Positions 1-64,000 of a stretch of 64,000 nt of DNA are shown here, in pieces. Position numbers and translations under genes: made by a program. How positions within the stretch are numbered: the first letter of the stretch is position 1; each line of letters opens with the position of its first letter. The stretch is from Dysidea avara. Taxonomy: Eukaryota > Porifera > Demospongiae > Dictyoceratida > Dysideidae. Under the pieces are notes generated by a model that saw only the letters and a list, made by a program, of their open reading frames with translations, was not told where the DNA came from and did no database searches. The DNA is taken from contig NC_089276.1 in NCBI RefSeq assembly GCF_963678975.1, positions 19,528,726 through 19,592,725 on the forward strand, in the 5' to 3' direction.

Positions 1-689
1 ACCAAATTTGAAGAAAATCGCTCTTGCCATTTACGAGATACGAGCGAACAAAATTTCGTTTTAATTTCTTCGTTTTTCTATTCATTTCGCACACTTCGCA
101 AAAGTCGCCATAAAACACGAATGCATGCTCGGATTGGGCTGAAATTTGGCACACTTAAGGGGCTCATTAAGGCGGATCTCCGCACCAACCTTGGTAGGAA
201 TCTGATGAACATTCACGGAGTTATGACCGATTATTTTCGTAAAATAAGGTCGAAGGTCTATCACGCCTACAGGGTAAACTCCTTGGAGGAATCAGTTGAA
301 AATTGATATGTAGATGGAGCAGCCATCGTAGGAGTGCCTTTTTGCAGTTTGAAAGGAATCGGGATAAAGACCATGGAGATATGATACAAAACCCAACCTG
401 TGTCAAAATTACGCGATCGATTTTTATGAATAAAAAACTATCAGTTTTCGTGCCTACCAGGAAAACTGCTTAGAGCAACGAGCTGAAAATCAGTATGTAT
501 CTGGAATAATCATCATAGAAAGTTCTTGCAGTAGTACAGAAGAATCGGAGTACAAACCACTGAGTTATGATTGGAAAGGCAACTACGTGTAGTAAATGCG
601 AGATCGAGATACTCTAATAGAACAGTCACCCTAATAGAGCATTCAGCTGCGTTTATAATTTACTCAATTATATTACATTGCAAGTTATT

Positions 690-1395
690 CTGTAGGGAAT
701 TCAGCTACAAACAAGTCACCCTGTAGTCAGATCAGCTAGAAGAAGGTACCTAATAGAGAGTTCAGCTACACAGAAACCATCATGTAGAGAGTTCAACTGC
801 AAACAAATCACCCTGTAGAGAATTCAGCTGCAAACAAATTCCCCTGTAGAGAGATCAGCTAGAAGAAGTTACCTTGTAGAGAGTTCAGCTACAAAGAAAC
901 CACCATGTAGAGAGTTCAGCTGCAAACAAACCACCCAGTAGAAAGTTCCGCTATGAACAGATCACCCTGTAGAGAGTTCAGTTAGAAACAAGTCATCCTG
1001 TAGAGAGGTCAGCTAGAAGAAGTCACCTTGTAGAGAGTTCAGCTACAAAGAAACCACCATGTAAGAGAGTTCAGCTGCAAACAAATCACCTGTAGAGAGT
1101 TCAGCTACAAACAAGTCACCCTGTAGAGAGATCAGCTAGAAACAAGTCACCCTGTAGAGAGTTCAGCTAGAAGAAGTTACAATGTAGAGAGTTCAGCTAC
1201 AAAGAAACTACCATGTAGAGAGTTCAGCTGCAAACAAATCGCCCTGTAGAGAATTCAGCTACAAACAAATCGCCCTGTAGAAAGATCAGCTAGACGAAGT
1301 TACCTTGTAGAGAGTTCAGCTACAAACAAGTCATCCAGTAGAGAGATCAGCTAGAGGGATCACCTTGTAGATAGTTCAGCTACAAAGAAATCACC
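690..1395 (+). repeat. 31-bp minisatellite of element copy A
   Basis: These are imperfect tandem units of about 31 bp built on GTAGAGAGTTCAGCTACAAA followed by a short CAAATCACCCT-like stretch. Two main variants (GTTCAGCTAC and GATCAGCTAG) alternate irregularly. It matches the arrays at 27810-30815 and 56255-58745. Confidence 0.9.
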
Positions 1396-1502
1396 CTGCT
1401 TCATCTTTTCTTCTTCCTGTGGTAAAGAAAAAATGATAGGTTAAAAGCCCTAAAGCTGGCCATAGGCCGGCTTTGGGGTATACAAATACAATAAGAAGTG
1501 AA

Positions 1503-1831
1503 ATCTAATCCAAAACAGCCAAGCTGTTAAAAAAAAGTGCGGCCCTCAGAAAGGCTATGGTGAAAAAAGATGTGAAATCCAAGGTGACGGCCAAGAAATG
1601 GCAGTGATGGTAGGTTAATGGTAAAAATTTTAATAACGACAATTCAGATGAATTTTGTGCCAAGACCAAGCGGCACCAAATTCACCTGAATTGTTGTTAT
1701 TAAAATTTTTACCATTAACCTACCATCACAGACATTTCTTGGCCGCCACCTTGGATTTCACATCTTTTTTTGACCATAGCCTTTCTGAGGGCCACACTCT
1801 TTTTTTACAGATTGGCTGTTTTGGATTAGAT
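1503..1831. repeat. Long terminal palindrome module, copy A
   Basis: The two arms are about 155 bp each. The left arm begins ATCTAATCCAAAACAGCC and the right arm ends GGCTGTTTTGGATTAGAT. They meet at a short loop containing AAGACCAAGC. The arms are imperfect (for example GACAATTCAGATG opposite CACCTGAATTGTTG). Copies are at 32473-32796 and 55750-56077. Confidence 0.88.
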
Positions 1832-1989
1832 GTCAACATTTCCCTGAAAAGTGAAGATTTACAGTTTCTACTTATTATTTACCCATCAAGCATACATAAA
1901 ATAGGAACTGAGGCATAAATGTTGAGCATAATTTTGAAAATAATAGGCAAATGTTTCGAGTACTGCTCTAAAGCATAATACCTGTAGGT

Positions 1990-2760
1990 ACAAAAAAAAA
2001 ACATAATAAGTGGGTCCCTATTTCTCAAGTATTGCAAGAGCACAGGAAGTGGGGTACCATCATCCAATGTGAGCCCACCTATACATTTTGTCCAATCCTT
2101 GTAAAGACATAAGCTGGCTATTCGAATGATTGTTAACAAGAGACGAACCAGAAAAACAACACTGTATTGGACATAGAACACTGCCACTTGATGGCCAAGC
2201 ATGCAGAGAGTGTGTTAACAAAATGGAAAGCCTCATGAAGTATCATACCATCCACCAACATAACCACTAGCGTAAACAACCCCTGGCAATCTTTCACAGC
2301 CTCCTGTACAACTTCTGCTCTCCAAAGCCCCAGACACTAGGACTGAATCAGAAGAATAGCAACAATAAGATGGGGTGGGGTGTTATTATCAATGACATGA
2401 CTGCCAAATGCTAACTCCACTGAGTCCACCCTGATTCCTGGATCAGTAGAATCAGTTTTCTAATAACTGACTCACACAAAATGTGCACCCATGCTTCAGC
2501 AACCAAGTCACCAATGCAGTCCCATATCTCATTGTGATGTCTTACCATTAGCTCTCCCTTCTACAAACCAGGCCATTGTGCAAAGAAATGTGTTCCCACA
2601 ACCATCACATCTGAAAGACAGCCTATCCCCCAAAAACTCCATTTGAGCAAGGTCAAAATTGCATTGCTCCAATGGAACCAATGGTAAGTAATCCTCTGAA
2701 TAACTCACTGGCGAGAAGGAGGCAAATGCTATTCATGGTGCAGTCATAACATTTCACTTC
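1990..2760 (-). pseudogene. Decayed copy of a retroelement zinc-knuckle plus nuclease-like domain
   Basis: In the minus-strand frames I can read FRCDGCGNTF, then HHNEIWDCIGDLVAEAW, and further on SLCLYKDWTKCIGG with TLDDGTPLP. These line up in order with the better copy at 11821-12441 (CNGCSATFSVEHALDC, HNEVHDTIGDL, LRATMLCVRGSR). Frameshifts and stops separate the pieces, so it is not functional. The C-x2-C-x7-H-x3-C pattern followed by a conserved nuclease-like block resembles the C-terminal region of retroelements that use a restriction-like endonuclease. That family assignment is an inference. Confidence 0.5.
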
Positions 2761-3774
2761 TCTCCTGGATTAAAAAGCTGAGTGCAACTGGTCACCATGG
2801 CAGGGTGGGGAGAATGAGCCCACTCCTTTAATAACATCCACTATCACACTCACAGCCTGTCTGATGGATGCAAACATGCCAGCAGGGATCATAAATTCCA
2901 AGACCACTACATCAAATAGGGAGAAAGAACAGTGAGCACCATCAAACAAGGTGAAAAGAATCTCTCCACAATAGCACTTTGGAGCGAACAAAACACAACA
3001 CCACAGTTGTGTGTTAAATGCACTTACATTGAAGGGATTTGGTAAAACAAATCATGACTCGTCTCAACCAATCACCCCACCCAGAAAGGCATGGCCAATT
3101 GTAAAGAAACACCTAAACCAGCAAACTCCTCATCTACTACAGCAATGCCACCACTTGGATAGTTCTGGGAAATTACCATGCTTTGGACCAAGTACAACAA
3201 ACAATGTACTAGGAATGAACATTGGGCAAGGGTCTCACACGTGCTGAGTCATCGACTTAACCAATTCTGGACATAAATCACCATCATCCTTTGGAGTCTG
3301 AGGGACCATATAGCCATAGGATAGAAAAAGCATTGAAAGATCATCATGAGTGATCCACTCTATCAACAGTCATGCAGAAAAAGCAGTTGAATGTATTGCT
3401 CTGGTCTTTTGCTTAGCCAAGTTTCGATATTCATGCCCTTTTTGGTAATATGCTAGTTGCCTCAGATGTCCTGGGGTGCACCTTATTATACTTGGCGAGT
3501 GATAATAGTTCAATATTTTGATAACTGATGGTATTGGCAACAGGCCTATATATACATGTTGTTAATAAGGAAATGACTACAACAGAACCACAGCACATAG
3601 GCATTCCAGCTCTATTCACACCATATTAAAGGCATTATGAGCATTAACAAGCAGAACACTCCTTCATGATCATCATAGAGATCAATCAAAGTGCCCTTTG
3701 TACCAGACTTCATTCCAGACACCAACTGATCACTGCTTGCAACACTCAGAATAGTAGTGTGGCATAGTGCAATA
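2761..3774. other. Unassigned interval, possibly 5' part of the decayed retroelement
   Basis: I see no exon, RNA gene or clear repeat boundary here. Minus-strand open stretches (for example 2770-2991) may belong to the same decayed retroelement as 1990-2760, but I could not match them to a domain. Confidence 0.3.
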
Positions 3775-4379
3775 GTTGTGCACTTTTATGAAACTTTCCA
3801 TATAAGTTGTACTCCTTGTGACATATATTTTTGATATAGTGGCATCACATATTTGACCTTTGGTGACCTTTACAGCCATTTTTGTATTGAAAAAATTCCT
3901 TGTTTTTGGTCTTTATCTCCCTGAGGTATTATTTTACACAATTTCAAATTAAAGGTGCTGCTAAAACAAACTAGCTACTCGGTTTTTATTTGAAGTCAAT
4001 AGGCAATTGTATTCCAAAGTTATGATTATTATAGCCATGAAATTCTATGAATTACTTGCTCATTAGTAATTTACATGCAAGGGCAAAGAATTCAATGGCT
4101 TATAAAAATGATAACTTTGTAGTGGAATGAGATACTAACTTCAAACACAAGTCAATATAGTTTTCAGAGCAACAAAATTTAATTTGATACTGTGTTTTAC
4201 AGTGTAAATAATGTCGCAGGGAGATAAAGAAAAAATAATGATGATTAATTTTCAATGAAAAAATGGCTGTAAAGGTGACCAAAGGTCAAATCTGTGATGG
4301 CAATATAAAAAAGACATATGTCATGAGGAGCACAATTTGTGTGGAAAGTTTCATAATTGTATCACAAAGTGAATGAGAT
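3775..4379. mobile_element. Miniature element with about 115-bp terminal inverted repeats
   Basis: The left arm (ATGAAACTTTCC, then TTGACCTTTGGTGACC and TTTACAGCCATTTTT, 3775-3890) is repeated as its reverse complement at about 4257-4379. About 370 bp of AT-rich sequence lies between. The arms are diverged, so the insertion is old. No target duplication could be fixed. Confidence 0.7.
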
Positions 4380-5750
4380 GCTCATATTTTGGTGCTATGC
4401 TGCTCTACTAGAAGAAACTTCTGCCAGTGAAAGGAGTCTGATCTACAAAAAAAAACCCACTACTCCTCAGGCTAGCTACTGTCTGTACAAGCAGCTATTT
4501 CCACAAATGAGTAAGTAACATTAAAGCAAGTATCTTTTGCCTTTTTCAGCATTACCACAGCTGATTGTGACCTTACTCACGAGAGCACCATCTGCCTGCT
4601 TTAATATATAATAGTCTACAATATCCACAAAGGATGGAAATTCTGAACTGGGGAGAAGTTCATCACCCATCATCAAGCACATCAAAAATTTTTTGATTTG
4701 CCATCAATAATGGTAATTTGCAGAACTCTTCCTGGTATTTCATTAAACAAATGGTAGCATGAATACTTCCTCTAAGCTGATAAAGGTGTTCATAATCCTC
4801 CTTTTCAGTACCGCCTCTCAGCTTAGGAGACATCGCATATCTGAGACATTTCACACCGTATCATGCTGTAATATGAAAGGGAACGCACAACCTTATCTGT
4901 ATAGTGGAATCTCAAACCCCTTGGGACCAGGGGTGATCCATAAGTCTGAAAAGTTAAACTAACATTGATAAAGCTATCGGTATTCTTCAACTACCCTAAT
5001 AGAACAGTCACTACTCTAATAAAGCAGTCAGTATCATAGTTCAGTTACCTGATAATCCAGATAAGTAAGGTCTGAGGTTCTACTGTAGTTGCTGCAACTA
5101 TGATATATTGCTTGAGCCAACACATCAACAACCTCACACCCCACTGGTCCACCGAGTTGATCATACTGCCTGCCACAATATATCCACCTCTATTGTTTCT
5201 TATTAATGTTGCACCATACGCTTTTTGCAGTTTATTATACCAACAACTATAATATACTTCTCACAGTATTACCGAACACCAGTAGTTAATGTAAACCCAG
5301 TGTTTATGCCAATTTACAAGATTTGTGTTCCAATAAATCTCCTAAAGAAACTGCTCCTCTATCAATTATGGTCACCTCACATTGACCCAAGGAACAACCA
5401 GTTTCCTCCCTTATCCTAGCAGCTTTCTTCTGGTAGGTTAGCTAGGCCAAGTCACTAGAAAAGGCTATGAGCAAGTCCATGTGTAGTGCATACATGAAAT
5501 TCCACAAGGAAGGAATATTATATATTTTAAACATACATGTATGCAGAAGGTGAAACTTACTTCAGATTTACATGTCACCGATGTTGGGTCACAGCCTAGA
5601 GGAGCATAACAGAATATAGTGCATACTTAAACCTTTACAAATGAATATACTAAACTTGAATAATTAATCCAATCAGATAATATTCTCAGGTGACTGCAAA
5701 ATGTCAACTTGGTGACAGTGATATATCTAACAATTACTCCACATATATTA
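4380..5750. other. No recognisable gene
   Basis: This is AT-rich sequence. A minus-strand open stretch at 4663-4854 has no domain I recognise. One copy of the dispersed TCTAATAGARCAGTCA-type motif pair lies at 4993-5032. Nothing else can be supported. Confidence 0.4.
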
Positions 5751-5965
5751 GGGAATTCTATAGGCAACTCTAATGGGCCCCCTTGTATTTTAAAATCTAG
5801 GCGGAAAAATCTAGGGTAAAAGTTGCAATACAGTATAAATTAGTTTTATGTATTTTCAGCCATTGTAAAGCCTGCAATGTTCAAAAACCCTGCACTTCCC
5901 AGAACCCTCTGAAATTCTATTGTAACAAGTATAAAGAATTTAAGTTCGATAAGGGATCATAGAAA

Positions 5966-6085
5966 AAAGTAGGGAGACAAGGGAGGTCGCCTACACCTGT
6001 ATAAGATATTTAATCTCTGATTCAATCTATACCGGATTATATGTCCACGAGTATATCTGCAGGTGTAGGCAACCCCCTACTTTTA
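5966..6085. repeat. Short inverted repeat
   Basis: The left arm, AAAGTAGGGAGACAAGGGAG then GTCGCCTACACCTG, pairs with CAGGTGTAGGC then AACCCCCTACTTTTA on the right, across about 45 bp. It looks like a decayed miniature element. Confidence 0.5.
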
Positions 6086-6109
6086 TTTCCATGTCAAACT
6101 TATTTTTCC

Positions 6110-7238
6110 TTACACTTGTTTGTTTACCATTATTATAACTGTTGAACTGCTAACTGTTAACTGATTATACCACATGAAAAGAAAGAAAGGAAGGTACTGG
6201 AGGTAATGTTTTCAACTGAACAAGCACCTTAACTATCAGCGCCTCTGCAATCATTCCAGTCACCATGGAAAATACGGATGATCCCCATTTATACACGTAG
6301 GGAAGCCATTGTGCTACCACAAATCGACACCTTTTGGCTGTCAGCAAAAGAAGTGGGACACAAAGGACAGACCTTCCAACTCACTAGCATTTAAAGCTTT
6401 TCACCCGCTCACCTACATAAATGTATTGTCACCTGCATAAAAATAATTTCCAGCCAGAAATCACCAATGTCGTCTACTAAAACTCAATCAGGACCTGCAT
6501 TGGCATCATGTGAGATGCAATTAATATGATTGTGGGTTTAAATTGAATCACGTGAGTGGATTTTAAATAGTATGCTGATGGCGGGAGTTTATTAATGATG
6601 ATATTCAACCATTTCAATGGATTAACGTTAGTTCACAGTTGATTATTCTACTATTCTGAGTTGATATAATGACACTGTACATAAATTATGAGCACTAAAT
6701 ATGGGAGGTGCTGATTGAATAAAGGAAAGGTATGAGCAAGGGTATGAGTCTTAACAGAGTCTCCGGAGCGCAATGTGTAAAACATAAAAGGAATACTACC
6801 TGTTGAAGAGTTAAAAGACAATTCATAAGAAAGTCCTTACATTGAGTTATTTATATCATGTGATATGGATAGAACCGTCATGGAGGATGGTAGATGGGTA
6901 AAATGATTGTAGTTCAGTCGTGCAGTAGTAAGTAAGTTGCAGATAACAGCAGTGTATAGGTTTAGCTAGGGGAAATGCACTTTAAACAACCAATTGCAAT
7001 TTGTGTATGAATACTCGTTTTTGAGCCCTCATGAATGTGGGTTCTGCATAAACTTGGCTAATTACAGGCAGCCAAGGGTTGATTCACTTGCACAAAGGTT
7101 GGAAAGTCTGAAAGGAGGACAAAGGTAAGTCTATGATGCATGCATTGATATACTGCAGTATGTCAAAAGGCACGTCTCGGAACGAAATGGTGTAAAATCA
7201 AGCCTGTTGTCTTAGCTGTTATCGAGTTATGCTTGCAT
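6110..7238. other. No recognisable gene
   Basis: This is unassigned AT-rich sequence. I see no exon with convincing domain content and no clear repeat ends. Confidence 0.35.
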
Positions 7239-7409
<171 letters not shown>

Positions 7410-7876
7410 TCAGTTAATCAGTCAGTAGAAAATTCCATTTAATACATAAATTATATTTTAAAATTTCGTAGCAATCTATTGTAAGTATTAATGGCCATAC
7501 TCAAGGCACTTTTGGGCTTGGTTATACCCTAACCAATATTGCCAATTGAAGGCACCAGGATGGCATTGTGAAGATGGTTTTGGGTGACCAGAAAAACTCA
7601 AACCTCCATGATCCTACACTATATCATACTATAGGATGTACTACAGATATACAGCAACATTCATGCAGTGTATATCAAGTCTAGAATCACCACTTGGGCA
7701 GTTTCCACATACTGTATCTTAGCTAACCTATGCAACTGAGTGACACCAGGCTACTTTTTCAGAGTATTCTAATTGTTTCCATGGTATCAACATAAATGCT
7801 GTGGAGCTCTAGATCTGAGCCTTAAATTAGAGCCAATGGTTCAATCGTTGTCTGAAATCAACCCTAAGCCCTTTGA

Positions 7877-8187
7877 CAGGGGCGTACTGAGGGGGGTTTC
7901 CAGGGGTTTCAGGAAACCCCTTTGGATTTTACACAGTACTTGAAACATCAAGGAATTGAAACTTCAGGTTTCCAGAATCTGGAATCTATCATGGAACAGG
8001 ACACATTGTAAACTTTTATCTTAGTTAAATAATAGTTTCTCACATGATAGCAACACGTATAGCTTATGATTTTGGTGAAAAGATCGTGATACTCTAATAA
8101 AGCAGTCAGGCAATATAGACTACTTTAATATAACAGTCACTTAGCTATAGTGGAAACACCTTTTCAAAATTCCTGCGTACGCCCCTG
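7877..8187. mobile_element. Miniature hAT-like element, CAGGGGCGTA ends
   Basis: It starts CAGGGGCGTACTGAGG and ends GCGTACGCCCCTG, so the terminal inverted repeat is CAGGGGCGTA. CTTTGA directly flanks both ends (7871-7876 and 8188-8193). Inside, at about 8088-8148, are two spaced copies of a CTCTAATARAGCAGTCA-type motif. The 795-bp element at 44584-45378 has the same ends. This end type is common among hAT elements, although the visible duplication is 6 bp rather than 8. Confidence 0.78.
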
Positions 8188-8225
8188 CTTTGAGTACACA
8201 CCTGTTTATGCATACACACATGCAC

Positions 8226-8269
8226 TCACACATACACACGCACGCACGCACACACACGCACACACACAC

Positions 8270-8308
<39 letters not shown>
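8226..8308. repeat. (CA)n microsatellite
   Basis: CA dinucleotide repeat with scattered CG units. Confidence 0.95.
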
Positions 8309-8310
<2 letters not shown>

Positions 8311-9687
8311 GTAGTGTAGTTTTAGTACAGGTTTTCAGTTAAGTTGTAATTTAGTTTTAGTACTAGTAGGAAAAAAATTTTTTAGTTTAGCTTTAGCAAA
8401 CTTATGATAAAAACTGTTAGTTTTGATTTAGTATAGTAGTGTAGTACACAAAAAGTAATTTATGCCTACTAAAATAGGTTTTAGTTTTGTAAACTAACAC
8501 AATATACTATTTTAAATGTTTAAGTTCAGTAAATAAAGTTTAGTTTTAGTAAAATTCAGATTACAGCTTTTAGTGTTGGTTTTATATAGCTAGTACACTA
8601 TAAAAGTAAATTATGCTTACTAAAAATTAATAAGCTTTAGTTATGCAATGCTCACCACACAGTGGTTATAAGGAATCTCAAGCAGGGCCTGATTTATACC
8701 ACAATAGTATTCACACATATGCGACTGGCTACTTTCTGTAAACATCATACTAGGGTATTTTATTCTATTTGAGTAACTGCTACTCATGTCTGCCTATAAT
8801 TGCATTTACAAGTGAACCACTTGAATATGGTATCATCAGGGAATTTATTTTTGCCTTTAAAGATGACTACTATTACTGATGATAAAATTCAGGTTAAAGC
8901 TGCACTAATTAGTTTAGAAATACAGAAATGTAGATGTTTAAATAGCAGTGTTTTTATGTCTGACACTGCTTCCAATATAGCTACTGTGTCTACCCATGTA
9001 GCATTGTCTTTGTAGACAATACAGACAATGCCATATGATGGCACAGAAAAGTTGTTGGAGAGATATATGTAGCTAGCTTGTCTTCAAATTACAACACTAA
9101 TAGTACTAGTATTTCAGACAAAATAGAAATTATTTACTCTGACAAGTAGAAAATTTACATAGTCAAACTTCTCTATTGTTCACCATTTCAGTACTGCAGC
9201 TTTGGAAATACTGTATGTTTAGTATAACTTCAGTACAAGGTGAAATTCTCACAAACCCTATGGAACTTGTGTTCAAGGTCACTCCTATGGTATATTCATT
9301 TATCAATATCTCCTAGCAACCAAGGGAGAGTGATTGTTATTTAATCAGCTAAACAAGTACATTGCAGAGCACAGGCTATTTCTTTGCATGTACTTTGATC
9401 TGACATCCAAGAGACTAGATCTATCATAGTACACTGTAGCTATCACTGGGTTACTACAAAATGCAACTATACCAAATACATTGCCTAATTAGTTATAACC
9501 ACTGAATTTTCAATGAGTGTGTGCAGCAGTGTGTATGTGCTACTGTCTGATATAATAGTGTTTTCTAAACAGAATATTCACTCTACCTTGCTGCACCGTT
9601 TACACCACATGTTCACAATTACATTGGCAATTGTGTGTACTCTTAGACTAGTGGGCTGTCCACACTGGTAAATAGTGTTTACGACGA
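8311..9687. other. No gene; TAGTTTTAGT-rich low-complexity stretch at the left
   Basis: From 8311 to about 8640 the sequence is rich in degenerate TTTAGTTTTAGTA units. The remainder to 9687 has no recognisable exon or repeat end. Confidence 0.45.
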
Positions 9688-10054
9688 TTAGGCCACTCCA
9701 ATATAATTCATTGGTTCCCATAACGTCAGGATGCTGAAGCCATGCGGGCATGCGGCTCATTATTGATTATTCATTGTGGCTATTGCTATTCATTACACAA
9801 TTCATAGCCCAAAAAGCAACCATACATGAGGTAATTAAATACCACAAGAATGCAGTTGTAAAGTATTAAACTATAAGGTGGCTATGAATATAGTAAAAGC
9901 TATCAGCTAAGTTGTGATTCTAAATATGATTACTGTTATGGATCAGGTGTCATTATAATGAATAAAATGTTCAGTTAACAGCATAATGAATAAAACCATA
10001 CAGTAGAGTAGATACGTATGTGCGGGAACAATGAATTATATTGGAGTGGCCTAA
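9688..10054. mobile_element. Miniature element with about 30-bp TIRs (TTAGGCCACTCC)
   Basis: The left end TTAGGCCACTCCAATATAAT, continuing TCATTG, is repeated inverted at 10024-10054. About 300 bp of noncoding sequence lies between. The ends begin TTA and finish TAA, and no unambiguous target duplication is visible. Confidence 0.7.
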
Positions 10055-10578
10055 TACAGAGTTGGCAGACTGCACAAAGCCAACTTAGCTAGCTATTCAA
10101 TTTCTGAATAACTGGGAAGTGGGAACTCATTGTTGCAAGCAGTACTGAAAAGAGGTCTGATTACTAGAAACCGAATATATAGCTACCCCTAGTTTAATCA
10201 TTCAATTAATTCATAATTGGCCATACTGGTTCACATCAATGATGCGTACCTACTAATTGATGCAATACAAAAGCTTGCGTACCTGAACAAGGCTTGACTA
10301 AAGCGAACACCAGAATCAGCCCTAGCAGTAGGCACTGTAACCACCAGTGTAGTCCGTGTTGTGAAAACACCATCAGGCTAGCTCGACTTGCCGCTAGCTC
10401 TCTGGCGGTAGCTAGATAATTTAAACGAAGATTGAAAATACTGTTGACTTGTATGGCGAAGCCGATGGCGAAGCCGGTCACGAACGACTATACAGGAAGT
10501 ACAAGGGGAAGTACGTATCGGTATTTCGATCCATTTGTAAGGGATTTCGTAATTTGAATGAAATCCATTGTCCGGCAT

Positions 10579-10655
10579 TGAGCTTATTATTATTATTATT
10601 ATTATTAACACTTACAGTGACCAGCACTGAAGGTCTGACAGCAACATGATCCCAG
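10579..10655 (-). mobile_element. 3' tail of a LINE/SINE-like element
   Basis: Read on the minus strand, TTGCTGTCAGACC, then TTCAGTGCTGGTCACTGTAA, is followed by a (TAA)n tail. The same tail occurs at 37669-37752 (plus) and 62890-63002 (minus). This is a 5'-truncated retroposon end. Confidence 0.6.
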
Positions 10656-11820
10656 GATTCCAGTTAGGCCATCATTATTATATTGCAGCTTGTTTCCCGT
10701 CACCCAATGGAGCAAAAGCTGATGTGGGTGGGAGGTTGATTATTGATTATTAATAATACACTTGACTCTTGTTATTTCAGTTTCTGACTGCTCTATTAGA
10801 GTATCTAGATCTTGAAGGCTAACGGATCTTTACACCTATGCTAGCCTCCCCCCAAGCTCGCTCCCAAGTCTTTGTGGTCTGGGGGCGAGACTACACTTGA
10901 TTTATTTAACAATTATATAAATTTGTAAATAAGTAGCTAACTACATATGTACGAATATACTCATGATTGAGTTTGTACATTAACAATTATATATATATAT
11001 ACACCTATTCACCCTGTGGTACAACTCAAGAGTGCAGGGACTTCATGCACAGCTAATGCATATACTTAGTCACTCCAGAGTTTATTCTAGGATTTCTCTA
11101 TTGGGGGATCAGGAATTTGGGGGTGACCAGGTGAAAGTCTATATAGCAGCTAGCTACAGGTGTCCAGTTTATAACCTGTGATTGCATGATTGGTTAGTTG
11201 AGTACTAGAATTTCATACATCAGTGTTGCTGCTATAGGGCCATTCAGGCCCATTCTCAAAACAAGGACTGTTTAGATCTGGAGATTAAATCTTAGGGTAC
11301 TTCAGCTGGTTTGTGCATGGTATTTAAAAGTAGAAACCTTTTAAGATTTTCTGAGATACAATTAAGGACAATAGTTTTTCAAAAGTTGAATGTACTATTT
11401 TGAAAAGAAGCTTAATTCAAGAAACAGTAAATTTAGGTTCTGTAAAACATAAATACTTTACTGTGTAGGAATTTTTGAGACTCATACATATACCCTAGGA
11501 TGTATTATAAATTAAAGTGTGCAATGCTTGTTTGCAAAATGCAGCTAAACATAAACGCACTATAATATTATACAGATTATTATTGCATTTAACTAGTAAT
11601 GCAGTACATGTAGCTATTACTGCGTTATATATTACACTTCTTATCATTTTACATTTCACGGAAATAAGAAAATACGTAGCTACTGGGCTGCTCCAGGATT
11701 TTTGGTGACTGGTTTCTGACTCAGAAGCATAGATAGCTAGACTTCGATGAAGACCAACAAAAAGAAGGTAACTACATGCTGAAAATAACTGCCCTCCCAG
11801 TGAACTAACCTATATTAATA
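10656..11820. other. No recognisable gene; small hairpin
   Basis: One short hairpin at about 10849-10893 (GAGCGAGC...TAGTCTCGCCCCC on the minus strand) resembles the TAGTCTCGC mini-elements elsewhere in the window. Otherwise the stretch is unassigned and AT-rich. Confidence 0.35.
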
Positions 11821-12441
11821 TCACTGATAAAGTACAACCACCCCCAATGACCGCCATCTTTCCCGAGAACCCCGAACACAAAGCATAGTAGCACGAAGGA
11901 TTGCAAAGGAGAGTCTTGCTATTACCCAGCCCATGACAACACTATATGGCTTTTCCCACTTAGCAGCCAAATAATCAGCTAGACACTTTAAATATGCTTC
12001 ACCGCCAAGTAGTCCATCAACACTAAAGCAAAGTAGGGAAAAAACTATCATGGTGTGCTTGACAAGCTAGAGAATACTTCCTTTGTTTGCTTGAGGTGAA
12101 TGACTGCAATATGAAGGAGCATCAGTATCAACTACATGCACATCAAAAATGGCATCACCTTGGGGTTCCCAAACACCATGCACTCTTAAATCAGCAATCA
12201 AAGTTTCAGAGGTGGAGCCATCAATAGTAGATTCACAAACAATAGGTTCCTTCTGAACTTGTTTCCATACCAAAGAGGACAAATCCCCAATAGTGTCATG
12301 AACTTCATTGTGTTGTTGGGAAACTAGACCACCAACATGACAATCCAAAGCATGCTCCACACTAAATGTAGCACTACAACCATTGCAGTAATTAAAATAA
12401 GGAGACAGGTTCAACAGAGGCTTTCTGTACTGCGATGCCAT
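11821..12441 (-). pseudogene. Retroelement C-terminal zinc-knuckle and nuclease-like domain, one in-frame stop
   Basis: A single minus-strand frame runs from 12441 to 11821, broken only by a TAG at 12067-12069. Residues about 19-34 form C-x2-C-x7-H-x3-C (CNGCSATFSVEHALDC). HNEVHDTIGDL and an Ala-Asp-Leu / Phe-Asp-Val segment (IADLRVHGVW, AIFDVHV) follow, which could be a PD-(D/E)XK-type core. After the stop, in the same frame, come FSVDGLLGGEAYLK, SVVMGWVIARLSF and LRATMLCVRGSR. A zinc knuckle followed by a nuclease fits the C-terminus of retroelements that encode a restriction-like endonuclease. I infer the class from the motif order. No reverse transcriptase lies upstream, so the copy is truncated. 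Confidence 0.55.
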
Positions 12442-13311
12442 AGCATCTCAGAATTCTTGACTAGTTCTTGACTAATTTTTTAGCTATTTGCTATACTGCT
12501 CTAAATATTATGACTGTTTTATTAGAGTAATTGACTGCTCTATCTCGATCTGAACGTCTAGTGCCTTTTTGCAAGTCAATGCAAAATATATTTTATACAT
12601 GTACTTGACCGGCTTCTGGAAACCTCAGAAAGATAAATCCCCTCCCCCCCACCTAGCCACCCCTGAAATACATGTACTCTATTAGACCATTTAATTACTC
12701 TAATACTACAGCAGTTAGGGAATGCCAATAAAACAATTGTGATCAACTCTCAAGCATAATCACTTTAATCAGCCTTGATTTTGAAACCTTGATTGCAACT
12801 GAATTTTGGCCATATGGGTGAATTTGTGATGTACAGAACTAGGTCAGGTAATTAAACTGTACTACTGTATGATTATCCCTACACAGTCAAATATACATCA
12901 ACTGTTCAGTTGAAAGTTTAGTGATCTCACTGAGATACTGTAGTTATGTGATGATGTCTATGAATACAATACAATGGGGAAAGTGTGTATGTAGCTGGTT
13001 GTGGTGGTACTCTATAATACTGTGCTCTCTCTATGCAGCATGTTGATGAGGGTACAATGGGATTAGTCAAAAATTGTTATTATCCACCTGATTAAACATA
13101 TTCAGTGTACGTACCTTTACAAGCCTATACATACTTTAAACTACATAGCTAGTATATTAATGATCATGCTACGATATACTATCTCTTGAGTGGTTATAGT
13201 AATGTAAGTACAAACAACTTTGCAATTGTTCAGAAAAGTTACATACTGTACACACAGTCCTACAAACACATATGTGCTAGTACTACAGGGTAACACAATT
13301 GTAGCAAATAG
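12442..13311. other. Intergenic or 3' flank of the Ig gene
   Basis: It contains degenerate copies of the dispersed CTCTAATAGAGCAGTCA-type motif (about 12515-12550). It is also where the 3' untranslated region of the minus-strand Ig gene would lie. I do not see a canonical AATAAA close to the stop. Confidence 0.35.
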
Positions 13312-13583
13312 TTATGGCTGTACAACCACAGTAATACTTTTACTTTTATGACCAACAGAGTTCCAGGCTTTACAAGTGTAAGTTGTATTGTGCGGAGTAT
13401 CATTTGGGATGTTGGCAATAAACTGTTGATTTTTGTTGGGATCAGGATAGACAGGTCTTCCACCAGTGTACCACTGTACCATTGGAGTAGGCTGCCCAGA
13501 AGCTGAACAGAATATAATTATTGCATTGCCTCCTACTTTAAATGGGTTTGATGAAGAAGCAGCAGTAGAAATTATTGGACAAT
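13312..13583 (-). CDS. Ig gene, last exon (Ig domain and stop codon)
   Basis: The acceptor TTTAATTTCAG precedes a phase-1 start (xAT TGT CCA). The frame reads CPIISTAASSS...IIIFCSASGQP, then MVQWYTGGRP and NTTYTCKAWNSVG, a complete I-set-like domain with its Cys, Trp and YxC residues. It ends ITVVVQP followed by TAA at 13312-13314. The D-x-G of the usual DxGxYxC motif is replaced by an N-T-T-Y-T-C form, giving a possible N-glycosylation site beside the cysteine. An opposite-strand open frame over the same bases is a shadow. Confidence 0.85.
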
Positions 13584-16500
13584 CTGAAATTAAACATTAC
13601 AAAAACTTTACTAAGAATAAAACAAAGAACTTCATAGAATACATATAACAAACAATCAAGAGTTTGCAATATTACATGAGCTCTTGAAACAATGTTACTA
13701 CATTTTAGTAGCATTCAAAGTTTAATTATTTCAATAAACACTACCAAGTACCTACAACTTCCTCCCTGACCAACTTGTACGGGCTTCCCCACCACATCCA
13801 TTGTCCCAATCCACACTCTCAAACTGACTGCAACTAGTTTAATGCATTGAAATATTACATATTTATTTCTATTAATCCCAATATCTAAGAATAATTAAAA
13901 ATACAGACATATTTGCAAAATAGAAAATAAAAATCCAAGCAACTGATAATTCCAACTGGGTCTTGAGTACAAGCAATAAACACCTTGTCCTTATACAATA
14001 CAGACAGATGTGCATACGTATGTTATGTACATACCACTTTAACTTGGGAATTCAAAGGCACCCGTTACTCATATTGCTGGACAATATCTTGATATTGCCC
14101 AGGGAAATATCATGGGAACATGGTTTGCTCATAGCTTTGATGCCCAAAGATATGGTATGTTTTGGCTCAAAACGCTTTTACTTGTTATATTGAGTGACAC
14201 AGAGTGTTTAATTGTGGGTTTGGGTTTACAGGTTAGGCTAGGCTCAATGTAGTTGCAAAATCTTGGCTACTTGACAGTTACTAAATGAAGAATGATCAGT
14301 AAAATAATAGTTTGGGCAATGCGTGAATGCATAGTTTTACCCACCACGAGTCAGCCATTAAATACAAAGAAGACAACTAGATTTAAATAGGTGAGTAACT
14401 TATAGCTGCACTATGCCACTTCACAACAATCACCACATTAGCTAGGGGGGGACAATATAATTATGTTGGTGTATAGGCTGTGTTGATAACATTTCCAACC
14501 AACAAACTGTGTAAAGCTACTGCATAGTTTTTGATGGGGGAAAAATTATGTGAATTGATACTCTTTTGAAACTTTTTCTCTTGAAATATTTACTCAGTGC
14601 ATTTCAGTTACACATTCACCAAGTCCAAGCGAATCATATTAGAGCAGAATCATTGTCTTGAACTATCACTATCAATAATGCAGTGAAATTTGTTGGTATG
14701 TATACAAGCCTTGCTTTGAGACTTGTATGTATATGTGACCGGATTTGCGAAAAGGGGTCTTCCACACACATCCAATTTACCAAATTTGGCAATTCATAAC
14801 TTCAGTTTGGGAAAAGTTAGTACTTCGAAATTTAATCAATACTGAGAACCAACGATAGCTTAATAGATAGTGAAAATGTCAGGCTTGCATCTTTCTTGCA
14901 CACAAAGTTATGGTCTTCCAAGTTTATAGAATTGGATGTGTGTGGAAGACCCCTTTTCGCAAATCCAGTCACATATAGTGACAAAAACTGTCATACCTAC
15001 CATCTATTATACCAACAAGCTAGCAGAGTTATTTTATTATACAGTAGTTATACAACGGGCACGAGTGCTCTGCCTGATATAAACGCAAGAGCCCGAGGGC
15101 TGTCAGGCCCAAAGGCAAGTGCATTTATATAGGCAGAGCACGAGTGCACGTTGTATAACTGTTACGTAATAGGTGGGGAGAGTCTCACAAGACAGCTGTA
15201 ACACTTATAAAGGCCAGGTTTCTAACATCGATTGTGGGTAACCAAGCCGAACGTTGCGATGACGTTCCCTCTACAGTACTGCAGCCACCTGAGATATTGA
15301 AAGCTAGTACACTGTGGGATCACTAACCTGCATTTGCTGTTCGACTCTCATCATGTAGTGCTCAGCATGCCAGCATGATCATTCAATCGCCATATAGACT
15401 AAGCGCCAGACTAATCGCCATATATAGTGATTTTCTCGAGCGAAAAAAGTAGCTAATAGACAGTTTAAGTAAACAAAACCTAACTACTAAACTATACTAG
15501 TCTAATTCTTACTATTAACACTGGCTAAACTCGAATCTAGTGGCATGACAAAAACTGGTTACCAAAATCGAACGTAAAGGTGAGTATTAATAACTTGCTG
15601 TTCCAATAGTGAAGTTGCAAAATCCTAAAAACTAAAAGCAAAAAAGAATAAAATAAACGGATCCCAATTTTTCTAGCATTGTGTTTAAAGCATAATGACG
15701 TATGAACAATGTTCTAATGTCCATTAGCACACTCTATTAAAACCACTATCAATCATGATTATATTGATGTATAAAAGAAACAGAGTGAGTGCTCTGTAGC
15801 TCTTTCACCTATCAGGTGAGAGAGTGATATATATCACTTATACCAGCACTTATAAGTGGCAAAGGCACAAAGGAGCCTGAAACTTCCATGCGGCTGTGTG
15901 GTAACAGTGATTGAAATTTAAAATTACCTTGTATGGAACACCAATAATTGTGTTGAAACCACACAGGCCACCCTCATTCCTGGTTAGTGGGCTTCTGTTG
16001 TTATTACACTTATGGATTCGCTAGTACCTGTGACAGCTGCGCGAGGTGATTAGTACCAGTGGAGCCCCATTTAAGGAAGTGCTAGCAATTGGCAAACACT
16101 TGCACGGAAGTCGACATTTTGCTAACGAGAGAATTTGTTATATATACTGAAAATCATGTTATCCTTCCACCTAGCACTTTCAGTGCCAACTTTCTAGGTA
16201 TGAAATTCTATACTTTGGAATGCCAGCACCTAACTGTGATGCCATACATATACATGTATCAATATTTTTAGCCTGTTTTTTAGCAGGTTGATTAATAACA
16301 CCTGGCCCTCTTGCTGCCAGCACTCACTGTTTCACATGCTAATTCCATTGCTACCTCTCATTGCTATAGCGGGTTTGCTGATATATACACACTTAGCTAG
16401 TGATGCACCAATAAGAGATTTTGTGGATTATCCGATTAGCCAATATTGAGTTTCATATAATGACCGATACCGATAACCGATCCGATGTTTATGTTTACCA

Positions 16501-19500
16501 AAATTTCACACGTATTTGGCAAAATTGCTATTTTTGTCTTATTTTTATGAAACAATAGCATCACGGTCAGTAAAATTAATCAGCTAAAATAATCTGCTAT
16601 AATAACTGAAATTTGGTATACCGATTTCCAATTATTTACCAATTAATTGGTGCATCCCTATTTTTAGCCCTTTGGCCTGCGACCCTCATGCCTCATGTGT
16701 ATCAGCTAAATCCCTCACAGCTGTGGTATAACTTTACATGTGTACATACATTCAACAGTCAAACTAATCTGCTGTTCTGCAATTGATTCAGGATGATTAT
16801 AAGCTCGACATGTGTACACTCCATCATCAGAAATACTAACAGGATCAATCAACAACTCTGACATATCCGTTGCAGCATCTGATTTAAGCTGGATTCCTTT
16901 GTCATTATACCAGCTAATGTTGACTGGATAAGTAGAATCAACATCATTGCTAACCGTACATGTGAAATAAGCCTTGTCTCCTTCCTTAACTGTTGTTGCA
17001 TCGCTAACGTCGGTAATGATTGGTGGACCTTAAAGTTGATGAATGTATATACACTCACATGAATAATTACATTTAGTATTAGAATATGACAATTCAAACA
17101 CTGTGAACACTAATACTGTATTTGCTATTTACTTGTCAATTAAAATATTCATCATACATTATAATAGTGTTATTAGTAGGAGATCCCCAAACTGATGCAC
17201 CCACCTTACAAATTCCACCCATAAAAATCATTAGAGGAACATCTTATGCAACGAAAAGCACCTTCACAGAAGAGTGTTAGTGTTACTAATGCCAAATATT
17301 ATACCCTTTACAGAAGAATAAATACTAAATTTTAAAAAGACTGCCTAAACCTGATCTTTAGTTTGCCTACCTGCAGTTACAAGCTAGAGGTTGAATATTG
17401 CATTGTATGATTACTGTATTATGCTGCAACAACAAACTCAGCACTGTGTCACTTCTTTTAACACTTCCTTGCTGAAAAGCACACCACAGGTATATTCCAC
17501 TTGCAAACAATAATAATACTGACATGTCAGACACTTCAATAATACAGACAAATATTTGTGCAAAAGCAATTAATTCGGATGCAAATGCATCGAATTCTAT
17601 TGCCAAGACTAACTTTAGTGCAAGTGTGACAAATTTTAAAGCAAAAGCAACAAATTGTATTACAAAGACGACAAACTCTATTGCTAACAGAACATGGCCA
17701 ATTGCGAAGGTGACCAATTCAATAGCAAAAACCTGTAAACTAGATGCCTGGATGAAAAGAGTATAGCACAATGTCAATTTTCTCACCATACACAGTAATT
17801 GTAGCATTATCAGATATCACACTACCATCATCATTAGTAGCAACACAACGATAGACACCTTCATCTTCTTCTGTGATCACACTAAATATCAGTTTAGGTG
17901 ATGTGATATTCATAGCTCTGTGGGAAGGTCTAATCCAACTATTACTAGATGACTGGTATTTCTCCCATTTGATGGTAACATATCCATTAGCTTCACAATT
18001 CATCACTTCCTTTTCTTTATCATTTCTCCTGCATACGTTAGGTTTTGGATGTTCTTTGAAATGTGGAATAGCTACGGGTACAATTTAAACACAATATAGA
18101 CATCATACTTGTGCAGAGTATGTAACAATGTTGTGATATTTCTAATTGGCAAAGTCCTTGGTTTTCAGCTGTTGACAATCAATGTTCATTGTAGAAATGA
18201 TACAGGGAATTTTAAGGATCATCAAGTAAACAGTTATGAAACAAAGGAGGTTGCTTACGCACATCTGCATACAGGCTGTAAGTACAAATTAACACTTCCT
18301 ATACTTCACATAGCTAGCTTATTAGCATTAGTAATGAATGAAGTGGACTATACAATACTGTAGGCGGGGAAAGTTACACATGGGAAAAGTTAGGCAAAAT
18401 TTGCAAACGTAGCCATCATCGTGAAACTTTTACACCAGTTAGCATAGTACTTTTTGTAGCAAAAAAAATTTTTTTGAGTGGCTAAACTCATGCAAGACCT
18501 GTCACCTCGTGTCAATCGTGTGTCGAAATGGCATTGTTTAAGTATTTTAAACTTTAGGCAAAAGGGGAAAAGGGCATCCATCTGCCAGCAGAAAACGGCC
18601 CTCTTTCTCAGGTGCTACCACTGATCATTTTAAAACATGGCAATGAAGCAGTAATGAAGACTTCAAGGAAAGCGCAATGCATAGTGGACAATACGAAGAA
18701 GGCAAGTATGCTTTGTATCATAGCAATTTGGCAGCTGTTCAACATTTCAGCAAAGATTTTGAGCCAGATACACTCAAGGAGAGCACTATAATGGGGTGGG
18801 AAAGCTAAATATCTGGATGAAATGCGCAAGAGAAAGAAACGTGGGTGCAAGGATATAGAATTAAAAATGTTACAAGCAGCAAAGATAGGAAGGCCATTAC
18901 TAATTGGGCAGAAGCATGACAAGGAAGTGCAGGAGTATTTGGTTTGCTTTATGAGAGGTTGACACAGCTGTAAATACACTTGTTGTAAGATCTGTTGGTA
19001 CAGCAGTTATGCGCAGAAGAGAGCCAGGAATGCTAGCATCTGAAGGTGGATCAATTGTGTTGACAAAAGACTGGGCATGTTATCTGTTGCAGCAGATGCA
19101 TGGGATTTGTCAAACGGAAGGCTACAACCAAGGAAAAAAGTACTGTGGAAGACTTTGATGTAGTAAAGAATGATTTTTTTTGTTTGAAATCAAGGTTGTG
19201 GTAGCTTTGGAAGAAATCCCACCTGAATTATTAATAAACTTTGACCAGATTGGACTGAAGTGTGTTCCAGTTGGTGACTGGACTATGGCAAAGCAGGGAT
19301 CCAAAAGTGTTCCCGTATCCGGTTTGGGAGATAAACGCCTATAACTGCAGTTTTTGCTGGCACACCATCTGGAATGTTCCTGCCACCGCAGCTGATATCT
19401 GAAGGGAAAACGAAAGCTTGTCTGCCCAAAGTCAAATTCCCACAAGTTGGGATATTACATGTACTCCAAATCACTGGGCAAATGAAGAGTCAATGAAAAG

Positions 19501-22500
19501 GTACATTTTAAAAATCATTGTGCCAAATGTGGAGAAAAACAAGAAAGATAAGAAGTTGCCCAGTAGCCAGCGAACACTATGCCTTATGGATAATTTCTCT
19601 GCACAGTGCACTGATGGGATTGTTGCACTATTTGAGTCTGATAGGATTGGTACTGTGTATGTCCCTGCTAACTGTACAGGGAAACTTCAATCAATGGACA
19701 TTAGTGTAAACAAGTCGGTGAAGACATTTTTGAAGGACGACTTTCAAAATAATATTGGTATGTCAAGGAGATGCTCACACAAATTGACGATACTAGCACT
19801 AAACATAGTGACATAAGGTCTAACTAAGCCAATCACATTTCCAATGGGAAGAATGAAGCATATTTCAGCTGAGTGGATAGTGGATGCTGTTCATTATATC
19901 TATACCCATCCAGTATTGATTCGTAATGGTTTCCGTGCTGCTGGAATCACTGCTGCCATAAGTGAACTTTCGTGACAGTATATACTACGTAGGTGACTTA
20001 GTGTACTGTATAATGATTTTTTTTTGCAATTACTGATTATATACAAATTCATAATTTTATTATTAATGATAAATTAATTCATTGTACTAATAGCTACAAT
20101 CAACAGCATTACTGAATCACAATAATAGATGTAAGTCACTGCTTTGAAAAAGAGTCATGATAAGCTTATCAAAGCAATCAAATAAACGCTTGCGTATGCT
20201 CTCTTGCTTGTAGAATACATCACAAGGGTCTTCTCCATGTACAATTGAAGTGACAAAGGCAATGGCAAATATCCCACAGTCCTTTATACCAGCTTGCACT
20301 TGTAGATATTTCACACTCATCTCCACCAAACATGTTCTTGATCAAAGAACAAGTAGTTGCACCAATATCAGGAAACAGGGAGTCATACACAATTACTGAA
20401 TTGCTGTTACAGCCAATGATGGCGACAGCAATCCAGTGATGCCTATTTAAGCAGTGAATTATTTGAACAGAACCGTCATGAATATTATAACACTTTTCTT
20501 GCATAAGTGTTGAGTATAATCCACCAATAAAAGGGAATTGTTCTTTTATCAGCTTCTGAGCAAACTGTATATGCTTGTCTGAAGCCTCATCTCCACACTG
20601 CAAAATTGAAGGGGTCAGTGCAAAAAGAGGATAACCCACATTTGAAAAACAAAATGGTCGTGTGGTGGGCCTTAATTAGAAATTTTAGACATTTCTGAAT
20701 TGCCATAGACTAATACAAATTTTAATTTGGTTATGACTTGAACTTTTACGTCCCATTGTTAAATTTCATGGAAACATTATTAACATGCCTAACAAAGCAA
20801 TTTTGGCAAATCAACATTCATTTAATGGCAAATCAACATTAACATTCATTATTAACATTCATAAAATGGCAAATCTCTAAACGTGGGTTACTCCCTTTTA
20901 CCACCGCTGACCCCTTCAATTATTCTATCATTCAAATTCAGTCTTCTGTGGTCGTATCGAACCCAGATCTCAGTGTCTCCATCAGCATGAAGATTGAGAG
21001 TAGTTTGCACTGACACCAAACTGCTACTACTACTGGTACTTGACCCTAGATCTGCAGAAACTTTACAAGATGGTTCTGAAGTATGTAATGGGGCTTTTGC
21101 ATGGTCCCTTTCTCTTAAATTTTCTACTAACAGTTTTAAAAAAATCTTTTGTAAGCTCTTACTATCATCGCTAGTGAATTTGAGCTGACACGGGATCTCC
21201 ATGCCTCCTTGTGGTAAATCATATGAGTATCTTCTAGTACCTGTAACTACACATGATACGGCACCATCTCTCCTTAAAAACACGTAGTACAAGGTAGAAA
21301 TCCTCCTAGGCATGTGCCTAACAATGCGGCTTGATTAGTACACAACAACAGCATATCTATCATATCCTCTCGAAAGCAAGGTAAAACTTCTCCAAAAAGG
21401 AATCCAAAATGTTTTGATAGAAATGGTATCCCCTAACACAACTATCTACGCGGTACTCGGCATCCATGACTAAAACGCACATGACTAACAATCAATAAAA
21501 GAGGTGCCTATTCAAGGTCGACTACGAGTGGAGGTAACGCGAAACTTTTCTGCCGCAATCAACAGATAATTGTTGGAATCGCAAAACTTTTCCGCCAGTA
21601 TGCAAAGTAGGATGCCATTCGCGAAACTTTTCCCACACATAACTTTCCCTGCCTACGGTATGTCTACTAGCATATCTGCAGGTATAAGCAAATTCCCAAA
21701 TTTCATAACTTTCTATTTCTATGATCCTTTATTAATCCTTTATTTTTTGTATAAATACGTATTTTTGCTCACATGTTTGTAACATAGTTATTGACTGGTA
21801 AACCCACACATACAACATTAAATAAAGAAAGAATTGCATCACACATATCATAAGATTAGTTTTGCATCTGAATGCGTGCCTAACCATCAATTACAGTGGC
21901 CATTACACTCCGTTATCAGTACTATGTCCAGCCCTTTACACAGCCTTACAAATAAAGAAAAAGCCTGTGCAATACTCAAACTATAGTCAAAATAATATAC
22001 CAGTTGGTTCTACAACTAGTAGATTATATGAGCACTTACTAATAGTCTGATCACCAAAAATTGAATTGGTACAGCACTGGAGATGAATGCTCTGAGCAAG
22101 ACGACCAGAAGTACAATATAACACTTAAAGCACTGCCTATGCTTGTGTATATGAAAAATACAGCACTTAGGGGTGTCTCAAGGCTAATAGAGCACTCAGC
22201 TTTACCTTGTGCTTTATTAGCCTCTCTACACACCCCACCGTGCTGTATTTTCTGCACTCACATGTAATGGTGCTTAACTATAACGTAATATGTACATGTA
22301 GCTATACTTTTCAAAAGTATCCTACAGAGCATTACCAGACTACAGTACTTGCTAGAGCATGTGTTTTTATGTGCTTCACACACTGATAGGAGAACCTTTT
22401 CAACCACCCTGTAAGTGTTTTGATCAAATAATTGACCATCATTCATAACTGTAGCACTCAAATTTTTATTCAGCAAAATAGTGCAGTAGTATTGTATAGC

Positions 22501-25500
22501 AACGTTGAAACGGGTCACTACTGCTGACCCGGATGACCCACTGACCCGGATTTGACCCGGATTAATTAAAGCCGAGGCGTGCGATAAGAGCTATGTTTCG
22601 ACTAGTCTCGAGCGAGTGAGACTACGTTTTGAGCGTTTGATTCGTGTTGAGTAAATATTGCAACTTCAGCCTAGCTGTAGGTTGAAGACCAAAAAAAAAA
22701 AGGTCATCACCTACTGACAATAGCTACCCCTCACCATAGATACCCTCAGTTTCGTGCTACATATTGCACTTACTAATAAATGGGCGTAGCTGAGCATATG
22801 TTGGTGACATGATAAGTGGGTGTGGCTCACGAAAGAGCTATGCGATAGTGTTTATAAGTTTCCACGTCGTCAAACAAACAATTTAGTTTCTCACGTGATC
22901 CAATCCGGGTCAGACCCGGATAATTTGTAAACCGGGTCGGACCTGGATGACCCGGAGAAAATGTGACCCGGTTGACCCGACCCGGTTTCAATGCTGTTGT
23001 ATAGTAGGGATTATGAATCTGTGGGTTTTCCTGCCTAAATTTATCACCAGCCTCATTTTTCCTTCATGAGTATTGGCTACTAATCCAAACATACTTTCAG
23101 AGCAACCCCAAACACTTCATCAGAAAATCACAGTACTGTACTTCAAAAGGGTGTACAGGGTTAAAGTCTTAAATTAATTAGGGTACAGGCATTTCAAAGG
23201 AGAGGCAAGCAGTTTCCAGGACAAGGGAAATTGGCTTCCCTCCCATAAAATAGAATGCCATTTGATATAAATTTATTTAGAATTACTCACTATTCACTTC
23301 CAACCAGGCACAATTAGTAACACTTCCACATTCATTGCTAACTCTGCAACAGTACGATCCTTCAACAGATAATTCAGCATCAAACACTGTCAAGCTTCTC
23401 ACTGCTGTCAATTGACCATGCCTTTGAGGAAACAACCATGTTGTAGATGATGTCTTTGACTTCTTGGGAAGTCTTTTTCCATCCTCTCTATTCCAGTCAT
23501 AAATCAATACACCATGACTTAGGGCTAAGCATGTAAATTTAGCAGTTTTTCCTAGTAGGACTGTAATATTATCTGGTGGTCTGATCATCTCTGGACATGG
23601 GACTAGTACATACAAAACATACTGTATTATAGACATTATCACTTTGCACATGCACTATATCTATATGCATAGACATAGTACAGGCTACATATGTGACTAA
23701 ATTTGCTGATCTACACACATACATATGTATGTACAGTATGACTCTATTCATCCAGAATTTAGTCACACACACACCGGCATACATGGATGCATATCACACT
23801 CACACACACACGCACACACATACACACACACTCTATATGCACACACCACGGCACCACGCACACACGCACACACAAGCAACGCAAAGCCTTCAGCTTCCAT
23901 ACTAGCATGGTCACACCTACCCAGCGAACCAGCACTGGGAATTGTGTGCTACTCAGGTGCTATGAGTCAGCACAGGCAAATCCCCTGGGGCATGACTAGT
24001 AACCCATCGGAGGCTGTGCCATGTTCAGGTGAGACTTTGGGAGTCCACACACACACACACACGCACACGCATACGCACACGCACACGCACACGCACACAC
24101 AATCTGTACATACTGTACCTTGAACATGCAACTTCACAGTCTTAGATTTGACTCGCCCTGCACTGTTTTCTGCAATACAGTAATACTCTCCAGCATAATA
24201 CCCATTTGCTCTTTTTATGTATAAGATACTATTAACTTTATCCTGTGATGTTGAGTTGACTTGTGTAGCTGTAATAGGCATTCTCAAACCCAATCTTTTC
24301 CAAATTAGTGCAACGATGCCATAGCCAACAGCCTCACATGAGAATCTAACATTATTAAAAACATCTACTTCCATGTCATTAGGATGGGATGAAAAAACTG
24401 GTAGAGACACTAAAAACAATAGCATTAATACACTGCATAATGACTTCTAATAATACATAGTACAAAAATTTAATCTAGGTCAGTAACAAAGTGTGTGCTA
24501 GCAATTGTTACATTTATATAAATGTGTATTCTGATTTTATGTATTTATGCACTGACCTTTAATTTCTAACGTAGAGAAATCAGAAGCGATTTTTCCAGTA
24601 GAATTACTAAAAGTACATCGATAATCACCAGAATCTTCTAGCTTCACATTAGTAAGAGTTATGTGAGATGATAGGTCATTTCTTGCCCATATAAGAAAAT
24701 TACCATTGCGTTTCTCCCATACGTAATTGAGATCTGGCCTGTCAGGCATACACTTCATTGACACATTGAAATTGCTCCTGTTGAGGTGTACAACTGGATC
24801 AGATATTAATACTGTTGGACGATCTGGGGTGTCTGGGTATATACAGTACACACATAGCTATTACAAACATGGCTTGACTATGTACAAGTAAATTCAGTAT
24901 TTATACTTGAATAGTATGTATTATTGTAAGGGACTACATACAGCATGTAACCTAGTCTGTTATCTAAACATCACGTATTATACTGTATTATGCAGATCGA
25001 GCAATATATGTGTACATGGATACAGTAGATACAGTACAATGTACTGTGCATACCTGCTAATGTAAGTTTTGCTTGATTTGATATTGCTCCTATTTGGTTT
25101 GCCCAAGCAACACAATGATAAGTTCCAACATCATCTTCAGTCACATTGGGGATAGTGAGTGTACTGGTGGTCAGTTCTGGTGAAGACAATCGTACAGGAC
25201 GTGGTAAATTATCTTTTCCTTCCCATTCAATTGATATTTTGCCATATGCTTGAACAGAACATGTAAACACACCACTAAATGGAGCAGCAGCACTTGTATC
25301 AGTAGGATGAGTGATGATATGAGGAGCAGGAACTAAGTACATGAAGAGAAGACATACAATATTTCTAGTATGTTATAACACTTGTCTTTACAATCTTTGT
25401 GGATTTCATATGCATGTGCACACACCTTTGATCACAACATCGGCATATGTCGAAAAACTATTTCCACCAGTATTGCTAGTAGTACACTGGTATCGACCTT

Positions 25501-28500
25501 CATCAGATGGTTTGATGTTAATAATGTTCAAATTACCATCATTGATGACATAATGGTCATTTGGAACAATAGTTCCATGATTTTTTGTCCAGGTGTATTT
25601 TATTTTATAACCAACTGCCTTACATTGTAGAGTAAGATTGAAGTTGTTAGTGTAGAGCTCAATTACTTGGTTTTCTGGATGGTGAGTTATGTTTGGAGCA
25701 GGAACAACTAATGGAAAAGTACATGACATATAAAGTAACAACGAGTCTCTTATTATGGACTGAACAAGCAGACAAATGCTGAAGTAAAAGTACACTAAGT
25801 TTTAAATAATGCACACTTACACATCTAACTAGAAAGAATGGTGCTTCTCAATTCTCATGCATAAACAATCGCATATGTAGCACAAAGGTATGATAATGAC
25901 AAAGTGTAAGTAATGTGAATTACAAAAATGTAATATACACATACGTAACGTATACTCATATCATGAAGCATGTGTGACTTACTATTTTCACACCATCATC
26001 CCTACACCTTATTGAAAATTTCTAGTTCAATTCATTAAATGCATTTTATTGTAATAGTTGTTTAAAGAACTTTACATGTGTGACACCAAGCAAAAGTGTA
26101 TACTTTACTGTACTATATGAACCTTCAAAGCTTAACAAAGTACAGTTACTGTATGACAGTAAGTGGCACCACGTGCTTTATAGCATGTCAACAACCCTCA
26201 GGACAGCTGAGCACTGCAACATAATGGGAGGGGGGAGGGAGAACTCAATAGTCATCAGCTTAGTCTACAGAATATTAACTACCATTGTTACACTGAACAT
26301 AACATAACAGGCTTGTTGTAAACTACAAGGCAGATGAAACACTACCACTAGTGATAATGTGCACCTGGACTATTCACACTTACCTGCATACTGTCAACAT
26401 GTGTAAGTGAACCACCAGTATAAGTATACTAACATGTTGGCACATTTTATACATTGCATGGGCTTCAATCCAATAGAATGTTCCATAAATACTTTAAATC
26501 ACTACATTGCTTTTGCCATACATAGAACAAAACACTCAGCACTTGGTCTCAATGGCAATAAAGCACTCACCTTTGCTGCATGATTTATTAGCATCTTAGT
26601 CATGCTTTATTTCCTGTAAAGTACTTGCGGAAAAACTTTAACATAATTATGGACAGAAATATTTAGCTGCTTTTCTATTATTCTCACAACTAGGCCTGTA
26701 CTTTCATGACAAAGTGATAAATAATATGTGTCTACAAGTGGTAAAGTGTCTACAAGTGGCAAAGTGCCCACAAGTGACTCGATGAGTGGAAGTGTCTTTC
26801 AAAGTGAAGAAGGTTGCTTGGTCATATTAAGTAGTGACTGAAACAACTATAGTTTGTTTGTAAGTTAATACATTAACTACAGTAAAAGAAGACATTATGT
26901 AGTTGTGGTAAGAAATATTCAGACAAAGAACAGCAATAATTTTTGTGTAGATCACGACACACGGTAGTGTGTCGTGCGGCCCAAGAAGCCGGCGCGCCAC
27001 ACCGTGAGTATATTGACAGGAAGAACGAAAACGTCATTTTCACACCTTTGTATCTCAGTGATCACTTATCTGATTGGAACCAAACTTGCTACACAGTTGC
27101 CCGCCAGCCAAGGGAGTCTACATTCCAAATTGGAAGGAAATCGCTCCAGCCATTTCCGAGATACGAGCTGCCAAAGTTTCGTTTTTTTTTCTTTCTTTCT
27201 TCTTCTTCGTCTTTTCGCACACTTGCAAAAATTGCTATAACACGCAAACGCGTACTCCGATCGCCTTGAAATTTGGCACACAGAAAGGGAGTCCAAAGGC
27301 GAATCCTAGCATCAAATTTGGTACAAATCCGATGAATGGTTCAGGAGTTATGACCGATTATTCGCGTAAAACAAGATCGATTTGTTGTCACGCCTACAGG
27401 GTAAACCGCTTCATGGAATGAGTTGAAAATTGCTATGTAGATGGAGTAACCATCGTAGGAGTGCCTTTTGGTGGTTTGAAAGGAATCGAGATAAAGACCA
27501 CGGAGATATGACACAAAACCCAACCTGTGTCACAATTACGCGATCGATTTTTATGAATAAAAAAGTATTAGTTTTCACACCTGCTAGGCAAACCGCTTAG
27601 AGAAATGAGCTGAAAATCGGTGTATAGCTGGAATAATCTTCATAGAAAGTCCTTGCAGTAGTACAGAAGAATCGGATTACAAACCACTGAGTTATGATTC
27701 GAAATCCAACTCCGTGTAGCAAATGCGAGATCGAGATACTCTAATAGAACAGTCACCCTAATAGAGCATTCGGCTAATTTATTTACTCCATTATAGAATT
27801 TTATTACATCACAAGTTATTCTGTAGGGAGTTCAGCTGCAAACAGTTAATCTTATAGACAGTTCAGCAAGAAGACAGTCACCATGTGGAGAGTTAAGCAA
27901 ATATACCACTGTAGAGATTCAGAACATTACAAGTCACACTGAAGAAAGTTCAGCTATAAACAAGTCATGCACTGTGTAGAGAATTCAGCTACAATTAAGT
28001 CACTCTCTAGAGAATTTAGTTACACAGAATTCAGCTACACACAAGTCACTGTGGAGAGAGTTCAGCTACAAACAAATTACCCTTTAGAGTGATCAGCTAC
28101 AAACAAAACACTTTGCAGGGTGTTCAACTGCAACAAATCAATTACCTTTAGAGCGATCAGCAATAAACAAATCAACACAAATCTACCTGTAGAGAGATCA
28201 GCTAGAAACAAATCACCCTGAAGAGAGTTCAGCTACAAAAAATCACCCTGTAGAGACATCAGCTAGAAACTAGACACAATGTAAGGAGTTCAGCTACAAG
28301 CAATCACCCTGTAGAGAGTTCAGCTAAAACAAATCACCTTATAGAGAGTTCAGCTACAAACAGATTACCTGTAGAGAGATCGGCTACAAACAAATCAACC
28401 TGCAGAGAGATCAGCTATATACACACAAATCAACTTGTAGAGAGATCAGCTACAAACAAATCACCCTGTAGAGAGATCAGCTAGAAACTACACACAATGT

Positions 28501-31500
28501 ATGGAGTTCAGCTACAAACAAATCACCCTGTAGAGAGATCAGCTACAAACTAGACACAAAGTAAGGAGTTCAGCTACAAGCAAATTACCCTGTAGAGAGT
28601 TCATCTACAAACAAATCAACCTGTAGAGCGATCAGCTAGAAACAAATCACCCTGAAGAGAGGTCAGCTACAAAAAAATCACCCTGTAGAGAGATCAGCTA
28701 GAAACAAATCACCCTGAAGAGAGGTCAGCTACAAAAAAATCACCCTGTAGAGAGATCAGCTACAAACAAATTGCCCTGTAGAGAGATCGGCTACAAACAA
28801 ATCAACCTGCAGAGAGATCAGCTACACACAAATCAACTTGTAGAGAGTTCAGCTACAAACAAATTACCCTGTAGAGAGATCGGCTACAAACAAATCAGCC
28901 TGTAGAGAGTTCAGCTAAAACAAATCAACCTGCAGAGAGATCAACTACAAACAAATCACCTTATAGAGAGTTCAGCTACAAACAAATTACCCTATAGAGA
29001 GATCGGCTACAAACAAATCAACCTGCAGAGAGATCAGCTACACACAAATCAACTTGTAGAGAGATCAATTACAAACAAATCACCCTGTAGAGAGATCAGC
29101 TAGAAACTACACACAATGTAAGGAGTTCAGCTACAAATAAATCACCTTATAGAGAGTTCAGCTACAAACACATCACTCTGTAGAGAGATCAGCTAGAAAC
29201 TGGACACAATGTAAGGAGTTCAGCTACAAGCAAATCACCCTTTAGTGAGTTCAGCTACAAACAAATCAACCTGCAGTGAGATCACCTACAAAAAAGCACC
29301 TTGTACAGAGTTCAGCTACAAACAAATTACCCTGTAGAGAGATCGGCTACAAACAAATCAACCAGTAGAAAGATCAGCTACACACAAATCAACTTGTAGA
29401 GAGATCAGCTACAAACAAATCACCCTGTAGAGAGATCAGCTAGAAACTAGTCACAATGTAAGGAGTTCAGCTACAAGTAAATCACCCTGTAGAGAGTTCA
29501 GCTAAAACAAATCAACCTGCAGAGAGATCAGCTACAAATAAATCACTTTATAGACAGTTCAGCTACAAACAAATTACCTTGTAGAGAGATCGGCTGCAAA
29601 TTAATCAACCTGCAGAGAGATCAGCTACACACAAATCAACTTGTAGAGAGATCAGCTACAAACAAATCACCCTGTAGAGAGATCAGCTAGAAACTAGATA
29701 CAATGCAAGGAGTTCAGCTACAAGCAAAGTGAGTTCAGCTACAAACAAATCAACCTGCAGTGAGATCACCCCCAAAAACGCACTTGTACAGAGTTCAGTT
29801 ACAAACAAATCACCCTGTAGAGAGATCAGGTAGAAGAATTCACCTTGTAGAGAGTTCAGCAACAAAGAAACCACCATGTAGAGAGTTCAGCTGCAAACAA
29901 ATCACCCAGTAGAAAGATCAGCTAGAAGAAGTTACCTTGTAGAGAGTTCAGTTACAAAGAAACCATCATATAGAGAGTTCAGCTACAAAGAAATTACCCC
30001 GTAGAGAGATCAGCTAGAAGAAGTCACCTTGTAAAGAGTTTAGCTACAAAGAAACCATCATGTACAGAGTTCAGCTACAAAGAAACCACCTGTACAGAAT
30101 TCAACTACAAACAAATCACCCTGTATAGAGATCAGCTAGAAGAAGTTACCTTGTAGATAGTTCAGCTACAACAATTCACCCTGTAGAAAGATCAGCTAGA
30201 AGAAGTCACCTTGTAGAGTGTTTAGTTACAAAGAAACCATCATGTAGAGAGTTCAGCTGCAAACAAATCACTCTGTAGAGAGTTCAGCTACAAAGAAACC
30301 GCCATGTAGAGAGTTCAGCCTCATACAAACCACCTTGTAGAGAATTCAACTACAACAAATCACCCTGTAGAGAAGAAGTTACCTTGTAGAGAGTTCAGCT
30401 ACAAAGAAACCACCATGTAGAGAGTTTAGCTGCAAACAATTCACCTGTAGAGAGTTCAACTAGAAACAAATCACCCCGTAGAGAGATCAGCTGGACGAAG
30501 TCACCTTGTAGAGAGTTCAGCTACAAAGAAACCATCATGTAGAGAGTTCAGCTGCAAACAAATCACCCTGCAGAGAGTTCAGCTACAAAAAAATCACCCT
30601 GTAGAGAGTTCAGCTAGATGAAGTCACCTTATAGAGAGTTCAGCTATAAAGAAACCATCATGTAGAGAGTTCGGCTATAAAGACACCACCATGTAGAGAG
30701 TTTAGCTGCAAACAAATCACCTGTAGAGAGTTCAGCTACAAAGAAACCATCCTGTATATAGTTCAGCTACATTTCAAGTCACCCAGTAGAGAGATCAGCT
30801 GCAAAAAAAATCCTGTGGGGAATAATGAGCATGTAATAAATATATCATGTACCACGGTAGTGGTACATAATAGGGATCAGGCAGAAATTTTTCAAAACAC
30901 TCTAATAGAACGCACGCCAAAAGCAGCCTTCCGGGCTTTAAATTTTATTTCTAAAACATTCTAGACCTTTCTTTTGTGTTTACAACACTAGCCAACAAGT
31001 ATTAAAAGTAAGGGAAATGGTTTTAGGTGTTTTTTAAAATTTTGAAAATGGTTAGATTCTCCATCTTCTTCTTTCTTTCTTCTTTCTTTCTTGTTTCGCG
31101 CGCCTACAGCTCGTAGGAAGTAGATATCAGCCCTAAAAACGTATGGCGTATTTAAAAAACATTCGTACCCAGGTCTGTGTGGTATTAAAATCTTCCCTCT
31201 CTAATGCGATTGCGAGATATAGAGCAAGAATCACTCTTCGAGACGCCATTCGATCGAGAAGCCATACAGATGATAATATAGAATTGTTTAAAATTCCATT
31301 GCTTTAGCTCACAGGACTAAAATGCATCAAGTTGTATCACACTAAACATTAAACATAACTATTGTTCACTGAAACTCGGGTTTTAGACTTCCTTCATTAC
31401 GAGACAGTGAAGGGGGTGTGGCCCGCACCTCGTCACTTAAACTATTACTGTACGCCTTTCGTGTATACTTTCTATTATATTCTTCAGCTGTTTACCAGCT

Positions 31501-33499
31501 AAGAGTCGACATAACAAGGCTTGTAAGCTATTGGAACACACTGGTAAATTTCGAATTGAAAAGGGGTGTGTCCCTTCCGTACGCGATTGAAAAATAAAAA
31601 GCGGGATACTCCGTATACTCAGCACTTTAATTGGAGTCGACCACGTTTTGTCAAGCGTGTGTTTTACTCGTGTTGAGATTTCGCACCGCTTCGTTGCAGT
31701 AAACGGTCACACTAGTGGATTTATCTACTCGTCAAAGGAAAGTGGTATTGTTTACTGTATTGTTAACTGTATTGTTAACTAATTGTTTATTAAACTTATT
31801 TATGTAATTGTTTATTGCCAGTTGATATTACAATGGGTTTCTTTATTAAACAATCATGTACTGTTGAACGTATATTTAAGAAGTAGTCCATGTGCATGGA
31901 CATGAAAAAAATCATGAAACTAGTGGGGCAAAAAATTTATTAATTTTCAACAAGTAGAATAGGGATCAAAGATTTGATTTTGAAAAAAACTGCGTAAACA
32001 AGAAGTAATAGGGATGATAATCCACAAAATTCTATGCATCATCAGTTCAAAGCAAGTTATTTGAATAGTGTACACTCAATTTGCGATTCCTATTTCAACT
32101 TGTGGTTAAATTTTGTTAAAATGTTGAAATAGGAATCGCAAATTGAGTGTACACTATTCAAATAACTTGCTTTGAACTGATGATGCATAGAATTTTGTGG
32201 ATTATCATCCCTATTACTTCTTGTTTACGCAGTTTTTTTCAAAATCAAATCTTTGATCCCTATTCTACTTGTTGAAAATTAATAAATTTTTTGCCCCACT
32301 AGTGTATATAAATTGTATAATTACTAATAAAATCAAAAATAATTGAAGTACTAAAATTCTTCTTTAAGTTCTTTTCTTCTTCCTGTGGTAAAGAAAAAAA
32401 CACATGGGTTAAAAAAGCCCCAAAGCCAGCCATAGGCCGGCTTTGCAGTATACAAATACAAAAAGAAGTGATATCTAATCAAAAACAGCCAAGCTGTAAA
32501 AAAAGGTGCGGCCCCCATAAAGGCCATGGTGAAAAAAGATGTGAAATCCAAGGTGGCGGCCAAGAAATGGCTGTGATGGTAGGTTAATGGTTACATTTTA
32601 ATAACGGCAATTCAGGTGAATTTTGTGCCGCTTGGTCTTGGCACCAAATTCACCTGAATTGTTGTTATTAAAATGTAACCATTAACCTACCATCACAGCC
32701 ATTTCTTGGCCGCCACCTTGGATTTCACATCTTTTTTCACCATGGCCTTTATGGGGGCCGCACCTTTTTTTACAGCTTGGCTGTTTTTGATTAGATAAAA
32801 TTTGCAATAAAAAGTCACAATACATTTAGTTGAAGATGTTATTAGTTGGATGACCTATATTCAAATACGTAGAAAGTTGTGTTTGTAATTACACTGTAGT
32901 TTTCATATGTGCCTCAGTTCCTTTATTACCTCTCAATCTCAGCACACATACTCTTGACAAGAACACTTGTCGAGGAAATACATACATACTAACATACAGT
33001 ACATGCCTTAAAACATAACATGTAATGCAGCTGCATGTAATAATTATGCAGTTACTAGCACTGAACAGATAAAGTGCCTACAATACTATTTTTACTATCA
33101 TACATAATTGCACTTACACATACATAATAGCAACTCTCTTACGTAATGTAAGATCAATGGTGGCTCTATTGCTCCTATGAGGCACAGTAAGTCCAGGTGA
33201 ACAAATGTATGTGCCACTGTATTCATCAATAAATTCAGGAATAATCAGAGTCATAATTTTCCCATGAGTATTAAAACTTGTGTATGGAACTCCACTAAGT
33301 GCACTGCTCAAATTGTTTACAGGATTTCTATCAAAAGTAAACCAATTAATTTTTTTGAATAGTCCACCTCTATCCATGATACATTTACAATCTATCATCA
33401 CATTTCTAGTATTGTTAGCTAATTTTCCTCCTGTGGCTGTCAAAGATGTTGGTGATGTAGGGCTAATAATACATCTGTTCTGAGCAATAGTATACAATG
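13312..33499 (-). CDS. Multi-Ig-domain gene, nine exons found (5' end missing)
   Basis: Nine minus-strand exons each encode one immunoglobulin-like domain: 33143-33499, 25426-25707, 25054-25332, 24557-24832, 24119-24409, 23291-23602, 17787-18071, 16750-17028 and 13312-13583. Every internal boundary has an AG acceptor and a GT donor, and leaves the frame in phase 1. Every internal exon is a multiple of three, so any of them could be skipped without changing frame. Most domains show the Cys...Trp...(D/E)xGxYxC signature. The final exon ends in TAA right after its domain, with no transmembrane segment or anchor, so this form would be secreted. A signal-peptide exon must lie upstream and was not found. 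Introns carry a pogo/Ulp1 transposon and two nested hairpin elements. It is probably a cell-surface or extracellular adhesion/recognition molecule; ligand unknown. Exon 33143-33499 could belong to a separate gene. Confidence 0.8.
13584..14729. other. Intron of the Ig gene, unassigned
   Basis: No further Ig exon or recognisable repeat end was found in this part of the 3.2-kb last intron. Confidence 0.4.
14730..14977. mobile_element. TA-flanked miniature element, TGTGACCGGATTTGCG family, copy 1
   Basis: It begins TATATGTGACCGGATTTGCG and ends with the reverse complement (CGCAAATCCAGTCACATATA). Pairing continues inward for about 25 bp (GGGGTCTTCCACACACATCC). Outer copies of TA suit a Tc1/mariner-type duplication. 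Relatives: 33686-33944, 60019-60272 and a partial copy at 55575-55749. Confidence 0.82.
15046..15600 (+). repeat. About 550-bp dispersed repeat with a 5' hairpin, copy 1
   Basis: It closely matches 33951-34490 in the same orientation. The first about 115 bp fold on themselves: GTTATACAACGGGCACGAG...GCACGTTGTATAAC, with a CTCTGCCTGATATAAACGC arm. The remainder (GGTGGGGAGAGTCTCACAAG onward) is noncoding. It probably represents a nonautonomous element; its outer limits on the right are uncertain. Confidence 0.75.
15601..16397. other. Intron of the Ig gene, unassigned
   Basis: It has short hairpins (TTCACCTATCAGGTGAGAG around 15805) but no exon or clear element boundary. Confidence 0.35.
16398..16660. 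mobile_element. Miniature hAT-like element, TAGGGATGCACC ends
   Basis: It starts TAGTGATGCACCAAT and ends ATTGGTGCATCCCTA, with internal CCGATAACCGATCCGAT-like repeats. The flanks share TTAGC (16393-16397 and 16664-16668), probably a decayed 8-bp duplication. Confidence 0.62.
16750..17028 (-). CDS. Ig gene, penultimate exon
   Basis: The exon is 279 nt (93 codons) and phase 1 at both ends. The acceptor is CAACTTTAAG and the donor GTATGTAC follows TTGAAT. It reads GPPIITDVSDATTVKEGDK, YFTCTVSNDV, NISWYNDKG and ISDDGVYTCRAYNHPE, a textbook Ig-like domain. An open frame in another minus-strand phase over these bases is a shadow. Confidence 0.9.
17558..17740. repeat. Diverged 21-bp tandem repeat in an Ig-gene intron
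   Basis: About eight units of roughly 21 bp begin GCAAAAGCAACAAATTCTATT-like. The array ends about 50 bp from the donor of exon 17787-18071. On the minus strand it is open and encodes a hydrophobic FAIEFVAFALKFV-like pattern, which is an effect of the repeat rather than a membrane protein. Confidence 0.7.
17787..18071 (-). CDS. Ig gene, exon encoding Ig domain (third from the 3' end)
   Basis: The exon is 285 nt (95 codons), phase 1-1, between acceptor ACCCGTAG and donor GTGAGAAA. It reads IPHFKEHPKPNVCRRNDKE, then VMNCEANGYVTIKWEKY, and ends EEDEGVYRCVATNDDGS with ISDNATITVY. An extra cysteine (NVC) precedes the canonical first cysteine. Confidence 0.9.
18640..19975 (+). pseudogene. Pogo/Tigger/Jerky-like DDE transposase, frameshifted
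   Basis: In order on the plus strand I read EEGKYALYHSNLAAVQHFSK and KESTIMGW (DNA-binding side), then AKYLDEMRKRKKRG and GRPLLIGQKHDKEVQEYL, then GGSIVLTKDWACYLLQQMHG, then INFDQIGLKCVPVGDW and MAKQGSKS. These are followed by SWDITCTPNHWANEESM, TLCLMDNFSAQCTDGI, VPANCTGKLQSMDISVNKSV and a C-terminal KHISAEWIVDAVHYIY ending at TGA 19973-19975. The three expected acidic residues are visible (NFDQ, LMDN, SMDIS). Several frameshifts and stops break the frame, for example after TIMGWES near 18800 and around 18960. The family match is from motif memory (DDE_1, pogo type) and is strong. Confidence 0.85.
20117..21313 (-). pseudogene. Ulp1/C48-type cysteine protease gene of the transposon, one frameshift
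   Basis: The protease domain reads SDKHIQFAQKLIKEQFPFIG, NRHHWIAVAIIG, VIVYDSLFPDIG, then, in a frame shifted by one near 20320, VKYLQVQAGIKDCGIFAIAF. The expected catalytic His (HHW), Asp (YDS), Gln (VQAG) and Cys (DCG) are all present. An upstream 141-codon frame (21313-20888) ends RRLNLNDRIIEG. Splicing it from 20912 to the GCAG acceptor at 20598-20599 would restore a continuous domain start (IIEG joined to CGDEASDKHIQ); its donor is a weak GTCAGC, so this intron is inferred. Ulp1-like enzymes cleave SUMO or ubiquitin-like tags. In transposons their role is not settled. The frameshift makes this copy probably inactive, unless it is a sequence error. Confidence 0.75.
22155..22255. repeat. 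Imperfect hairpin
   Basis: AAAAATACAGCAC, GGGGTGT and GGCTAATAGAGCAC pair with GTGCTTTATTAGCC, ACACCCC and GTGCTGTATTTT across a short loop. A related pairing is visible near 26530-26610. It is probably a small palindromic element. Confidence 0.5.
22500..22996. mobile_element. Miniature hAT element, TTGAAACCGGGTC ends, 8-bp TSD
   Basis: It starts CAACGTTGAAACGGGTC and ends GACCCGGTTTCAATGCTG. It is flanked by a perfect 8-bp duplication, TTGTATAG (22492-22499 and 22997-23004). GACCCGG repeats are dense at both ends. An internal TAGTCTC...GAGACTA mini-hairpin lies at about 22600. It has no coding capacity. It sits in an Ig-gene intron. Confidence 0.85.
23291..23602 (-). CDS. Ig gene exon, cysteine-rich Ig domain
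   Basis: The exon is 312 nt (104 codons), phase 1-1, with acceptor TATGTACTAG and donor GTGAGTAA. It reads PCPEMIRPPDNITVLLGKTA, FTCLALSHGVLIYDWNREDG and VEGSYCCRVSNECGSVTNC. Besides the canonical pair there are extra cysteines (PCP, YCC, NEC, TNC), so an additional disulfide or intermolecular link is possible. Confidence 0.9.
23795..23874. repeat. (CA)n microsatellite
   Basis: Interrupted CA repeats in the intron between two Ig exons. Confidence 0.9.
24046..24101. repeat. (CA)n microsatellite
   Basis: CA/CG dinucleotide run starting about 18 bp downstream (in transcript sense) of the donor of exon 24119-24409. Confidence 0.9.
24119..24409 (-). CDS. Ig gene exon (Ig domain)
   Basis: The exon is 291 nt (97 codons), phase 1-1, with acceptor TTGTTTTTAG and donor GTACAGTA. 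It reads VSLPVFSSHPNDMEVDVFNN, VRFSCEAVGYGIVALIWKR and NGYYAGEYYCIAENSAGRV, ending KTVKLHVQ. This is an I-set-like domain with Cys, Trp and YYC in the expected places. Confidence 0.92.
24557..24832 (-). CDS. Ig gene exon (Ig domain)
   Basis: The exon is 276 nt (92 codons), phase 1-1, with acceptor ATATACCCAG and donor GTCAGTGC. It reads TPDRPTVLISDPVVHLNRSN, VSMKCMPDRPDLNYVWEKRN and VKLEDSGDYRCTFSNSTG. It has the canonical DSGDYRC motif and possible N-glycosylation sites (NRS, NVS, NST). Confidence 0.92.
25054..25332 (-). CDS. Ig gene exon (Ig domain)
   Basis: The exon is 279 nt (93 codons), phase 1-1, with acceptor CATGTACTTAG and donor GTATGCAC. It reads PAPHIITHPTDTSAAAPFSG, FTCSVQAYGKISIEWEGKD and VTEDDVGTYHCVAWANQIG. 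It resembles the neighbouring exon 25426-25707 (shared PAPxI start), suggesting tandem exon duplication. Confidence 0.92.
25426..25707 (-). CDS. Ig gene exon (Ig domain)
   Basis: The exon is 282 nt (94 codons), phase 1-1, with acceptor TTTCCATTAG and donor GTGTGTGC. It reads VPAPNITHHPENQVIELYTN, LTLQCKAVGYKIKYTWTKNH and IKPSDEGRYQCTTSNTGGN. It has the canonical Cys, Trp and DEGRYQC residues. Confidence 0.92.
25708..26950. other. Intron of the Ig gene, unassigned
   Basis: I see no additional Ig exon. It includes a palindromic stretch around 26530-26610 and a short tandem AAGTG(T/G)C(T/C)ACAAGTGG repeat near 26735-26775. Confidence 0.4.
26954..26977. repeat. Terminal hairpin of copy B
   Basis: CACGACACAC-GGTA-GTGTGTCGTG is a perfect 10-bp stem with a 4-nt loop. 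It is conserved in copy C (about 59597-59620) with one arm mutated. Confidence 0.95.
27810..30815 (+). repeat. 31-bp minisatellite of element copy B (about 3 kb)
   Basis: The units have the same consensus as in copy A: GTAGAGAGWTCAGCTACAAA plus CAAATCACCCT-like sequence. Blocks of several units repeat together (for example the AACTAGACACAATGTAAGG variant recurs), which points to higher-order amplification. The left part is more degenerate than the right. Confidence 0.92.
30846..32304 (+). mobile_element. Second hairpin-palindrome element (family 2), nested in copy B
   Basis: At the left, ATGTACCAC-GGTA-GTGGTACAT (30847-30868) is a perfect 9-bp stem with the same GGTA loop as family 1, preceded by ATC as in family 1. 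At the right it ends in a 385-bp palindrome (31919-32303). Comparison with copy C (about 56215-56255) gives the empty target: the sequence AATAAATATA is followed by T there and by this element here. Read as starting TC after A and ending CTAG before T, the limits fit Helitron-type boundaries. The body has one degenerate CTCTAATAGAACGCAC motif and a TTTCTTTCTTC tract like that of family 1. It has no coding capacity. Confidence 0.7.
31919..32303. repeat. Perfect 181-bp inverted repeat with 23-bp spacer
   Basis: Arms 31919-32099 and 32123-32303 are exact reverse complements by eye over all 181 bp. The outer end is ACTAGTGGGGCAAAA. Inside lie GAATAGGGATCAAAGATT, TGCATCATCAGTTC and GAATAGTGTACACTC. 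The spacer is AT-rich. A transcript would form a very long double-stranded hairpin. Confidence 0.97.
32473..32796. repeat. Long terminal palindrome module, copy B
   Basis: The arms match those at 1503-1831 and 55750-56077. The 10-nt loop, however, reads GCTTGGTCTT, the reverse complement of the loop in copies A and C. Confidence 0.9.
33143..33499 (-). CDS. Ig gene, most 5' exon found (Ig-like domain)
   Basis: The exon is 357 nt (119 codons), phase 1-1, with acceptor ATACCCTTACAG and donor GTAAGAGA. It reads YTIAQNRCIISPTSPTSLTA, NVMIDCKCIMDRGG, INWFTFDRNPVNN and PEFIDEYSGTYICSPGLTV. It has the EYSGTYIC signature but is longer than the other exons and more diverged. It is separated from the next exon by a 7.4-kb intron holding the hairpin elements, so it may be the N-terminal domain of the same protein or part of a different gene. 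Confidence 0.78.
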
Positions 33500-33551
33500 C
33501 TGTAAGGGTATAAAAGAAAAAGTACACAATATCATTACAACCTGTAACTTT

Positions 33552-33639
33552 TAGTCTCGCCAGCCTGTATTTTTTCTTTTGACATTTGGTGAAAAAAGTC
33601 CGACCAAATGAAAAAAATACAGGCTGGCTGGCGAGACTA
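33552..33639. mobile_element. 88-bp TAGTCTCGC mini-palindrome element
   Basis: It starts TAGTCTCGCCAGCCTGTATT and ends AATACAGGCTGGCTGGCGAG plus ACTA. Nearly the whole length folds into one hairpin. The flanking 9 bp (TGTAACTTT and AGTAATTTT) match at 7 of 9 positions, suggesting an old 9-bp duplication. Relatives: 39764-39851, 49382-49487 and possibly 35472-35539. Confidence 0.78.
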
Positions 33640-33685
33640 AGTAATTTTAACTACAGCATGCATTGACTAATTCACAAAACTATTA

Positions 33686-33944
33686 TATATGTGACCAGGC
33701 CTGCGATAATAGGGCATGTGGGCACATGATTTTTGCCTACTTTTTCACATTTTCATCACTCATAACATTTTGTACCATTATGCAATGGCATTGCAACTTT
33801 CAGCTCTTAGAAAGCATTTAATTGGCATCATAATACAAATTACAGAATGGAAATATACATTTCCAATACTGAGATATGACCTATAGAGTAATGGGGTGTA
33901 GTTTGTGCCCACATGCCCTGTTTTCGCAGGCCTGGTCACATATA
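33686..33944. mobile_element. TA-flanked miniature element, TGTGACC family, copy 2
   Basis: It begins TATATGTGACCAGGCCTGCG and ends CGCAGGCCTGGTCACATATA. The inner arms (AGGGCATGTGGGCACA) pair with each other but differ from those of copies 1 and 3. Confidence 0.8.
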
Positions 33945-33950
33945 TTATAT

Positions 33951-34490
33951 AGTTATACAACGGCCACGAGTGCTCTGCCTGATATAAACGCATGAGCCTG
34001 AGGGCCGTCAGGCCCGAAGGCAAGTGCGTTTATACAGGCAGAGCACGAGTGCACGTTGTATAACAGTTATGTACCACTCACCTAATAGGTGGGGAGAGTC
34101 TCACAAGACAGCTGTAACACTTATAAAGGCCAGGTTTCTAACATCGATTGTGGGTAACCAAGCCAGACGTTGCGATGACGTTCCCCCTGTAGTACTGCAG
34201 CCACCTGAGATATTGAAAGCTAGTACGCTATGGGTTATAGCACTAACCTACATTCGCTGTTCGATTCTCATCATGTAGTGCTCAGCATGCCAGTGTACCA
34301 TATAGACTAAGCACCAGACTAATCACCATAGTGATTCTCTCGAGCGAAAAAAATCAGCTAAATAGACGGTTTAAGTAAACAAAACCTAACTACTAAACAA
34401 TACTAGTCTAATTCTTACTATTGACACTGGCTAAACTCGAATCTGGTGGCATGACAAAACTGGTTCCCACAATCGAACGTAAAGGTTAGT
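33951..34490 (+). repeat. About 550-bp dispersed repeat with a 5' hairpin, copy 2
   Basis: It closely matches 15046-15600 along its length, including the GTTATACAACG...CGTTGTATAAC hairpin. It starts 7 bp after the end of a TGTGACC miniature element, similar to the arrangement of copy 1. Confidence 0.75.
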
Positions 34491-35266
34491 ATTATTTAGA
34501 ATATATTTGTTTTATTGAGTCATTGTCGAAGTGGACTACAGTTTAATCTGGGCTAAGATGGCACCAGACCAGTAAGGTGTATAAGTACATTTATATATAT
34601 ATATATACGTATGCAGACTAGAGTTGTGGCCACCTGCGTTGGCTTTTTCGATCGCCATTGGCTACTTGTAAACATTATACGTATTGGTGACGTTATGGCC
34701 CACAATCGATCTTTACATGTCAGGCTATAAAAGAATTCGAGTGATCTGTGAAGTGTCTTTCCACCTATTAGGTGAGGTGTCGTAGTGGTCTTCGCCACCG
34801 GCACTTGTGCTATGCTGCACAAAACCACAGCCAGTGCAATATCTGTATATTGCACTGCGGTCGGTGCATTATAACTTATAATGCACTCGTTGTGGTCTAC
34901 AAAACCGCAACCAGTGCATTATAAGTTATAATGCACTCGCTGCAGCAGTGCAATATACAAATTATGGCACTGGCGGTGCCTTTGAACTGCCCACGCAGAG
35001 TGGTACATATATATATATATATATATATCACTTTGACACTTCAAATCACAGCAGCGTTGCATCTAGGTGGGTTTCTGTGGTTTCACCCCCTTTTACAGTT
35101 TGCACAATACTCTTAGAAACAAATTTAGAGGAAGGGATCAAAGCAAGAAAACAAAGGAAATACCCCCACATACAGTGTAACTGATATTGCTCATAATGTA
35201 TGGCTTCTGGCCACCATTACATAACTTGATTAAACAAGTACCTTGATGTCTTCCTGGTAGAAACTA
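34491..35266. other. No gene; TA microsatellites and small palindromes
   Basis: TA runs lie at about 34593-34607 and 35007-35030. Repeated GTGCATTATAA / TTATAATGCAC palindromes lie at 34865-34935. No exon was recognised. Confidence 0.5.
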
Positions 35267-35316
35267 AATAGTATTACCAAGAGTACATAATAATATTATT
35301 ATGTACTCTTGGTATT
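35267..35316. repeat. 50-bp spacerless palindrome
   Basis: AGTATTACCAAGAGTACATA then ATAAT meets ATTATTATGTACTCTTGGTA then TTACT with no spacer. There is a single mismatch in 25 bp. Confidence 0.92.
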
Positions 35317-35471
35317 ACTCTTTACATGATAACCTGATTACTGAAGCTGATGTAGTGTTTAATAAGAGAAAGGATATTCATGAGAACTACGTACTACAAA
35401 CAGGTATAAGGAAAGTTTTAATTTTAAATTTGAGTGCACCACAAAAATAAAAATTAATTAAATAAGTATGC

Positions 35472-35539
35472 TAGTCTGATGTAGCCAACCCGCACGCATA
35501 GCGTGAGCACAACACATGCGGGGTGGCTACACCAGACTA
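35472..35539. repeat. 68-bp hairpin with TAGTCT/AGACTA ends
   Basis: TAGTCTGATGTAGCCAACCC pairs with GGGTGGCTACACCAGACTA at the right. It shares the TAGTCT terminus with the mini-palindrome family but not its interior. Confidence 0.7.
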
Positions 35540-36386
35540 AAGTAAATGCATTGTCCCCACTCAAATTTAAAATTCTTGATTTTTCTTCCATTTATTTGCT
35601 TAATTCATCTTTGGTGAACTTACATACATCACATGTAGCAAAAGAAAAACTATAGTCAGAAAATATAGACAAGATGAAACGCACACCGCACACTAAGTAC
35701 TGGAAAATAAACAAATCTTCATTGTCTGTAATGCATGGTACATAGTAACGGGCAAGAATGCATTAATAATAGTTCTGTGAACCTGCAGAGTTTACTAAAA
35801 CCGGTTATTGGATATTGACCTGTTATTGTCTGATTGTAAATTAGCAGACATTATGGCACTAAACATGCCTGTTGGAAGCCTTAGGGTGGTACCAAAGTGA
35901 CTATCAACATCCTGCCTTACAATAACAGCTATTACAAGCACATATTTCCACATGCTTTGAGGTTATATTATGATGTTAACACTTGTCAGCAGGGGTAATT
36001 TATGGTTTACCAAGTGGGTGGGCAAAACCAGTTAAAGGCTTCTTAGCCAATAATTGACTTGACCTAGACAACACCTGTTAATAACCAGTTTTTCCAAACT
36101 GGTTTACAACACTAATTAATAATGATAATGAAAATATCTCATCACTGCAATTATTTCTTCATATTTCATATTTTCTGCTATTTTAGATTTCATATTACTT
36201 TTCTATTATAATGTAAGGGTACTCCTAGGAATACTGGACATTGTTGAGTGCAAATAATAGTTGTATAGGTAATTTGCATACAGCCCAGCTAATTATTAAA
36301 GGCAGAGAAACTTCATAATAGTATAATTATAGCTTTCTGATTTATGGAATCACTACAAGTAGAGTAATCCATGTACTATTCCAAAG
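35540..36386. other. No recognisable gene
   Basis: Unassigned AT-rich sequence; no exon or element end seen. Confidence 0.35.
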
Positions 36387-37021
36387 GGGTAGTGCTAAAA
36401 GCCGGAACGGAATCAATTGGGGCGTGCGCCTAGTAGAAAATTGTTTGAGACGGATTTTGCATCGTTTCCAACTGCCACACAGTGACTAGAATTGTGCTAG
36501 AGTTCATTTCCTTCTACTTATATGCAAGCTAGAAATCGCGCTAATGAAGTTTCTGTTTAATGCCCGCCACGTAGCATGTTGTGCTCTTACCAATCCATCA
36601 AATTCTGTTTAATCTTGATGTAGAATTGCTTCCTTATCATTCTAAAAGGTAAACTACTGTAGTATTTTCATGTTATAGTCGTGTCCAACTCTTTAGTAAC
36701 AGCGAGGATGGTTTTCTGAAGTCTGCCAGCATGGGCAATAATTTACGAGAGTTAACCACAGTGTATGTTAGTGGTTGTGAATCATATGCTTACAGTGCTT
36801 ACAAAATAACAGTGTAGCAGGTTAAATGATAGTTTTTCAGCGTAGGTAATTGCAAAACACTTTCGTGAAGTGGGCATTAAATAAAAACTTCGAGCGAGCG
36901 AAGTCTAGCATGCCTACAAGTAGAAGAAAACTAACTTCAGCACAATTCTAGTCACTATGCAATGCTAAGAAACGGTGTACAATCTGCAATAACGATTTCG
37001 TTCCGGCTTTTAGCACTACCC
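36387..37021. mobile_element. 635-bp TIR element, GGGTAGTGCTAAAAGCCGG ends, 9-bp TSD
   Basis: It starts GGGTAGTGCTAAAAGCCGGA and ends TCCGGCTTTTAGCACTACCC. It is flanked by ATTCCAAAG on both sides (36378-36386 and 37022-37030). Longer, interrupted pairing continues inward (ACTAGAATTGTGCT near the left end, AGCACAATTCTAGT near the right end). A 9-bp duplication suits Mutator-like elements. No transposase is present. Confidence 0.85.
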
Positions 37022-37668
37022 ATTCCAAAGAATCAGTTAGGTGGATGACACAAAAAATTATGTACCCACACTTATGCCAATAGTATAACTACTACATAAT
37101 GATCAGTCCACACTATGCTTGTAACTATATACTCATTGACTTCACTAGCCTGGCTGTGCCGGACGTCTGGATTCAGGAATGGAATGGAATAGTGGAATGG
37201 TACTTAGGTAATTTCAATTAGTGGTCACCTCTTTTAAAAGACTACCTTCTAACAAAGACCACCTCTTTACAAAGACCATTTAACTTTAATATCTGTTGTT
37301 GTTTTAGAGCCCTATAAGACAGTCTTATTGACGAATTGTGTGCCACATGTTATGTCTCCTAGAAAAGCCAGTGATATCTGATTTATGATACAATACAGTA
37401 ATAGCTATATACACCATACAAAAAAACAGCTTGGCTTTACAAAAAAAATATGTGTCCACGAAACTAAAAGCAACTGGCAACTAAACGAGCTAATATCTAG
37501 AAATGTATGTCAATATATACTGGCAACTAAGTATAATTTACAATAATCGTGGTCCTATATCATTGACTTGTGCAGTCTGACTGTATTAATTCCCTGTAAA
37601 TCTAATTGGCTAGTAAATTGGTACCTTTCTCAATAGTCCGGTGTTGTAGAGGAGAAAAAAGGCAGCTA
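37022..37668. other. No recognisable gene
   Basis: Unassigned AT-rich sequence. Confidence 0.3.
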
Positions 37669-38195
37669 GTTCTAAGTCCTTGAATTAGGTTAGGTAATCC
37701 TAAGGCTGCAGCACATGTTGCTGTCAGACCTTCAGTGCTGGTCACTGTAAAGTAGGGCTGAGCGATACTGCCATTTTAGTATCACGATCGATACTAAAGC
37801 CACTATTCACGATACTGAATAGTTCACGATACTTACAAATAAGTCAATCATAGCTGGTGCTACATAGCATATTGCTCAGCATTCCTGCAGAAGGTCCTTA
37901 TAGGTGATAGCAAACTAGCCACTATCATCATTGTTTACAGTAACAGTTATTGTAACACATGCTTTGAGGTTGTTATGGTGTTTACACTTCTCTGCAGGGG
38001 AAACCAGATGGGTGGACTTAATCATTTACAAGGATTCTTAGCCTAGTACTGCATAACAAATGACAATAATGTACAGGCATGGTATCACGATAGTTAATAA
38101 CAAAATATCGCGATATCGATACTTTCAAAATATCGCGATATATCGCTAAAACGGTAGTATCGCTCAGCCCTACTGTAAAGTGCTAATAATTATAA
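37669..38195 (+). mobile_element. 3' end of a LINE/SINE-like element, split by a hAT insertion
   Basis: GTAATCCTAAGGCTGCAGCA followed by CATGTTGCTGTCAGACC and GTGCTGGTCACTGTAAAG runs to 37752 and resumes after the inserted element with TGCTAATAATTAT. The same 3' end is seen at 10579-10655 and 62890-63002, both on the minus strand. Confidence 0.65.
37753..38172. mobile_element. 420-bp miniature hAT element, TAGGGCTGAGCGATA ends, perfect 8-bp TSD
   Basis: It starts TAGGGCTGAGCGATACTGCC and ends GTATCGCTCAGCCCTA. CTGTAAAG is duplicated exactly at 37745-37752 and 38173-38180. Near the ends are ATCGCGATATCGATA-like repeats. It is noncoding. The intact duplication indicates a fairly recent insertion into an older retroposon. 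Confidence 0.9.
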
Positions 38196-38890
38196 ATTAC
38201 TAGCTAATTAGAGTTACAGAGGAATGCAGCAAGACTGTACGAGTGAATGATGATGGACCAATGTTTTATAAATTATAGCAAGTTATTTGTCAGTATTTCT
38301 TGGCCTCACCCAAATAATAACTCCTTTAGTTGTCAGTTACGAGTGCTATTTACTTTGATTTAATTTCATTGGGTGATATATATGAGGCATTCAGAAGCAT
38401 CACAAGATACAATCCAATCTACGGTACCTATCTTGATAACTCATTCTCATTGGGCGCCATATGCTAAAACATTTATCGCACTGTTAGAAGTATAATGAGT
38501 CATAAATGTAATGGTGAGATCTTTTAGATCAGATTATTGTAATATCAGAATACTACATTTACGTCCATTGGACTCTAATCATCACCTCTTACAAGTTTAG
38601 TCTTGTAAGCAAAGAAGTAAAGTGGAGTACCAACAAAATTAATGCTATTTTTTTCTAACTACTATGAAATCTAGATAGTGCCTCAAAAGTATGTGCTGGA
38701 GTATTTTTATAGCATGTGTCTGCAGGAGTGGCTGTGCTCTACCTTAAATCTTGTACTTAGTTTAGACTATAGCAAGCATCTTTGTATTTCCCATCCTTGC
38801 CATGCCCACACCGGTTTCAATTTTTGAGCTAGTCTTTGTGGCCACATGTGATGAAGGCTCTTATATATATATTCATCTATTTAATAGGCA
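38196..38890. other. No recognisable gene
   Basis: Unassigned AT-rich sequence. Confidence 0.3.
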
Positions 38891-38999
38891 GTGGATACTG
38901 AACCGAAAGTTGGTTCAATAAGTTGTACCGGCTATTGAACCAACAGACAAAAAAGGGTTACTAAAATGAAATGAAAAAAAACAAAACACAAAATTTATC

Positions 39000-39070
39000 T
39001 GGGGCTTGAACCCTGGACAGACAGTGTGCTAGGCCAGTGTGCTAACCACTGTGCTACCGCTGCTTACTGC
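39000..39070 (-). repeat. tRNA-derived (SINE-like) sequence
   Basis: The minus strand reads GCAGCGGTAGCACAGTGG, TTAGCACACTGGCC and, 24 nt on, GGTTCAAGCCCC. These look like A-box and B-box promoter elements of a tRNA or tRNA-derived SINE. A good cloverleaf is not obvious, so I do not call a functional tRNA gene. Confidence 0.55.
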
Positions 39071-39188
39071 TAACCTCCATCTTATAAATGTGATGATTCA
39101 AGAAGTAAGCTGTTTGGTAAGAAGAACGTAACCGAAAGGTGAAGAAGAAACCAAAGCTGAACTCAACCCTAACCCTAACACTACTTTT

Positions 39189-39292
39189 TGTGTCCCCTAA
39201 AGTCGAATGCTCGGGGTCAACGACTAGACACATTCCCTAAAGCCGAATGCTCAGGGCAACTACTAGAGGCGTGCCCTAAAGTCAAATACTGC
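39189..39292 (+). repeat. Tandem repeat of about 40 bp, three units
   Basis: CCCTAAAGTCGAATGCTCGG, CCCTAAAGCCGAATGCTCAG and CCCTAAAGTCAAATACTG are each followed by a CAACNACTAGA-like stretch in the first two units. Confidence 0.75.
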
Positions 39293-39763
39293 ATGAGGGT
39301 ATACCAAACCCTAACATATACAAGTTGCTTGATACTCATGTAGATGGATGACTGTCAGTTATTTTGTGTTATCTGCAAAAAACACTTTTCGGTTTAGTAA
39401 CCACTTAATATATTTAATTTAATATATAATTTAATATATATTTAATTTCCTATTTAATATATAACTTTTCATTACTAATGATGACGGGTTCAATCATCAA
39501 ATCACTGGGACATAGAATATCACCTATACTACATACATATGGATTCATGATACACATGTACACACATACACATACAGAGTATAGTATACTACAGTTATTT
39601 ACATTTGACAATCACCCAAGCTGCAACAACAGCTGAAAAGGTTTACAATGGGGCTACACTAAGTTGGGAGTCTAAGTCAGTGTGTCTAATTACTTATCTC
39701 AATAGCTACTGTATCAGCCCAGAGCTGCTCTGATGTATTCTGTCCACCACTGCAACCACGTCC

Positions 39764-39851
39764 TAGTCTCGCGTGGCCAGACCGCTTTTTTTTTCTTTTT
39801 CATTTGGACCAAATGAAAGAGAAAACAAAGTGGTCTGGCGACGCGAGACTA
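39764..39851. mobile_element. 88-bp TAGTCTCGC mini-palindrome with perfect 9-bp TSD
   Basis: It starts TAGTCTCGCGTGGCCAGACC and ends GTGGTCTGGCGACGCGAGAC plus TA. ACCACGTCC flanks both sides exactly (39755-39763 and 39852-39860). It is one long hairpin with CATTTGG/CCAAATG at its centre. Confidence 0.88.
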
Positions 39852-39860
39852 ACCACGTCC

Positions 39861-40309
39861 TTTATTAGTAAATTAACTTGAAATCTCTGAGCAACACTGC
39901 AACTAGGTTGTAGCTTGCTGAGAATACAAAATCACCATACAGCACATGGATTTTTTGCATGCAGTATCCAGAATGGAAGCGAAACGTTCGTCATAGACGG
40001 ATATGCCAACGCTGTTCTGTTGGGTTTTCCCTAGGGTTTGCCTGTTACCACATTCGCTACATTACACATTACGATAATACAGTATTATATTTTGTATTTT
40101 ATAGTCTACCTGTCTCAGAAAGTACATAGAATGTCATGCACAAATGAAGAAACCTCTTGAAAATCATTTCTTCGGGAGTCATATACAATCACGTGACTCC
40201 TTTCCGCGTCCAATTCCGCATGAACTCCGCAATTGTTTAAAAAAAATTGTTTATGTAGGGAAAAACATGTACAGCATCAGTAAAAGAGAGGCTGTACTAC
40301 ATTATTAGG
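39861..40309. other. No recognisable gene
   Basis: Unassigned sequence preceding LINE fragments; no exon recognised. Confidence 0.3.
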
Positions 40310-40531
40310 TATAAGATGAACAGCAAGAAGTTCTGGTCTTTTATTGAACGGTGCTGCAAAAGATGATACAGGAGTTTCACTAGTCACTAGTATCTGTTGG
40401 AGGTCATACCGTGACAGTGACACAGTCACTAATGATATAAATAAGACCATGGTCTTGAACAACCTACTTGCATCAGTATTTACAAGGGAAAATGTAGCAA
40501 CTATACCAGGTATAGCTAAGTTGTCCTTCAT
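40310..40531 (+). pseudogene. LINE fragment between endonuclease and RT domains
   Basis: Across shifting frames, MNSKKFWSFIER then AAKDDTGVSLVTS and NKTMVLNNLLASVFTREN resemble the linker that precedes the reverse transcriptase in many non-LTR elements (FWSY...LNNxFxSVFT). It is truncated on both sides. Confidence 0.55.
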
Positions 40532-40541
40532 TGATTTACTT

Positions 40542-40760
40542 TGATTTGATTTGATTTATTACTTTTTTAGTATTAAACTTGGTAACACCCTGAGACTGGA
40601 CTCCTCACCCCTTGTACTAATATTGTACATTTGTAATATTCCTTTCTTCACACGATATACTTTTGAATAATAACTTTGATCACCAAAAAAAACACCAAGT
40701 GTACAGCAATGCAAGTCTATAGCTACCATGCATAATCTTACAATAGCTACCATGGTTACA
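40542..40760 (-). mobile_element. Retroposon 3' end with (AAATC)n tail
   Basis: On the minus strand the sequence ends AAAAAGTAATAAATCAAATC plus AAATCAAAG, a pentanucleotide tail typical of some non-LTR elements. The body is short and has no recognisable protein. Confidence 0.45.
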
Positions 40761-41232
40761 ATACAAAAACAAGTTGTTTACCAATTTACAAAGGCATTAA
40801 CACAACCATAAATAAGTTGTTTACCAATTAACAAAGACATTTACACAACCATAAACAAGTTGTTTAAATATATAAGTGCTAGCTAATAACCTAATTACAA
40901 AACTCAACAAAACAAGTAAAGCTTCTGTTTACCACAACATGTAATATTGTAAAATTATTATGATGTTTATCTCTCTCTTTTCACTGGTAGTAGCGATTCT
41001 AGCAAAATATAGCAGCAACAGAATGTAATTGTATAGTGTCAGGAATGGATAGCCAGTTCAACTCTCGACGATGTAGAGACACATGTAAAGATTTATTTAG
41101 CTATGCGGACAGCATGATTTTGCAGTCACTCACTGTAAACAAGCAACTCCAAAGGAGAACCGCACACTGGCAATGCGTCAGTTATTCTCGAAAAGATCAG
41201 CTATTCTGTTAACAAATTCAGGATGGAATATG

Positions 41233-41940
41233 TCAAAGAGTTCCGATAATGCAGATAATACGCAACTCGTTTGCATACATCATTAGCTTGATGGTCCTAA
41301 CATAACTTCTGATTCCTAAACATTTTTGGTGGTTGACTACTTTTATCTGATTGTCATTAACAATAATGGAGGGACATGAGACATTTTGGGATGGTTTAGG
41401 TGTAAACCACATTATACTAGATTTATTGATGTTAAGCTTCAGACGACTAGCAGATATCCAATCAGAAACCATGGGGTAGCTAATTGCTTTTTCATCGAGT
41501 CAATGTCAGAACCAGAGCAGGTAAGTGTGGTGTCATCTGCAAATTATAGTAGTTTACCAAACTTGATAATAGAAGGCATTTTATTAACATAAACAAGAAA
41601 CAACAGTGGTCCCAGAGCACTGCATACCTAAGGGATCCCACCCCTTACAGTTGTCCGAGAAGAAGCACCACCATTATGTTTTATTTGCTGGACACGATTG
41701 GAAAGATAGTTTGTGAACCATGTACGTAAGTTCACTCCCAAGCACACCCAGCTCACTAAGACGATTTAGTAAAATGGTGTGATCCAAAGAATCAAATGCT
41801 TTTTGAAGATCTGAAAAGGCTGTGCATACAATTTTTCCACAATCCAGAGCACTAACAATAGTATCAACAACATAAAGGAGGATTTGTTCGGTAGATTTGC
41901 CTAGACAATATGCACCCTGAAAGGGGCTCAAAAGTTTATT
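41233..41940 (-). pseudogene. LINE reverse transcriptase domain, decayed
   Basis: Minus-strand reading gives SPFQGAYCLGKSTEQILL, AFSDLQKAFDSLDHTILL (motif A, with Asp), GSALGPLLFLVYVNKMPS, FADDTTLTCSGSDID (motif C, preceded by a stop) and WISASRLKLNINKSSI with QKCLGI. The order is correct for a non-LTR (jockey/CR1-like) RT. Stops and frame changes make it a pseudogene. Its 5' part is cut off at 41940 by another LINE tail. Confidence 0.8.
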
Positions 41941-42489
41941 GGATTATTATTATTATTATTATTGATTGTTGTGCAGACCTCAAAAGAGTATGGTGCACAA
42001 AAAAGGGTACAATTGCTACTGTCAATTACAAAAGAAAAACAAACTTATATAATTATACAATATTTACTATACACAAGACCATATATACACATTGATAAAT
42101 TATTAAACAGTTACTAGTCCAGCTAGGCTGCGCTTGAATTGGTCAATCTCTGTTAAATCAATCACGTGTTGGGGTAAGGAATTCCAAATATTGATTGCAG
42201 AGGGGAAAAAAGAAAATTTATAACAGTCAATTCTAGTCATTGGGGTTAAAAATCTCTTATCATGGCCTCTGGTGTGATGTAGGTTAGGATTAGGAAAAAG
42301 GAAATCATCAGCATTAATATCGATTTGGTGAGATATAATTTTAAATAACATTGTAGCCTGATTCAAAGTAACTACTGATTCTAGGCCTGCGTCAAAATAA
42401 TATGCCAGCATAATAAAACTTGAAGCATAATAGCTAGGCTGGAGTGCTATGTCAGCATAATGCTGGCAATTAATAGGTGGATATTTCAA
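41941..42489 (-). pseudogene. LINE 3' end (C-terminal tail and AAT-repeat tail)
   Basis: A 128-codon frame (42489-42103) has TMLFKIISHQIDI-like sequence, TRGHDKRFLTPMTRIDCYKF and FFPSAINIWNSLPQHVIDL, the usual C-terminal block of non-LTR ORF2. About 160 bp of 3' UTR and an (AAT)n tail at 41943-41963 follow. It is 5'-truncated and inserted next to the older RT fragment. Confidence 0.8.
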
Positions 42490-42653
42490 ACTATGGAGTT
42501 TAATTCCATGAAAATAGATTGATACTCCCTAATGGAGCAGTCAGTGGAAACTGCAAACTGAAATTGAACACTCAAATGCATTGTATGATTGATACTCTCT
42601 AATAGAACAGTCACTTTATAGTGTTATGCACCTATCAATGTATTGCCCCTCCA

Positions 42654-42673
42654 CCCCCCCCCCCCCCCCCCCC
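42654..42673. repeat. Poly-C run
   Basis: About 20 consecutive C, near the left end of the TIR element; a likely place for assembly length errors. Confidence 0.9.
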
Positions 42674-42782
42674 TCGGGCGTAAGTGGGGCTTTACAGGGG
42701 GAATTGACACGAAACTGCTGCCCCACTATGGGGCATTTGACGATCGTTCAGTAAGCACCCAAATATTTTTTGTTGTAACTTC

Positions 42783-43144
42783 CAGGGCCGCCCACAGGGG
42801 GGGGGCAACTGAGGCATTTTGCCCCGGGCCCCAGCCTGAAAGGGGCCCCAGGAGGCCCCATGAAGGGCCCCCTGAATACCTGTTTAAAAGATCGATATAC
42901 TCTAATAGAGCAGTCAGATCTAAATACTCTAATAGAGCAGTCACATTATTCTTCAGAGGAGCAGTGTAGCAAGCTTATAGATAAGGAGATATGGTTGGTG
43001 ATGGGTAGTTATTGTCATTGCCAGCAGGTTGTGACCTTTTTTTTTTTTTTTTTTTTTTTTTTTTGGTCTTCACCTTACAACTTGGGTCAAGGGCCCCACT
43101 TTAACTCTTTGCCCTGGGCCTCTTAATTTCTCTGGGCGGCCCTG
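42783..43144. mobile_element. 362-bp miniature hAT element, CAGGGCCGCCC ends, perfect 8-bp TSD
   Basis: It starts CAGGGCCGCCCACAGGGGG and ends CTGGGCGGCCCTG. GTAACTTC is duplicated exactly (42775-42782 and 43145-43152). Inside is a doublet of CTCTAATAGAGCAGTCA (about 42899-42948) and a run of about 28 T (43037-43064). Confidence 0.92.
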
Positions 43145-43496
43145 GTAACTTCCTTCGCTATGTCAAATCCCGAGTAAATCCCGCGTTGCAACTGGGGCCA
43201 ACGGTGGGGATTTGACACGATAGGTTTGCCCTACTATGGGGCATTTGACATTCGGCTGTGTCAAATCCCCACTATATCCCCATATATGCCCGAGGGGGGG
43301 TAGTGGGGCAATACATTGATAGGTGCATAATACTCTAATAGAGCAGATTATTTAAAATTTTATGCTCCAAGATAATTGTAACAAATGCTTAAAAGCATAA
43401 TGCAAGCATAATAGAGACACTGAAAGAGCATAATGGTGAAAATTTTGGGAAATTCCTGAAAGCATTTTGGGCAAAATTTTGAGCATATATATTTGA

Positions 43497-43643
43497 CTTA
43501 GGCCTAACTGATTCAATTGGTTTGCCATAATCTTTCCTAAGATCTGAGCAATGACTGGACATCAATTTGAAGGATTATCTGGAGCTCCACTTTTATGTAC
43601 AGCTGTGACATTACACTGCTTCCATTCCAGTGGAATTCATTTC
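43497..43643 (-). pseudogene. LINE RT fragment
   Basis: The minus strand reads IPLEWKQCNVTAVHKSGAPD then PVIAQILGKIMANQLNQLG, resembling RT motif 1-2 of non-LTR elements (xxWKxxxVxPxxKxG...xRPIS). Both sides are truncated. Confidence 0.55.
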
Positions 43644-43669
43644 CTGATATGGATAACATATCAAGAATG

Positions 43670-43790
43670 CTTTTTTTACAGAACTGTTAAAGAATGGAAT
43701 GAGCTGCCACCATCTAGTTATGACAAACTCCTGGACCAACATTTTATATTATTGGATGTATATCAGCACATTGCTGTCTTTCCAATATAA
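43670..43790 (+). pseudogene. LINE C-terminal fragment
   Basis: The plus strand reads CFFYRTVKEWNELPPSSYDK, the FFPRTxxxWNxLPxxx block near the end of non-LTR ORF2. Confidence 0.55.
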
Positions 43791-43889
43791 TATAATTATA
43801 ATCATAATCTACATAGAGATTGATGTTAATGGTGTGGCCCACTTTACTATCTAACCTAGACTCACAAAAGACTATATACATGCCCAGAT

Positions 43890-46170
43890 AGAATTCCAAC
43901 AAGGATTCTTAAAACATTTACAATGGAAATAGCTCCTTGTCTCACATTACTGCCATGGTACCAAGCATCACTAAGTCAAGGCATAGTTCCTTATGATTGG
44001 AAGAAAGCTTTTGTGGTTCCTGTTTATAAGGAGGGAGATAGTTCCTTATCAGAAAATATTGTCCAATATCACTTAAATGTGTAGTATACAAGACACTATA
44101 GAGCACATCATCTCAACTCACACATTAATAGCTATAACATGCTTATTGACCAACAACACAGTTTTAGAAGTGGAAGATCATGTGAGACTCAGTTAGTTGG
44201 CACTATTAATGACTTTGCAGAAACATCAAATCATTTGGGACAAATTGATGTTATTTTTCTAGATATATCAAAATCTTTTGACATCATGCCATTAAAAGAT
44301 TATACTGTAAACTCTCTTACTACAGTATTCATGGATGTACCCTTGAGTGGATAGAACATAATATTATGCTGACTGGTAGATCTCAACAAGTAGTTGTAAC
44401 TGGCCTGGATACATGCAGTAATCAAACTACAGTGATATTTGGAGTTCCATACTTGGCCCGTAACTATTCCTTTGTGCTATTAAAGATATATTATACTCAA
44501 AACCTGATATCTAAAATTTAATTATATGCTGACATACCTTAATCTGTCACAATACTTTGAATGAACAGGATGTAAAACACAATCAGGGGCGTAGGGAGGG
44601 GGGTTCCGGGGGTTCAGGAACCCCCCCTGTAAAATTTAGACTTCTGCAAGCAGGATCCTAACACACCATTTAGTGTGGCAGGTCAAAATGAGTGAGTAAT
44701 ATAGTGTAATGGCACAGCACAGCAATTGATAAAACTTACATTCATCTCTCAGGGAAGGATTTACAGAGGTAACATGAGCCCTCTTCAAAACTTGTTAAAA
44801 AGATCGATATACTGTAATAGAGCAGTCAGGTATATACTCTAATAGAGCAGTCAGGTATACTTTATTAGAACATGTATGTAAATAATTATATCCATGTCCA
44901 TATGAAGTTTTTCAGACATTCCAACATTAAATGCAAAACTTAGCATGACGTCGACCTTATACTGCTATAGCTTTGGTGTGCAGTGTTTAAAGATATAGAG
45001 CTCCAGTAACTTATCACTTGTGTTATGCAAAATGAATTCATGCTATACATATTTGTATAGCTATATTGTTTTAATTGTCATCCTATACCACAGTGAGATA
45101 TAACCATCACTTACAGATTACTATTATGTGTCTCTATGTGTTATGCTGTCTGTTTCCACTAGGTGACTTTATCTAGTACTACCTTCATCCCAGGGGCACT
45201 TAATGCATCATAATTAATGTACTTTTGCATAAAATATAGTAATTTGCTGAGTTTTGATGTATTTAATATTGAAAATTTCTCAGCGGCTAGAGGCTGCGCC
45301 CCCAGACCCCTACTTCTAGTAAATAAATTCAATGCTGGTGCTGGAACCACCCTTCAAAAAATCCTGGCTACGCCCCTGACAATAATGAAGTGGTCTCTTG
45401 ATTGGAAAATGTCATTTAACCCAAACAAATCTGAGTTTTTAAGGATTACAAACTAGGTCAGCTACATATCATCTGCTTACTACCTGAGAAATTCCCAAAT
45501 ACCCCTATAGTGATTCATGCAAAATATCTGGGTGTGATCTTTGACAAGCATCTACACTGGACTGATCATGTTAACATTACAGCTAAAGCAAATTCTGTAA
45601 GAGGGTTTCTACAATGTAACTTGTGTAAATGTCCTAGTCATGTCAAATGCTCTTCCTATACTACTTATTTTTGCCCCATACTGGACTACGCCTGCAGCGA
45701 GCCTGGCCTGCAGTGTATGGTCACCATTTCATCAACATAATATATCAAAAATCAAGATGATACAGAGATAGGCAGCACATTTGTGACTGGTAATTATGAT
45801 AGGTCTGCTAGCATGACAGACACGCTACAACATCTGCAGTGGGAAACCTTACAAGGTGGGCGAAATGACTTCCATGCCATCACTATAAATATAAGATAGC
45901 TAAGAATTTGATTTGACATCAACCCACCTGAAGGATACTTACAGCTAGCTAACAGTATTACAAGGGGTCACCCATTATGATTTAGGTTCATTTTATTCAA
46001 GTCAGTGCCAATACACTTGGAACAGCTTGTCAACTAACACAGTGACATTTGATCCACCAGCCTTGAAACCGATAAAAGTAAATTGAACATTTACCTTTCT
46101 TATTTTGTACAGTATATATTCAATATTGAGTTTGTACAGTAATAAATACCACAAAGCCCTGAAAACTTTA
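43890..46170 (+). pseudogene. LINE reverse transcriptase to 3' end, interrupted by a hAT element
   Basis: Pieces in order are CPDRIPTRILKTF, YDWKKAFVVPVYKEGD, DQQHSFRSGRSCETQL and IDVIFLDISKSFD (motif A). A degenerate LYADI follows where YADD is expected. After the inserted element (44584-45378) the order continues with MKWSLDWKMSFNPNKSEFL, KYLGVIFDKHLHWTDHV, ARFVTGNYDRSASMTDTL-like sequence and TRGH. Several stops and frame changes are present. It is a jockey/CR1-type ORF2 remnant. Confidence 0.8.
44584..45378. mobile_element. 795-bp hAT-like element, CAGGGGCGTAG ends
   Basis: It starts CAGGGGCGTAGGGAGG and ends CCTGGCTACGCCCCTG. ACAAT flanks both sides (44579-44583 and 45379-45383). Its insertion splits a LINE reading frame, which independently confirms both boundaries. 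It contains the CTCTAATAGAGCAGTCAG doublet at about 44812-44858. Confidence 0.88.
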
Positions 46171-46483
46171 TGAAATTCTAGCTACTTGTGAAGCTAATGA
46201 AATGTTTATACTAATATCATGGCCTGTAATATTATGTGTTATGTCTCTGTAATACTGAACAGCCAACTGCTGGCCTGTTTAATCACAGTTAAATGAGACT
46301 GGGCCTGTGTAGGCTGTAGTTACTGTACACCTTCCAATTCAAATTGGAACCCCAATTTGAGTATTAAGTAGATCAATTGTGATATCCTATTCACATGTTA
46401 CATTGAGATTCACACAGGCCAGTAGCTAGCTGGCTATAGCTGTAGTATTGCCAGCACGTACATTATGTAGTTTACTCTAACCT

Positions 46484-46733
46484 CAGAGGAGGTTGGTCAC
46501 ACGTCATCATTCATCTTGTGATTTCAAAGAAAGGGTTGAACTAATTCAACTTTCACACCTCTTAAAATTCTAAGACGGATTTTATATCCATACCAGAGTG
46601 TCCTAGAATCCTACAAACTTTCTCAGTACAATGCACTGCTTTCCTGGCTGCTAAACAAGTCTTAACACCTAGAACAATGTTTGGTTGCATAATTTTACAC
46701 CATAGGCTTATGACGTGTGACCAACCTCCTCTG
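46484..46733. mobile_element. 250-bp miniature element, CAGAGGAGGTTGGTC ends, 9-bp TSD
   Basis: The terminal repeat CAGAGGAGGTTGGTCACACG continues TCAT on both sides. The flanks CTCTAACCT (46475-46483) and CTCTAACTT (46734-46742) match at 8 of 9 positions. This is compatible with a Mutator-like origin. Confidence 0.85.
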
Positions 46734-46742
46734 CTCTAACTT

Positions 46743-47560
46743 TATGCACACTGAGTGAAAAGGGAAATTCCCATAATGAGATCACAAATTCCATTAATGA
46801 TGTATTCACAAAAGTAATGTACTGTTTATATATTGCGGTAGCAGTTTACATTGTGTGGTATGTGGGGCAGGATGTTGCATAATTCCATATAATAATACAT
46901 TTTTTGTAAAGTTATGGTTTCTAGAATTAGTCAATCAAGGATAAGCAATAGTAAAGTTGATTTATAAACATTGTTAGAGTTCTTGGAATATTTATTAAAT
47001 TTGTTCATTCGGTTAGAAACGTTATATAGAGTATGACACAATAATGCTGTTCTGAAATGCTGGGAGTGGTTCCTATAGTAGATAATGGCATTGGAGTTAA
47101 TGATGATGATGGAACAACACTAAAAAAATAACTACCTTATAGAGTAGATGCGATGTAACTGACCCAAGAGAAGGCCAATTAAGTAAGTTAAGCATAATAG
47201 CGATGTAACACTGCTTCTCCAAGGGTAGTCATTTATTGCATATTATGCTGCAGTGCATTTTGTAGCTCGATTTTGTAGCTAGCTATCTTTTCAATAACAG
47301 AGATATCTACTTGTAAGTGAGGTTCTCATATTAAAGATGCATATAAATTCGAGGATAGGTCTTTTGTATAGCAGTTGAATTTGATACACTTGGGTAGAAG
47401 TTGACACATGGCCATTATAATTAGCTACATGAGTCAATAGCTACATGTTATGATGTACCTAGCTAAATCAAATCCATGAGTGTTTGTATTTGTATTTCTA
47501 CGGATAAAGGTTTGCACCATAAACAGATTATGTAGTGTGTACTTAAATTACTATACAAAA
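46743..47560. other. No recognisable gene
   Basis: Unassigned AT-rich sequence. Confidence 0.3.
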
Positions 47561-47568
47561 TCAAATAA

Positions 47569-47700
47569 ATAATTCCTGTAATGTCTGTCTAGCAGTGTTT
47601 TAATATCATTAATAGAAGGAGAATCAACAATAGATTGGGGTAATGGATTCCACTCATTGATTGGCTCTGTTACTTTAAGCAACCTTGTAGATAAATATGA
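47569..47700 (-). pseudogene. LINE 3'-terminal ORF2 fragment
   Basis: The minus strand reads INEWNPLPQSIVDSPSINDI then KTLLDRHYRNYLFDFV and a stop, the C-terminal WNxLP...FK end of a non-LTR element, probably of a different family from 41941-42489. Confidence 0.7.
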
Positions 47701-48204
47701 TAAATACTAGTTATTTAAAGCTTATTGTAGCTAGTTACAATTATATCCATTGCGAGGTGTTCAAGGACTGACCCATAGGGGGTGGATGGGGTGGCTAGCC
47801 ACCCACCATGCATGGCCTTGCAGCTACTCCGACATGCAATATATAATAATACTAATCATGACTACTCTTTTGTTATTTTACATATTATATCAATATGAAT
47901 CAAATCCCTGAATTGCATGCCAATCGGATTCCAATGCTAGCTGGCTACTCAGTCTATCACTGTAGCAGTATACATGAATTATAATAGGCAGTATTGACTA
48001 TCACCAGGCAGAGGAGTTCTTGAAGAAAAATATGGAGTCTGCTTTAGGGCTGAGTCAATTTTACTTTTATAATTGCCAGCAAGTCACCCTAGGGCTATGG
48101 CATAATGTGATTGCATCAAAATTAGTAAATTGTAAACATACAGGAAGTATTATAGCTATAACCTTTAAGGCAATGTTTCCTATGGGGCATGTGATTAGTG
48201 GGAG
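47701..48204. other. No recognisable gene
   Basis: Unassigned AT-rich sequence; no exon or element end seen. Confidence 0.3.
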
Positions 48205-48712
48205 ATGATAATTCACATTTGATAATTCACACACATTGACTTATCAATGGAGCATGCCTAAACTATATTATCCCATCACAATCAGAAATTTAATCATATA
48301 CAATCTCAGTAAACACATATCTCTATTCATTCCTACCCAGACCAATCCCCATTGGAACAATCTACGTATCCCAAATCTATCTACCGTTGATCTAGAAATA
48401 TTTAAACAATCAACTACTCCTACTTTATAATTGTAACTTAGCACTTATTGTATTTATTGTAACTTAGCACTCACTGAAATGTAGTACTCATTGTAATCTA
48501 GCATTTATTGTAACTTATCACTTACTGTTATTTAGCACTGATTGTAACCTAACACCTATTGTAACTTAGCACTTATTGTAACTTAGTTATTGTAACTTAA
48601 ACTAGGCACTTAATATGTTATTGTAACTTAAACTAGGCACTTATGTGTACGTACCTTGTATGTTAGCGTAAAAACCCTGTTGGGTGTTTGCTAATAAATA
48701 AATAAATATATA
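48205..48712 (+). pseudogene. LINE 3' end with tandemly repeated UTR
   Basis: The frame ends HISLFIPTQTNPHWNNLRIP then LEIFKQSTTPTL and a stop at about 48428. The following 3' UTR is made of about ten diverged TTGTAACTTAGCACTTA units. After ACCCTGTTGGGTGTTTGC it ends in a (TAAA)n tail at about 48693-48708. Confidence 0.7.
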
Positions 48713-49235
48713 TTACATACAACAGAGAGGAATGTGCAGTATGTACACAGGTGTGCACATATCATGTATTTTGTAATCCCAGTACAGACTTAATACCAGT
48801 GGTTAAAACAAATGCATGTAAATCACATGTACACCTGAAGGGTATATGCTACTAGCTAGCTACATGTGCTTCACTGTACGAGCTATATGATAACATAGTC
48901 AGCTCTTTCCTCAATATAAATACTAAGACATTCAGGACTGTCGACTTAAAATCTGGGCCAGCCACCCACCTTGGTTTATTTCTGGATCAGTACCTGGTGT
49001 TTACAGTAGGTCAAAACGTAGCTATAATAAGCGGATATGACGCAACTAGGGGTGTGCATGCGTGCACGCACGCAAGCAAGCAAAAGCGAACTATAAATAA
49101 GCAGCTGTAATATTTTGGGGGGGTGGATATGAATGTTACAGTTTAATTGACATGTGACGGGATAGTTGAGAGCATAGCAATCATCGTTGGCATACAGCTA
49201 GCTGTCACGGTGGATCTACGTAGCCTTTTTTAGTC
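48713..49235. other. 5' flank of the SAM-domain gene
   Basis: No other gene is visible. Promoter and 5' untranslated region of the gene starting at 49236 should lie here; I see no diagnostic core element. Confidence 0.35.
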
Positions 49236-49341
49236 ATGGAAGATATCTCACTGCAGGATTTCCACAAATTTAGCTGTGAAGATATATTTCAATGGTTAAA
49301 GGAGCGTGGATTCTCTTCCAACGTGTGTCATGTTTTTAAAG
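49236..49341 (+). CDS. SAM-domain gene exon 1 (start codon)
   Basis: ATG at 49236 follows TTTTTTAGTC. It encodes [20 protein letters not shown] and [15 protein letters not shown], ending in phase 1 at AAAG before donor GTACTGTA. The start is chosen because the SAM helix begins shortly after it and no upstream in-frame extension is needed. Confidence 0.8.
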
Positions 49342-52300
49342 GTACTGTACTTTAAGTTTAACTGTATACACTATATAGTGGTAGTCTCGCTTGCATGGCC
49401 AGACCGCTCAGATTTTTTTCTTTGGTCGTCATTGGGTAGCTAGCTAGGGGCAAAGAGAAAAAAAAGCCGTTTGACCACGCGAGACTAGTATAATGCTATG
49501 TATAAGTAGCCGTCTCTATATAGCTAGCTGCATGCACCCAAAAAGACCGTTTTCTCACTCAGCGCGCTGCTCGGTTTCCCGTTAAATGGAATGCAATTAA
49601 ATTCAAAACGCGCCCGCGTAAACACATCAATTTCTGCATGGTTACAGTACGCTTGAATGGCGACAAACTCCTACATTTTATACGCTGGATGTAAAGTTGA
49701 GATATAGCAAACTCACCAGAAAGGAAGCTGCTGTGTAGCTACTGTTTCCTGTCAATAGCTTTGTTTGGTGTGCGCAAATCAGGCTGGTTATTATTTATTT
49801 ATTTATTTATCATACTATATTTGTTAATTGTAAACTCAAAATATGAGCAATATCTACATCATAATTAGAGGTCTGAAGGTAATAGTACTGTCAATTTGTA
49901 ACTTGTTCCACAAGTGAATTGATTGGGGGAAGAAACTGAAGTTATACTGAAGCATCAACTTGAGCTGGTGGCTGGACAAATTTGATACTATTTCCACATG
50001 CAGTACTAATTGCAGCTATAGGTGTACTATAATTTGGCATTTCTGGTTCAGCAAGTCCATGTAAGATTTTTTTAAAAACATTTGTAGCTAATCGTAATTC
50101 TTCATTCTAGCATTGTACTGATTTCATATTTAAGGAATGTTTAATAGCTGATACACTACTTTTTCTTCTGTAATCTGAGACAATAAAGCATGCCGTTTGG
50201 TTTTGAATAGCTTCAAGTTTATTAATATGCAGTGTTGGGATAGTTACTTTTTAAATGTAACTTGTTACATATTACTTGCAACTGAACTATTTAGTTACAG
50301 TTACATATTATCCATAATTTATAATAAAGTAACTATACATATTATATTACTTTGTGTCCACAGCCTTAAGCTGTCACGTGTGAAACTCAATTTATCACGT
50401 GACATGATTGCGTTGTTGGACAATGTGCAAATTTTGGCTATAAACAAGAAGCTGGTGAATAAGCTTCATTCAGTAGGCTTCGTTACTTTGTAGAGGCTAG
50501 GCGTTACTCAGTGGATTACTAACGAGATTAGTAACTTTGTTACTTAAAGTAATAATATTACATAATATTACATTCATTACAGTAACTTCATTACTTAGGT
50601 AACGCATTACATTTGTAAGTAAAGTAACTTAAGTTATATTACCTATTTTTACAGCATATTTCGTTATATTACTTAGTTACCAAAAAGGGTAATAATATTA
50701 TGTAATGCGTTACTTATGTAATGCGTTACTTATGTAACGCGTTACCCCCAACACTGTTAATATGACACTGTGAGTGTGGTGTCCAAACTGTGGCAGCATA
50801 ATTAAAGATTGGTTTGATAAATATGTTGTAAGCATCCACTTTCACTTGTTTATGGCAGGATTTCAGATTCCAATGAATAAAGGCGAGGGTGTGGTTTACA
50901 TTTTGACAAGTGACATCAATATTATGGTGTTTAAAAGAAAGCTTAGAATCAAGCACAACTCTCAAATATTTAGCTTCAGTGACTGCAGCAAATTTGTATC
51001 TGTGCAAAAGTACTCAGATATCAATGGGTGTTGTTTTAGAGTAATGGTTAATGCTGTACATTTACAGTACTAATGTTAATTTCATTTGCCATTTATCTTA
51101 CCACATTTCAAGTTGTATTAAGTCTTGCTGTAGCAAATTAATGTCATCGGGTGAATCTATCTGTCTGTAAAGGCACAATCATCTGCAAAGAGGCGACATG
51201 AAGATGACAAGTGTTGTGTTATATCATTAACATATATTAAAAAGAGTAAGGGCCCTATCACACTACCTTGTGGAACACCACTAACAATACATACAGGCTC
51301 AGAGGAGTAACCTCCACAAGCAACACTTTAAAAGTGGTCAGACAGGAAATCAGTGATCCAACTTAGTACTCTTCCTCATATTCTATAATGTTCTAGTTTC
51401 AATAGAAGGAGATGATCACCTTGTCAAAACTTTTGCTAAAGTCTAGCAAAATAACAATAGTTTGGCTTTTGTTGTCCAAGTCAGTGCAAAATCATGAGTA
51501 GCATTGCTCAATTGCAGTTCTGCTGAGCAATTCTCATGAAACCCAAATTGAACATCTGATCATGACAGCATAATATGATGGTTTAATAGGCGTTTCATAA
51601 TATTTGTATGAATGATATGTTCTAGTATCTTGCTACAAACACAAGTAAGGGATATTAGGATGATAATTTGCTGGGTTTGATCTTTCATTCTCCCAGTCTT
51701 GTGGCACAGTTCTTTGGTGCAAGGAGGTAGTAAAAAGCTAAGAGAGATTTTGTTTGATGGTAATTTTAATAGTCTTGTAGGAAGCTTATCTGGACCATGG
51801 GACTTCCAATTCACTGAGTAAATGGGAAACTTCAGCTTGGATGATTTCAAGATCAGGCATGGTTGAATAAAGGCTGTGTCTTAAACTGGGTGCGGATGTT
51901 CACTGCTAGTAAAAACGGTGGAAATATATTCATTTAATATAATCTTTATCCTAGTTCTTGTTGTATTGTACCCATCCTTCTGTAATGTTGAGACTCCACA
52001 GTAATCAGTTCTAAGCAACTTTATGTAGCTAAACAATTTATTCTTTTTCCCTCTTTCGTGGGATTGATTAATGATAGTTGACATGTACTTATTGTAGGAA
52101 TTGCAACATTCTCTTTGCATTCTTCTCTTCAATTCCTTAAAATGGGCCCAGTCAGAGTGTTGGTTTGTTGATCTAGCTCTATTGTAGCTCCTTTGTTTCT
52201 GCCTCCTTAGTTGCGTCAACTTTCTGTTAATCCATGGTTTGCGATAGTTAAGACACTTAGGTTAGTTGTAGCCATTTCCATTAAGTCCAGTAATTGGTTG

Positions 52301-55300
52301 CAAAAGCTACACCACATCTGTTCAATGGTTGAATCAATACTGTAGTCCTGCTGGAAGTTATATGTAAAATCAATCATTTTAATGCTCATTTCTTGCAAAT
52401 TTGCTCGATAACACAAATAGATGTTAGGAATTGGTTGTTCTTGGTATGTTACTTCTAAATTCATATTGACTAAGATTATATCATGGTCAGATAAGGGTTT
52501 GCAAGTTTGAACTAATGATGGTCGGTTGGTGAAAAAATGGTGAAGTATATTGGTTTGTCTTGTTGGAAAATCTAGTGGAAATCACATCATAGAATGTTGT
52601 TAATTGATCTTCGAGTGATTTTATTGGACACACCAGTTTTCTGTAAACTTGGCACAGGTGCGTAATGCATCTGTCACCAGTGCAGTGCTCTGCACGTGGG
52701 TTGTGTATGCCAAACTTGAGTATGCTATCTATTCTCGGACACCATGTATATTCTGACACTCACTCTCACAAACTGATGGATGATATCATACAGAAACTGG
52801 TGTGGAAATACCTTGCATATAGCCTAACTAGACCTCTAAGTTTGAACCAAAATTCTTGTTTGATTGTTGTGCTAGACCAGATTAAAGTTGTTGTTAGAAA
52901 TCCTGCATTCTCGGACAAAATTCATGTATTGTTGGACACTGGCCAGTAATCCTACATCAAATACTTTAAAGGTTTTCCACCAACACCATCTGTTAGGGCT
53001 ATTCATTACCTATCACCTGAGCCATAGTTTATTTCTTTTCATCTCATCTGTAGAAAGCTGTGATCAAAAATATGAGGGCATGTCACCACCTGTATTCTTG
53101 GACACGAATTATCAGCTGGTTCTCGTAAACCATTGAACCAAATTGTAATGTGGACATACTTTACACATAGCCTATCTAAAGCTCCAAGTTTGAGCCAAAA
53201 ACCTTTAATGGTTAGCAAATTAGAGTGAATTAAAGTTTCGCAAGAAAATCTGCATTCTCTTTTTTCTCAGATAATGTTATGGATAGTTATGATCAAAAAT
53301 AGGTGAGTATGCATATATTATGTAATGACCTCTATCCTCGGTACAGTTCTTGGAAGGAAGGAGTACTTATATAAGTCGATTCTGGTACAAGTTTTAAATT
53401 GCGCGAAAAGCAGGTCCTCGATACAGATGATCATATTAGAAGATAACAGCTAGGTATATTTAGTAAATTGTGTAGTATTTTATGCAGTAAAACTAACCTT
53501 GTGACCTTCTTGAAGTGTTGGCCAATTTAATGTTGCTAAGATGATAGTAATGCTACTGTTACTGTATCTCTTTGATCTCTTTTCAACGGTTTTTCCTGTC
53601 ACAAAACGAGCAGTCTATATTGGACCATCTCGTTGCAGGTTGATTTATATAAGATTGGTGATATGGATATGTATAATGCTCTCACCTCGGCGCTCTCACT
53701 GATGAAAGGGTTTCTCTGCTACAACTAGCCTAACACCAATCAAAAGCCTCGCAAAATAGTTGCATGAGATAAGGCCATACTGTTAAAACGAGGTGTTACA
53801 GGTACACCCATCATAAAGGTGTTTGTATACCCATGCAACACCCAAGGAAGTGTTGTAGTGCTCAGAGTGTCATTGATGAACACCAGAAATGTTATTAAAC
53901 TCCCCATTAATAGCTGAGCCACTGTAAGGGTGCTTGTCTACACCTATAGAAACCCACAATTGGATACTTCTATTGAAAATTAGGTTATAAGTACATTTTT
54001 GTTAGCTTCTATAAAAGTGACCCATGTGGTAAATATAAATTGTTGCAAAAATTATTGTATACTGCTAATGTGCTTTGCTGTTGGTAAGGCCATACCTATT
54101 TGAAAAGTTGTTGCTCGGGCCCGACTGACCCTCTTTTTATAAAAGACCAAAAATAACTCACGTGATTGTTATGTTGGCGTACTTGTAGCTGAAATGGCGG
54201 CTGATGTGTAGTTATCTGTTATAGCGAAGAAAGGAGCTGTTGTTGTGTACCCTCGTACAATTCGTTGTCAACAATGGAATGACATGTTTGGAATGGTTTT
54301 TAAAAAAAATATGATTGTTTTTTTTTTTGTTTTTTTTTCCGACCTACCGACCCTAACTTTTCCTTTAAAAATCCGAGCAACAATTTTTCAAATAGGTATG
54401 GCCTAATCACTGAGTGTAAATTGAAATCAACATGAAGGTTACTGGAATATTACAGCAAACCTACATTTCTTTTCAATAAATTGCCACCATGTAGTACACC
54501 ACAACAAATTTACAGTGTACTATGACACCTTTTAGGTAGTCCTAGAACACCCTTAGGGAGTGTTATAACACTACCTTTTAGTTGTACCTAGAGCACTCCT
54601 GGGAAGTACTACAACTCCTGTCAAAGGAGTTTAATTTAAACAACAGCTAGAACATCCCTAAGGGTGTTTGGAATACTCCCTATTTTTAACAGTGCACTCC
54701 AAATAAATTCTGCTGTAATCAACACCCTACTTCTCAGCCAACATGGAGGTCCCATGCCACTAGGATATGTAGCCCCAAAGATCAATGGTCGAAAGCACAC
54801 TGTTTTCACTTTCCGAATATGTTCATCGTAAGCCTGATGTTTCTCTTGCTCATGCATGAACTGAATAGCACCTGGGAGTGAATTGTGCACACTGAAGAGC
54901 CAAAGGATTAAGTATAAATAATATACCAAAGGGTTAAAAGTGCACAAAAGGGGTTTAAACCTACCAAATTGTCCCTAGTAATAACATCAAGACGAGCACC
55001 ATCTTATCTACTGCATGGCAGTAGCATATTGTAGAGGTTAACAATCTAGCGGCTGGAGAGCATGCAGGCTCAACACCAACATCATTACTTAACTTGCTCA
55101 GTGTAGACTTGCAGTTAAAATCTCAAACTTCTTTCAATAGTGTGGGAAAGCCACCACATGGACAACTAAAGGCATACTCCACACCCACATACACTGTTTA
55201 GTGACAGGCTGCCATCTGAATCTTAAGCACAGAACATCACAAAATACCCTTTTCCTTATGCATTCGTGCTCTGCAATGGGGAATGTACATGACACACCCT

Positions 55301-58300
55301 CTAAGAGAGCTTCAAAGGCACATCGCAGTGTGGATACACATGATCAAATACAATTTACCTGAGCAGATATAATTCACTGCGGTGAGAGGCCCTCATCAGC
55401 TCATGCTTGCATCTGTTAATTGACATCAAGACTGCAAGAAGATTTATTAGAGGTAGAGAGGTTTAAATATGACAACAAGTTGAAAAGTGTGCATGAGAAA
55501 AATGAACAGTAGGAATGATGATGCTAGCTAAGCCCACTATAGCAAGCTGGCAATGAAAGTAGTTCTCATTCAGTTGTGACTGGATTTGCAAAGGGATCTT
55601 TCACACATATCCAATTACCATTGTTACAACTTTCAGAATTTATCACTTCAGCTGGGAAAAGGCAATTGACTTGAAGTTTAATTGCTTATTTGCTGATTTA
55701 ATTTTGTTCACTGTATCAACCCACAATCAAGCTTTGTGTGTATATATATATCTAATCCAAAACAGCCAGCTGTAAAAAAAGTGTGCGGCCCTCAAAAAGG
55801 CTATGGTGAAAAAAGATGTGAAATCCAAGGTGGCGGCCAAGAAATGGCTGTGATGGTAGGTTAATGGTAAAAATTTTAATAACAACAATTCAGGTGAATT
55901 TTTGTGCCGCTTGGTCTTAGCAAAAAAATTCATCTAAATTGCCGTTATTAAAATTTTTACCATTAACCTACCATCACAGCCATTTCTTGGCCGCCACCTT
56001 GGATTTCACATCTTTTTTCACCATAGCCTTTTTGAGGGCCGCACACTTTTTTTACAGCTGGCTGTTTTGGATTAGATTTCACTTCTTTTTGTATTTGTAT
56101 ACCCCAAAGCCGGCCTATCCGGCCATAGGCCGGCTTTGGGACTTTTTTAACCTGTCTTTTTTTCTTTTCCACAGGAAGAAGAAAAGATGAAGCAGATGTA
56201 CTTTAAATATTTCTGATTTTATCAGTAAATGTACAAATTATAGATATATTTATTACAGAACTCTCCATGGTGGTTTCTTTGTAACTGAACACTCTACAAA
56301 GTGACTTCTTCTTGCTGCTCTCTCTATAGGGTGAATTGTTTGTAGCTGAACAATATACAAGTAACTTCTTCTAGCTGATCTCTCTACAGGGTGATTTGTT
56401 TGTAGCTGAATTCTGTGCAAGTGATTTGTTTGCAGCTGAGCTCTTTACAGAATGGTTTCTTTGTAGCTGAACTCTCTACAAGGTAACTTCTTCTAACTGA
56501 TCTTTCTACAGGGCAATTTGTTTGTGGCTGAATTTTCTACAGGGTGATTTCTTTGCAGCTGAACTCTCTACATGGTGGTTTCTTTGTAACTGAACTCTCT
56601 ACAAGGTAATTTCTTCTAGCTGATCTCTCTACAGGGAGATTTGTTTGTAGCTGAACTCTCTATAGGTGATTTGTTTGCAGCTGAACTCTCTACATGATGG
56701 TTTCTTTGTAGCTGAACTCTCCACAAAGTAACTTCTTCTAGCTGATCTTTCTACAGGGTGATTTGTTGTAGCTGAACTCTCTACAAGGAAACTTCTTCTA
56801 GCTGATCTCTCTACAGGGAGATTTGTTTGTAGCTGAACTCTATACAGGTGATTTGTTTGCAGCTGAACTCTCTACATGATGGTTCTTTGTAGCTGAACTC
56901 TCTACAAGGTGTGACTTCTTACAGCTGACCTTTCTACAGGGAGATTTGTTTGTAGCTGAACTCTCTACAGGTGATTTGTTTGCAGCTGAACTCTTTACAT
57001 GATGGTTTCTTTGTAGCTGAACTCTCTACAAGGTAACTTCTTCTAGCTGATCTCTCTACAGAGAGATTTGTTTGTAGCTGAACTCTCTACAGGGAATTTG
57101 TTTGCACCTTAACTCTCTACATGATGGTTTCTTTGTAGCAGATCTCTCCACAAGGTAACTTCTTTTAGCTGATCTCTCTACTGGGAGATTTGTTTGTAGC
57201 TGAACTCTCTACAGGTGATTTGTTTGCAGCTGAACTCTCTACATGATGGTTTCTTTGTAGCTGAACTCTCCACAAGGTAACTTCTTCTAGCTGATCTTTC
57301 TACAGGGCAATTTGTTTGTGGCTGAATTTTCTACAGGGTGATTTCTTTGCAGCTGAACTCTCTACATGGTGGTTTCTTTGTAACTGAACTCTCTACAAGG
57401 TAATTTCTTCTAGCTGATCTCTCTACAGGGAGATTTGTTTGTAGCTGAACTCTCTATAGGTGATTTGTTTGCAGCTGAACTCTCTACATGATGGTTTCTT
57501 TGTAGCTGAACTCTCCACAAGGTAACTTCTTCTAGCTGATCTTTCTACAGGGTGATTTGTTTGTAGCTGAATTCTCTACAAGGAAACTTCTTCTAGCTGA
57601 TCTCTCTACAGGGTGATTTGTTTGTAGCTGAACTCTATACAGGTGATTTGTTTGCAGCTGAACTCTCTACATGATGGTTCTTTGTAGCTGAACTCTCTAC
57701 AAGGTGACTTCTTCTAACTGACCTTTCTACAGGGAGATTTGTTTGTAGCTGAACTCTCTACAGGTGATTTGTTTGCAGCTGAACTCTCTACATGATTGTT
57801 TCTTTGCAGCTGAACTCTCTACAAGGTAACTTCTTCTATCTGATCTCTCTACAGAGAGATTTGTTTGTAGCTGAACACTCCACAAGGTAACTTCTTCTAG
57901 CTGATCTCTCTACAGGGAGATTTGTTTGTAGCTGAACTCTATACAGGTGATTTGTTTGCAGCTGAACTCTTTACATGATGGTTTCTTTGTAGCTGAACTC
58001 TCTACAAGGTAACTTCTTCTAGCTGATCTCTCTACAGAGAGATTTGTTTGTAGCTGAACTCTCTACAGGTGATTTGTTTGCACCTTAACTCTCTACATGA
58101 TGGTTTCTTTGTAGCTGAACTCTCTACAAGGTAACTTCTTCTAACTGATCTTTCTACAGGGCAATTTGTTTGTGGCTGAATTTTCTACAGGGTGATTTCT
58201 TTGCAGCTGAACTCTCTACATGGTGGTTTCTTTGTAACTGAACTCTCTACAAGGTAATTTCTTCTTGCTGATCTCTCTACAGGGAGATTTGTTTGTAGCT

Positions 58301-61300
58301 GAACTCTCTACAGGTGATTTGTTTGCAGCTGAACTCTCTACATGATGGTTTCTTTGTAGCTGAACTCTCCACAAGGTAAGTTCGTCTAGCTGATCTTTCT
58401 ACAGGGTGATTTGTTGTAGCTGAACTCTCTACAAGGAAACTTCTTCTAGCTGATCTCTCTACAGGGAGATTTGTTTGTAGCTGAACTCTCTACAAGGAAA
58501 CTTCTTCTAGCTGATCTCTCTACAGGGAGATTTGTTTGTAGTTGAATTCTCTACAGAGTGACTTGTTGTAGCTGAATTCTCTACAAGGTGACTTGTTTAT
58601 AGTTGAATTCTCTTCAGTGTGACTTATAATGTTCTGAATCTCTACAGCAACATATTTGTAGCTGAACTCTCTACAGGATGACTTGCTTGTGGCTGAATTG
58701 TCTATAAGATTAACTGTTTGTAGCTGAACTCCCTACAGAATAACTTGCAATGCCAAAGAAATTCTATAATGGAGTAAGTTATAAACGTAGCTGAATGCTT
58801 TATTAGGGTGACTGTTCTATTAGAGTATCTCGATCTCGCATATGCTACACGTAGTTGGCTTTGGAATCATAACTCAGTGGTTTGTAATCCGATTCTTCTG
58901 TACTACTGCAAGGACTTTCTATGATAATTATTCCAGCTACACTCCGATTTTCAGCTCACTGTTCTAAGCGGTTTGGCTGGTAGGCGTGAAAACTAATAGT
59001 TTTTTTATTCATAAAAGTCGATCGAGTAATTGTGACATAGGTTGGGGTTTGTGTCATATCTCGATGGCCTTTAACTGGATTCATTTCAAACCACAAAAAG
59101 GCACTCCTACGATAGTTACTCCATCTACATAGCAATTTTCAGCTCATTCCTTCAAGCGGTTTACCCTGTGGGCGTGACAGACCTTCGACCTTATTTTACG
59201 CAGATAATCGGTCATAACTCCGTGAATGTTCATCGGATTCCTACCAAACTTGGTACTGAGATTCGCCTTAATGAGCCCTTTAAGTGTGCCAGATTTCAGC
59301 CCGATCCAAGCACGCATTCGTGTTTTATTGCGGATTTTGCAAAGTGTGCAAAAAGAAGAAGTAGAAGAAGAAAAAAACGAAGAAAAAAAACCCAAACTTT
59401 AGCCGCTCGTATCTTGGAAATGGCTGAAGCGATTTTCTTCAAATTTGGTATGTAGACTTCCCTACCTCGCCGGCATTTCTGTAGCAACTTTGGTCGTAAT
59501 AGGATAAGGAATCACGGAGCTACAAAGGTGTGAAAATCGCGTTTACTTTCTTCCTGTAAATATACTCACGGTGTGGCGCGCCGGCTACTTGGGCCGCACG
59601 ACACACTACCGTGTGTCTTGATATGCATATATACATACATTCAAGCTGCCCTAAACAGAGTAATGCCTTGTCACTATTCTTACAGTATATACTGACTGTT
59701 GTTTCCTATTGAGATTAACATGGCCCAATACACTCATCAAACATGCCAGCAGTTTCTCACACATGTATAGGTGATTCACCCACGTTATAAGTTATGCTAC
59801 AGGCACTCATGCTTTAGCCTATATACCCACTAACCCTCAGCCTGTACCCTTTGAGCTTGTGCGTATATATCAGAAGTGCTTGTGGTATAACTATTACATA
59901 TGTACAGTCATATTGATAGTAGACACTAGCAGCTATAGACAATTACAATCAATTATTAAACCATAATCATCCCATGACAAACATATTGTTAACTGTACTT
60001 TTTAAAGTACATGTATAACATATGTGACCGGATTTGCAAAAGGTACCTTTTTCACACAAAAAATTTTGACCCATTTTTTGCACTTTGAAGCTTCATAACG
60101 TTTTAATCATTTCATATAATTGAATTTTCCATGAGTGTAGCCACAGTATTTGTCTGCATTTTGGTACTAAGAGCAAGATAATCAGTGTAAGGAGTCAAGT
60201 GTTACATCATTTTGTTTGCTGGTATGTAAAATGTGTGAAAAAGGTACCTTTTCGCAAATCCGGTCACATATACATATGTATATATACATGCAGATGAAGA
60301 AGTTGATGGATTTGCGTTTATGAGGCTAACTGAAGGTGACATTAAAGAGATGATACCAAAGAAAATTGGAATTGTCAAGAGACTATCTGCTCTTCAAGAA
60401 GAGGTTAGTCTCTTTTTTAGTAACGTAGTCTGTATTTCCTGTAGCTTGGCTTGAGGTAATTATAAGTAGGTATATTGGTAATTTGGATAAGAAAAATCTC
60501 CTCAAAGACAAGTCTTCACAAATCTGTCCATTGCCGCAGCCATTGTCAATTATGTTAGTGTACCATAATCATCATTATAAGCAAGTCTAATAAAAACTAC
60601 AGTAATATAGGTTTGTGATCTATGTATCATACAATGTAGTAAACGTTTACTCCAAGTTATGTATCTGTAAAATAATTACTATATCAATCACAATTTATGT
60701 CAATGTCGTAGATATTATGTATGTTCCATTATGCAACTTTGCTACTGAATAAATAGCAATCCTTGAAAACAATCCCCTTTGACATATTTGAAGGGTTTAG
60801 TCAAGAGGCAATAATATCTAGTGCACTACACCTAATATGGGTGCCACACATATGGCTTTTAAACTAAGGGACTTATATGTGGTTAACCATCAATTGAAAT
60901 CAGAGCTGGTACTTTGTAAAGAAATGGTTCCCCACTAGACCATTAACACAATTAAAGGGAGAACACCATTATAATACACAGTAGGTTACTTGATCTGGTG
61001 AGAAAAGAAAATGAGTGCACAATTTGTTTGCACTACAATTGTAGTGTACTATTAATGTATAAACATTGAGTCAGCTAGTATGTTATAGAATTTGTTGACT
61101 CACATGTAACCAATGAGCTACAGTGTACCTTTACAATATTATTACACAATCCTTTTTATATTTTAAAAGGTGTCTATGGCAACAACACAGAGCAATACTC
61201 CATCTCTACATGGAACAGTGAATGTTGTACCTATTCAAATAACAGCTGCTAAGAATCTATCAGGACTTACAACTGCAAGTGTCCATAACAATGAAGATAC

Positions 61301-61532
61301 TATGATCACTGGAGATGCTGCTAAAGTCACCACTTCTGGGGATGTTCTTCAATCTGTCACTACACCTAAGCCTGTGACTACTATGACTATTAGTGATGTC
61401 TTTGAACCTCCAACTGTAGATTACATTACAAAACCTATACTCACAGATGATTCTAATCCTCTTTGTACTGGAGATATGCCACCATCAGATAGTAATAATG
61501 TTTTATCAGCACCTGGTACTGCTGTTTCCAAG
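49236..61532 (+). CDS. SAM-domain protein gene, three exons found (3' end not certain)
   Basis: The exons are 49236-49341, 60294-60403 and 61170-61532. Joined, the first two give [55 protein letters not shown] and [17 protein letters not shown]. This is a SAM domain: Trp in the first helix, the xIDGxxLxxLTExDL-like core and the closing GxxxRLxxL helix. Exon 3 is Thr/Ser/Pro-rich and looks disordered. SAM domains mediate protein-protein oligomerisation or scaffolding. The exact role is unknown without the downstream exons. Intron 1 is about 10.9 kb and loaded with transposons. Intron 2 is 766 bp. Confidence 0.8.
49382..49487. mobile_element. 106-bp TAGTCTCGC mini-palindrome element
   Basis: TAGTCTCGCTTGCATGGCCA with GACCGCTCAG on the left pairs imperfectly with GCCGTTTGACCACGCGAGAC plus TA on the right. 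It lies 40 bp into intron 1 of the SAM-domain gene. The flanking 9 bp match at about 6 of 9 positions. Confidence 0.72.
49788..52640 (-). pseudogene. LINE ORF2, endonuclease C-terminus to 3' tail, decayed
   Basis: Minus-strand pieces in order are [20 protein letters not shown] (endonuclease end), [107 protein letters not shown] (intact FADD) and [17 protein letters not shown]. It continues, after a hAT insertion (50230-50756), with [20 protein letters not shown]. It ends in an (AAATA)-type tail at 49788-49812. Many stops are present. It lies antisense within intron 1 of the SAM-domain gene. Confidence 0.85.
50230..50756. mobile_element. 527-bp hAT element, CAGTGTTGGG ends, perfect 8-bp TSD
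   Basis: It starts CAGTGTTGGGATAGTTAC and ends GTAACGCGTTACCCCCAACA plus CTG. TTAATATG is duplicated exactly (50222-50229 and 50757-50764). The interior near the right end is rich in GTAACGCGTTAC / GTAATGCGTTAC palindromes, likely transposase-binding subterminal repeats. Removing it restores the LINE frame (CHIN joins NKLEAIQ), confirming the limits. Confidence 0.93.
52641..53773. other. Intron sequence with a diverged direct repeat
   Basis: GTGGAAATACCTTGCATATA at about 52802 and GTGGACATACTTTACACATA at about 53151, each followed by a CTCCAAGTTTGAGCCAAAA-like stretch, indicate a diverged duplication spaced about 350 bp. No gene was recognised. Confidence 0.45.
53778..54697. mobile_element. 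TIR element with ACTGTTAAAA ends (old)
   Basis: ACTGTTAAAACGAGGTGTT at the left and GGAATACTCCCTATTTTTAA then CAGTGCA at the right are inverted relatives. Both halves are rich in GGTGTT / AACACCC repeats. Another element (54087-54404) is nested inside. Limits and class (possibly CACTA-like) are uncertain. Confidence 0.45.
54087..54404. mobile_element. 318-bp miniature element, AGGCCATACCTATTTG ends
   Basis: AGGCCATACCTATTTGAAAA then GTTGTTGCTCGG at the left is repeated inverted at 54372-54404 (CCGAGCAACAATTTTTC, then AAATAGGTATGGCCT). No target duplication is obvious. Confidence 0.78.
54700..55574. other. Intron sequence, unassigned
   Basis: A minus-strand open stretch at 54636-54947 has no recognisable domain. 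Nothing else is supported. Confidence 0.35.
55575..55749. mobile_element. Truncated TGTGACC-family miniature element
   Basis: TTGTGACTGGATTTGCAAAG then GGATCTTTCACACATATCCA resembles the left half of the elements at 14730 and 60019. It is cut at the insertion point of the large hairpin element copy C, and its right half was not found. Confidence 0.55.
55750..56077. repeat. Long terminal palindrome module, copy C
   Basis: Near-perfect palindrome with arms as in 1503-1831. The loop orientation agrees with copy A once the element's orientation is taken into account. Confidence 0.9.
55751..59621 (-). mobile_element. Hairpin-minisatellite-palindrome element, family 1, copy C (complete, reversed)
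   Basis: This is the only uninterrupted full copy, about 3.87 kb. On the plus strand it opens with TCTAATCC after A (terminal palindrome 55750-56077), then the bridge (GGCCATAGGCCGGCTTTGG; CACAGGAAGAAGAAAAGATG), the minisatellite (56255-58745), the head and the GGCGCGCCGG...CACGACACACTACC hairpin, ending GA before T at 59622. The A|TC...hairpin...|T arrangement in this direction resembles Helitron ends. The terminal CTRR of canonical Helitrons is absent. It lies in intron 1 of the SAM-domain gene. Confidence 0.85.
56255..58745 (-). repeat. 31-bp minisatellite of element copy C (about 2.5 kb)
   Basis: The plus strand shows TTTGTAGCTGAACTCTCTAC plus a short variable part. Groups of about six to eight units (around 220-250 bp, for example beginning GGGCAATTTGTTTGTGGCTG at 56514, 57305 and 58160) recur in the same order, indicating higher-order repeats. 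Confidence 0.92.
59623..60018. other. Intron sequence, unassigned
   Basis: No exon or element end was recognised. Confidence 0.35.
60019..60272. mobile_element. TA-flanked miniature element, TGTGACC family, copy 3
   Basis: It begins CATATGTGACCGGATTTGCA and ends TTTTCGCAAATCCGGTCACA plus TATA. The inner arms (AGGTACCTTTTTCACACA) pair with each other. Its right end is only 21 bp from the start of SAM exon 2. Confidence 0.83.
60294..60403 (+). CDS. SAM-domain gene exon 2
   Basis: The acceptor ATATACATGCAG precedes phase-1 continuation (G+AT GAA GAA). It encodes [20 protein letters not shown] and [17 protein letters not shown], the second half of the SAM domain, and ends in phase 0 before donor GTTAGTCT. 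It is too short to appear as a long open frame. Confidence 0.83.
60404..61169. other. Intron 2 of the SAM-domain gene
   Basis: AT-rich intron with no recognisable repeat. Confidence 0.6.
61170..61532 (+). CDS. SAM-domain gene exon 3, Thr/Ser/Pro-rich
   Basis: The acceptor TATTTTAAAAG precedes 121 in-frame codons (phase 0-0), with donor GTGAGCAT after TCCAAG. The sequence ([20 protein letters not shown]..., [20 protein letters not shown]) has no folded domain and is likely a flexible linker. The frame happens to stay open past the donor to 61694, but the good donor argues for splicing. Confidence 0.72.
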
Positions 61533-62385
61533 GTGAGCATTTTAGGTGTCTATACAGGTGTATTTTTCATTCTGATTAATTCTTTATGCAGGTATACTTT
61601 TAAAATTAGAAATTGTAACTGGCCCTTGAACTTCTTAATCATCCTTACTTCAATAAAGCACATGCATATTGCATGTTATCTTTGTTGTTATTGATTAATG
61701 CTTTGTCACCTCTGACACATCTGATTGCCAATCATTTTCACCTTTCCTAGAATGTTATGATGTCTCTGAATAATGTTCATTGCCAACTTTCAGTGGTCAT
61801 CAGGCTGTTATTTAAGCCACAAAAAAATGTATTGAAGACATATGGGAATGAAATATAAGGCAACATAGTGCAGCAGTGAATAGAGTGCTACTGCTGAATA
61901 GCATCAAAAGTTGTCAGCTACCTAATAATGTCTCATTTAGCAATAGAAAACTAGAAAAATTCTGCTGTTTAAGCCTGGCAATTTAATTTATAAATAATAT
62001 TATTATTTCCAATACAATTTGTATGGGCTGAAGTAATACTACTGTATTGCATACAGGTAAAAACATTTCAAGCTACGAATAGCATCTAATCTGAACTGTG
62101 GTCACCTAAACATCAAACTTATACCTGACTTTAGCTGATTTGATATTGACATAGGTTGGCAAATTTTAGTTACCTGAATTTTGAAAGCCACAATTTTCAG
62201 TTGACAACATAATAAAGCCTACCACTGACAGGAGTTTCCCATCAAGAACAAAGTCATAATCTGTTGATACACCACATAATCAGGGGAATTCTCTGCATTT
62301 AACCACTCATAACCAGGGGAATTCCCTCCATATGACCAAACACTCACACACAGTACTTAGCTTTCTTACTCTCTATGTCAATCTT
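61533..62385. other. Probable intron 3, unassigned
   Basis: No clear exon was found. Confidence 0.4.
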
Positions 62386-62476
62386 TCTCTTTCTCTCTCT
62401 CTCTCTTTCTCTCTCTCACTCACTCACTCACTCACTCACTCACTCACTCACTCACCCACCCACCCACACACTCACC

Positions 62477-62567
<91 letters not shown>
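62386..62567. repeat. Compound (TC)n-(TCAC)n-(CA)n microsatellite
   Basis: Adjacent pure blocks of CT, ACTC, CCCA and CA repeats over about 180 bp. The Ser-Leu/His-Thr open frames across it are artefacts. Confidence 0.97.
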
Positions 62568-62569
<2 letters not shown>

Positions 62570-62655
62570 TTTAAGTATTCAACTTACCACCACTGGTAAT
62601 ACACAGAATCTAGTTCATTGTAATCTTTTTCTCCCTTTTACTGACACTTGTACAG

Positions 62656-62691
62656 TTTCTCGGCATGGTGAATGGCTTCCTTACCTTGTAA
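62656..62691 (+). CDS. Possible further exon of the SAM-domain gene
   Basis: A strong pyrimidine tract and acceptor (TCCCTTTTACTGACACTTGT then ACAG) precede 62656. Joined in phase 0 to exon 3 it would add FLGMVNGFLTL and stop at 62689-62691. Another frame from the same acceptor stays open for about 40 codons (SRHGEWLPYLVTQPIDYGDL and onward), which would need an intervening exon. Only transcript data can decide between these. Confidence 0.3.
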   Translation, partial: FLGMVNGFLTL

Positions 62692-62889
62692 CACAACCCA
62701 TAGATTACGGAGATCTACACAGAATCGGTTTCCGTGATTGTTACAAAGGATTAAAGTGGGAAATAATCAGATAACCTTCCAGAGCTCAATCCAACTAAGT
62801 ACAGTTATTCAGCACTCTTTGGGTATAAAAGATTTGTTAAGGTAGTTAGCTGAAACCTGCACCTTTTCTGATTAAAAAAGAAGAAAGAT

Positions 62890-63002
62890 TTTATTGTTAT
62901 TATTGTTATTAATGCTTTACAGTGACCAGCACTGAAGGTCTGACAGCAACATGTGCTGCAGCCTTAGGATTACCTACCTAACTTCAAGGACTTAGACTTA
63001 GT
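62890..63002 (-). mobile_element. 3' tail of a LINE/SINE-like element
   Basis: The minus strand reads AAGGCTGCAGCACATGTTGC, TGTCAGACCTTCAGTGCTGG and TCACTGTAAAGC, then an (AATAAC)-type tail, matching 37669-37752 and 10579-10655. Confidence 0.65.
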
Positions 63003-64000
63003 AACTTATAGCTGAAAAGGTGTAATAGAAAAGGGGCCAAAGTAAGGAAAAAATCCCTACAACCATAACAGCTAATGCCCTATTACACATAGAGAGGATA
63101 TAGCTACACCATCAGCTGGCTGGATAGCAGTACCAGACAATGTGCCACCCATCAGACATTGTGCCACTCACCCTACATCGGCTCTTCCCTCAAGCCACAA
63201 GTGTGATTTCATACAGATCACGTGACTATGTGATAATTTTTTTTTAAATTACACATTGTATTAATAGTTCAGTCATCAGTAGTATTCTTCAATATCTTTC
63301 CCTATTAAAAAGTCTAAATATGTTACTTTAAAACATTATTACACTAATACATGAATGCGGGCACATGAACACACACACACACATGCATACAGTGCATAAC
63401 ATCACAGTACAGCACAGCACGTATGGAAAAAACGACACAGTTGTCAGTATACAAGGAAATAAATAGATTAAGTAATTAATTAATTTAATTCATGGCAAAT
63501 TGTATATGCCATCACTACTGAAGGCACCAGACATGACAGTAATACCAGCTAAAATTAGAAAGAGACACACAGATAATGATTATGCAAAGCTGTGCACTAT
63601 ATTAGAGTGTTTTGTAAGCCTTTAACCATGTCCCGTGCTGTACACCCAAAGTTGGTAATGTGATCTCATTACTCAGTACACCAGCTAAAAAGAAAATATC
63701 AGCAGCCCTCAGCTCCATTTACTTCCCAAAAGATGAGTATTGGTCACAGCATAACATTACTGTAAGCTAAAGGAAGCGGTTGTAATTTATGAGTGGAATT
63801 AGTAACAGACAAAGCAAACCAGAATTCTTTAGAGAATAAAGCAAACTGCACTTTGTCAATGAGTGGTTTCAGGTTGACTTGCCAAAATAGAATTCCTGCT
63901 TGTGAGTGTGAACTGTGGTACTGTACATTCTGGCTTGCCTGGAAAAGGTAACCATCCTCCTAAAAGTATCGTCACATAATAGCCCTCCTTGATTGGTCTT
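63003..64000. other. No recognisable gene at the right edge
   Basis: It includes a short CA run at about 63368-63384. No exon of either host gene was recognised. Confidence 0.35.

Follow-up and report, generated by a model that had tools for sequence, protein, structure and literature searches.

Organization of the element

The window, which here means the whole 64-kb stretch of DNA that was analyzed, contains a transposon at positions 18358-21658 that carries a transposase gene and a protease gene arranged tail-to-tail (Table 1). The original prediction had recognized matching inverted ends with TA on both outer sides and had placed the element at 18363..21653. Inverted arms of 44 nt that are 80% complementary (18355-18398 and 21618-21661) support the matching ends, and TA does flank the element, but at boundaries that lie five bases further out on both sides. 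We moved the boundary because of the end pattern at 21 full-length family loci and because the BLAST match between two near-identical copies, L040 and L041, stops at the corresponding TAs. The TA-bounded ends of the 21 loci, which were picked because their open frames were long or their scores high, read TA followed by CCGTA or a close variant (CTGTA, TCGTA, CCATA) in every case, in a scan where TA was a condition, CCGTA was not, and ends of this type were not always the top-scoring pair. At locus L068 they ranked third, behind the ends of a repeat that contains L068. The terminal inverted repeats are short, with 22 to 30 of 30 bases agreeing between the two ends of the 21 loci.

When the window was searched with CTGTAGGCGGGGAAAGTT, allowing up to three mismatches, the only matches were 18358-18375 on the forward strand and 21641-21658 on the reverse strand (two mismatches), against 0.03 expected. 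Repeats just inside the ends, also part of the original prediction, were recovered as four copies of the GCGAAACTTTTC type, and a search with GCGAAACTTTTCC at up to two mismatches gave five matches against 0.93 expected. Rfam matched nothing in the window.

Table 1. Coordinates of the transposon and its parts in the window.
Feature	Positions	Strand	Basis and remarks
TA, target-site duplication, left	18356..18357	.	sequence; position matched in relatives
Terminal inverted repeat, left, begins CTGTAGGCGGGGAAAGTT	18358..18398	+	arm search, end-motif search
Subterminal repeat (GTGAAACTTTTAC)	18419..18433	+	repeat and motif searches
Pogo-like DDE_1 transposase gene, degenerate (stops, frameshifts)	18528..19975	+	relatives with open frames; 3' limit approximate
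HIRAN-Ulp1 (C48) protease gene, degenerate	20147..21490	-	HIRAN ~21485-21143, C48 ~20606-20147; limits approximate
Nested 318-bp element, perfect 15-nt inverted repeat (AATTGAAGGGGTCAG)	20604..20921	.	splits the protease gene
Subterminal repeat	21537..21551	+	repeat and motif searches
Subterminal repeat	21579..21593	+	repeat and motif searches
Terminal inverted repeat, right, CCGTAGGCAGGGAAAGTT inward	21618..21658	-	contains the final subterminal repeat, 21619-21633
TA, target-site duplication, right	21659..21660	.	sequence

Both genes are broken in the window copy. The rightward gene had been assigned to a pogo-type DDE_1 transposase, and this assignment is confirmed by a DDE_1 match (E 1.5e-7) on one open piece; the protein begins MALFKYFK, a PIP-box-like N-terminus. 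Pfam finds the DDE_1 domain in 18 of 18 family transposases, and the catalytic spacing is DD35D in 15 of 16 non-redundant sequences and DD32D in the other one. HTH_Tnp_Tc5 was weakly detected (7/18 at E<=0.01, best 1.4e-4), and neither CENP-B_N nor HTH_psq was listed by Pfam for these 18 proteins. Fold comparison led to a Mos1-like transposase with a weak alignment. A PIP-like motif is present in 11 of 13 transposases (shuffles: mean 0.93, maximum 4), counted over residues 1-60 of stop-to-stop frames from sequences that are related and thus not independent cases. The motif lies further in for L009, and L068 is without it.

On the opposite strand, the His, Asp, Gln and Cys of the predicted C48 protease were all found, split between frames, with His and Asp in one open piece and Gln and Cys in a different frame. 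Pfam searches with single pieces of the window copy matched neither C48 nor HIRAN, and relatives with open frames match both. The N-terminal HIRAN domain, identified in these relatives by Pfam and by fold on the same protein as the protease, was absent from the original prediction. The 318-bp insertion that splits the gene is a separate element outside the ancestral transposon; it is missing from the sister copy L009, and scoring of 40 places, the window being one of them, revealed copies that match it in part.

The second protein

Using Pfam, 18 of 19 proteins matched C48 and 17 of 19 matched HIRAN at E<=0.01 (best HIRAN match 1.3e-7), and the curated cut-off was exceeded in 4 of 6 for C48 and in 2 of 6 for HIRAN. 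The Pfam matches for both domains are weak, and five of the 19 proteins match the YopJ acetyltransferase model too. The catalytic residues are mostly kept across 75 loci with decayed copies included: H in 73/74, D in 72/73, Q in 63/72 and C in 69/73, with the full H-D-Q-C set retained at 60 of 72 loci. This 75-locus count is the unbiased one, since the invariant Cys of a smaller protease set reflects a DCG motif that was a condition of selection. In HIRAN, a domain predicted to bind 3' DNA ends, the E, N and D of an E-x-x-N-x-H-D motif are mostly kept too (E 62/66, N 64/67, D 62/67).

Foldseek placed the predicted protease fold closest to yeast Ulp1 (1euv, E 2.6e-6) among Ulp1/SENP structures, and the deubiquitinase OtDUB and the NEDD8 protease Den1 shared the match with weaker E-values, so that SUMO, ubiquitin or NEDD8 could be the substrate. 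The predicted N-terminal fold matched HLTF HIRAN structures (4s0n, 6kcs, 4xzg), including DNA-bound HLTF HIRAN. Searches of the PDB by sequence profile returned no C48 or HIRAN structure; searches by sequence returned nothing relevant for the HIRAN piece, and OtDUB was the best match for the C48 piece (E 0.017 and 0.045). The clear structural matches thus came from fold comparison and not from sequence. With its domain match, H-D-Q-C active site and modeled Ulp1 fold, the second protein is a predicted protease of the C48 (Ulp1) family.

The two genes form one mobile unit

The predicted placement of both genes within a single TA-flanked transposon is strongly supported by a second full copy, by recent open two-gene copies, by linkage counted from either gene and by empty sites. 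The second full copy, L009, is ~78-80% identical to the window copy and carries both genes between matching ends. Two other members are 99.94% identical over 3084 bp, have different flanks and keep both genes open, and therefore the two genes moved together recently. A further pair of copies shares 99.5% identity across 3005 bp. Single-TA empty sites, which had been proposed as a check, are present for one family member, L068, whose flanks joined at a single TA match empty places (40 scored), the junction being gap-free in all three places fetched.

We examined the best 89 of 1360 candidate transposases, a set that equals 94 listed rows minus five weak N-terminal rows of already listed elements, and all 89 had the second gene tail-to-tail; single-gene copies may occur among the lower-scoring candidates. 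For 54 of them a listed protease lay 225-1186 bp away, convergent in all 54, compared with 0.29 expected by chance when the largest hit coordinate is taken as sequence length. The remaining 35 were also convergent with a second gene, as established in separate examinations of 16, 10 and 9. The HIRAN half alone was seen in eight of the 89, and a 45-residue C-terminal remnant alone in one (L054). Conversely, a transposase was present at 30 of 30 fetched protease loci, which include the window copy and the L009 site; at L022 and L037 it lay 1.4 and 2.8 kb off.

Copies that have these ends but lack the protease, combined with a distinct element carrying the protease between ends of its own, had been named as the outcome that would refute the prediction. 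As far as examined, this outcome was not encountered: 29 of 38 other places bearing the window-copy ends are derivatives of 191-226 bp, too short for either gene, and among the best-scoring places no protease turned up in a distinct element bounded by ends of its own.

The pairing is concentrated in this clade. Using common hit lists (first-look candidates, of which the best 150 of 629, 113 of 1587 and 150 of 270 were scored), a partner was found for 72 of 89 clade members versus 6 of 150 other DDE_1 hits, a comparison for which 24 of the 140 rows of one list were entered, all its other places being in a second list except one, which is in the HIRAN list. The 6/150 leads us to reject, as a rule, the second gene as a generic feature of all DDE_1 transposases in the genome. 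The 150 control hits share none with the 89, and the control is nevertheless not clade-free, because its two convergent hits are L088-type clade relatives, one of them read and the other judged from its neighbor hit. L088 itself keeps HIRAN and has no detectable C48 part, so the pairing of HIRAN-Ulp1 with the transposase is not absolute.

We conclude with near certainty that the window element belongs, as a decayed copy, to a large pogo-like (IS630-Tc1-mariner) clade that was active recently and has two tail-to-tail genes. Clade elements are ~2.9-3.9 kb, insert at TA, have ends of the form C[CT]GTA... and encode a DDE_1 transposase, mostly DD35D and usually with a PIP-box-like N-terminus, together with a HIRAN-Ulp1 protein. 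No relatives beyond this genome were found in genome contigs, viral contigs or phages, collections that by description hold no animal genomes and so do not bear on other sponges or cnidarians.

Comparison with known systems

The clade resembles the pogo superfamily (Tigger, Passer, Fot, Lemi) as described in PMC7386202 in its TA duplication, short inverted repeats, DDE_1 domain, DD35D triad, which lies within the DD29-56D spacing of the superfamily, and length, which falls within 1.2-5.2 kb. The PIP-box-like motif is comparable to the PIP-box of pogo, Tigger and Lemi1 (PMC5371812). The clade differs in its convergent HIRAN-Ulp1 gene and in that a Tc5-type helix-turn-helix is only weakly detected. 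The pogo review describes one or two transposase-encoding ORFs, and the word "protease" is absent from its main text (PMC7386202).

Ulp1 in transposons is already known from Ginger1, MULEs and Cryptons. Ginger1, likewise an animal DNA transposon, has its Ulp1 or OTU protease as a C-terminal fusion to a Gypsy-integrase-like transposase, and a part in post-transposition repair has been proposed (PMC2836005), whereas our protease is HIRAN-fused and encoded by a separate convergent gene. Some CryptonS elements have an extra C48 protein and oomycete CryptonF carries C48 beside the recombinase, but Cryptons use a tyrosine recombinase and inhabit oomycetes or diatoms, and HIRAN goes unmentioned in their description (PMC3212892). 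Mutator-like elements also bear Ulp1, in their case with a Mutator transposase (PMC2836005). Membership in each of these groups was rejected: for Ginger1 on the DDE_1 transposase and the separate protease on the opposite strand, for Mutator-like elements on DDE_1 in 18/18 and no Mutator-type domain listed by Pfam, and for Cryptons on the lack of a tyrosine recombinase domain in Pfam scans. Mutator-like elements with Ulp1 are not known to carry HIRAN. The predicted N-terminal fold resembles DNA-bound HLTF HIRAN (PMC4666394, PMC11237066); unlike HLTF, the clade proteins fuse HIRAN to a C48 protease, and no helicase or RING domain was listed for them by Pfam. In our literature search, Ulp1 did not turn up in any pogo-like element, nor HIRAN in any transposon.

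Co-descent and selection

Distances between transposases correlate with distances between proteases across 16 loci (r 0.85; best of 5000 permutations 0.63), and 9 of 13 tree splits are common to both genes (shuffles: mean 0.26, maximum 3). The gene trees largely agree, with supported conflicts at two transposase splits and one protease split. Between L030 and L070, dN/dS was 0.11 for the transposase and 0.14 for the protease; this strong constraint is one independent comparison, L026 and L030 being near-copies. In pairs with dS < 0.1, protease dN/dS was 0.36-0.71. Both genes thus show signs of purifying selection. The original prediction regarded the protease as cargo, a word that understates its status because the protease is the standard second gene of this clade and shows signs of purifying selection.

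Possible functions of the HIRAN-Ulp1 protein

The window copy is old and holds another, nested element, as might suit two elements that nested or overlapped there by chance, but L009 repeats the arrangement and the linkage counts (89/89 among the best 89 of 1360; 0.29 expected) refute this reading, which we give practically no credence. Gene capture by transposons is common, and with the pairing not absolute (L088), the second gene could be a captured host gene without a role in the life of the element. Its retention across ~50% identical members, catalytic residues mostly kept in old copies, a dN/dS of 0.14 and congruent trees largely refute such a passenger, leaving it very improbable.

The conserved Ulp1-type active site and purifying selection suit any trans-acting role, among them counter-defence, in which the protease would take SUMO off host silencing or heterochromatin factors so that the element stays expressed and HIRAN would merely bring the protease to chromatin or replicating element DNA. 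Ulp1/C48 recurs in unrelated transposons (PMC2836005, PMC3212892), hinting at a target shared by many kinds of element, and one of the host factors in Sleeping Beauty transposition is under SUMO regulation (PMC10138897). Counter-defence leaves unexplained the HIRAN-protease fusion in most examined members and the HIRAN-only relatives, and we consider it rather unlikely. Alternatively, the protease might desumoylate or stabilize its own transposase, with HIRAN co-localizing both at transposon ends. One-to-one pairing and largely congruent trees would suit such a partner-specific interaction; congruent trees are, however, also expected from physical linkage alone, and self-regulation appears a little less likely again.

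We instead favor, tentatively and at rather less than even chances, a mechanism in which HIRAN would place a deSUMOylase at free 3' ends arising in transposition. The transposase would cut and paste the element at TA while the second protein works in trans. HIRAN would bind free single-stranded 3' ends from excision, strand transfer and fork-associated repair and tether the C48 protease to them; the protease would free the transposase, or else repair and clamp proteins, of attached SUMO (or of a ubiquitin-like protein), and the post-cleavage complex would thereby be resolved or repaired to the element's advantage. By analogy, removal of Cas9 from cut DNA by HLTF requires HIRAN and a released 3' end (PMC11237066), and PCNA is bound by the pogo transposase, with the PIP-box conserved in Tigger and Lemi1 (PMC5371812). 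More doubtfully, the accessory protein may be a DNA-end-guided deSUMOylase that strips SUMO from the transposase or PCNA at 3' ends exposed by the transposase or a replication fork and so steers repair; PCNA would be held via the PIP-like motif at the transposase N-terminus, and the post-cleavage complex would be dismantled. Taken as a whole, the identity of the element and the favored tethering mechanism are slightly more probable than not.

For Ulp1-type proteases of unrelated transposons, PMC2836005 offers guesses only as to their role. In the present clade the protease shows signs of purifying selection and is joined to HIRAN, a domain whose best-characterized relative is a binder of DNA ends; it also has recent open copies with a matching transposase. 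This open-frame pair makes the long-standing question of why transposons bear such proteases directly testable. A replication or repair function (HIRAN, the PIP-like motif, perhaps SUMO) is suggested as a recurrent accessory of pogo-like elements, one that transposase-only surveys would overlook.

The exceptions among the 150 DDE_1 hits led to HIRAN-only genes. Such genes adjoin a Tigger-like transposase in one case and a clade relative in another, and HIRAN may for this reason be the older accessory, with Ulp1 gained or lost afterwards.

A decayed two-gene element bounded by TA

The window holds a decayed pogo-like transposon flanked by TA on both sides. Its terminal arms are 44 nt long and 80% complementary, and the sole other match in the window to the left-end 18-mer is the right end (0.03 expected). 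The TA-flanked ends, the subterminal repeats and the gene directions of the original prediction, with a DDE_1 transposase reading rightward and a C48-type protease reading leftward, are real; its coordinates required correction, because the ends of relatives place the true ends 5 bases further out. In a scan of 21 full-length family loci, where TA was imposed as a condition and CCGTA was not, the TA-bounded ends were CCGTA or a close variant in 21/21, and the BLAST match between two relatives, L040 and L041, stops at the same TAs.

Both genes are pseudogenes carrying stops and frameshifts. The nested element in the table is absent from the sister copy L009; 40 genomic places were scored for it, the window among them, and most match ~200 of its bases. 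Three of the five neighbouring open frames scanned encode immunoglobulin domains, which fits an animal host, and the window element may be located in an intron of an immunoglobulin-domain gene. We also observed short inverted repeats nearby that are possibly another small mobile element.

Features in the window and at two HIRAN-only loci (C, host contig; L, fetched locus)
Feature	Coordinates	Strand	Details
Window element	18358-21658		Transposase and protease pseudogenes
Nested element	20604-20921		318 bp, inside protease pseudogene; perfect 15-nt inverted repeats; other dispersed family
Immunoglobulin-domain open frames	17740-18006, 23283-23651, 23970-24446	minus	Flank element on both sides
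Short inverted repeats	22155-22251		86% over 22 nt and 77% over 26 nt
L088 gene pair	C11:14970570-14972281 (L088 1071-2782)		Clade transposase, HIRAN frame of 117 codons
L087 gene pair	C2:6701242-6703323 (L087 1243-3324)		Tigger-like transposase, HIRAN-only frame of 144 codons

The second gene encodes a HIRAN-Ulp1 protein

Open frames of the second gene span about 310-460 codons. The C-terminal half matched Peptidase_C48 in 18/19 members and the N-terminal half matched HIRAN in 17/19 at E ≤ 0.01 (best 1.8e-8 and 1.3e-7, respectively), and when six proteins were scanned singly the curated cut-off was exceeded by C48 in four and by HIRAN in two. Five of the 19 also matched the YopJ acetyltransferase model. 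An AlphaFold2 model (mean pLDDT 77) best matched yeast Ulp1 (1euv), then SENP proteases, and also the HLTF HIRAN domain bound to DNA (4s0n, 6kcs), the ubiquitin protease OtDUB and the NEDD8 protease Den1. Across 75 loci, decayed copies included, the catalytic residues are kept (His 73/74, Asp 72/73, Gln 63/72, Cys 69/73), as is the HIRAN motif E-x-x-N-x-H-D (E 62/66, N 64/67, D 62/67).

Scored clade transposases are paired with the second gene

The protease search scored the best 150 of 629 first-look candidates, and the transposase search scored 89 elements among 1360 candidates (94 rows, 5 being N-terminal pieces of listed elements). For 54 of the 89 transposases a scored protease lies 225-1186 bp away, tail-to-tail in 54/54, where random placement gave 0.29 partners expected and a maximum of 3 in 1000 trials. 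The remaining 35 were also positive: 16/16 by fetched 3′ flanks, 9/9 by fetched flanks, and 10 from match lists (HIRAN and a second protease list), 8 of them through the HIRAN half alone. The second gene therefore stands beside the transposase in 89/89 scored elements, the best 89 of 1360 candidates. The catalytic part of the protease is present in 24/25 fetched flanks, and the other locus, L054, shows only 45 C-terminal residues. Starting from the protease instead, the transposase is present inside the fetched 1.5 kb at 28 of the 30 top-scoring loci and lies 1.4 and 2.8 kb away at the remaining two, so that 30/30 are paired.

As a control, we took the 150 top-scoring DDE_1 profile matches (Pfam), all of them outside the 89 clade elements. 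Only 6/150 have a HIRAN or C48 match within 4 kb, and the two convergent cases among these six are clade relatives of the L088 type. The same lists of best matches give a partner for 72/89 clade members (60 via the protease lists and 12 more via the HIRAN list), indicating that the second gene goes with the clade rather than with DDE_1 transposases in general.

Joint movement, co-descent and target site

A DNA search of the host assembly (550.8 Mb, 108 contigs) with the first 346 bases of the element turned up a single additional long match, at C1:46782192 (73%). This locus, L009, is a complete copy that retains the two genes as well as the two ends, 79.6% and 77.7% identical to the window copy over two aligned parts; its transposase has an open frame of 537 codons, and its protease is broken. 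Another 38 places match the query; at 29 of them an inverted second end is present, with spans of 191-226 bp (e.g. C1:45785938-45786158), and these 29, which share the window element's ends, are short non-autonomous derivatives.

Near-identical two-gene copies show that both genes moved as a unit in the recent past. Over 3084 bp, L040 and L041 share 99.94% identity within unrelated flanks, each with open transposase (498 codons) and protease (394 codons) frames; L042 and L043 share 99.5% over 3005 bp (frames of 491 and 369 codons). Across 16 non-redundant loci, pairwise distances for one protein track those for the other (r 0.85, against at most 0.63 in 5000 permutations), and the gene trees have 9/13 splits in common, against a mean of 0.26 and a maximum of 3 after shuffling; three conflicts between the trees are supported. 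Comparing L030 with L070 gives a dN/dS of 0.11 (transposase) and 0.14 (protease), low values that represent one independent comparison. Young pairs (dS under 0.1) have a protease dN/dS of 0.36-0.71, which we read as copies released from constraint after insertion.

The family member L068 is inserted in a multicopy palindromic repeat of about 272 bp (e.g. C4:43991827-43992099; best 40 of 826 candidates scored). When its flanks were joined at one TA (272 bases), the 40 scored places matched nearly full length at 92-99%, and the junction reads through with no gap in 3/3 fetched places. Empty sites with a single TA, which the original prediction had proposed looking for, thus exist for this member and show insertion at TA with TA duplication.

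The transposase and a possible role for the protease

DDE_1 was found in 18/18 clade transposases and DD35D spacing in 15/16. The transposase model (mean pLDDT 74.6) best matched Mos1, followed by Metnase/SETMAR and Sleeping Beauty; TM-scores were low. A PIP-box-like N-terminus occurs in 11/13 complete frames, which are related to one another, versus 0.93 in shuffles; that of L073, QLNLFKFF, fits the reported consensus Qxx[ILM]xxF[FY], and pogo transposase is described as binding PCNA in a two-hybrid screen (PMC5371812).

The pair is a mobile two-gene unit in which the active site and the HIRAN domain are conserved and signs of selection are seen. PCNA is modified by SUMO and yeast Ulp1 acts on PCNA, and the HLTF HIRAN domain reportedly binds 3′ DNA ends. 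By analogy with HLTF, HIRAN would position the protease at free 3′ ends. The HLTF pocket is described as taking one single-stranded dinucleotide (PMC4666394), and HLTF as dislodging Cas9 after cutting in a manner requiring HIRAN and the released 3′ end (PMC11237066). For Ulp1/OTU domains in transposons, the authors of the Ginger1 study suggested a possible role in activating repair factors (PMC2836005). Alternatively, the protease could serve counter-silencing or self-regulation of the element.

In the open-licence literature, Ulp1 appears together with pogo and transposase only in the Ginger and Crypton papers, and a sponge transposon with Ulp1 was not found. Among the papers listed there, none concerned transposon-borne HIRAN, with Ulp1 or beside a transposase, by title and start of abstract, and none concerned pogo/mariner elements with a C48, Ulp1 or SUMO protease, Porifera included, by title; the main texts of a pogo review (PMC7386202) and a pogo-like survey (PMC7325037) have no word beginning "protease". 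A pogo-like element with a HIRAN-Ulp1 gene was thus not found in these searches; a Repbase entry may exist.

Loci carrying HIRAN only

The L088 transposase falls in the clade, with about 42-49% identity over 263-276 aa among the best matches listed, and no C48 part was found at this locus (best E 0.20). A similar pair was observed at C11:14796780. The L087 transposase carries CENP-B_N, HTH_Tnp_Tc5 and DDE_1 and ends in the PIP-box-like QTDLLQYFKQ; its HIRAN frame (Pfam HIRAN 2.2e-8) is divergently oriented, and nothing there matches C48 at E ≤ 0.01 (the best, 0.021, falls inside the HIRAN stretch). Divergent spacing at C8:18180903 and C1:57810366 (775 and 806 bp) resembles the 763 bp of L087. 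The common accessory may thus be HIRAN more than Ulp1.

HIRAN matches were also observed in 212-codon frames at C2:9427592, C3:14858210, C6:8079439, C2:17438939 and C2:20013209, four with equal scores and the fifth nearly equal. With no C48 or DDE_1 neighbour among the matches listed, these five frames may represent a further HIRAN-bearing mobile element.
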